From: Syntrophaceae bacterium
GTDB lineage: Bacteria; Desulfobacterota; Desulfomonilia; Desulfomonilales; Desulfomonilaceae
Reading direction: 5' to 3'
Assembly (NCBI GenBank): GCA_031292235.1
Contig: JARLHM010000191.1
Span: 1-34,187, forward strand
Length of the DNA stretch: 34,187 nucleotides
The position numbers and the translations under genes are program-made. Within the stretch, counting starts at the first letter, position 1, and each line of letters opens with the position of its first letter. Below are positions 1 through 34,187 of the stretch, one piece after another. A model generated the notes under the pieces. It worked only from the letters and a program-made list of their open reading frames with translations. It did not search any database and was not told the origin of the DNA.

Positions 1-317
1 ATTGAGAAAAGCTTTAGTGATTGTTCATGCCTTAACAGGGAATGTTCGACCACAGATCGAAGTATGCCTGCAGTGGCCTCAGGCCTTAGACTCAGGGAGT
101 CGCCGCTGAGATCGGGAAAAGTGTACATTTCCTTTTCAACGATATCGGTAGTCTGACCAATGCCCCTCTGAAACAGTTCGGTTTTTTCCATTATAGGAGT
201 AATAATTTCGCGAAAACCGAACCGTGAAAGGCAGCTTCTAGCCGTATCTACAATGAAAGCCCATTTCAGGGATTGATCCGGCAGGATATCGTGAAAGCCT
301 TTAATTAAACTGATCAT
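1..317 (-). CDS. hisS: Histidyl-tRNA synthetase, N-terminal part (cut by window edge)
   Basis: This partial gene is absent from the ORF track because it runs off the left edge. Reading the minus strand from ATG at 317 gives MISLIKGFHDILPDQ and stays open to base 1 (about 105 codons). The start GFHDILPD, the class II motif 1 region FGFREIITPIMEKTELF, and then GQTTDIVEKEMYTF and SLRPEATAGILR are typical of HisRS, which charges tRNA-His in the cytoplasm. The Shine-Dalgarno is weak (AGG about 9 nt upstream). A TATAAT box (minus strand, 351-356) and a perfect 6-bp hairpin ATGGTC-4-GACCAT (337-352) lie just upstream. I see no convincing -35. The catalytic motifs 2 and 3 and the anticodon domain lie outside the window. 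Confidence 0.93.
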   Translation of the reverse strand, partial: MISLIKGFHDILPDQSLKWAFIVDTARSCLSRFGFREIITPIMEKTELFQRGIGQTTDIVEKEMYTFPDLSGDSLSLRPEATAGILRSVVEHSLLRHEQSLKLFS

Positions 318-542
318 TAAGCAACGCCTGTAGTTTATGGTCAAAAGACCATTATATTCACACAAAATAGTTAGATTAAGACAACAAGGTACGCGTGGTC
401 AAGTTTAATCAAAGTAATTATCGCGGAAAAATCGAAAATCGTTTGATCTTTGAACTCTCTTGGTAAACGAAGCGTCTTTGGGTCCAGAAAGTTACGAGTG
501 ACAAGAATATATTACGGAGTGTTTAAAAAGAGCTAACGAGCG

Positions 543-1172
543 CTATTGAGCGGAAATCTGGAAACAACCCCATTCGGCTCGGCCATTCGGCCAAGAAATA
601 TTTGTTCCAGGGGTATCTTTAATTATGAAAATCTCCTTTTCGATTCTTCCGCCGATATCGTGAATAAAATGGCGGAAATCGCTTATCGTAACTCTATGAA
701 TATCGGGCGTGTTGTACCACGGATGTGGAAAGGTTTTGACGATCGGCGTTCTACCTGTGAGCAGATATCTGAGAGCTATCTTCCACTGTGCAAAATTGGG
801 AAACGCAATTATACATTTAGACCCAACTCTCAACATTTCACGCACCAGTCGTTCAGGATTGATGATCTGCTGGAGTGTTCGGCTGAGCACCACGTACTCG
901 TAACTCAAGTCAGGAAACCCCTCTAGACCATGATCAAGGTCGAGAGTCATGACCCTTATACCCCTCTCCGTGCAGCGAATCACCTTTTCCTGATCCAGTT
1001 CGACACCGCAGCCTTCAACGTCTTTTTCGTCGCGCAATCTGGCAAGTAGAGTGCCGGAACCACAGCCCAAGTCCAAAACCCTGGTGCTCGGGGTTATCAA
1101 ATCTATAATGACGTTGAACCCAACCTCAAATTCATGAAATGGAGTGCGGATTTCTAGAACTTGGTCAGACAC
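543..1172 (-). CDS. metW: Methionine biosynthesis protein MetW (SAM-dependent methyltransferase fold)
   Basis: The 209-residue protein has a class I methyltransferase fold. The SAM-binding motif I, VLDLGCGSGTLL, is at about residues 33-44, followed by an acidic GVELD strand end. The central FPNFAQWKIALRYLLTGR and HPWYNTPDIH segments are typical of MetW. MetW proteins are about 200 residues and are usually encoded directly after metX, as here; the pair is linked to homoserine acylation and methionine synthesis, but the exact reaction of MetW is unclear. The gene starts with GTG and overlaps the end of metX by 8 bp, so the two are very likely translationally coupled. An AGAGG lies about 12 nt upstream. 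No clear terminator follows the stop. Confidence 0.93.
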   Translation of the reverse strand: MSDQVLEIRTPFHEFEVGFNVIIDLITPSTRVLDLGCGSGTLLARLRDEKDVEGCGVELDQEKVIRCTERGIRVMTLDLDHGLEGFPDLSYEYVVLSRTLQQIINPERLVREMLRVGSKCIIAFPNFAQWKIALRYLLTGRTPIVKTFPHPWYNTPDIHRVTISDFRHFIHDIGGRIEKEIFIIKDTPGTNISWPNGRAEWGCFQISAQ

Positions 1173-2304
1173 CCTTTAGAAAGCCTCTTACTATTCTGGT
1201 TAGGGTAGGCATACCTTGTGGAACCAGGAAAGAATCGTGACCATACGGCAAATCCACTTCTACAAACGATACGTGCTTTTTAGCCGCTTGCAAAGCCCTC
1301 ACTATCGCCATAGACATCGAGGTTGGATAGAGCCAATCCGACGTGAAAGATATGACAAACATTTTGGCGGTAATGTTTTCAAACGCGCTTACCATGTCTC
1401 CATATTGTCTAACAAGGTCAAAATAATCAATCGCTTTGGTAATTATGATGTAAGAGTCTTCGTCAAACCTTTCCATAAAGGAACTTCCTTTATGCTGAAG
1501 ATAAGACTCAATCTCGAATTCTCCTCCAAGGCCTTCGTTTTCCCCGAGACTGTAAGTTGTTCCGTCCATATCCCGTAAGGTCCGCTTTCTTCCGAATTTG
1601 GCCTGCATGGTTTCTTCAGAGAGGTAGGTGATGTGTCCGATCATTCTGGCAACCGCCAGGCCACGCCCTGACTTCGCGTCACCGGTGGTTGAGTCGGAGT
1701 GGTTAACGGGAATTACCGGATCGGAACGTATGGCGTTTCGTCCCACCCAATTGAATGCGATACCCTGAGGCGAAAGGCGCGCCGTAGCCGCTATCACTAC
1801 CGCGGATTCAAGTTTGTCGCTGTAACGGCAGGCCCAGTCCAGCGCTTGCATTCCTCCCATAGATCCGCCAATCACAGTATGCAACTTTGATATACCCAGC
1901 TTTTCCACAAGCATTGCCTGCACATTTACCATGTCACCGATTGTGATCAGTGGGAATGACCTGCCATAAGCGGCCCCGGTATCGGGATTGATGCTGGTCG
2001 GGCCTGTTGTCCCTTTGCATCCGCCAAGGCAATTCGAACAGATTACGAAGTATTTGTTTGTGTCTATCCCTTTGCCTGGACCAATCATGCCGTCCCACCA
2101 ACCAGTCCGGCCGTTTTCGTCCAATCCTGCGGCGTGAGCGTCTCCCGAGAGCGCGTGAAGCACTAACACCGCGTTGTTTTTTTTGTCATTGAATTTGCCG
2201 TAAGTTTCATACGCGACGATTAAGGGACCCAGGTATCCACCCGACTCTAGTCTTAAACCATCAAATTGGAGATATTGAGTTTCTACTACTCCGATTTGAT
2301 CCAA
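1165..2304 (-). CDS. metX: Homoserine O-acyltransferase MetX (alpha/beta hydrolase)
   Basis: MetX transfers an acyl group (acetyl in most annotated members) to the hydroxyl of L-homoserine, the committed step towards methionine. The alpha/beta-hydrolase nucleophile elbow GGSMGGMQALDW carries the catalytic Ser (about residue 148). Asp of SDWLYP (about 323) and His of YGHDSFL (about 356) complete the triad. Family hallmarks LVLHALSGDAHA, GWWDGMIGPGK and CLGGCKGTTGP are present. The ORF track starts at TTG 2322, but an ACGGAGG sits 6 nt before an in-frame TTG at 2304, so I start there (379 aa). Acetyl versus succinyl use cannot be decided by eye. The gene is followed by metW with overlapping ends. 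Confidence 0.95.
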   Translation of the reverse strand: MDQIGVVETQYLQFDGLRLESGGYLGPLIVAYETYGKFNDKKNNAVLVLHALSGDAHAAGLDENGRTGWWDGMIGPGKGIDTNKYFVICSNCLGGCKGTTGPTSINPDTGAAYGRSFPLITIGDMVNVQAMLVEKLGISKLHTVIGGSMGGMQALDWACRYSDKLESAVVIAATARLSPQGIAFNWVGRNAIRSDPVIPVNHSDSTTGDAKSGRGLAVARMIGHITYLSEETMQAKFGRKRTLRDMDGTTYSLGENEGLGGEFEIESYLQHKGSSFMERFDEDSYIIITKAIDYFDLVRQYGDMVSAFENITAKMFVISFTSDWLYPTSMSMAIVRALQAAKKHVSFVEVDLPYGHDSFLVPQGMPTLTRIVRGFLKGV

Positions 2305-2403
2305 TGTCGGCCTCCGTAACAATTACAAACGATCTATTCAAATGTTTGGACTCGAACTCGAATACTGATTTTAGGACTACTTTGCGTCAAAGGCGCCGTA
2401 TGT

Positions 2404-3885
2404 CTAACTAAATTTAGGCATTCTCAGGGTTGTTGCACAAAATTTTGACAGAGCATCCTCGAGTGAATTTTTACGACCTTCAAAAGATATTTGTCTGAGA
2501 AAATCGCCCGCTTCAGGTTTTCGGAACCAATCTGTTCCGAACTCATCATACAAATGCTGTTGAACAAGATCAGCTCCGGCCCAGGCCCAGACATACTCAG
2601 CAGAATAAAAATCCGGGTCCATGTCGATAAGATAGCCATCAGGCTCGTAATTGAAGCCGGTGGCGCGGTTCAGCCATTTACAGTAACAACTGGAGTCTTT
2701 GAAGACAACATTTTGAAATAATTCCATTTCGGCAAGAAATTTTCCAATATGACGACGAATCAGTAGCAATCTTTTTATTCCAACGATGGCGCTCAACTCG
2801 TCAGCCTCTGATGTGTCTAGTTTCGCGATATCCCGTAACCATACAGGGTTTTCTATTAGTTGCATGAACAAAAAGGCGAAAGTCTCATCGAGCGCTGACG
2901 ATCGACAGAGTCTCCGATGTTCAACAGGGGATTTGGCCGAGAATCCTCTGAGAAAGAAAGCATGCCCCATTTCATGCAACAACGCTTCCAAGTCCACCAA
3001 GCCACCAACTGGTTTGAGCATGACATGAATTTCTCCAGGCAAATCAACTGGTATGCAAATAGCGTTGGGGGTCTTTTCAGGACTATCGTCAATATCGATC
3101 ATTATATCTTTTTGCCGGGCCAAGTCTAACCCTAATCCAATGAATGTCTTATGAACAAACTCCATCAGGGAATTCTTCGCGAAATACTTGTCAAAATCGT
3201 CAATTCTGAGCAAACGAAGAGCATGGCTCCGGTTTAAATCTTCCAGAGGGCGACCCAGCCGCTCTTCAACCCACGGCCGCGCCTTACTGAAATACTGATC
3301 ATCAGTATCCGACAAGAATTTTATGAATTCATTCCGCCAATCCTCAAAAGAGCTATTTCTCTTATTTTCCACGTAGTCAGCGTAACCTCGGAACCCAAAC
3401 TTTTCCTTCACCGTGCGTGTTAAGATGTCCAAGATGCTCAATAGGATCGGATTCAGAATGGCCCTGGAAAATATGCCAATTTCTTTTCGCATTTCTTCTC
3501 GAAGTTCAAAGCTATCCTGATTTTGCAGCCAGGGGACAATTTCCAACGCGGGGATTTTTTCCCCTTGAACGACCATTCTTCCCTTTTCCATATAAAACCT
3601 GAACATGTCGGCAAGGGAAGAAGTCTCAGCTTCAATTGACAGATCCATGCACGCTATGAAAACGCGTTCCACCATGTCCTTTCGCTCTGCGTCGGATTCG
3701 GAGGCGGCCATGGCTCGAAGGTCGCTAATTAATGCTTCGCTTAATAAGATCGAGTCCAGTGGAACTATGTCTGAAAAAGTTTTTCCCTGAGCCGCCCCTA
3801 CGCTTTGATCCAGTGCAAGACGCGCAAGTTTACGATGGGTCTCATCAATAAAGTTAACTATCCTGAGATAATCGGCTTCGTTCAT
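2404..3885 (-). CDS. M3-like zinc metallopeptidase (HExxH family)
   Basis: This 493-residue, mostly helical protein has the gluzincin zinc site HEMGH at residues 304-308, and a candidate third ligand Glu334 in ALDETFAFLF, 26 residues after the second His. That spacing and the preceding LVDLEALLHEMGHAFF fit peptidase family M3 (oligoendopeptidase/thimet type) or close relatives. The length is somewhat below the 560-700 residues of classical M3 enzymes. No signal peptide is seen, so it is probably cytoplasmic and acts on oligopeptides; the substrate is unknown. The ATG at 3885 has GGAG about 9 nt upstream. It is the upstream gene of a same-strand run with metX-metW, 99 nt away, with no obvious functional link. 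Confidence 0.8.
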   Translation of the reverse strand: MNEADYLRIVNFIDETHRKLARLALDQSVGAAQGKTFSDIVPLDSILLSEALISDLRAMAASESDAERKDMVERVFIACMDLSIEAETSSLADMFRFYMEKGRMVVQGEKIPALEIVPWLQNQDSFELREEMRKEIGIFSRAILNPILLSILDILTRTVKEKFGFRGYADYVENKRNSSFEDWRNEFIKFLSDTDDQYFSKARPWVEERLGRPLEDLNRSHALRLLRIDDFDKYFAKNSLMEFVHKTFIGLGLDLARQKDIMIDIDDSPEKTPNAICIPVDLPGEIHVMLKPVGGLVDLEALLHEMGHAFFLRGFSAKSPVEHRRLCRSSALDETFAFLFMQLIENPVWLRDIAKLDTSEADELSAIVGIKRLLLIRRHIGKFLAEMELFQNVVFKDSSCYCKWLNRATGFNYEPDGYLIDMDPDFYSAEYVWAWAGADLVQQHLYDEFGTDWFRKPEAGDFLRQISFEGRKNSLEDALSKFCATTLRMPKFS

Positions 3886-4262
3886 TTTTTATATCTCCAG
3901 ATCGTGCCTCAAGCTCCAATTTCCGCCCCTTACATTTAAGACATTAGTGGACCGTTTAAGCAACACCAATCCATCGGAAAAGTCTTGTGCGGACTTTGCT
4001 GGGAGACCAGTTTCCTAAATGATGGGGGTTTAGGGCAAAGCTAGCGCATGGTGGTTTCCGATTGCGACGAACGCAATTCCAGAAAACATCTATCATCAGG
4101 ATAAACAGACCACAAACTAGCGGGATTTAGCCCTGAAATTATACGAAAATATCAATTGCAGGCTATGACAAAGTCTTTACCGAGGACAAAACTGTTGACG
4201 CAAAGAAATTGGATTTACAGAAGAACCACAAAGTCAATGCCGGGATTGCCCCACAAAACGGA
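3886..4262. other. Intergenic stretch without a supported gene
   Basis: I see no convincing gene, RNA gene or mobile element here. It lies between the start of the metallopeptidase gene and the end of the small four-cysteine gene, both on the minus strand, so it probably holds the peptidase promoter. A short plus-strand open frame crosses 4142-4330 and ends in a hydrophobic stretch, but it has no start codon and overlaps the four-cysteine gene. Confidence 0.5.
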
Positions 4263-4448
4263 TCAGGCCCACCTGGATCTGTTCTGTCCTTGATTTTTGT
4301 GTGTGTTGGACTTCTTTTGGTTCCTTGGTGATTGAGGCGTACGACCTCTTTTGTTCATTAAACATTCCCATGAACAATAACCGTACACTGAATAGGTCAT
4401 TGTCTGGTTTGCCGAAAATTCTCTCCCACAAGTTTTACATCTTTCCAA
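4263..4448 (-). CDS. Small four-cysteine (zinc-finger-like) protein, hypothetical
   Basis: The 61-residue protein starts MERCKTCGREF and has Cys at 4, 7, 25 and 29: a CxxC-x17-CxxxC arrangement that resembles a treble-clef or YHS/TRASH-like metal site. The second pair lies in YGYCSWECLMNKR. The C-terminal half is Lys/Arg/Asn/Gln-rich and looks disordered. The coding case rests on a perfect AGGAGG placed about 7 nt before the TTG start together with the ordered cysteines. It is an isolated gene in a long non-coding region, with no partner in the window. Zinc binding is inference and the function is unknown. The overlapping ORF at 4234-4431 is a shadow frame. Confidence 0.6.
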   Translation of the reverse strand: MERCKTCGREFSANQTMTYSVYGYCSWECLMNKRGRTPQSPRNQKKSNTHKNQGQNRSRWA

Positions 4449-4590
4449 AACGCTTCCTCCTAGTTAGGACAAATTTGAAGTTATGACTTCGACGACCTCA
4501 TTTCCAATAGTGGCGGAGACCGAAAAAGTCGGTTAGTATTAATACACAACTTTTCAATATAAATGAAGAATCTGTAATTAGATCTTGTCG

Positions 4591-4620
4591 GATATTGGTA
4601 GTTTCAAAAACTACAATATC
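4591..4620. repeat. Inverted repeat / strong hairpin, 13-bp stem
   Basis: The arms GATATT-G-GTAGTTT and AAACTAC-AATATC pair perfectly apart from one bulged G and leave a 3-nt loop. No T-run follows on either strand, so it is not a standard Rho-independent terminator. It lies about 140 bp upstream of the four-cysteine gene (minus) and 290 bp upstream of the rpmI promoter. Its role is unknown. Confidence 0.6.
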
Positions 4621-4907
4621 ATAAAAAGCCACCGTCTTCTTGAGCGCAGGATAGTTTTTATAATATTAAGACTACAGGTTGCTGAAAAAGATTCAGGTGA
4701 TTTAGAAATTTATCTAACTGTATTTGAGGTCGTTACTTAACAATTCATAATGATGTAAAATAACACCGTTATCAGCCAACGACCTATCAACCAGTAAAAT
4801 GCTTGACGGGGGGCCTGTCAAGAATAGACGTCAATCAGATTCGGACGGCATTGTTATCATCGGCAAGCGCTCATGTCAAATAATGAATTTAAAAAATTAT
4901 AAAAAAA

Positions 4908-4936
4908 TTGTTTCCTCGGACTTAATAAGGTATAAA
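4908..4936 (+). promoter_or_regulatory. Putative sigma70 promoter of the rpmI-rplT operon
   Basis: A -35 TTGTTT and a -10 TATAAA are separated by 17 nt in an AT-rich context. Transcription from here would give a leader of about 245 nt before rpmI. It is the best plus-strand promoter match in the gap. Confidence 0.5.
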
Positions 4937-5015
4937 AAGAAGTTTGATGGCGCGGTCGATCTATACGCCTCATCTTAATTGACGTTTGGCTTGGCGCTAG
5001 AGCCAGGCCGGCCTG

Positions 5016-5138
5016 TTTGGCGATTTATATGACGCAAATGTTCGCCGAAAAGACTTTTATGTATAAATGAGTTAAATAACGCGCTGAAGCACAATTCACA
5101 ATTAAATATGGGCTATAAAAGGAGCGCGTTTTTGTGAA
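5016..5138 (+). promoter_or_regulatory. Structured rpmI leader with attenuator-like hairpins
   Basis: An 8-bp stem TTTGGCGA/TCGCCGAA (5016-5023 with 5042-5049, one G-U pair) is followed by AACGCGCT/AGCGCGTT (5078-5085 with 5123-5130) running directly into TTT, so five Ts in total, which is terminator-like. TTCACA (5095-5100) could instead pair with TGTGAA (5133-5138), overlapping the same region. Such alternative pairings suggest attenuation or ribosomal-protein autoregulation (L20 is a known autoregulator of this operon in several bacteria), but here this is inference from base pairing only. Confidence 0.4.
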
Positions 5139-5189
5139 CTGTTTGAGCGCACGAAATGTTGCCAGTCCCGAATTCTTAGGAGCGTAAAC

Positions 5190-5387
5190 ATGCCGAAAAT
5201 GAAATCATGCCGAGGCGCCGCAAAAAGATTTACGGTTTTGAAAAGCGGTAAAATAAAAAGAAAGAAGGCTTATCACAGCCATATTTTGACCTCAAAAACC
5301 ACGAAGCAGAAGAGAGGGCTACGACAATCCGGATACATAAGCCCTGAGGATTCCGCGCAGATCAAGAGATTGTTGCCTTACGGTTGA
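5190..5387 (+). CDS. rpmI: 50S ribosomal protein L35
   Basis: The 65-residue basic protein begins MPKMKSCRGAAKRF and carries the L35 core KRKKAYHSHILTSKT and the C-terminal IKRLLPYG. L35 is a small component of the large ribosomal subunit. AGGAG lies 7 nt before the ATG. It is the first gene of the rpmI-rplT-pheS-pheT run; infC, its normal upstream neighbour, is not present. The structured leader upstream suggests control at RNA level. The following 109-nt spacer contains a perfect 7-bp hairpin at 5438-5455. Confidence 0.97.
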   Translation: MPKMKSCRGAAKRFTVLKSGKIKRKKAYHSHILTSKTTKQKRGLRQSGYISPEDSAQIKRLLPYG

Positions 5388-5437
5388 TTTTACGCCGCGT
5401 GGTATTAAATTAGCAGACAATTGAAGATGCCTGGATT

Positions 5438-5455
5438 CGCTTCATGACTGAAGCG
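5438..5455 (+). repeat. Hairpin between rpmI and rplT
   Basis: CGCTTCA and TGAAGCG form a perfect 7-bp stem with a 4-nt loop, about 40 nt before the rplT start. No T-run follows. It could be an RNA processing or regulatory element of the ribosomal operon; this is inference. Confidence 0.4.
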
Positions 5456-5496
5456 CCAAGCGGCTTGCTTAATGTGAAGATTTTAAGGAGTTAGAT

Positions 5497-5856
5497 ATGC
5501 CCAGAGTTAGATGTTCACCCGCCAGCAGGGCGAGGCGAAAAAAAATATTAAAGGCCGCGAAAGGTTTTGTAGGTGGCAGAAGCCGGACTTTGAAGCAGGC
5601 GAAGGAGACACTTGAGAGGGCCCTCTGTTACGCGTACAGGGACAGGAAGGTTCGGAAACGCGATTTTCGCAGTTTGTGGATAACTAGGATCAATGCCGCC
5701 AGCAGGCTTAACGGACTACCTTACAACCGTTTTATGGAAGGCATCAAGAAGGCGGGTTTGGAACTGGACAGAAAGATCCTGGCCGATATAGCCGTAGCCG
5801 ACCCTACAGCCTTCTCCGGGATAGTCCAGCAAGCCCAACAGGCATTGCAGGTTTGA
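5497..5856 (+). CDS. rplT: 50S ribosomal protein L20
   Basis: The 119-residue protein has the expected length and sequence of L20: a basic N-terminal extension with [21 protein letters not shown], then [21 protein letters not shown] and the C-terminal globular domain [28 protein letters not shown]20 binds 23S rRNA early in 50S assembly and in several bacteria represses its own operon. AAGGAG is about 7 nt upstream of ATG. A strong hairpin follows in the 181-nt spacer before pheS. Confidence 0.98.
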
Positions 5857-5924
5857 CAGAACTTGTGATTGTTGTTCGGTCTTGTCAGCCCACGCGCGTA
5901 TGCCTCCATGGTTAGTTATAAACA

Positions 5925-5949
5925 GGAAGCGGTCCTCAGGACCGTTTCC
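5925..5949 (+). repeat. Strong hairpin between rplT and pheS
   Basis: GGAAGCGGTCCT and AGGACCGTTTCC are complementary over 12 positions (one G-U pair) around one central base, so about 10 bp would pair with a small loop. There is no T-run, so it is not a classical terminator. I see no T-box consensus or Phe-rich leader peptide beside it. It may be a pause or processing site separating ribosomal from synthetase transcripts. Confidence 0.5.
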
Positions 5950-6037
5950 ATGTCAACTGACGATTCGCCGATCGTAAGTTCGGGGTCTCCAGCGTATCTT
6001 GTTCCGTGATGGATTTACCAGAAAGGGTTCTTGAGGC

Positions 6038-7054
6038 ATGAAAGATCAACTAAATTCACTCAGAGCTTCAACAGTCGCTCTGACAGAACAAACATTCGAT
6101 CTCAAGGCCTTAAGTGATTCACGAATCAAGATTTTGGGACGAAAGGGCGAGCTGACCCTGGTCTTGAGGGGCTTAAAAGATCTTCCCATTGAAGAACGTT
6201 CCGCCGTTGGTCAACTAGCAAATCAAATTAAAACGGACCTGGAAGCCTTGTTCGACACCAGGGAAGCATCTTTGCGTGATGAGCTTGAACGCGCTCAACT
6301 CGCTCTTGAGTCCATAGACATAACGATGCCCGGCAGGCGCCTGCCATTGGGTAGGTCTCACATTCTCAACCGGGTCACACTGGAATTGGTTGATGTTTTT
6401 TCCGGACTAGGGTTCCAATTGGCTGAAGGTCCGGAAGTCGAAATAGATTATTACAATTTTGAAGCGCTGAATATGCCGAAGAATCATCCAGCTCGAGATA
6501 TGCAGGATACGTTCTATTTTTCTGAGAATGTCCTGTTGAGGACCCATACCTCTCCCGTTCAAATTCGAACCATGGAGAAACGCAAACCGCCGGTCAAAGT
6601 TATCTGTCCCGGTAAAGTTTACAGACGTGACGCTGATGTGACTCATTCCCCCATGTTTATGCAAATCGAAGGACTGTGGGTTGACAAAAGGGTTTCCTTC
6701 TCTGATTTGAAGGGGGTATTGACGGCGTTTGCTAGGGAATATTTCGGAGACAAGTTGGCTTTACGTTTTCGGCCCAGTTTCTTTCCATTCACTGAACCTT
6801 CAGCCGAGGTGGACATACAATGTGTAATTTGCGGCGGGTCGGGCTGCAGAACCTGCTCATTCACCGGATGGCTGGAAATTTTGGGGTCAGGCATGGTAGA
6901 CCCGGCGCTGTACAAATTCGTAAATTATGATCCTGATATTTATTCGGGTTTTGCGTTTGGTTTGGGAATTGAAAGAGTGGCAATGCTTAAATACGGGATA
7001 CCCGACATCCGATTATTTTACGAAAACGACGTCCGTTTCTTAAGCCAGTTTTGA
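6038..7054 (+). CDS. pheS: Phenylalanyl-tRNA synthetase alpha subunit
   Basis: At 338 residues this is a normal PheS. The N-terminal coiled-coil ends in LGRKGELT. The class II catalytic domain shows MQDTFYF, LLRTHTSPVQIRTM, motif 2 VYRRDADVTHSPMFMQIEG, RPSFFPFTEPSAEVD and motif 3 FGLGIERVAMLKYGI. A four-Cys segment CVICGGSGCRTC precedes WLEILGSGMVDP, as in many bacterial PheS proteins. With PheT it forms the (alpha-beta)2 enzyme that charges tRNA-Phe. The ATG is preceded by AAGGG about 10 nt upstream. It lies downstream of rplT and 118 nt before pheT. Confidence 0.98.
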   Translation: MKDQLNSLRASTVALTEQTFDLKALSDSRIKILGRKGELTLVLRGLKDLPIEERSAVGQLANQIKTDLEALFDTREASLRDELERAQLALESIDITMPGRRLPLGRSHILNRVTLELVDVFSGLGFQLAEGPEVEIDYYNFEALNMPKNHPARDMQDTFYFSENVLLRTHTSPVQIRTMEKRKPPVKVICPGKVYRRDADVTHSPMFMQIEGLWVDKRVSFSDLKGVLTAFAREYFGDKLALRFRPSFFPFTEPSAEVDIQCVICGGSGCRTCSFTGWLEILGSGMVDPALYKFVNYDPDIYSGFAFGLGIERVAMLKYGIPDIRLFYENDVRFLSQF

Positions 7055-7172
7055 AAAATCGCTCGGCGCTGGAGTGACACTGCCGTTTCTGAAACTGTCG
7101 CTCTTGGGGTCCGTTGTCTCTCCCTTACAAAATCTAACAATGAACGATAATTTTAACGAGAGGTGAAGAGCT

Positions 7173-9617
7173 ATGCTCATCAGCTTAAATTGGCTGAAGG
7201 AGTTCGTAGACATTGATATTGAGCCGGAGGAAGTGGCTCAGGTCCTTACCATGGGTGGCATAGAAATAGAATCTCTAACCCATGTAGGGGTAGAGTTAAA
7301 ATCCTGTCTCACCGGAAAAATTGAAAAAGTTACGGCTCATCCTAATTCGGAAAAATTGAAACTTGCTCATGTCAACCTTGGGGAGAGGACCCAAACGGTT
7401 GTTTGCGGCGCTCCCAATACAAAAGTTGGTTTGGTGGTCGCCTATGCTCCAGAAGGATCGGATCTTCCATCAGGCGTAAAAGTCGGGCGTGTGGCCATCA
7501 AGGGAGTGGATTCCCCTGGCATGCTATGTTCGGAAAAGGAGCTTGGTCTTGGTGAGGACGCTTCAGGACTACTTGTTTTTGAGGAAGATACTCCCATAGG
7601 TGTTCCGCTGAGTCGAGCGTTTTCTGATATTGAAGACGTGATTCTCGAAGTTTCAGTTACTCCAAATAGGGGAGATTGCCTGTCTATCATAGGTGTGGCT
7701 CGAGAGATTGCCGCCCTTACCGGTAAGACTGTCAAACTCCCTACCGTCGATCTCGACGAATCAGGTGGGGACATTAACGATGAACTGGCCGTGGAAGTGC
7801 CGGATTTTGATTTGTGTCCACGTTACGTCGCCAAGATGATCGACAATGTTGAGGTGAAGGTTTCCCCTTTCCCTGTTAGGCTGAGGCTGTTCAGGGGTGG
7901 GGTAAGACCCATATCGAACATAGTGGACGCGACCAACTATGTTCTTATGGAATGTGGCCAGCCATTACACGCTTTCGATTATTTTTCCCTGGGTGGACAA
8001 AAAATCGTGGTTCGAAGATGTGCCCAGGGTGAGGTTTTTCAGACCCTGGATAAGATGGACCGCCGACTTCCGGTCCAATCTCTCATGATCCGGGATGCTG
8101 AGAAATCTGTCGCGCTGGCTGGAATAATGGGGGGACTTAATTCTGAGATTCTGGATTCCACCAACAGGGTGGTAATCGAAAGCGCCTGTTTCGAGCGTTT
8201 TGGAGTACGCCGAACGGCTAAGGCGCTAGGAATGTCCACAGAGGCTTCGTTTCGGTTTGAAAGAGGAGTTGATCCTGACGGGTGTGTCTGGGCTGCAAAT
8301 CGGGTGGCGAGTTGTATCCGTTCTTGGTCGGGCGGAAATATTCTCAAAGGAATCATTGATGTTTATCCGGAGCCGATTACCAGGAGAGCCGTTACATTAA
8401 GGACGGCGAAATCAAACATCACATTGGGACTGAATATTTCCCTTAAGGAAGTGAAGTCTTATCTACAGAGATTGGGAATAGCGGTAAAAGACCTTGGTGG
8501 GGCTGATGGGGCATTAGAATGTGTGGCTCCAAGTTGGAGATGGGACTTGGAAAGGGAGATTGATTACATCGAAGAGGTAGCCCGTATACACGGATTCCAG
8601 AATATTCCGGCGACGATGCCGGTCTGTGACGTTGAGCCAGACCACACAAAACGTGAATACAACCTTGTCAACAAAGTCAGGGACCTTATGAACGCCTCGA
8701 ATTTTACGGAAATCATAACCATGTCATTCATATCCAGTAATGCAAATGACCCATTCCGTAAAGATTTTGATAGTGAAGTTGATTTTGCTTTGTTGAATCC
8801 ATTGACCGAAGATTTTTCTGTTATGCGGCGATCTTTACTGCCCGGATTAATGGGCGCGTTAAAGAGGAACCTGAATTTCAAGAATGAAAATCTACGGTTA
8901 TACGAAATTGGCAGGACATTTGTTCCTGTCTTGGGGGTAGAGACGCCTTTGGAGCATTTGAAACTGACCGGCGCCGCCTGTGGGTCCAGGTATCCCAACA
9001 TATGGCATTTTAGCAGAGGAGAGATTGATATACTGGGAAAAGTTGAAGTTAGACCAGAAGTTGACTTTTTTGACATAAAAGGCGCGCTTGAAAATGTTTT
9101 AGATGGATTAGGAATAGAAGATGTTCAATATACGTCGTCTGACAGGCCTTTCCTGCATCCAGGTAAGTCATCGGATGTATTGGTCAAAGGGGACAAGATC
9201 GGATTTATTGGGGAGTTGTCTCCGGAAAAGACCAGAGAAATTGGTTTAAGTAAAAAGGTCCAGATCTTTGACGTTCTTCTAGAGCCTCTTTTTGTTCAGT
9301 CAAGCAAGGATAGAGTTTTTGACCCGCTTCCTCGCTATCCTTATATCGAGAGAGATCTATCGGTCATAGTTGAAACAAATTGTTCAGAAGATAAGATTAA
9401 ACTCTTGATTTCACGTCTAGGGCATGATATCATTACTTCAGTGATCCTATTTGATTTATATCGTGGCGAATCGATTCCTGAGGGCCATAAGAGTATGGCG
9501 TTCCGGATCCGGTATCAGTCCGAGGATCGAACCCTCACCGACGCTGAAGTCCAGGAGGTTCATTCTCAGGTGATTACAGCTCTAATGACAGAGTTGGGAA
9601 TCGCCGTAAGAGAATGA
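7173..9617 (+). CDS. pheT: Phenylalanyl-tRNA synthetase beta subunit
   Basis: The 814-residue protein has the full bacterial PheT layout. An EMAP/OB tRNA-binding domain lies at about residues 40-150 (CGAPNTKVGLVVAYAPEG; SPGMLCSEKELGLG). B3/B4 editing follows (VTPNRGDCLSIIGVAREIAAL, RPISNIVDATNYVLMECGQPLHAFD), then B5 (about 400-475, with DYIEEVARIHGFQNIP), the catalytic-like core, and a C-terminal FDX-ACB anticodon-binding domain (PRYPYIERDLSVIVE; SMAFRIRYQSEDRTLTDAEV). Editing removes mischarged Tyr-tRNA-Phe in this family. GAGGTGA sits about 7 nt before the ATG. The stop is about 100 nt from the merR-like gene. Confidence 0.98.
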   Translation: MLISLNWLKEFVDIDIEPEEVAQVLTMGGIEIESLTHVGVELKSCLTGKIEKVTAHPNSEKLKLAHVNLGERTQTVVCGAPNTKVGLVVAYAPEGSDLPSGVKVGRVAIKGVDSPGMLCSEKELGLGEDASGLLVFEEDTPIGVPLSRAFSDIEDVILEVSVTPNRGDCLSIIGVAREIAALTGKTVKLPTVDLDESGGDINDELAVEVPDFDLCPRYVAKMIDNVEVKVSPFPVRLRLFRGGVRPISNIVDATNYVLMECGQPLHAFDYFSLGGQKIVVRRCAQGEVFQTLDKMDRRLPVQSLMIRDAEKSVALAGIMGGLNSEILDSTNRVVIESACFERFGVRRTAKALGMSTEASFRFERGVDPDGCVWAANRVASCIRSWSGGNILKGIIDVYPEPITRRAVTLRTAKSNITLGLNISLKEVKSYLQRLGIAVKDLGGADGALECVAPSWRWDLEREIDYIEEVARIHGFQNIPATMPVCDVEPDHTKREYNLVNKVRDLMNASNFTEIITMSFISSNANDPFRKDFDSEVDFALLNPLTEDFSVMRRSLLPGLMGALKRNLNFKNENLRLYEIGRTFVPVLGVETPLEHLKLTGAACGSRYPNIWHFSRGEIDILGKVEVRPEVDFFDIKGALENVLDGLGIEDVQYTSSDRPFLHPGKSSDVLVKGDKIGFIGELSPEKTREIGLSKKVQIFDVLLEPLFVQSSKDRVFDPLPRYPYIERDLSVIVETNCSEDKIKLLISRLGHDIITSVILFDLYRGESIPEGHKSMAFRIRYQSEDRTLTDAEVQEVHSQVITALMTELGIAVRE

Positions 9618-9715
9618 TAAGATTGAGGCTTTTTGCTGGAGCAGTTTAGCGATTAGCTGTTTCGACTTACTGGTTTGGCGTTTGGTGGATTCTCATGTGG
9701 AGGGGTGGGTTTGTA

Positions 9716-10144
9716 ATGACCATCGCAATTCCGGAGAAGCAGTATTTTAAAATTGGTGAAGTAAGCGAAATTCTGAATGTTGAGCCTTATGTATTAAGGT
9801 ATTGGGAATCAGAGTTTAAAATCCTTAAGCCTACTCGTACCAGAGCGAGGCAGAGGCTTTATCACAAGAGAGACCTGGAATTACTCGTTGAGATAAAACA
9901 TCTCCTGTACGACGAGAAGTTCACTATCGCCGGCGCCAAGAAAAGGCTTCAAGAGATGAAGAAGCAGGCGGCGGCTGAGAAAAAGGCGGCTAAAGCCCCT
10001 AAGGCGACGAGAGTCAAAGAAGAGATAAAAGCTCTCGAGAGTCGCGTGGAAAACGCAGCGTCCGACACTCAGGTCGATTACAGAGACTTGCTCATTGAGA
10101 TAAAAAAGGAACTCAAGGAACTGCGTATGATTCTTGAAGGCTAG
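9716..10144 (+). CDS. MerR-family transcriptional regulator (pheT-linked type)
   Basis: The N-terminal 75 residues form a MerR winged helix: YFKIGEVSEILNVEPYVLRYWESEF, then LKPTRTRARQRLYHKRDLELLVEIKHLLYDEKFTIAGAKKRL. The rest is an Ala/Lys-rich, coiled-coil-like tail ending in LLIEIKKELKELRMILEG, with no effector domain or metal-binding cysteines. Regulators of this build commonly follow pheT in many bacterial groups; their targets are mostly unknown. The ORF track starts at 9695, but the ATG at 9716 is preceded by GGAGG/GGTGG and gives an N-terminus more like homologues (MTIAIPEKQYFKIGEV). The 9695 ATG remains possible. Confidence 0.9.
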   Translation: MTIAIPEKQYFKIGEVSEILNVEPYVLRYWESEFKILKPTRTRARQRLYHKRDLELLVEIKHLLYDEKFTIAGAKKRLQEMKKQAAAEKKAAKAPKATRVKEEIKALESRVENAASDTQVDYRDLLIEIKKELKELRMILEG

Positions 10145-10477
10145 TAAGGAACAATCCCTGACACGGTCCTTCAAGAATTCCTTTATATTAATGATTTGAG
10201 ACGCACGTTCTGAATCTTCACAAAGTTTGTTTCACAGTGTCGGCCTACAAGAAGTGAGGTTTCTCCCAGCTTTGTGAGACGTATCCCTTTTAGTTCTTTC
10301 CGAATCGTTTACCTCATCGGATTCATTTATAATTTAAAATCTTTGTTTTGGAGAATCACTGGCAAGTGGTTTCCACGACTAAAGGATTTGTCATTGGTAT
10401 TGCGTGTGCGTTAGGTTGAAATTATATATATTGGTAACGAGCTTCCGCTCACACAAATGTCGTCTAGGGAGGTCTAA
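10145..10477. other. Intergenic stretch with one promoter candidate
   Basis: This 333-nt gap holds no supported gene. There is no clear terminator behind the merR-like gene. An 8-bp inverted repeat TCACAAAG/CTTTGTGA (10218-10225, 10270-10277) is widely spaced and may be chance. The right end has the promoter candidate for the zinc-ribbon gene. Confidence 0.5.
10400..10428 (+). promoter_or_regulatory. Putative sigma70 promoter of the zinc-ribbon gene
   Basis: TTGCGT and TATATA are separated by 17 nt. The predicted transcript start lies about 40 nt upstream of the ATG at 10478. Confidence 0.5.
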
Positions 10478-10675
10478 ATGAGCACGCCAATGCATTGCCC
10501 CGGCTTAGAAGCAAACAAGAATCTGACTTCATTCACCTGCAAATGCCCCAGTTGTGGAACTGAAAAGGAAATCTTTTCAGATGAATTTGATCGACCGCAT
10601 ACCTGTAAAAACTGCAAGCAACCAATAGACTTCTCGAAGTGCAGCATCGAATCAAGCGCTTCGACTCTGAAATAG
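10478..10675 (+). CDS. Small zinc-ribbon protein, hypothetical
   Basis: The 65-residue protein has a two-knuckle ribbon: C23-P-S-C26 and C43-K-N-C46, with extra cysteines at 7, 21 and 55. The body FTCKCPSCGTEKEIFSDEFDRPHTCKNCKQPIDF looks like a rubredoxin-like or zinc-ribbon fold; metal binding is inference. GGGAGG lies 6 nt before the ATG and a good promoter stands upstream, so it is very likely expressed as a single gene. It converges on murD. I recognise no specific function; an adaptor or redox/metal role is possible. Confidence 0.8.
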   Translation: MSTPMHCPGLEANKNLTSFTCKCPSCGTEKEIFSDEFDRPHTCKNCKQPIDFSKCSIESSASTLK

Positions 10676-10763
10676 ATAACTTTAAAAAAGCTCACTCAAA
10701 CTGTGCGGTTAAGGATCTATTTGTCGAGTAAATTCTTCGTCAAGACTGATGCCGGTGGGAGTT

Positions 10764-12125
10764 CTATGATGAAAGAATTTCCACCACGATGGCCTTAAAA
10801 GAGTCTCCCCTGTGAAACTCGTTGTTGAAAAGACCAAACGAAGCGCATCCCGGCGAAAGAAGAATGGCGTCACCGGCTGACGCCTGTTCATAAAGACACA
10901 ACACAGCCTTTTTTAAGTTGTCAAAAACACCGACAATTTTGTTCTGGGCGCCATAAAAAGCTAGATCCGAGCAAAGAGTTGATGTTGCGGTCCCTTCCAG
11001 TAGGGCTATCTTATGGGCCCTTCTGGAAGCCGCTTCAGCAAAGGGCCTTAAGTCAAGCTTCTTGTCCGCTCCCCCCGCTATCAGAAAGATTCTTTCGGCA
11101 TGAATAGATTTGAGGGCCATGATCCCAGCGACAGGGGTGGTGCTGGTCGAATCATTGATGAACTGAATCCCGTCTTTTGAGCCTACAGGCTCAAGCCTGT
11201 GTTCAACCCCTTCAAAGTTTTCTAAAACGTCTCTAATTATACTGTTTTCGACTCCAAGTTTGGCTGATAGCCGCCATACAGACGCGACATTTGAAATATT
11301 ATGGTCCCCTGGAATCTTGAGATTCAGGTCGACCGGCGCATCCGTACACGAGAAAAAATCTCTTCCGGCCGGAGCTTCTTTATAGAGGCGTCTTGTGGCG
11401 TCCTGGTCCCCGTTGAAAAGACAAAAATCGGCGCCCTTTTGATACCAGTAAATGGCCTTTTTATCCCATATATATTCTTCCATGCCCGGATACCGATTTA
11501 AGTGATCTGGATAAATATTGGTGAAGATAGACGCATGAGGAGAAATTTGGGCCTCATGGAAACCCTGTAGTTGCCAACTTGACAATTCCATGACGACCGT
11601 ATCCCGATCATTCACCTTTTCCAACAGAGGCAGGGTTGCAACTCCCATTATGTTTCCCGCGAGGAATACTCGAGGTTTCACCCGTTGCAACACCCTGAAC
11701 GCCATCTCCGTTGTAGTAGTTTTTCCCCGGGTACCAGTAATTCCTATGACAGTGCCTTTGAAATACTTGCAAAAGAGGCTTTCATCCATCTCAATCGGGA
11801 CCCCGTGGTCTCTGGCCAGTTTGAGAAATGGCGAAGACTGTGGAACGTCGGCGTTCCGAAGGACCATGTCTGTTTCCACAAAATCAACGGGATCATGTCC
11901 AGCTACTTTAATCCGGACTGGTAAGTCCCTGAGCTTTTCAAGGGAAGGGGTGAGCTGTTCCGAACTCTTTAGGTCCGTAACAGTAACTTCAGCGCCACAC
12001 TCGATGAGAAAAAGAGTATCGTTGAGCCCACGGCCAAGTAGGCCTAATCCCATAACCGTAATTCTTTTACCGGCAAATATGGATTTGTAGTCTTTCAATT
12101 TGTCCAAGCCAACAAGTTTGACCAC
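10764..12125 (-). CDS. murD: MurD-type UDP-N-acetylmuramoylalanine--D-glutamate ligase
   Basis: The 453-residue Mur ligase has an N-terminal Rossmann part (VMGLGLLGRGLN), a P-loop GITGTRGKTTTTE at about 128-140, the central LSSWQL and NIYPDHLNRYPGMEEY motifs, and the C-terminal HRLEPVG, FINDSTSTTP and LLSPGCASFGLFNNEFHRGD. MurD adds D-Glu to UDP-MurNAc-L-Ala in the cytoplasm. Oddities are Arg in the P-loop (usually GTNGKT or GTKGKT) and its location with map rather than in a division/cell-wall cluster. It could therefore be the only MurD or a paralogue. The GTG start has a weak Shine-Dalgarno. It lies 89 nt downstream of map on the same strand. Confidence 0.87.
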   Translation of the reverse strand: MVKLVGLDKLKDYKSIFAGKRITVMGLGLLGRGLNDTLFLIECGAEVTVTDLKSSEQLTPSLEKLRDLPVRIKVAGHDPVDFVETDMVLRNADVPQSSPFLKLARDHGVPIEMDESLFCKYFKGTVIGITGTRGKTTTTEMAFRVLQRVKPRVFLAGNIMGVATLPLLEKVNDRDTVVMELSSWQLQGFHEAQISPHASIFTNIYPDHLNRYPGMEEYIWDKKAIYWYQKGADFCLFNGDQDATRRLYKEAPAGRDFFSCTDAPVDLNLKIPGDHNISNVASVWRLSAKLGVENSIIRDVLENFEGVEHRLEPVGSKDGIQFINDSTSTTPVAGIMALKSIHAERIFLIAGGADKKLDLRPFAEAASRRAHKIALLEGTATSTLCSDLAFYGAQNKIVGVFDNLKKAVLCLYEQASAGDAILLSPGCASFGLFNNEFHRGDSFKAIVVEILSS

Positions 12126-12214
12126 GAAATCTCAGAAGACTGCTGAGTTATTGACCAAATGGGGACCATAATCTTTTATTCCGTAAAAACATTAGGAATG
12201 AATCTTCCAGGTGT

Positions 12215-13036
12215 TTAGAGCATGGACAAAATGTAAGGACCATCTTCGGTTATCGCTATCGAGTGTTCAAAGTGGGCCGACAGTTTGCCATCCGCGGTCA
12301 CAGCGGTCCATTCGTCATCGAGAAGCTTCACTCGCCATGATCCTTGGTTGACCATAGGTTCGAGAGCGAGTGTCATGCCCACCTCTAGACGTGGATTTCC
12401 ACCCACTCCTGTATAATTGGGTATCTGTGGTGGTTCATGCATTTTGCGGCCGACTCCATGCCCTACAAAATCCCGAACTACTGCAAAGCCATGAGACTCT
12501 ACGTGCTTTTGAACCGCTGCTGAGATTTGTTGTAGACGGTTTCCGATCCTGGCCTGTTCAATACCCTTGTAAAGAGACTCTTCAGTTGCAGTGAGAAGGC
12601 GTTTTGCCTCCTCAGAAATTGAACCCACCGGGTATGTTCGAGCGGCGTCGCCTACGAATCCTTTAAAAACAACACCCACATCCACGCCTACTATGTCGCC
12701 TTCACGGAGGACTCTAGACCCTGGGATACCGTGAACGACCTGCTCGTTAACCGAAGAGCAAATACATGCGGGATAAGGTCTCCTGTTGCTCATGCGGTAT
12801 CCTTTGAAAGCAGGTTTTGCCCCTGCGTTTCTGATCATGGCGCAGGCTATCTTGTCCAGTTCGCCGGTTGTTATACCTGGAGTCACTACCTCGCCGAGTT
12901 TCTGCAAAATGTTGGCGACAATTCTATTTGCTTCCCGGAGTGTTTCAATTTCTCGCGTAGTTTTGAGGATTATCGGGTCTTCTTTCAACTTTGGCCTGCC
13001 TTCAGGAAATAAAATGTCATCAACAACGTTTATCAA
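12215..13036 (-). CDS. map: Methionine aminopeptidase, type I
   Basis: The pita-bread metalloprotease removes N-terminal Met from new proteins. All five metal ligands are visible: Asp119 (GVDVGV), Asp130 (GDAART), His193 (VGHGVG), Glu226 (ALEPM) and Glu257 (AHFEHS). The substrate-side His is in HEPPQIPNYTG. At 273 residues it is slightly longer than E. coli Map (264), with an N-terminal extension before IILKTTREIETLREA. The TTG start at 13036 has a poor Shine-Dalgarno, and a later start near KEDPIILK cannot be excluded. It is likely co-transcribed with murD. Confidence 0.95.
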   Translation of the reverse strand: MINVVDDILFPEGRPKLKEDPIILKTTREIETLREANRIVANILQKLGEVVTPGITTGELDKIACAMIRNAGAKPAFKGYRMSNRRPYPACICSSVNEQVVHGIPGSRVLREGDIVGVDVGVVFKGFVGDAARTYPVGSISEEAKRLLTATEESLYKGIEQARIGNRLQQISAAVQKHVESHGFAVVRDFVGHGVGRKMHEPPQIPNYTGVGGNPRLEVGMTLALEPMVNQGSWRVKLLDDEWTAVTADGKLSAHFEHSIAITEDGPYILSML

Positions 13037-13178
13037 ATCGTTTCATAAATTACCAGTAACTAATTGTATAATGACTATAATCTAGATGATCGGGCCACGA
13101 CAACTTTTTGTATCAAAATTCTTGATTTTGGCAGATCGTAGGCAAACTATAGGTATTGGGAATTTTAGCATTTATGGC

Positions 13179-13207
13179 TTGACAGGTTTTTAACGATAAG
13201 CTAAACT
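13179..13207 (+). promoter_or_regulatory. Putative strong sigma70 promoter
   Basis: The consensus -35 TTGACA is followed after 17 nt by TAAACT. The predicted transcript start lies at about 13214, giving a leader of roughly 155 nt to the ATG at 13371. Confidence 0.6.
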
Positions 13208-13228
13208 CAATCAGCTAGTCATGTAATC

Positions 13229-13298
13229 GCCCGACGGAAGTCCGTATCCTCCTTCTTTGGAGCCATACCCTTTTTGTGAATCCGCCGGGCTTCTTTTT
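13229..13298 (+). promoter_or_regulatory. Terminator-like structured leader (possible attenuator)
   Basis: The outer arms GCCCGACGG (13229-13237) and CCGCCGGGC (13282-13290) pair over 8 of 9 positions and run straight into TTCTTTTTG. Inside are two small hairpins, ACGG-4-CCGT and CTCC-6-GGAG, so a three-way junction is possible; the first competes with the inner part of the outer stem. The element lies between a promoter and the gene at 13371. I match it to no riboswitch class I know. Confidence 0.35.
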
Positions 13299-13370
13299 GT
13301 AACAATCTCACTCTTTCCGAGTGAAGTTTGCATTTCCAACCAATATAACACTTCCTGTAATGAAGCTAAG

Positions 13371-13820
13371 ATGAGAACCTACAAGACGATAATTCTTTTG
13401 ACTGTGGTCGCCGCGACTTTTGTTTGGGGCGGCAATGCTTTGTTTTGGATGGAAAATACCTATTGGACTATAAAATCCAGCAAAATGAAGCTTGATCAAG
13501 CGTTTTTTCTTGGTGACTGGCTGGGTGCTACAGGGACCGTCATCAGTATAAGACACGACGGTAAGGCTGATTTCCGGAGTGACCTTTTCTATGTGCAGGA
13601 TGCAAGCGTGAAAATAGAAGGTAATAGATTATTGATCAATATCCCCGGTTTTGAAAAGAATATGACAATTGAGGAACCGCCCAGGCTTGGCGACGATGGA
13701 TTGTGGCGCATGCGCCTCGATGGCGAAATATTCCTTAAACAGTCGCATGATCTGTTTGTTGGAAAGGATGGGAGGCTTAAAGGCCGTAGCGCCATTTCGA
13801 GAGGACTATCCACGGCCTGA
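13371..13820 (+). CDS. Membrane-anchored or exported protein, unknown function
   Basis: From ATG 13371 the protein is 149 residues. It has an N-terminal hydrophobic segment MRTYKTIILLTVVAATFVWG (signal anchor or signal peptide; no lipobox Cys) and then a probably beta-rich domain containing FLGDWLGATGTVISIRHDGKADF, LLINIPGF and LWRMRLDGE. The GDW...G...T pattern recalls small lipocalin-like or calycin-type export proteins, but this is weak. The ORF track begins at TTG 13257, inside the leader; I reject that start because the hydrophobic signal begins at 13371. The Shine-Dalgarno is poor. Its 3' end nearly meets the radical SAM gene on the other strand (12 nt apart). Confidence 0.6.
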   Translation: MRTYKTIILLTVVAATFVWGGNALFWMENTYWTIKSSKMKLDQAFFLGDWLGATGTVISIRHDGKADFRSDLFYVQDASVKIEGNRLLINIPGFEKNMTIEEPPRLGDDGLWRMRLDGEIFLKQSHDLFVGKDGRLKGRSAISRGLSTA

Positions 13821-13832
13821 ATCGACTATATT

Positions 13833-15302
13833 CTATTTGCTAAGCAATTTACGAAAGTGGTATCCAAAAAGCGCGCTTGATACCGCTTCCCCGAAAGCCT
13901 TCCTGTGGAAGATAAGGGCGTTCATCAATAGCTTCCAATAGTAAAATTTTCCTTTATCCAAGATCCCCAAATAGAGAATGGATGAAAAGAAGGCCCTGAT
14001 TTCTAACCTGTCTATTTTTTTGGGACGGGTAGGTTTGTATTCCTTCAAGAACTCAAGCACTCGTTTATAATACTCTTTAGGCGAATAAATATGATCCAGC
14101 ACCGCCTGATATCCGGCTCGAATGGTCTCAGCGTCCATTCTTTTCGGAATAAAGTTCAAAGACCCGTCACAGTTGTCACCTGTGCAATCCGCCAATAAAC
14201 GACCTTCTTCCTGAAGTCTCTGATACAATCTTGTGCCTGGTATTGCATTAAGCAAACCAATCATTGCTTTGACAACGCCGCTACTTTGAATGAACTTGAT
14301 CTGTTGTTCGAAAATATTTGGAGGATCATTGTCGAATCCGATGATAAACCCTCCCATGACTTCCATACCGTTCCTCTGAATTATCTTTACCGCCTCCACA
14401 AGATCCTTGGACTGATTCTGCCGTTTTCCGCACTCCGCGAGGCATTCTTCATCGGGGGTTTCCAAGCCGAGAAAAACCGAATCAAATCCCGCCGCAGTCA
14501 TCAATGACATAAGTTCCTGGTCTTCCGCGAGGTTGACGGAAGCCTCAGTAAACAGGGAGAAGGGGTATTTCCTTTCCTCCTGCCATTTCGTAAGTTCATG
14601 CAGCAAAGATTTGACTTTTGTCTTGTTGCCGATAAAGTTGTCGTCAACAATAAAGCAGCGGCCTCGCCAGCCCATTTGGTACAGGGTTTCAAATTCGTGT
14701 AGCATTTGATCATTGGATTTAACACGGGGTTTGCGTCCATTAAGATGGACTATGTCACAGAATTCGCAATCGAAGGGGCAACCCCTTGAATACTGAATTG
14801 ACATGCAAGCGTAATAACTCATGTTTATCAGGTCCCATTTTGGCAACGGAGTCTGTGTAATATCCGGTTTTTTGTCTGACGTATAGATTTTTTGAACCGA
14901 TCCTTTGGATAGGTCTTCAAGGTAAAAGGGAAGGGTTATTTCAGCCTCGTTCAGAATTTGGGTGTCAATTTCAGGGAATTCTTCGGGGGTACTTGAAAAA
15001 AGAGGACCACCTGCTACCACATTCTTGTCAAATATCTTGGAGCGGCTTATGACTTCCCTCACAGATTCTTTCTGAACTACCATGGCGCCAATGAACACCG
15101 TGTCCGCCCACTTTAAATCCGTGTCCGTAAGTGGTTCCACATTCATGTCTATGAGTTTCAAATCCCAATCCTTGGGCATCATTGAAGCAATTGTAAGGAG
15201 GCCAAGCGGCACGTGAGCAGCGCGCTTTCTTATAAACTTAAGAATATGTTTAAAACTCCAGAAAGTATCAGGAATAGACGGGTATACGAGTAAAGCCTTC
15301 AT
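13833..15302 (-). CDS. B12-binding-domain radical SAM protein (HpnP/DUF4070-like)
   Basis: The 489-residue protein has an N-terminal cobalamin-binding Rossmann-like domain (MKALLVYPSIPDTFWSF to about 145), without the B12-coordinating DxHxxG as is usual in this subclass. A radical SAM core follows with Cys175-x3-Cys179-x2-Cys182 in GCPFDCEFCDI, binding the 4Fe-4S cluster. GRKPRVKS, VDDNFIGNK, FTEASVNLAED, GGFIIGFDND and GLLNAIPGTRLYQRL strongly resemble the group that includes hopanoid C-2 methylase HpnP, with its C-terminal DUF4070 region. No hopanoid genes lie nearby, so the substrate is open; many relatives act on other molecules. GAGG is about 11 nt before ATG. It stands alone, 171 nt from hflC. 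Confidence 0.85.
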   Translation of the reverse strand: MKALLVYPSIPDTFWSFKHILKFIRKRAAHVPLGLLTIASMMPKDWDLKLIDMNVEPLTDTDLKWADTVFIGAMVVQKESVREVISRSKIFDKNVVAGGPLFSSTPEEFPEIDTQILNEAEITLPFYLEDLSKGSVQKIYTSDKKPDITQTPLPKWDLINMSYYACMSIQYSRGCPFDCEFCDIVHLNGRKPRVKSNDQMLHEFETLYQMGWRGRCFIVDDNFIGNKTKVKSLLHELTKWQEERKYPFSLFTEASVNLAEDQELMSLMTAAGFDSVFLGLETPDEECLAECGKRQNQSKDLVEAVKIIQRNGMEVMGGFIIGFDNDPPNIFEQQIKFIQSSGVVKAMIGLLNAIPGTRLYQRLQEEGRLLADCTGDNCDGSLNFIPKRMDAETIRAGYQAVLDHIYSPKEYYKRVLEFLKEYKPTRPKKIDRLEIRAFFSSILYLGILDKGKFYYWKLLMNALIFHRKAFGEAVSSALFGYHFRKLLSK

Positions 15303-15473
15303 TATTAAATGATCCTCAAAGAATGTAAGTGGTTAAGTAATGAGAGGAGAATTAAACAATAAGATCTGATGCGCCGGATTAAGATAAGCCACTTCTTAAA
15401 ACTAGCGCAAAGTATAATAGACAATTAATGCGTATCATCCACAAAGTCAATCCAATTGATGAAATGACAGCGA

Positions 15474-16370
15474 TCACCGATTTGGAACGTTGGCGCTCGG
15501 AGTGGCCGGGATGGCGGATTTTCCTGCGTAAGGCGATTCGATAAAACGAAGCAGGGACGAATTGAGGCCTAAAATGAAAGTAGTATTCTTAGAAAAAATA
15601 TTCTTGTAAGCTTCCATACTTCGAACAAACCTAAAAAAGTCCTCATCTTTACCGTATGCTTCAGCATAAATTTTAGCGGACTCCGCTTCACCTTCTCCTT
15701 TAAGGGTTTGAGACTGTCTATAGGCTTCCGCAAGAATTATATCCTTCCTTTTGTCTGCGTCCGCCCTGATTTCGCGTGCCTGTTCATCTCCTTCCGCCCT
15801 GTACCTTTTGGCTATTCTTTCCCGTTCCGCCTTCATCCTTGCAAATACGCTGTTTTGAACTTCCTCCGGCAGATCGACACGCTTTATTCGGACGTCGATG
15901 ACCCTGATTCCGAAACGGAGCGCCTGTTCCTCGGTACCAATGGTCACCTGCTTCATAATTCTTTCTCGTTCTTCTCTAATAAATTCCTTGAAGTTGTTGT
16001 TTGCTATTTCCTGCCGCAATCGAGCGAAGATAATGTCGTTCAATCTGGCTATAGCTCCCGAATAATTCCTGACAGTCTGGAAAAATACCAAAGGCTCTTC
16101 AATCTTCCACCTGGACACGGTGTCTACCGTAAGGCGCTTTTTGTCCAGGGTTATGTATTCGGCGGGTCTAGCTTCAGCAGCCAGAATTCGTTTTTCCAAA
16201 ATGATGAGATCCTGGACTAGGGGAATTTTAAAATAAAGGCCTGGGTCCTTGATTATTCGAACCGGTTTCCCGAATTCCAATATGACACATTGTTCCCATT
16301 CCTGGACAACAAACATTGACTGAAGGGCCACTAACGCAATTACAAATAATATCAAAATTGGCTTAAGCAT
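15474..16370 (-). CDS. hflC: HflC, SPFH-domain membrane protease modulator
   Basis: The 298-residue protein has one N-terminal membrane segment (ILILFVIALVALQSMFVV) followed by an SPFH/band 7 domain (EQCVILEFGKPVRIIKDPGLYFKIP; VDTVSRWKIEEPLVFF; IDVRIKRVDLPEEVQNSVFARMKAERERIAKRYRAEG) and a helical tail. HflC pairs with HflK in a large ring-like complex around FtsH in the cytoplasmic membrane and modulates its proteolysis. It starts 5 nt after the hflK stop, so it is coupled to it. A Pro/Ala/Ser-rich C-terminus ends the protein. No clear terminator is seen in the 171 nt before the radical SAM gene. Confidence 0.95.
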   Translation of the reverse strand: MLKPILILFVIALVALQSMFVVQEWEQCVILEFGKPVRIIKDPGLYFKIPLVQDLIILEKRILAAEARPAEYITLDKKRLTVDTVSRWKIEEPLVFFQTVRNYSGAIARLNDIIFARLRQEIANNNFKEFIREERERIMKQVTIGTEEQALRFGIRVIDVRIKRVDLPEEVQNSVFARMKAERERIAKRYRAEGDEQAREIRADADKRKDIILAEAYRQSQTLKGEGEAESAKIYAEAYGKDEDFFRFVRSMEAYKNIFSKNTTFILGLNSSLLRFIESPYAGKSAIPATPSANVPNR

Positions 16371-16375
16371 TATCT

Positions 16376-17434
16376 TTATTGGCCTTTCTGCTTCTCAGTT
16401 GCGCCCTGCTCGGTGTTCGAAACAGTCGGAATTTGAAAAACCTTGTCCGGGTCGGCTATATTAAGGAGAGGAATAAGCTTGGAATCAGGGCCTTGAGTGA
16501 TAAATTTTCTGGCAGGGGACAGGAATTTCTCGGCGGATTCCAAATACAATCTTTCTCTGGTAACCGCAGGCGATTTCATATACTCACCAAGCACCAGGGA
16601 AAAACGCTGAGCGTCACCCTGCGCTCGAATTACCCGTTCCACCTTATAGGCTTCAGCCTGTCGGATTTCCTGTTGGGCGTTTCCCCTCGCCTTGGGAATA
16701 ATGTCTTCGGAATAGCCCTCAGCCTCCTTTATGAGCCGCTCCCTGTCTTCCCATGCTCGCACGACATCATGAAACGCCTCCTGGACCTGTGAAGGTGGGT
16801 CTACAGCCAGTAATCGAGCTTGGGTCACCTGCAATCCAGTGTCGTAGTTGTCCAGCAATTTCTGGAGATACACTTCCACTTTTTTCTGTATCTCCATCCT
16901 GCCTTTGGTCATTGTGTAATCAATTGTGTTTTCACCCACTATGCCTCTTAGCGCCACTTCGGCTGAGGCTCTAAGAGTATTCTCAGGGGCTTCCGCTCCA
17001 AAAAGAAATTTAATCGGGTCCTGAACCATGTATTGGACGAACAACTGAACATCTACAATGTTTTCGTCTCCAGTTAGCATCAGGGCTTCAGCCGGGACGG
17101 AGCGGGTCCTGGTCCCATCGCTTCGGAAGCCTATCTCTGTGCGCCTTACTTTACTCACATCGACCACGATTTGATTCATAAAAGGTTTAGGAAGCCTGTA
17201 ACGTAGACCAGGCTCGTTAATTGAATACTCCTTGCCGAAAAGCAATGCCACGCCCTTTTCTCCGGGGCCGACCACGTAAAAACCGGACAGAATATATAAG
17301 CTGGCGCCAATTGCGCCTGCGGCCCATATTCCCCAGCCCTTCATGAAATTGTTGAGCCTGTTTCTATATTCTTCAAAGTTGCGTTGCAGCTCTTTTATGG
17401 GGTTTTGATCCTGTCCGTGCTGAAATCGTTCCAT
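16376..17434 (-). CDS. hflK: HflK, SPFH-domain membrane protease modulator
   Basis: HflK is the partner of HflC. After a Gln/Asn-rich cytoplasmic N-terminus comes a membrane segment (GIWAAGAIGASLYILSGFYVV), then the SPFH domain starting VGPGEKGVALLFGKEYSINEPGLRYRLP, with VQYMVQDPIKFLFG and VTQARLLAVDPPSQVQEAFHDVVRAWEDRERLIKEAE, and a long helix. The ORF track begins at TTG 17437, but GGAG lies 5 nt before the ATG at 17434 and only 2 nt before the TTG; I use ATG (352 aa). The Gly-rich N-terminal segment of E. coli HflK is much reduced. It is the first gene of a two-gene operon. Confidence 0.95.
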   Translation of the reverse strand: MERFQHGQDQNPIKELQRNFEEYRNRLNNFMKGWGIWAAGAIGASLYILSGFYVVGPGEKGVALLFGKEYSINEPGLRYRLPKPFMNQIVVDVSKVRRTEIGFRSDGTRTRSVPAEALMLTGDENIVDVQLFVQYMVQDPIKFLFGAEAPENTLRASAEVALRGIVGENTIDYTMTKGRMEIQKKVEVYLQKLLDNYDTGLQVTQARLLAVDPPSQVQEAFHDVVRAWEDRERLIKEAEGYSEDIIPKARGNAQQEIRQAEAYKVERVIRAQGDAQRFSLVLGEYMKSPAVTRERLYLESAEKFLSPARKFITQGPDSKLIPLLNIADPDKVFQIPTVSNTEQGATEKQKGQ

Positions 17435-17643
17435 CAAGTCTCCTAAAACATGGCCGGTAATAACCGAAGATGGTTGTCAACAAAGGAGCCAAGTCAATTC
17501 ATGAACTCAGCTCAACGAGACTCCCTTGTCGTTCAGAAACGTAATAATTGCTAGGGAAGGGTGTCGGGTGGCGAATAATAAGGGGAAAACCGTTTTCCGG
17601 AGAACGTTGTCTTCGGGGAAACAAAATATATGTCTTTCGCGAT

Positions 17644-18999
17644 TTAACCGTCCTGCCTCTTGTTGGACATCCTGACGAGTTTCCTAAACAGGGGAGTTTT
17701 CTTCAGCCTTTGCAGGGCGACATCAGAAAGGGCCTTTTCTATTACCTCCGCGCCGCCGACCTGCACAGCGAGATTCAAAACGGCAAGGGCCTGTTTATAT
17801 CTTCCTGTGCGGGCATAAATCAGCGCCGCGTTGTAGTGTAGCCATTCAGGTTCAAAGGGTTCCTTGTCAACCAGGGCCTTTTCATAGTAATCAAGCGCAT
17901 CATCATAGTATCCCATTTGCAGATTTAAATAAACAAGCCGACTGACCGTATAAGGGGCCAGGTTGCTGGACCCTTCAATGGTTTTCCGCACCTGCAAAGA
18001 CTTCCTTTTGTTGCCAAGGATCAGGTGGGCCACTGCGTAATCAGCTAGAGCAAATTGATCCGATGGATCTTTTTTTAACCCACGGTTGTAGTATTTTACG
18101 GCGCTTCGAGGTTCACGCTTCTTATATAGAAAATAATGGCCAAGGTGAAAATCAACCTGAGCGTCATCAGGATCATTGGTAAACGCTTTTTCAAAAAGTC
18201 TGAGCGCCTCCTTTTCCCGATCCAGTTCCAGATAAAGATGCCCCAATTCGGCAAGGAACTGACTGTCCTCGGGGTCCAGTTCCACGGCTCTGTCCAAGTA
18301 ATGTAGCGCCTTTTCGTAATCAGAATCATCCAAATAGATGAGGCCGAGGTTGAAGTAAGGGTCCCCGTTGTCTCCATCGAGGTTTATAGACGCCAGGAAA
18401 TCCTGTTTTGCCTGATCAAGCAGCCCAAGTTTCCAGCATATCAGTCCGCGATTGTTAAACAGGTAGGCCCGACCAACGCTACTCAAGTGAATAGCTTGAT
18501 TAATCAGCTCGTGGGCGTCCTGGAGGCGGTCTTCATCGTACTTCATGAGAGCGGCGTCGTTCAGGCTTCGAACAAGCTTTTCGCGCTCCCACTCACGATG
18601 GGCGCTGAAAACCATATTCCCAGTTCTAAGACTTTCCAGTTTCTTTGTTTCTGTCAAAAGAACGAAGTTGTTGACTTCCAGCCCTTCTTCCAACCAATTG
18701 ACCTCAACGCAAAAAGCGGGAACTTTGTTGGAATCTCCAAAGAAGCTAAGGTAAAGTAATACCTTACGATCAAGGTCGTCAGAAAATTTGTTGATGTCCC
18801 AGATTTCATCGGGGTTTTCAAGGGTGAAAGCGATCCAGGGACCAAAGCCCGTCTTTCCAAATTGCTCTATTGTCAAAGATATTTCAGGGAGAGCCGTGGC
18901 TATTGTCTTATTGTCCGGAAAAGACGGAAGTGACGTATGGTGTGGTTTTGGCGAAAATTCCAAAAAATCAATAGTCTTGTCGATATCCCTTGTCGCCAT
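17644..18999 (-). CDS. Tetratricopeptide-repeat protein with unique N-terminal domain
   Basis: The first ~140 of 451 residues form an unfamiliar globular region (SLTIEQFGKTGFGPWIAFTLENPDE; SFFGDSNKVPAFCVEVNWLEEG). From about residue 145 TPR units follow one another, for example GDPYFNLGLIYLDDSDYEKALHYLDRAVELDPEDSQ and WLHYNAALIYARTGRYKQALAVLNLAVQ; I count about seven or eight. There is no signal peptide or transmembrane segment, so it is probably a cytoplasmic scaffold. GAGG lies very close (2 nt) to the ATG, so the initiation signal is unusual. It has its own promoter candidate and precedes hflKC on the same strand by about 210 nt; a role with the Hfl complex is speculative. Confidence 0.85.
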   Translation of the reverse strand: MATRDIDKTIDFLEFSPKPHHTSLPSFPDNKTIATALPEISLTIEQFGKTGFGPWIAFTLENPDEIWDINKFSDDLDRKVLLYLSFFGDSNKVPAFCVEVNWLEEGLEVNNFVLLTETKKLESLRTGNMVFSAHREWEREKLVRSLNDAALMKYDEDRLQDAHELINQAIHLSSVGRAYLFNNRGLICWKLGLLDQAKQDFLASINLDGDNGDPYFNLGLIYLDDSDYEKALHYLDRAVELDPEDSQFLAELGHLYLELDREKEALRLFEKAFTNDPDDAQVDFHLGHYFLYKKREPRSAVKYYNRGLKKDPSDQFALADYAVAHLILGNKRKSLQVRKTIEGSSNLAPYTVSRLVYLNLQMGYYDDALDYYEKALVDKEPFEPEWLHYNAALIYARTGRYKQALAVLNLAVQVGGAEVIEKALSDVALQRLKKTPLFRKLVRMSNKRQDG

Positions 19000-19124
19000 C
19001 CATTACCTCTGTGTGGAGTTCATAAATCATTGTGTTCATAAAATCAAAATTCTTTTTAGCAATTGGTCATTTTTTAAAAAACGTTCAGTGACTATACGAA
19101 AAAATTAAATTATCACGTTTAAAC

Positions 19125-19153
19125 AAAATAGCACTAAGTGTCACTGTGGTCAA
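19125..19153 (-). promoter_or_regulatory. Putative sigma70 promoter of the TPR gene
   Basis: On the minus strand TTGACC (19153-19148) and TATTTT (19130-19125) are 17 nt apart, about 120 nt upstream of the TPR gene start. Confidence 0.45.
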
Positions 19154-19208
19154 CGAATTGAAAATATGCAAGCCCCCTATTCGAAGACAAAAGAAATGAG
19201 AAAACCAG

Positions 19209-19946
19209 TTATACCGAATCTTGTATGTGCGCCAATCTCCAACCCATTGTTATGCCTACAGCCACTATAGCCGCTGTTTCAGTTCTCAAGGTGGTCGGAC
19301 CAAGTGACGTTGCAACAAACCCGGCCGTTGTGAGCCGTGATTCTTCCTGATGAGTAAGCCCTCCTTCAGGCCCGATCACGAAAGTCGCTCGTTTGGGGTT
19401 ACGAGAGTCTAGAACTGTTCCGAGTGGGGGAATTTCCCGATCGAGAGCGAAATAAACAAGACAAGAATCCTTACTAACTCCGCCCAGGAACTGTTCAAGG
19501 TCCATTGGCTCATTGAGCGCCGGCATTGTCGGTCGGCCCGATTGGGCGCAAGCCGATGAAGCGATCTTGAGCCATCGAGTCCGCGCTGAATCTGGACGTC
19601 TATTAGATCGTTCAAAAAGCAAAGGGAAAAACGAATCGACCCCAAGCTCTGTACAATGCCGTATGATTTCCTCCGTCGGCCCCGGTCTTATACACCCAAA
19701 AGCCAGATCAACCTTCACGGGGAATGCGAAGGCATCCTGGGTTGAACTACGTATGTTTCCAATTAATGCGTTTCTACAGTCTATCCCAAGGACCACGTCA
19801 TAGAGACGCGTCCCGTCGAGCGCTATCACACTATCGCCAGATCTGACATGGAGTACCCTTTTTAGGTAGTGCGAGTTCGCTTCGGAAAATAAAATCTTCC
19901 CATCGCAGATTTCACCGTGTGTAACAAAAATTCTACGGTCTCTCAA
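19209..19946 (-). CDS. rsmE: 16S rRNA (uracil-1498-N3)-methyltransferase RsmE
   Basis: The 245-residue protein has an N-terminal PUA-like part (HYLKRVLHVRSGDSVIALDG) and a SPOUT methyltransferase domain with the knot motifs VDLAFGCIRPGPTEEIIRHCTELGVDSFFPLLFERSN, ATFVIGPEGGLTHQEE and SLGPTTLRTETAAIVAV. RsmE methylates U1498 of 16S rRNA in assembled 30S subunits, using SAM. Its ATG overlaps the TGA of the upstream aminotransferase gene by 4 bp, so the two are co-translated. No functional relation between them is known. Confidence 0.95.
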   Translation of the reverse strand: MRDRRIFVTHGEICDGKILFSEANSHYLKRVLHVRSGDSVIALDGTRLYDVVLGIDCRNALIGNIRSSTQDAFAFPVKVDLAFGCIRPGPTEEIIRHCTELGVDSFFPLLFERSNRRPDSARTRWLKIASSACAQSGRPTMPALNEPMDLEQFLGGVSKDSCLVYFALDREIPPLGTVLDSRNPKRATFVIGPEGGLTHQEESRLTTAGFVATSLGPTTLRTETAAIVAVGITMGWRLAHIQDSV

Positions 19947-21109
19947 GATCTGAACCGTCTATGCAGATAGTTTTCGATGCGATCAAGACCCTCAACTATG
20001 TTTTCCATCGAGTTTGTATAAGAAAAGCGAATAAAACCCTCAGCGTTTTCTCCAAAGTCTATTCCCGGGGCGACACCGACACGGGCTTCGCGAAGTATTT
20101 CAAAAGTAAATTCATAAGAGTTCTTTGAAAATTTTCGAGCGTCACACAATATGTAGAAAGCCCCCACTGGATCATGCTTTATCTCAAATCCGATTTCACG
20201 GAGGCGTTTCAGCATGACTTTTCTGCGTTCATTAAATATTCGTTTCATTTCAAAAGTCTGCGATGAAGAGTTCGTAAGCGCTTCTACTCCTGCATACTGG
20301 ATAAAGTCAGCAGCGCTGATGAAGAAATTCTGGCTCATTTTTTGAATCGGCCTTACGCATTCAGGACGACTGATAACGTAACCAAGTCTCCAGCCGGTCA
20401 TAGCGTATAACTTTGAAAAACCGTTCAAAACAAACGAATTGTCGGTAAATTCCAAAATTGAATGCTCCTGTCCTTCGTAAACAAGCCCATGGTAAATTTC
20501 ATCAGAGATAATCGGCACACCCAGATTCGAGATCGCTTTCATGTTCTCCGGCGTTATTAGTGTGCCGGTAGGGTTCGACGGAGAGTTGATCATGATGGCC
20601 TTAGTCCGTTTTGAAATAGCCTTTTTAACCGCGCCGGGGTTCAGTTCAAAGCCATCCTCAGGATGCACAGGCACAAATGTGGGAATCGCCCCCAGGAAAT
20701 TCACAAAATTTGGATAACACGCGTAATGAGGGTCAGAGAGAATGACTTCATCACCAGGGTCTAGGATTGATGCTAGTGTAAGAAATATAGCAGGTGACGA
20801 ACCGGAGGTGATTATTACATTGTCCGGATTGACATCGACATTGTACATACGTTTGTGGCTGGCCGATATCGCGTGACGCAGCTCAGGAATTCCGACACTC
20901 GAAGTATAATGAGTTCTACCCTGTCTCAGGGCCTTGACTCCAGCCTCAACAATATTTGAAGGAGTATCGAAATCGGGTTCTCCAACTTCAAGATGAATGA
21001 CTTCCTCACCCGTTCTGGACATCCGTAGGGCTTCTTCAAGAACGTCCATGACCAGAAATGGGGGTATATTTGCGGACTTCCGCGAAACACATTCGCAAAA
21101 TCTATTCAT
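19943..21109 (-). CDS. PLP-dependent class I/II aminotransferase (aspartate aminotransferase-like)
   Basis: This is a fold-type I aminotransferase. IPPFLVMDVLEEALRM, HLEVGEPDFDTP, THYTSSVGIPELRHAI, NSPSNPTGT (substrate-carboxylate loop), ISDEIYHGLVY (PLP-contacting Asp) and the Schiff-base Lys in NGFSKLYAMTGWRLGY are all visible. The subfamily resembles anaerobe aspartate/aromatic-type enzymes; the exact amino donor is not decidable by eye. The ORF track begins at 21145, but AGAGGA lies 8 nt before the ATG at 21109, giving 388 residues. It leads a two-gene operon with rsmE and is divergent from the 21316 gene. Confidence 0.93.
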   Translation of the reverse strand: MNRFCECVSRKSANIPPFLVMDVLEEALRMSRTGEEVIHLEVGEPDFDTPSNIVEAGVKALRQGRTHYTSSVGIPELRHAISASHKRMYNVDVNPDNVIITSGSSPAIFLTLASILDPGDEVILSDPHYACYPNFVNFLGAIPTFVPVHPEDGFELNPGAVKKAISKRTKAIMINSPSNPTGTLITPENMKAISNLGVPIISDEIYHGLVYEGQEHSILEFTDNSFVLNGFSKLYAMTGWRLGYVISRPECVRPIQKMSQNFFISAADFIQYAGVEALTNSSSQTFEMKRIFNERRKVMLKRLREIGFEIKHDPVGAFYILCDARKFSKNSYEFTFEILREARVGVAPGIDFGENAEGFIRFSYTNSMENIVEGLDRIENYLHRRFRS

Positions 21110-21206
21110 AAACAAAATCCTCTGTAAAATAGTCGCAGCGTCCAATGCCTATTTTGCTAAGATAACTATTATAGAAGAACGGGGCGCCGCGGTTCAAACT
21201 TATTAA

Positions 21207-21235
21207 TTGATTTTCCTACCATCCCCTGATAAAAT
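21207..21235 (+). promoter_or_regulatory. Putative sigma70 promoter of the 21316 gene
   Basis: TTGATT and TAAAAT are separated by 17 nt in the divergent region. The predicted transcript start is at about 21242, roughly 75 nt before the ATG. Confidence 0.55.
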
Positions 21236-21315
21236 CGCCAAACGCTAGAAAAGCTTTTATTTTTTGTAGAATTGGCTACGCTCTTAACTAAGTAAAAGCT
21301 TTAGGAAAATGTGAT

Positions 21316-22596
21316 ATGTGTTCGAAGCTACAAATACGTTTGTCGGTTATGGTTTTGATCATCGCCTGTTTCGCGTTCATCCCGGATTTTAGCTTTGCGA
21401 CAATATATGGAATAAAGGACCCGAAGGGAGCTTTTGTCCCCAAGGTTTCCGTTGAAGTTGGGAAAAAAGAAATCCTCATTACAAAAGTTGATCCACGCGA
21501 AAAGTTAAAGTCATTCGCTCTTGTTCTTAATCGGAAAAGCCCGGCGCTGATCCGCAATATTAGTTCCGTAAACGTTGAATGGATCGCGTCGGACAATCGA
21601 CCAACAAAACCTGTTCCATTTGCAGGCCCTACTTATGATCCGAACAAGCTGAAGTTCGAAGAATCCGTTACGAGATCCATCGGAATGAAGCTCGTTGACA
21701 AGAGCGCCCGCAATCTCTTTGCCGGCAAGCAATTTTCAGACTTGTTTTCCATGTACCTCGACCAGCAATCATTGGTTCCCAAGGAGGGGGCAACAGAGTC
21801 CGAAGGCGCCGTCAAATTGGGAGCCGGTAGGGACATCTCCATCAATGTAGACAAGACATCGATAACCTTCAACGAAAATAACATTAAAAAGGGCGAGATC
21901 ATAAATGTCGATAATCGATCGGGATTGGATCAGACTCTTGGAGTGGAGATCCCGGAGAAAGACCTGCTTTATACTCAAATTGTTAGAAAACCCGAACAAA
22001 CTAAAGTGCCGAGAGAGATTTGGGGCAAATTCAAGGTTACAGCGGATTCAGGTATTTTTATAGTTCTCATTCCTGACCCCGATCCGGTTCGACTCGCAAA
22101 CCTGAACGGGAAAGAAGTTGTGGTAAAAACATATCAGGGAGACAAGGTCCGGGAATCTATAAAGATCCCTATAAAGACTACTACAGAGTCGTCTGCTGTT
22201 GGATCAGGACATGGCTCTTCAACTTCGGTTCATGAACAGGACCTTAAGCCCCCGGGCAAAACAACCGCGCCTTCCGCCTCACAGGGGACTGAAGCGCCGC
22301 CGGCTTCTATGGAGAAGGTTGGCCCTTCAAGAGAACTGGAAAACAGAGGTGGTTCGACCGTAGTCGGAATCTGGATACTTCAGATTTTCAACTTCGTAGC
22401 TCTTGTCGCCTTGGCGCTTTATGGGGCCTTCTTTGTTCTACCCAAAGTCCAGGTTCTGGAGGCGAGGATATCCAAGAGCGAAATGTTCTTGCATGGAGTG
22501 CGAGAAGCTATAAGAGAGGAACTTGATAAAACTAAAGAAGAGATATTGAACGAGTGCAAAGCTGAGAATCCTCCAAATGAATCTCAGCAGGGTTAG
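21316..22596 (+). CDS. Exported, C-terminally anchored protein of unknown function
   Basis: The 426-residue protein has a signal peptide (VMVLIIACFAFIPDFSFA, cut near residue 29), a mostly beta periplasmic region to about 290, a Ser/Thr/Pro/Gly-rich linker (about 295-345), one membrane segment (about 349-375, IWILQIFNFVALVALALYG) and a charged coiled-coil tail that would face the cytoplasm (VREAIREELDKTKEEILNECK). The stretch ISINVDKTSITFNENNIKKGEIINVDNRSG resembles a cupredoxin-like beta-sandwich but shows no copper-ligand set. AGGA is about 9 nt before ATG. It has its own promoter and precedes the polyamine operon by about 100 nt; no functional link is evident. I do not recognise the family. 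Confidence 0.8.
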   Translation: MCSKLQIRLSVMVLIIACFAFIPDFSFATIYGIKDPKGAFVPKVSVEVGKKEILITKVDPREKLKSFALVLNRKSPALIRNISSVNVEWIASDNRPTKPVPFAGPTYDPNKLKFEESVTRSIGMKLVDKSARNLFAGKQFSDLFSMYLDQQSLVPKEGATESEGAVKLGAGRDISINVDKTSITFNENNIKKGEIINVDNRSGLDQTLGVEIPEKDLLYTQIVRKPEQTKVPREIWGKFKVTADSGIFIVLIPDPDPVRLANLNGKEVVVKTYQGDKVRESIKIPIKTTTESSAVGSGHGSSTSVHEQDLKPPGKTTAPSASQGTEAPPASMEKVGPSRELENRGGSTVVGIWILQIFNFVALVALALYGAFFVLPKVQVLEARISKSEMFLHGVREAIREELDKTKEEILNECKAENPPNESQQG

Positions 22597-22641
22597 AATC
22601 CTTCCAAAAATCTTCATTCGATCGGTCCTCATTTTTTAAAG

Positions 22642-22670
22642 TTGCGCAAGAACCGTTCATAATTTAAATT
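22642..22670 (+). promoter_or_regulatory. Putative promoter of the pdaD-speE-speB operon
   Basis: TTGCGC and TAAATT are 17 nt apart, and the predicted start lies about 27 nt before the pdaD ATG at 22704. Confidence 0.4.
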
Positions 22671-22703
22671 ATGCGATCATTTTTTTATCCGGGAGATCTT
22701 TCA

Positions 22704-23174
22704 ATGTTTGGTCCCATGCCCACTTCGTTTTTTCTGACCGCCGGTAGTGGTGAAGCCTCAATGGAGCTTAACGCCTTTGACGCCGCTTTACTGGACGCCG
22801 GGGTAGGAGACACCAATCTTATCAAAATGAGCAGTATTCTGCCCCCAGGCGCCAAACAGATCGAGCGGATTCCATTAAAAAAGGGGTCTTTTGTTCCTCT
22901 AGCTTACGGAGACAGGTCTTCAGATTTCGCGGGGGTTCAGATTTCGGCGGCGGTTGCTGTTGGGATCCCAGAAGATCCACATGAAGCCGGTCTGATAATG
23001 GAGTTTTCGCATGAAGGTGATCCCGAGAGTTGCGAAAATATTGCGAGGAGCATGGTCAAAGAAGGTATGGAAGTAATTCGTAAACGAAAACTACTCGAGA
23101 TAAAGAGTATTTCCGCTACCCTCAAAGTCACGAGAGTGGGGGCGGTATTTGCTGCGGTGGTGCTATGTCCCTAA
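22704..23174 (+). CDS. pdaD: Pyruvoyl-dependent arginine decarboxylase
   Basis: The 156-residue proenzyme has the self-cleavage site KMSSILPPGA; cleavage between Ser43 and Ser44 should create the pyruvoyl cofactor, as described for Methanocaldococcus jannaschii PdaD. FFLTAGSGEASMELNAFDAALLDAGVGDTNLIK and the C-terminal VGAVFAAVVL match the family. It converts L-arginine to agmatine. The ORF track begins at 22671, but GGGAG lies 8 nt before the ATG at 22704. The gene overlaps speE by 10 bp, and agmatinase follows, so the operon spells out arginine-agmatine-putrescine-spermidine. This decarboxylase type is best known from archaea and occurs in some bacterial groups. Confidence 0.95.
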   Translation: MFGPMPTSFFLTAGSGEASMELNAFDAALLDAGVGDTNLIKMSSILPPGAKQIERIPLKKGSFVPLAYGDRSSDFAGVQISAAVAVGIPEDPHEAGLIMEFSHEGDPESCENIARSMVKEGMEVIRKRKLLEIKSISATLKVTRVGAVFAAVVLCP

Positions 23175-24019
23175 ATGAGAAAGAATGGTTTACAGAAGCT
23201 TTTGAGAATAACACGGCATTCGCTGTCCATTATACGAAAAAGCTTTATGAGGCTCAAAGCGAATTTCAGAAAATAGAGTTTTATGAAACACCGGTGATGG
23301 GAAGGGTCCTGTCCTTGGATGGATGTTTCATGGTTACTGAAAAGGACTCTTTTGTCTATCATGAGATGATCACTCATCCGGCCGGGGCAATGACGCCACA
23401 TCCGGAGTCAGCGCTTGTAATAGGAGGCGGAGACGGGGGGACTGTGACAGAACTCGTCAAATATCCCAGTTTAAGATCTATAACTCTTTGTGAGATCGAT
23501 GGCGAGGTAGTTTCAACCTGCAAGAGATTTTTCCCGGAGATATCAAGCGGATTGTCCGATTCCCGGGTGAAGGTTGTCTGTCTGGATGGCGCAGCCTACG
23601 TTAAGCAGTTCCAAGACGAATTTGATATAATACTTATTGATTCGACAGACCCCGTAGGTCCAGGAAAAGCACTATATGAAATGGATTTTTACAGGTCCAT
23701 CAAAAATGCTCTCAAAAATGGCGGGGTGGCGACTTTTCAGACTGAAAGCCCATTCTTCATGGCAGATGTTTTCTCGGATACGGTGAAGAATTTGAGGTCA
23801 GTATTTGGGCCTGAGTGTGCGACACCGTATTTGTCAGTCATACCCAGCTACCCTGGCGCTCTGTGGTCGTTCACCATGTGCTCGAACGAACCTAAAGACG
23901 CTTTCAACCCTCAGTCTGGCCTTTCTGACGAACTGTTGAAATCTCTGAATTATTACAATGCGCAAATTCACACTGCGGCCTTTGTCTTGCCGAACTTTGT
24001 GCGCAAGTTGATATCTTAG
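23165..24019 (+). CDS. speE: Spermidine synthase (polyamine aminopropyltransferase)
   Basis: This 284-residue enzyme transfers the aminopropyl group of decarboxylated SAM to putrescine. An N-terminal beta domain (VMGRVLSLDGCFMVTEKDSFVYHEMITHPA) precedes a Rossmann domain with the dcSAM loop VIGGGDGGTVTEL and the catalytic segment IDSTDPVGPGKALYEMDFY. QTESPFF and IPSYPGALWSFTM complete the family pattern. The ATG lies inside the end of pdaD (10-bp overlap) and uses a weak GGTGG signal, so translation probably depends on pdaD. The required SAM decarboxylase (SpeD) is not in the window. Specificity for putrescine rather than another amine is inferred from the neighbours. Confidence 0.96.
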   Translation: MSLNEKEWFTEAFENNTAFAVHYTKKLYEAQSEFQKIEFYETPVMGRVLSLDGCFMVTEKDSFVYHEMITHPAGAMTPHPESALVIGGGDGGTVTELVKYPSLRSITLCEIDGEVVSTCKRFFPEISSGLSDSRVKVVCLDGAAYVKQFQDEFDIILIDSTDPVGPGKALYEMDFYRSIKNALKNGGVATFQTESPFFMADVFSDTVKNLRSVFGPECATPYLSVIPSYPGALWSFTMCSNEPKDAFNPQSGLSDELLKSLNYYNAQIHTAAFVLPNFVRKLIS

Positions 24020-24037
24020 AAAGCTGGATTCTGTCTT

Positions 24038-24877
24038 ATGTTAGAGCCGCATTTTCTTGACTCACACTCGGCGAAGGTTATAGGAGGCAGACCTGCGATC
24101 CTGGGATGCCCACTGGACGTGACTTCGACATACCGGGCTGGATCCAGCGAGGCCCCTTCAGCTATCAGGATATCCTCTGATTCAATTGAATCCTACTGTC
24201 CTTTGCTCGATAGGGACCTCGCAGACCGCCCCTTTGCGGATTTGGGCGACCTCCGCCTGGCTGGACAGTCTTTAGAAGAAAAATTAGACGAGATTCAGGT
24301 TAATGTTGAGAAAATACTCGCACAGGGTGGGGTCCCTCTCTGTGTTGGAGGGGAGCACACGGTTACTCTCCCTATAATTCAGGCTTTAAAGAAACATTCC
24401 GGAAAGTTCGTTATATTGCACTTGGACGCTCACTCTGACTTACGGGATTCATACGAGGGGCAGAAGATAAATCATTCGACTGTAATGAGACGCGTAGTCG
24501 AGATAACCGGTCATGAAAATCTCATTCAATTCGGGATCAGATCAGGGACTCGCGAAGAATTCCACTGGATCAGGGAACATGGTGTTCTGGCAAGTTTCCG
24601 ACCAGGGCTGGAAAATACAATACTCAAAAGAATCGCAGGAAGACCCGTCTACCTGACCCTGGATCTGGATATCTTGGATCCGGCATGTTTCCCGGGTGTA
24701 GGGAATCCCGAGGCAGGAGGTTGGGCGTACAACCTTCTGGAAAGATTTATCAAGTTTCTTGTGCATGTTGATATTATCGGCCTGGATGTTGTGGAGCTAA
24801 TGCCTTCGATTGACAGGTCTGAGATGAGTTCAATAACGGCGGCGAAGATAATCCGGTCATTGTTGCTGGTCTGCTAG
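24038..24877 (+). CDS. speB: Agmatinase (agmatine ureohydrolase)
   Basis: This is a ureohydrolase (arginase/agmatinase fold) of 279 residues with the manganese-binding motifs CVGGEHTVTLP, HLDAHSDLRDSYEG and LTLDLDILDPACFPGVGNPEAGG. It hydrolyses agmatine to putrescine and urea. Assignment to agmatinase rather than arginase rests on sequence type (GxGNPEAGGW) and on the operon with arginine decarboxylase and spermidine synthase. It begins 18 nt after speE. A hairpin-forming CCCAT-10-ATGGG follows in the next gap, without a T-run. Confidence 0.95.
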   Translation: MLEPHFLDSHSAKVIGGRPAILGCPLDVTSTYRAGSSEAPSAIRISSDSIESYCPLLDRDLADRPFADLGDLRLAGQSLEEKLDEIQVNVEKILAQGGVPLCVGGEHTVTLPIIQALKKHSGKFVILHLDAHSDLRDSYEGQKINHSTVMRRVVEITGHENLIQFGIRSGTREEFHWIREHGVLASFRPGLENTILKRIAGRPVYLTLDLDILDPACFPGVGNPEAGGWAYNLLERFIKFLVHVDIIGLDVVELMPSIDRSEMSSITAAKIIRSLLLVC

Positions 24878-24973
24878 TTAATATTATTCGTTGATTGTGA
24901 TATGAGTCGGCCCATGATCAGTTTTATGGGTCATGTAGTTATAAGATGGTCGTGAGGTCAAAGCGATCAGCAA

Positions 24974-26122
24974 ATGCTAAGCCAGACAAAAATGACTATG
25001 GACGGGAAAACCTGGTATTTGGGATTGGTGTCCCGACTGTTTTTCGGCCCCTTGGTTTTTTGCGCTATCCTTGCTATTTGCTGTATTTCGACAAAGGGGT
25101 ACTCCGCGGATTATTCCGTTAACCAGGTGAATCCGGCAGGTGGATGTCCCGATCTTGTTGATCTGATAAAAAAACTGTCACCCAGTGTTGTCAGCATTGC
25201 AGTTGAAAGAAAGGAAATCCCTGGTCGTAGCTCTGGTTCCACTTGGCCTATGAGGGAAGACGCAGCGAGCATCGGCGACAAGGGTAAAAACAAAGACCCA
25301 CTTCTGAGCGACAGTATAGGAAGCGGGTTTTTCTGCGACAGGGAAGGGCACATAGTCACGAACGCGCACGTTGTCGACTCGGCCGAAAAGATTCAGGTGA
25401 CCTTATCTACAGGCAAAGTTCTTCCGGCTAGGGTAGTGGCCGTACATCCCCGTGTAGACTTGGCGTTGGTAAAGGTTGACCCCGAGTTTGAGGCGCAGGA
25501 AGCGAAGATAGGCGATTCATCAAAAGTAGAAGTGGGTCAGTGGGTACTTGCGGTAGGGAACCCATTCGGACTAGGACGAACCGTCACTGTAGGGATTGTC
25601 AGCGGAAAAGGACGTTTCCTGGGATTGGGGCCGGATGACAATTTTATTCAGACCGACGCCTCCATCAACCCAGGAAATTCAGGTGGACCGCTTTTTAATA
25701 TGATTGGCGAGGTCATAGGCATAAATACAGCCATAATAGCGTCAGGGAAAGGAATTGGGTTCTCAATTCCATGCAATTATGTGAGGGAGTTACTCGAACA
25801 GAAGCCTGGCCACCGCAACAAGACCAGCGGATGGTTAGGCGTTTATGTTGATGACATCGACGAAATCAAGGCTAAATCATTAGGCCTTTCGTCTCCTGAT
25901 GGGGTAATGGTGGGTGATGTTCTCGGCGCGACTCCGGCTTTTCTTGCAGGCATTCGTAAAGGCGATCTTATCTTGCGCGTAGATGGGAAACCAATTCATA
26001 ATGGGAAACATCTATCTTCGATTGTTTCAGGTAAAAAGCCGGGAGATGTTGTCCGTATGGTGGTTCTTAGGGAGAACAACCCCCGAAATGTTGATGTAGT
26101 GATGGGCAGCCCTCCGGAATAA
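24974..26122 (+). CDS. Trypsin-like serine protease with one PDZ domain (DegP/DegS-like)
   Basis: The 382-residue envelope protease has an N-terminal hydrophobic segment (LFFGPLVFCAILAICCIS; signal or anchor), a trypsin-like domain with the triad His132 (TNAHVVD), Asp162 (RVDLALV) and Ser236 (NPGNSGGPLF), and one PDZ domain (about 285-380, GWLGVYVDDIDE... GDLILRVDGKPI). A single PDZ and a membrane-proximal anchor resemble DegS/HhoB more than two-PDZ DegP. A Lys/Asp/Ser-rich insert (about 85-112) corresponds to the flexible LA loop. No strong Shine-Dalgarno lies before ATG 24974, and the internal ATGs at 24992 and 24998 are possible. Its TAA directly abuts the gmk stop on the opposite strand. 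Confidence 0.92.
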   Translation: MLSQTKMTMDGKTWYLGLVSRLFFGPLVFCAILAICCISTKGYSADYSVNQVNPAGGCPDLVDLIKKLSPSVVSIAVERKEIPGRSSGSTWPMREDAASIGDKGKNKDPLLSDSIGSGFFCDREGHIVTNAHVVDSAEKIQVTLSTGKVLPARVVAVHPRVDLALVKVDPEFEAQEAKIGDSSKVEVGQWVLAVGNPFGLGRTVTVGIVSGKGRFLGLGPDDNFIQTDASINPGNSGGPLFNMIGEVIGINTAIIASGKGIGFSIPCNYVRELLEQKPGHRNKTSGWLGVYVDDIDEIKAKSLGLSSPDGVMVGDVLGATPAFLAGIRKGDLILRVDGKPIHNGKHLSSIVSGKKPGDVVRMVVLRENNPRNVDVVMGSPPE

Positions 26123-26698
26123 TTAAATATTCTCTGTAATCTCAGATTCTCGCCGGATGACCTCGATCAATTCTGTTGTAGCGCGTACTAAATCGGCATT
26201 CACAATTTTGTAGTGGAAAAGCGCCGCGAACTCAAGTTCCCTTTTCGCATTCTGAAGCCTTATTTTTATTGACTCTTCGGTGTCAGAACCGCGTAGCCGG
26301 AGACGTTGCTCGAGAACTCCAAAGTCAGGAGGCATTATGAATATGCCAATGGCTTCGTCGATCTTTCGGAACACATCCATGGCGCCGTTGACATCAATAT
26401 CCATGATGCATCGCCGTCCATTTCGTAACGCCTTCCGGATCGGTTCAACAGGTGTCCCGTACATGGCTCCGTGAACTTCTTTCCATTCCAGAAAGCCGTC
26501 GTTGCCAATCATTTCGAAAAAGCGCGTCCTGTCAACAAAATAGTAATCGACAGCCTCTACTTCACCTTTTCTGGGCTCCCGGGTTGTACACGAGATTGAA
26601 TAAGAAAGGTCTGGTAGAGTGGTCCTGACGCGACGGATCAAAGTAGATTTACCAGCTCCGGACGGAGCTGAAAGAACAAACAAGACTGGTTTGATCAA
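26123..26698 (-). CDS. gmk: Guanylate kinase
   Basis: The 191-residue P-loop kinase phosphorylates GMP to GDP. VLSAPSGAGKSTLIRRV holds the ATP site (about 8-20). SISCTTREPRKGEVEAVDYYFVDRTRFFEM and FLEWKEVHGAMYGTPVEPIRKA bind GMP, followed by MDIDVNGAMDV and the lid RLRLRGSDTEESIKIRL. The start is TTG at 26698 with GAGGAG 6 nt upstream, one of the clearest non-ATG starts here. It is divergent from the 26870 gene and convergent, without any spacer, with the protease gene. No rpoZ-like or yicC-like gene, often found beside gmk, is present. Confidence 0.97.
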   Translation of the reverse strand: MIKPVLFVLSAPSGAGKSTLIRRVRTTLPDLSYSISCTTREPRKGEVEAVDYYFVDRTRFFEMIGNDGFLEWKEVHGAMYGTPVEPIRKALRNGRRCIMDIDVNGAMDVFRKIDEAIGIFIMPPDFGVLEQRLRLRGSDTEESIKIRLQNAKRELEFAALFHYKIVNADLVRATTELIEVIRRESEITENI

Positions 26699-26761
26699 GG
26701 CTGACTCCTCAATTTACTCAAGAACGAGTGGCTGTTCTCATATTGAAAATGACACCGGACC

Positions 26762-26791
26762 TGTATATTCATTTTGCTAAAATTTTGTCCA
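26762..26791 (-). promoter_or_regulatory. Putative gmk promoter
   Basis: On the minus strand TGGACA (26791-26786) and TATACA (26767-26762) are 18 nt apart, about 65 nt before the TTG start. It lies back to back with the plus-strand promoter at 26809. Confidence 0.4.
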
Positions 26792-26808
26792 GCGGGAAAT
26801 CCGGTTTG

Positions 26809-26838
26809 TTGACACAGTTGGCAGTGATTAGCTATCTT
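26809..26838 (+). promoter_or_regulatory. Putative promoter of the 26870-28256 cassette
   Basis: A consensus TTGACA and TATCTT are 18 nt apart. The predicted start is at about 26845, roughly 25 nt before the ATG at 26870. Confidence 0.5.
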
Positions 26839-26869
26839 TTGCCTGATAATAAAAACGAAGGTCCAGATA

Positions 26870-27187
26870 ATGATTCGAAAAGTCCTGGTAGCCGTGTTGT
26901 TGGCGCTGAGTCTTATAATGACAATATACGGAGGGTTTTTCCGTAAATTCTTGGTGTATGACAACCTGGAGAAATTCGATAAGTTGAAAAACGTTGGGAT
27001 AACAATAAAAGTCCCGGGTTATGAGAACGCTTCCGAGACTTTTACACCTGAGTCTCAGTGGTTTTCGGAGCCTGAAATGGTCCGGGCAATGACCTTTGAA
27101 GGGGTAAAGCGTTACAAGGACGGAAAACTCATCTCAAACTATCCTGATCTTCGTATGCTGAAGGGCCGGATCCCATGCCCGACCTGA
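26870..27187 (+). CDS. Small membrane-anchored protein, unknown function
   Basis: The 105-residue protein has an N-terminal hydrophobic segment (VLVAVLLALSLIMTIYGGFF) after MIRK, probably an uncleaved anchor, and a small outside domain with ITIKVPGYENASETFTPESQWFSEPEMVRAMTFEGV and a single Cys near the C-terminus (GRIPCPT). AAGG is about 9 nt before ATG and a promoter stands directly upstream. It is followed after 73 nt by the polyferredoxin gene on the same strand, so a joint role is likely but not shown. I recognise no family. Confidence 0.72.
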   Translation: MIRKVLVAVLLALSLIMTIYGGFFRKFLVYDNLEKFDKLKNVGITIKVPGYENASETFTPESQWFSEPEMVRAMTFEGVKRYKDGKLISNYPDLRMLKGRIPCPT

Positions 27188-27260
27188 ATCTAAAAATGGA
27201 CGTCGGGAACGTCCTAATACAAGTTGCTCATTGACAAGAAGCGAGTTAGGAGAATATTAC

Positions 27261-28034
27261 GTGGAAAAAATCAGGCTCAAGGTTCAGATAGCCTGCGTAG
27301 CGTTACTAAATCTTGGTTTATTTCAATGGCAAACAGTTTGTTTTCCGGTACTCAACTGTCATTCCTGTCCTACTGCGATATTCGCCTGTCCGGTTGGTAT
27401 CATTGGTCAATTCATCGGTCTGGGATTGATTCCTCTGAGCGTTGTCGGAATAGTGGCCATCGCCGGCCTAACTGTAGGGCGTTTCCTATGCGGCTGGGTA
27501 TGTCCATTTGGATTCCTCCAGGATCTCCTATACAAGGTTCCATATATAAAATTCGACATCCCTCGCTGGACCCGTTTTATAAAATATGGGGTCTTCGCCG
27601 GGTTGGTTGTCGCTGTTCCCTTTTTTCTGACGCCCGGGTTTCCAGCTTATTTCTGTCGGCTGTGCCCTGTAGCCACAATAGAATCGGCAGTTCCCTGGGC
27701 TGTAATAAATGGGACCACCGACATATTTTCTTTGACGCTGAGGCTTGTAATACTGTTTGCCGTGGTCGTTGCGGCAATGGGACATCGCCGATTCTTTTGC
27801 AAGGTTATCTGTCCTCTCGGGGCTGTCTTGGCGCCTCTTAACCGTTTTGCCTTGATCTTCCCAGAGCGAAACGACAAATGTACAGATTGCGGAGCCTGTA
27901 ACAAAGTGTGCCCAATGGAAACAAAACAAGGGGAATCGAAACTTGGGGTTTATGATGGAGCGCCCGAAGAGTGTATATCCTGTCTGGAATGCCGGGACAA
28001 ATGTCCAACCGACTCCATAAAAATATGGGGCTGA
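27261..28034 (+). CDS. Polytopic 4Fe-4S membrane protein (NapH/NosR-related)
   Basis: The 257-residue membrane protein has about five hydrophobic segments and many cysteine motifs: CHSCPTAIFACP near the N-terminus, CGWVCPFG, CRLCP, CKVICPLG, and two C-terminal ferredoxin clusters, CTDCGACNKVCP and CISCLECRDKCP. The paired CxxxCP membrane motifs are those of the NapH/NosR/RdxA group, which passes electrons across or along the membrane. The donor and acceptor are unknown. The ORF track starts at TTG 27231, but AGGAG lies 8 nt before the GTG at 27261, giving MEKIRLKVQ. It sits between a small anchored protein and a CooT-like protein. Confidence 0.88.
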   Translation: MEKIRLKVQIACVALLNLGLFQWQTVCFPVLNCHSCPTAIFACPVGIIGQFIGLGLIPLSVVGIVAIAGLTVGRFLCGWVCPFGFLQDLLYKVPYIKFDIPRWTRFIKYGVFAGLVVAVPFFLTPGFPAYFCRLCPVATIESAVPWAVINGTTDIFSLTLRLVILFAVVVAAMGHRRFFCKVICPLGAVLAPLNRFALIFPERNDKCTDCGACNKVCPMETKQGESKLGVYDGAPEECISCLECRDKCPTDSIKIWG

Positions 28035-28067
28035 TCCCTTTTAGTTTCCTACATGGAGGTCGTAAAC

Positions 28068-28256
28068 ATGTGTGAATTGAACGCCTATATATTACGCGAA
28101 GGTGAAGAAGAGCTGGTCATGGAAAGTGTTGGCTCGCTTGTTCCTGTTGATGGAAAGATTACCCTGAAGAGTATCTTCGGTGAAACAATTTCAATTAATG
28201 GCGCATTATTGGAAGTAGACCTGATTGGTCAAAAGATCCGGCTCAAACCCCTTTGA
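28068..28256 (+). CDS. CooT-family nickel-binding protein
   Basis: From the ATG at 28068, with GGAGG 8 nt upstream, the product is 62 residues and begins MCELNAYILREGEEELVMESVG. CooT-type proteins of Rhodospirillum rubrum and relatives are about this size, begin MCxA/MCE, and bind Ni(II) through Cys2 in a dimer. The later region KITLKSIFGETISINGALLEVDLIGQKIRLKPL fits the small beta fold. The track start at 28053 would hide Cys2 inside the protein and is rejected. The gene is 33 nt after the polyferredoxin gene. No CO dehydrogenase or hydrogenase gene is in the window, so the nickel target is unknown. Confidence 0.82.
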   Translation: MCELNAYILREGEEELVMESVGSLVPVDGKITLKSIFGETISINGALLEVDLIGQKIRLKPL

Positions 28257-28272
28257 TTTATAGAATCAAAGG
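28250..28272 (+). terminator. Hairpin overlapping the CooT-like stop codon
   Basis: CCTTTGATT and AATCAAAGG form a perfect 9-bp stem with a 5-nt loop; the TGA stop lies in the left arm. TTTAAGG follows, a short T-run, so it may be a weak terminator or a 3'-end stabiliser. Confidence 0.5.
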
Positions 28273-28313
28273 TTTAAGGTTCGCTGCTGAGCATGTGATT
28301 GCAAGTTTTGCTC

Positions 28314-28342
28314 TTGACAGCCAAGGAGCCCCTTTGTAAAAG
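28314..28342 (+). promoter_or_regulatory. Putative sigma70 promoter of the HNH gene
   Basis: A consensus TTGACA and TAAAAG are 17 nt apart, about 60 nt upstream of the ATG at 28402. Confidence 0.5.
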
Positions 28343-28401
28343 GTACGCGTAATTTCGGATTTTCCAATTGCAATTTCCGACCGGTGAGAGGCTTGCGACA
28401 A

Positions 28402-28917
28402 ATGTCATCCATGGAGGCGGTAATTGTACTTAACGCCGGCTATGAATTTATGGGGTTAATCTCATGGCGTAGGGCCATGACGTTGCTATTCAGTGGCAAA
28501 GTGGAAGTTCTCAAAGAATCCGATAAGGTTGTACGGACTGTCTCAAAAAGTTTTCGTATCCCGGCTGTAATAAGGCTGCTCAAGTTTATCCGCCAAATAT
28601 ATAGACGGGAAGTGCCCTTTTCCAGAAAAAATGTTCTAATCCGAGACGCGTTTACCTGTCAGTATTGTGGGGATGATTTCATCTCCAGTGAGCTAACGGT
28701 AGATCATATTGTACCAAAAGTGCAGGGTGGCGAGAACCGGTGGAACAACGTTGTGGCGTGCTGTAGGATGTGCAATGTGAAAAAGGGCGGAAGGACCCCG
28801 AGACAGGCGGGCATGAGTCTTATAAGACAACCCTTCAAGCCGACGATAATGGAATTCCTTAACGTATATTTGGCAAGGAAATTCGGGATTAACCTAAATG
28901 AGCTGCTGAGCGCCTAG
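28402..28917 (+). CDS. HNH endonuclease family protein
   Basis: The 171-residue protein starts with the segment VIVLNAGYEFMGLISWRRAMTLLFSGKVEVL, common to a widespread group of stand-alone HNH proteins. It has an HNH nuclease domain with CQYCGDDF, the catalytic VDHIVPKVQGGENRWNNVVACCRMCNVKKGG (His in DHI) and a second zinc-binding CxxC pair. These proteins are not restriction enzymes with a known partner; their role is unclear. GAGG stands 10 nt before the ATG at 28402; the track's GTG 28384 start has no such signal. It has its own promoter and is followed by a long non-coding gap. Confidence 0.88.
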   Translation: MSSMEAVIVLNAGYEFMGLISWRRAMTLLFSGKVEVLKESDKVVRTVSKSFRIPAVIRLLKFIRQIYRREVPFSRKNVLIRDAFTCQYCGDDFISSELTVDHIVPKVQGGENRWNNVVACCRMCNVKKGGRTPRQAGMSLIRQPFKPTIMEFLNVYLARKFGINLNELLSA

Positions 28918-29041
28918 ACATTTGAATGCATGGGTGGAAGGGAGACTGGGCAACTGTGAGTTTTTCACAAGAACGCAAAAAACCCTATTTCCGGTCTTAG
29001 CGCATGCTGGAGTCCGGACATTTTTTTGTTGACACGCTTTC

Positions 29042-29056
29042 CTCTTATGATAAGAG
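29042..29056. repeat. Perfect palindrome, operator-like
   Basis: CTCTTAT and ATAAGAG flank a single G. A TTGACA hexamer (29029-29034) lies 7 nt upstream, but no -10 at proper spacing is seen, so a promoter is not claimed. Confidence 0.4.
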
Positions 29057-29097
29057 AAGAACGCTTCTTTTTTATTATATTTCCATCCCAGTGGAAC

Positions 29098-29132
29098 ACA
29101 CGCGAACGGCCATTTAGATGCCGTTTTCGTGT
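29098..29132 (+). terminator. Terminator-like hairpin after the HNH gene
   Basis: ACACGCGAACGGC and GCCGTTTTCGTGT pair at 12 of 13 positions (one G-T pair) around a 9-nt loop, followed by TTTAA. It lies about 180 nt after the HNH stop, so it could end that transcript. Confidence 0.45.
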
Positions 29133-29241
29133 TTTAAGGGCCAGTTATATTTCACCGACTCCCGGCGCGTACCGTTACGCTTCCAATTCACAGTTGTCTT
29201 ACACAATATTTTAATTTTATTGTCAACAGTTTTTATTTGTA

Positions 29242-29275
29242 TTTTGAGATATTAAGAACATTTTTGAGATATAAT
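29242..29275 (+). promoter_or_regulatory. Tandem TTTTGAGATAT repeat overlapping a TATAAT
   Basis: TTTTGAGATAT occurs at 29242-29252 and again at 29262-29272, exactly 20 bp apart, and the second copy runs into TATAAT (29270-29275). This is a plausible promoter with a phased binding site, about 105 nt before the glycosyltransferase start. Confidence 0.35.
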
Positions 29276-29380
29276 ATTATTAATGACTAATAGTAAACTT
29301 CATGTTTAGTTTCAGTATGACAACCTATATAGCAAATAACATATTGTTAATAATGGTATTTTATTAGCATGGTGTAGATT

Positions 29381-30955
29381 TTGAAGTCTGCCTATTATGA
29401 TTCTTTCCAAGAGCTTTCAGACGCAACGCGCGGTTTAAGTTCGCTAAAAAGAGAACTTATTCTGCTTGGCATCGCTGTGCTCTGCTTCATTTTCATAATC
29501 AATAGTTCATGGAAAGCTTCGCCCGACAGCGCGCTGTATTTGGAACTTGGGGAATCGATTGCGCACGGAATGGGATACAAATTTAATGGCGAGCACCATA
29601 CATATGTGCCTCCGGGATATCCCTTGCTAGTCTCTGTGAACGTGAAGTTATTTGGAAATAGCTTCCTGGCTTTTCGCGTGATGATGTCGATAGTCGGAAT
29701 CGCGACAGGATTTTGTGGATATTTACTAATATTAAGACTGCTTGGCCGAGATCTGGCTTTAGTGATTGGTGGGTTATTTGCGGTCAATAACACGCTCTTA
29801 TTGAATTCCACCTACACCACATCGGATACACTTTTCACATTGTTTGGCTTGTTAAGTCTTATAAGTGTCAGCGCAATTCGGTCGGGCTCGGCCCGACCCG
29901 GTGGCTTAACATTGGCAGGAGTTCTCTCTGGGGTCCCTGCGCTTGTTAGAATAAACGGTTGGGGTTTGCCGGTTTCTTCGGGATTATTTCTATTTTCATC
30001 GATGAAGAAGAGCGCGCTGACAAAAAGGGTCTCATATGCCTTCATATTTGTCATCGTAGCATTGATTCTTCCTTGTTTATGGGAAGTCCATAAGACAGGA
30101 TATCCGGCCTCCATTAACGAGGGAGAATATGTTAAAGCGGTCACCGGCCGGACGCTTGGGACACAATTGTCCATAATCTCAAAGGCCGCGTGGGATTATA
30201 TTCCCGAAATGGCCACAGCGTTGGCGGGAGTTTCCATAAAAACCGGGTTTGTGGAGATCTTAATAGCGGTGCTTGCTGCGATTGGTTTTTGGGTGTCCTG
30301 GAAAAGAGGCGAGAGACTTTTTACGTATTTGACGATTGTTCAATTTGGGGGACTGCTGCTGAGCCCAGCGGGCGCCAGGTACATTCTTTTGTTGATTCCT
30401 GGCCTGCTGTTGTTCTTCTTTCAGGGTGTAGCGATTACGATCATCCAGCTTAATAAAAGGACTTCGATAAAGTGGCGCAAAATATTTGAATTGAGAGGTA
30501 TCCTTGTTGTCGTAGCCTTTTTGTTATTTGCCACAAACATGGGACAAAATGTTGTTACGATTTCTCAGGCGCGTTGGGCGCTGGAATCCAATGGAGCGGA
30601 ATCCGACCGGGACAGGCCTTTTTTTGTAGCCGCAAGGTGGCTAAGAGCAAACGCAAACGGTGAGCCTGTCTTGACGATGAATCCAAGGATAATTCGCTAC
30701 CTCACAGGTCTGCCTACTGTTGAGACGCTGCGTTCAGGAAGTCCGGAGGAAACGGTTTGGCCTTCAACCCGGAACCAGATCGCCGCTATGCTTGAAAAGC
30801 GAAAACCTGCTTTTCTTTTTCTTGATGACAAGGACCCGATCCTAAAAAGGTTGATAATTGAAGCCGCAGAATCCTTAGATTTTGAGGTTTATGTTATACG
30901 TGAAGCGTCGTTTGGGAATCGATACTCCGTTGCTCGACTATCGCCGCGCAATTGA
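29381..30955 (+). CDS. Polytopic glycosyltransferase, GT39/ArnT-like
   Basis: The 524-residue protein has about ten hydrophobic segments followed by a soluble C-terminal region of roughly 130 residues. The first outside loop carries WKASPDSALYLELGESIAHGMGY and YVPPGYPLLVSVNVKLFG, where the acidic residue corresponds to the catalytic Asp region of GT-C (PMT/ArnT) enzymes. Such proteins transfer sugars from polyprenyl-phosphate donors to protein, lipid A or other acceptors on the outer face of the membrane. Donor and acceptor are unknown. The start codon is TTG without a clear Shine-Dalgarno, so the N-terminus is uncertain. It stands alone between an AT-rich gap and rplM. Confidence 0.78.
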   Translation: MKSAYYDSFQELSDATRGLSSLKRELILLGIAVLCFIFIINSSWKASPDSALYLELGESIAHGMGYKFNGEHHTYVPPGYPLLVSVNVKLFGNSFLAFRVMMSIVGIATGFCGYLLILRLLGRDLALVIGGLFAVNNTLLLNSTYTTSDTLFTLFGLLSLISVSAIRSGSARPGGLTLAGVLSGVPALVRINGWGLPVSSGLFLFSSMKKSALTKRVSYAFIFVIVALILPCLWEVHKTGYPASINEGEYVKAVTGRTLGTQLSIISKAAWDYIPEMATALAGVSIKTGFVEILIAVLAAIGFWVSWKRGERLFTYLTIVQFGGLLLSPAGARYILLLIPGLLLFFFQGVAITIIQLNKRTSIKWRKIFELRGILVVVAFLLFATNMGQNVVTISQARWALESNGAESDRDRPFFVAARWLRANANGEPVLTMNPRIIRYLTGLPTVETLRSGSPEETVWPSTRNQIAAMLEKRKPAFLFLDDKDPILKRLIIEAAESLDFEVYVIREASFGNRYSVARLSPRN

Positions 30956-31047
30956 ATTGACTAAATAGATGTCACGGAAATGGCCATTTACCGTCAGGTT
31001 AAAATATAAAATTATCTCTGTCCCGTCACAAAGAAATTTCAAATTTC

Positions 31048-31076
31048 TTGACAAAGTAATACTCTGATAGTAAAAA
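31048..31076 (+). promoter_or_regulatory. Putative promoter of rplM-rpsI
   Basis: A consensus TTGACA is followed after 17 nt by TAAAAA, about 30 nt before the rplM ATG, giving a short leader. Confidence 0.55.
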
Positions 31077-31106
31077 TCATTGTTTATAGTTCCGGAGAGG
31101 TGCCGC

Positions 31107-31535
31107 ATGAAAACGTGGACCCCAAAAAAAGGGGAAGTAGAACGTAAATGGTTTGTCATCGACGCCAAGGATAAAGTCCTTGGACGAGTGGCCGTAGAAT
31201 GCGCCAGAATATTACGTGGGAAGACTAAGCCTCAGTTTGCGACTCACATGGATACTGGTGATTTTGTAATAGTTATTAATGCGGACAAGGTTAAGCTTAC
31301 TGGGCGGAAACTCCAACAAAAGATCTATTACAGCCATAGCAATTATCCTGGTGGAATTAAAAGTATCAAAGCTGAAACCTTGCTCAAGCAAAAACCTGAA
31401 AAAATGTTCCGTCTGGCGGTTCGTGGTATGCTTCCTAAGAACACTCTCGGTCGCGCTCAACTGGGGAAACTCAAAATTTATGCCGCTGACTCACATCCCC
31501 ATGAGGCCCAGCAACCGCAAACCTACAACTTTTAA
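31107..31535 (+). CDS. rplM: 50S ribosomal protein L13
   Basis: The 142-residue protein has the normal L13 length and sequence: [71 protein letters not shown] and [24 protein letters not shown]13 is an early-assembly 50S protein. The track's start at 31080 adds nine residues; GAGGT lies 6 nt before the ATG at 31107, which also gives the family's standard N-terminus. It forms an operon with rpsI (13 nt apart), as in most bacteria. Confidence 0.98.
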
Positions 31536-31548
31536 TATGGAGTCGTAG

Positions 31549-31941
31549 ATGTCTCAAGAATCTTTTTATGCTACCGGAAAAAGAAAAAACGCTATCGCAA
31601 GGGTTTTATTGAAGCCCGGTTCCGGAAAGCTTGTAATTAATGACCGACCGATAGACAGTTATTTCGGTAGACCGACCTCAAGAATGGTCATTATGCAACC
31701 TTTTGAATTAACCCAGACTGCCGGCCGTTTTGATGTTACCGTTTCTGTTCACGGAGGCGGTTTATCTGGTCAGGCGGGCGCCATCAAACATGGAATTAGT
31801 AAGGCTCTCTTAGAGATAGATTCGACTTTCAGGTCTATGTTGAAGAGCGCAGGTTTTCTAACCAGAGATTCCAGGATTAAAGAACGCAAGAAATATGGAA
31901 AGCGAGGAGCCAGGGCCAGCTTCCAGTTCTCCAAACGTTAA
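31549..31941 (+). CDS. rpsI: 30S ribosomal protein S9
   Basis: At 130 residues this is a typical S9: [53 protein letters not shown], and the C-terminal [24 protein letters not shown], whose final Lys-Arg reaches the P-site tRNA. GGAG is 7 nt before ATG. It is the last gene of rplM-rpsI and is followed by the large inverted repeat that probably ends the transcript. Confidence 0.98.
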
Positions 31942-31966
31942 TCTATCGGCTTTAGCCGGGGTTTTC

Positions 31967-32040
31967 AAAACGTGATATGAAGAGACAGGTTTCGAAACCT
32001 GTCTCTTCTGTTCATAAGACCAAACAAATTATCACGTTTT
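31967..32040. terminator. Nested inverted repeat, likely bidirectional terminator
   Basis: A perfect 30-nt palindrome at 31979-32008 (GAAGAGACAGG...CCTGTCTCTTC) lies inside a second perfect 10-bp inverted repeat, AAAACGTGAT (31967-31976) and ATCACGTTTT (32031-32040). The outer arms end in TTTT on both strands. It lies between the convergent rpsI (+) and korB (-), so ending both transcripts is likely. Confidence 0.65.
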
Positions 32041-32050
32041 AGCCACGGTG

Positions 32051-32902
32051 TCAGCGATAGGAATCCAAGACCTTTGACAGCTTGCCTATGTTAAGCGCTC
32101 TCGTGGCAGCGGGGCCTTGCTGTATGAAAGAGAAATGGTCTTCATACGCCGGTCTTCCATTCTTGTACAGGATACCCAGAGGAATCCTGTCTCCCCATTC
32201 TGAAGCTTTAAGAAAAGCCGCTCGCCGATCCGTCGGGTCATAATCCTCCGACAAAACGTAGCAACGCTGGTTATACCATCCGAAGGTGTTGACTTTGTTG
32301 AAAGATACACAGGGTTGCAGGACGTCGACCAGAGAAAATCCTTTATGCCTTACAGCGGCCTGAATAAGTCCAGAAAGATGTTCTGTCCTGCCGGAAAACC
32401 CACGGGCCACAAAGCCGACGTTCATGGTTATTGCGACTTCGACCGGGTTGAAGGGCTGGGAAAATACTCCATCGGGTTGATTCTTTGTGACAAACCCAGG
32501 TTCAGAGGTCGGGCTGGCCTGCCCTTTGGTCAATCCGTAAACCTGGTTGTTATGAACGATCAAGGTCAAATCAATGTTCCTCCGTATCGCCGCCAGGAAA
32601 TGATTCCCGCCTTCACCGTAGCTGCAGCCATCACCGCTTTCAACTATGACTTTGAGTTCAGTGTTGCACAACTTTGCGCCGGTGGCGACCGGTAAGGACC
32701 GACCATGGAGGCCATTGAAGACATTGGCGTTCAAATAATGCGGAGCCTTCGCAGCCTGGCCGATTCCTGACACAAATAGTACTTGGTGTGGCGCCAATTC
32801 CAAAGAAACAAGCGCCTGCTTCATTGCCTTCAGGATCTCATGGTTCCCGCAACCTGGGCACCATGCGGTTTCGTAATCACCGTAATCAGCTAAACTTACC
32901 AT
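32051..32902 (-). CDS. korB: 2-oxoacid:ferredoxin oxidoreductase, beta subunit
   Basis: The 283-residue thiamine-diphosphate subunit has AWCPGCGNHEILKAMKQAL and SGIGQAAKAPHYL, the ThDP/Mg motif ESGDGCSYGEGGNHFLAAIRRNIDLTLIVHNNQVYGLTKGQASPTS, and a C-terminal region with DVLQPCVSFNKVNTFGWY. It decarboxylates a 2-oxoacid and, with the alpha/gamma chain, reduces ferredoxin. 2-oxoglutarate specificity (KorB) is the most likely reading but pyruvate or other 2-oxoacids are not excluded. It is 14 nt downstream of korA on the same strand. Confidence 0.92.
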   Translation of the reverse strand: MVSLADYGDYETAWCPGCGNHEILKAMKQALVSLELAPHQVLFVSGIGQAAKAPHYLNANVFNGLHGRSLPVATGAKLCNTELKVIVESGDGCSYGEGGNHFLAAIRRNIDLTLIVHNNQVYGLTKGQASPTSEPGFVTKNQPDGVFSQPFNPVEVAITMNVGFVARGFSGRTEHLSGLIQAAVRHKGFSLVDVLQPCVSFNKVNTFGWYNQRCYVLSEDYDPTDRRAAFLKASEWGDRIPLGILYKNGRPAYEDHFSFIQQGPAATRALNIGKLSKVLDSYR

Positions 32903-32916
32903 GTTGACTCAGCCCT

Positions 32917-34187
32917 CTAAATCTGTAATCCTGCCAGAATGTATTCGGGTGTAATTGGCAATCCATCATATCGGAGTATGGTTTTCTCTATTTGGAAACC
33001 GGTTTCTCTTTTTATAAGCCGCGAAAACTGACCAGTCGCATTGCTTTCCACAGCGACTGTCTTGCCGGCGGATTCGAGCTTTTTAATAAATCCTTCGCCA
33101 ATTATAGGCCATATCTGCGGGAAATGTAGCGTCGCTACCCGACGGCCGTTGTTTCTGAGCCGGTTTGCAGCCTCAATGGCTGAACCTCTGGTGGATCCCC
33201 AACATACTAAAAGAAGATCCGGCTCCGCATCACCCAAAAATTCGGGGTGAACCAATTCGGACTTGATCCCATCGAGTTTCCTGAGTCGTTTTTCCACCAT
33301 AGAAATTCTAACGGAAAGATCTTCAGTCAGGTGGCCATCGGGAGTGTGCTCATCACTATCGGCAATTACGAGATCCTGAGAGCTGAAAGCCTTTACGCAT
33401 TTCCTAGACATACCTGGAAATATTCTCGGAGAAATTCCAGAATCTGTCAAAAGATATGTAAGATGAGGGTTTGCCGCTATACTGGAGATAGAACAAGGGT
33501 CTACTGGGTGAATTTTATCGAGATCAAAAGGTTTCACTGAGCGGTAAGAATCAGCGAGGAATTGATCGGTCAGTATGAAAACCGGCGTGTTATATTTATG
33601 GGCGATCTGAAATGCTTTGCTGGTAATGTTGAAGGCCTGTTCAACATCGCCGGGCGCAAATATCGCCCGTGGAAATTCCCCATGGCCCGCGTGCAAAACA
33701 AATTCGAGGTCACCCTGTTCAGTGCGGGTAGGCAGACCAGTTGACGGGCCAGGTCTCTGTGCCACAACAATGACCACCGGGGTCTCTGTCATGCCAGCCA
33801 GGCTAACCGTTTCAGTCATTAGGGCAAACCCTCCGCCTGATGTGGCGACCATGCTGGGGGCTCCAGAAAAGGACGCTCCAACAGCCATATTGATAGCCGA
33901 AATTTCGTCCTCCGCCTGTTCGAGCACAAACTCCATTTCAATTGCATGGCCCGCAAGAGCGGTCGCTATTGATGTGGCCGGTGTCATGGGATAAAAAGAG
34001 AAAAATCTCATCCCTGCGGCGATTGCTCCTAGCGCTATGGCCTCATTTCCATTGAGAGCAAGTCTTCCTTCTGATAAAGCGGGTGGGCGCAGTTTAGGAA
34101 ACTTTGATTTCTGCTGGATCATCCATTCATAACCAGCCGAGAACGAAGAAAGGTTTTGCTTCGTGGATTCCGGTCCATGTTTGTCGA
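32917..34187 (-). CDS. korA: 2-oxoacid:ferredoxin oxidoreductase, alpha subunit (probable fused gamma-alpha; 5' end outside window)
   Basis: The visible part holds the pyrimidine-binding domain (NGNEAIALGAIAAGMRFFSFYPMTPATSI; FVLEQAEDEISAINMAVGASFSGAPSMVATSGGGFALMTE), the RPGPSTGLPTRTEQGDL loop and the C-terminal transketolase-like domain (LLLVCWGSTRGSAIEAANRL; ATLHFPQIWPI). The ORF track starts at ATG 34122. However, the frame stays open upstream to the window edge and reads ...NLSSFSAGYEW directly before it, which resembles the end of the gamma domain in fused KorA proteins (about 550-600 residues). The ATG also lacks a Shine-Dalgarno. I therefore treat the gene as running out of the window. 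No ferredoxin-like KorD or separate gamma gene is visible. Confidence 0.85.
   Translation of the reverse strand, partial: DKHGPESTKQNLSSFSAGYEWMIQQKSKFPKLRPPALSEGRLALNGNEAIALGAIAAGMRFFSFYPMTPATSIATALAGHAIEMEFVLEQAEDEISAINMAVGASFSGAPSMVATSGGGFALMTETVSLAGMTETPVVIVVAQRPGPSTGLPTRTEQGDLEFVLHAGHGEFPRAIFAPGDVEQAFNITSKAFQIAHKYNTPVFILTDQFLADSYRSVKPFDLDKIHPVDPCSISSIAANPHLTYLLTDSGISPRIFPGMSRKCVKAFSSQDLVIADSDEHTPDGHLTEDLSVRISMVEKRLRKLDGIKSELVHPEFLGDAEPDLLLVCWGSTRGSAIEAANRLRNNGRRVATLHFPQIWPIIGEGFIKKLESAGKTVAVESNATGQFSRLIKRETGFQIEKTILRYDGLPITPEYILAGLQI

Follow-up and report, generated by a model that had tools for sequence, protein, structure and literature searches.

The CooT-linked locus of a Desulfomonilaceae genome

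Does a run of three small genes that ends in a CooT-type protein encode a membrane electron-transfer chain that uses or services a nickel protein, as an earlier note on this DNA proposed, or do its members belong to different systems? The stretch analyzed (the window, 34,187 nucleotides) is contig G000:C36 of a Desulfomonilaceae MAG whose genome is 83% complete. The three genes, designated A, B and C, lie on one strand, as had been described:

26809..26838, + strand: promoter-like TTGACA-18-TATCTT 5' of A (10/12 consensus match)
26870..27187, + strand: gene A, 105 aa with a single TM helix at the N-terminus, tail IPCPT-COOH
27176..27184, + strand: Cys-Pro-Thr tail codons of A (Cys and Thr invariant in 38/38)
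27261..28034, + strand: gene B, polyferredoxin of 257 aa, ~4 TM helices, two-cluster ferredoxin domain at the C-terminus
27339..27341, + strand: codon of B Cys27, the cysteine that tracks partner type
28068..28256, + strand: gene C, CooT-family (PF10133), 62 aa, MCE start
28414..28917, + strand: HNH-family gene (HNH_5), constant neighbor of CooT in the family

The description of A as a small membrane-anchored unknown is upheld, as profile searches of Pfam and NCBIfam with A gave no match. B, which starts with a GTG at 27261 that is conserved across the genus, contains 19 cysteines and combines a Fer4_5 domain (E=1e-16) with a C-terminal dicluster domain. C is a clear CooT-type protein by its score against PF10133 (68 bits, cut-off 27) and by a match to the CooT structure PDB 6fan (E=5e-6). 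Its start at 28068, ATG-TGT-GAA, gives the predicted Cys2, and ATG-TGT/TGC-GAA is kept in all 7 genus sequences aligned.

The elements thought to bound the run fared less well. The TTGACA upstream of A exists and is invariant in 6/6 genus sequences, but promoter-type matches in the region are no more numerous than expected by chance (4 observed versus 2.8 +/- 1.9). At L052:3490-4060 an insert of 39 bases lies between the conserved TTGACA and the -10-like box; because the insert breaks the spacing, the promoter may work differently there. The hairpin that was said to close the run does fold 3' of CooT (z=-2.9) but lacks a T-run, and its conservation in the genus alignment ends at the nearest relatives. 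We therefore see no evidence for a terminator. An Rfam search of the window yielded no matches.

A-B is a widespread gene pair

A is present in 17/18 Desulfomonilaceae genomes, with B adjoining it wherever the flank reaches, and was not found in the other Desulfobacterota sampled. A profile grown iteratively from A detected relatives at 44 of 67 distant B loci, the remaining 23 being without A; these 44 A-type loci include L102, where the tail of A can be seen at the edge of a contig. They occur in Planctomycetota, Hydrogenedentota, Sumerlaeota, Omnitrophota, Verrucomicrobiota, Lentisphaerota, Armatimonadota, Aminicenantes and others. A lies directly upstream of B in nearly all of them, and in L116 and L118 sel genes sit between the two. 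A-B is thus a real and widespread pair, and a functionally undescribed one: no functional study was found in the literature on the pair, on CD1871/CD1871A or on sel-linked polyferredoxins.

In most B loci without A, the upstream slot holds a 44-55 aa protein that ends in CLSCIGI-x, with a C-terminal CXXC of the CD1871A type. The CXXC partner in L104 scores over the CD1871A cut-off, another falls below it, and one tested gave no match. Thioredoxin-like genes adjoin the CXXC-partnered B in L104, L119 and L126 and lie ~1.6 kb away in L069, and L113 has a thioredoxin-like reading frame upstream. In Desulfurobacteriaceae (L109, L110, L112, L114, L115, L117, L121, L125), the CXXC partner and B follow genes for an inositol monophosphatase and an NUBPL/Mrp-type Fe-S carrier. 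Four further B homologues (L074, L079, L098, L120) lie beside cation-efflux genes in clusters that resemble magnetosome ones, and the L074 cluster also encodes a trypsin+TauE protein.

Over half of the distant A-type loci are linked to selenium genes

At 24/44 distant A-type loci, selA, selB or selD lies on the same strand within ~5 kb, versus 0/23 B loci without A (raw counts in both cases, with kinship ignored). The sel-linked A-type loci span at least 8 phylum-level groups outside the family, and L075 would be a 25th such locus on a weak match only. Gene order differs among them, with SelA-SelD-SelB-A-B in L067, L083 and L111, SelD-A-B in L089, L096 and L123, and A-B-SelA-SelD-SelB in L062 and L066. 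In L072, L075, L076 and L081, A-B is followed directly by a gene that contains an in-frame TGA and encodes a secreted redoxin of deiodinase-like type.

At the level of whole genomes, SelD is over the cut-off in 31/35 A-type genomes tested versus 6/13 of the CXXC type, and three of the four A-type genomes under the cut-off have selB beside A-B. In a sample of Planctomycetota, SelD accompanies A-B in 9/9 genomes versus 127/190 (p=0.03), a weak co-occurrence because SelD is common in that phylum. Physical linkage is therefore the main selenium evidence.

Desulfomonilaceae themselves use selenocysteine, as indicated by SelB over the cut-off in 18/18 genomes and SelD in 16/18 (with an in-frame TGA in 15/18). 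Neither sel genes nor the redoxin occur beside A-B in this family, the window included. Since the A-B pair of the window lies away from sel genes, a selenium role for this copy would be an extrapolation from its relatives; we infer that the two genes have the same function in Desulfomonile as in those relatives.

Several other features were observed around these loci. The deiodinase-like selenoprotein (SYTUPPF) of L072 (1252-2943), L075, L076 and L081, all from Planctomycetota, is fused to a multihaem cytochrome. SelD with a C-terminal AhpD/CMD fusion (L067:890-2560, L066:4235-5854, L089:2880-4436, L096:2558-4216) is common in A-type genomes and contains no Sec, and an ordinary SelD with TGA is found in Desulfomonilaceae and in most SelD-bearing genomes of the CXXC type. 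We considered whether A-B is tied to the SelD-CMD fusion. This holds in many distant genomes but fails in Desulfomonilaceae, whose SelD is ordinary. Proteins without a Pfam match are encoded 3' of A-B in several phyla (L067:5747-6916, L067:6947-7771, L111:6155-7498, L128:5827-7815); they are of three kinds, two of which end in EYG or SYG.

Cysteines of B on both membrane faces and the invariant tail of A

In B (alignment A2, 66 proteins), the loops that contain Cys27/33/36/43 and Cys132/135 are poor in Lys/Arg, with 0.02 and 0.46 per 10 residues, whereas those that contain Cys77/81 and Cys180/184 are rich in them, with 1.26 and 1.36 per 10 residues. By the positive-inside rule B thus has cysteines on both membrane faces, with Cys27/33/36/43 and Cys132/135 outside and with Cys77/81, Cys180/184 and the ferredoxin domain inside. 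An AlphaFold2 model of B alone has a pLDDT of 86. We found no solved structure that matches the membrane part, and a fold search with B returned ferredoxin-domain matches only, none of them at E<=0.001.

The charges around the helix of A favor an N-in/C-out orientation in 23/38 proteins and oppose it in 8, and the domain past the helix is probably extracytoplasmic. Only Gly78, Cys103 and Thr105, the last being the C-terminus, are invariant in the alignment of 38 A proteins (A1). Variants of the tail with Ser are rare (CPS in L012, CFS in L190), and within the genus the tail codons show synonymous changes only. Selenocysteine at the C-terminus of A was considered and no case was seen, the tails inspected ending in Cys codons before the stop. 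The topology of the two proteins suggests electron transfer across the membrane to the outer tail of A.

Cys27 of B tracks the type of partner. It is found in 57/57 B proteins of the A-partnered class, in 6/19 of the CXXC class (CD1871A-type) and in 4/4 of the magnetosome type, as raw counts that ignore kinship and include L056 and L122, where the partner gene itself was not seen. The magnetosome-type proteins (L074, L079, L098, L120) keep the equivalent of Cys27 and are missing that of Cys132.

Proposed role of the A-B pair

We start from what was observed: the pair is conserved, the tail of A is invariant, the loop charges follow a topology pattern, Cys27 goes with the type of partner, and in other phyla the A family is linked to sel and Sec-redoxin genes. 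A-B is probably a transmembrane Fe-S conduit to the Cys-x-Thr tail with a connection to selenium. The fuller reading, that A-B is a two-gene membrane redox module that serves selenium-dependent redox chemistry and to which CooT does not belong, has in our estimate an even chance of being correct. In such a module a cytoplasmic ferredoxin would deliver electrons to B, the Fe-S clusters of B would carry them outward across the membrane, and the acceptor would be the Cys-x-Thr tail at the C-terminus of A, outside the cytoplasm, with this tail and Cys27 of B perhaps acting as a thiol or selenol relay. The electrons might be used for reductive selenium handling for the Sec pathway or, alternatively, A-B might reduce extracytoplasmic seleno- or thioredoxin-like proteins. 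Unlike the CXXC dithiol, A has a single tail cysteine, which counts against this reading, as does the absence of sel genes and of the redoxin beside A-B in Desulfomonilaceae.

In a more specific form, A-B would be a widespread but so far unrecognized part of how bacteria metabolize selenium. Its Fe-S wire would reduce selenium at the membrane, or pass it on, via Cys-x-Thr-COOH and so supply the Sec pathway as reductant or donor. We regard this form as possible, though the chances are against it.

The invariance of the tail can also be read structurally. The cysteine of A, perhaps together with the carboxylate, might be a ligand that completes an outer-face Fe-S cluster of B, in which case the two proteins would make up a single electron-transfer complex, the acceptor would be a separate, unlinked protein and A would carry out no thiol chemistry. 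A cysteine at a fixed distance from the C-terminus and an invariant Thr-COOH would fit such a ligand, as would the sum of outer-face and tail cysteines, which is seven in the CPT and typical CXXC arrangements alike. The neighboring thioredoxin-like and Sec redoxin genes favor thiol or selenol exchange instead, and we consider the structural role unlikely.

We likewise doubt that B is a NapH-like quinol dehydrogenase fed by menaquinol, with A as an accessory subunit and an incidental selenium linkage. The best curated NCBIfam match of B is indeed to the NapH/MauN family, with which it shares the Fer4_5 plus dicluster layout, but the scores are far under the cut-offs (68.9 versus 213 bits for TIGR02163 and 57.5 versus 234 bits for NF007013). 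No NapG/MauM-type ferredoxin partner was found among the ten window proteins scanned (23-32 kb), and the sel linkage recurs across phyla in differing gene orders. B is also far below the cut-off for NosR (NF046105, 36 versus 1000 bits).

CooT is a neighbor of A-B with partners of its own

Two conserved gene blocks are found in the Desulfomonilaceae. The first is speE-agmatinase-htrA-gmk-A-B, in which A-B usually follows gmk, and the second is CooT-HNH-(GT). They are joined as A-B-CooT-HNH in 7/7 genomes of the window's genus (g1) and in G012 (g7); where the contig extends far enough, gmk precedes this run and GT follows it. In g5 the blocks are separated by 11-12 kb and in G011 by 23 kb on opposite strands; in other genera they are on separate contigs. 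The refutation test of the earlier note (homologues scattered and unlinked in related genomes) thus gives a half-positive result: A and B are linked throughout the family, and CooT adjoins the pair in g1 and G012 alone. CooT and the HNH-family gene (28068-28917 in the window; L129-L138, L143) lie side by side in all Desulfomonilaceae genomes examined. In a tree of B the g1 proteins form one clade (100/99) while the position of G012 is unresolved, so the junction may be ancestral and often broken, or may have formed twice. CooT appears to be an independent neighbor of A-B that lies outside the module.

CooT has been linked to CODH maturation (PMC13056359). No CODH match was obtained in the window, where C is not part of a CODH operon, and the CODH/ACS genes of congeners are on other contigs. 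A full-length CODH is found in 12/18 family genomes, three of them from g1, and two further g1 genomes have fragments of it; ACS is present in 6/7 g1 genomes, being absent only from the incomplete G000. We considered a loss of CODH from the window's genome; a gap in the assembly is likelier, as ACS is missing only from this genome, which is 83% complete. The observation that no nickel enzyme lies nearby is accurate for the window, yet G000 encodes a full-length [NiFe] hydrogenase elsewhere, and the other genomes of the genus have ACS and, for the most part, CODH. With CODH/ACS elsewhere in the genus, CooT has ordinary partners there.

That A, B and CooT work together as a single system for using or servicing a nickel protein is very improbable: the gene order recurs throughout g1 and in G012, and the g5 spacing would suit an ancestral junction, but most genera unlink CooT from A-B yet keep CooT-HNH, a tblastn search detected no CooT near the 67 distant B loci, and CooT has CODH/ACS as its ordinary partners. 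What survives of the proposed nickel-servicing membrane chain is an electron-transfer pair without a described function.

Significance and comparison with known systems

A 2026 review describes the in vivo form of selenium and its donor system as incompletely elucidated, and prokaryotes as being without a known specific high-affinity selenium transport system (PMC13188914). For the uptake and reduction of selenium and its delivery to SelD, a redox pair found in the sel operons of many phyla provides a concrete genetic target. The analysis also suggests what membrane polyferredoxins of one CX3CP class, for whose membrane part we found no solved relative, are likely to do, and it clears away a misleading link to nickel.

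Gene C is a clear member of the CooT family by profile and has the Cys2, differing from described CooT in its location outside a CODH operon here and in a link to A-B that is not conserved. B resembles NapH/MauN (TIGR02163) in the CX3CP motifs of its membrane part and in the two-cluster domain at its C-terminus; beyond its low score and the missing NapG-type partner, it differs by an extra outer-face NCxxCP loop. DsbD, CcdA and ScsB resemble A-B in the role proposed here, the delivery of reductant through the membrane to thiols outside the cytoplasm, but A-B has no DsbD_TM domain (Pfam gave no PF02683 match for B), and its electron path would consist of Fe-S clusters. A-B as a replacement for DsbD/CcdA was rejected because 12/18 family genomes encode DsbD_TM proteins.

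SAO selenoproteins such as SaoC (model NF040734) end in Cys-Cys-COOH (PMC13188914). A shares with SaoC a short C-terminal cysteine tail and a selenium linkage, but its tail is C-x-T, no Sec was found in it, and it has no NCBIfam match. Another counterpart is CD1871A (NF040920) with its adjacent 4Fe-4S protein, in which a small one-helix protein likewise lies directly 5' of a B homologue and both small proteins have conserved C-terminal cysteine chemistry. The NF040920 profile did not match the A protein of the window or two distant A proteins. In contrast to CD1871A, A has an extra domain and one cysteine (C-x-T-COOH) in place of CXXC, and the A-type pairs are distinguished by their sel linkage and by Cys27 of B.
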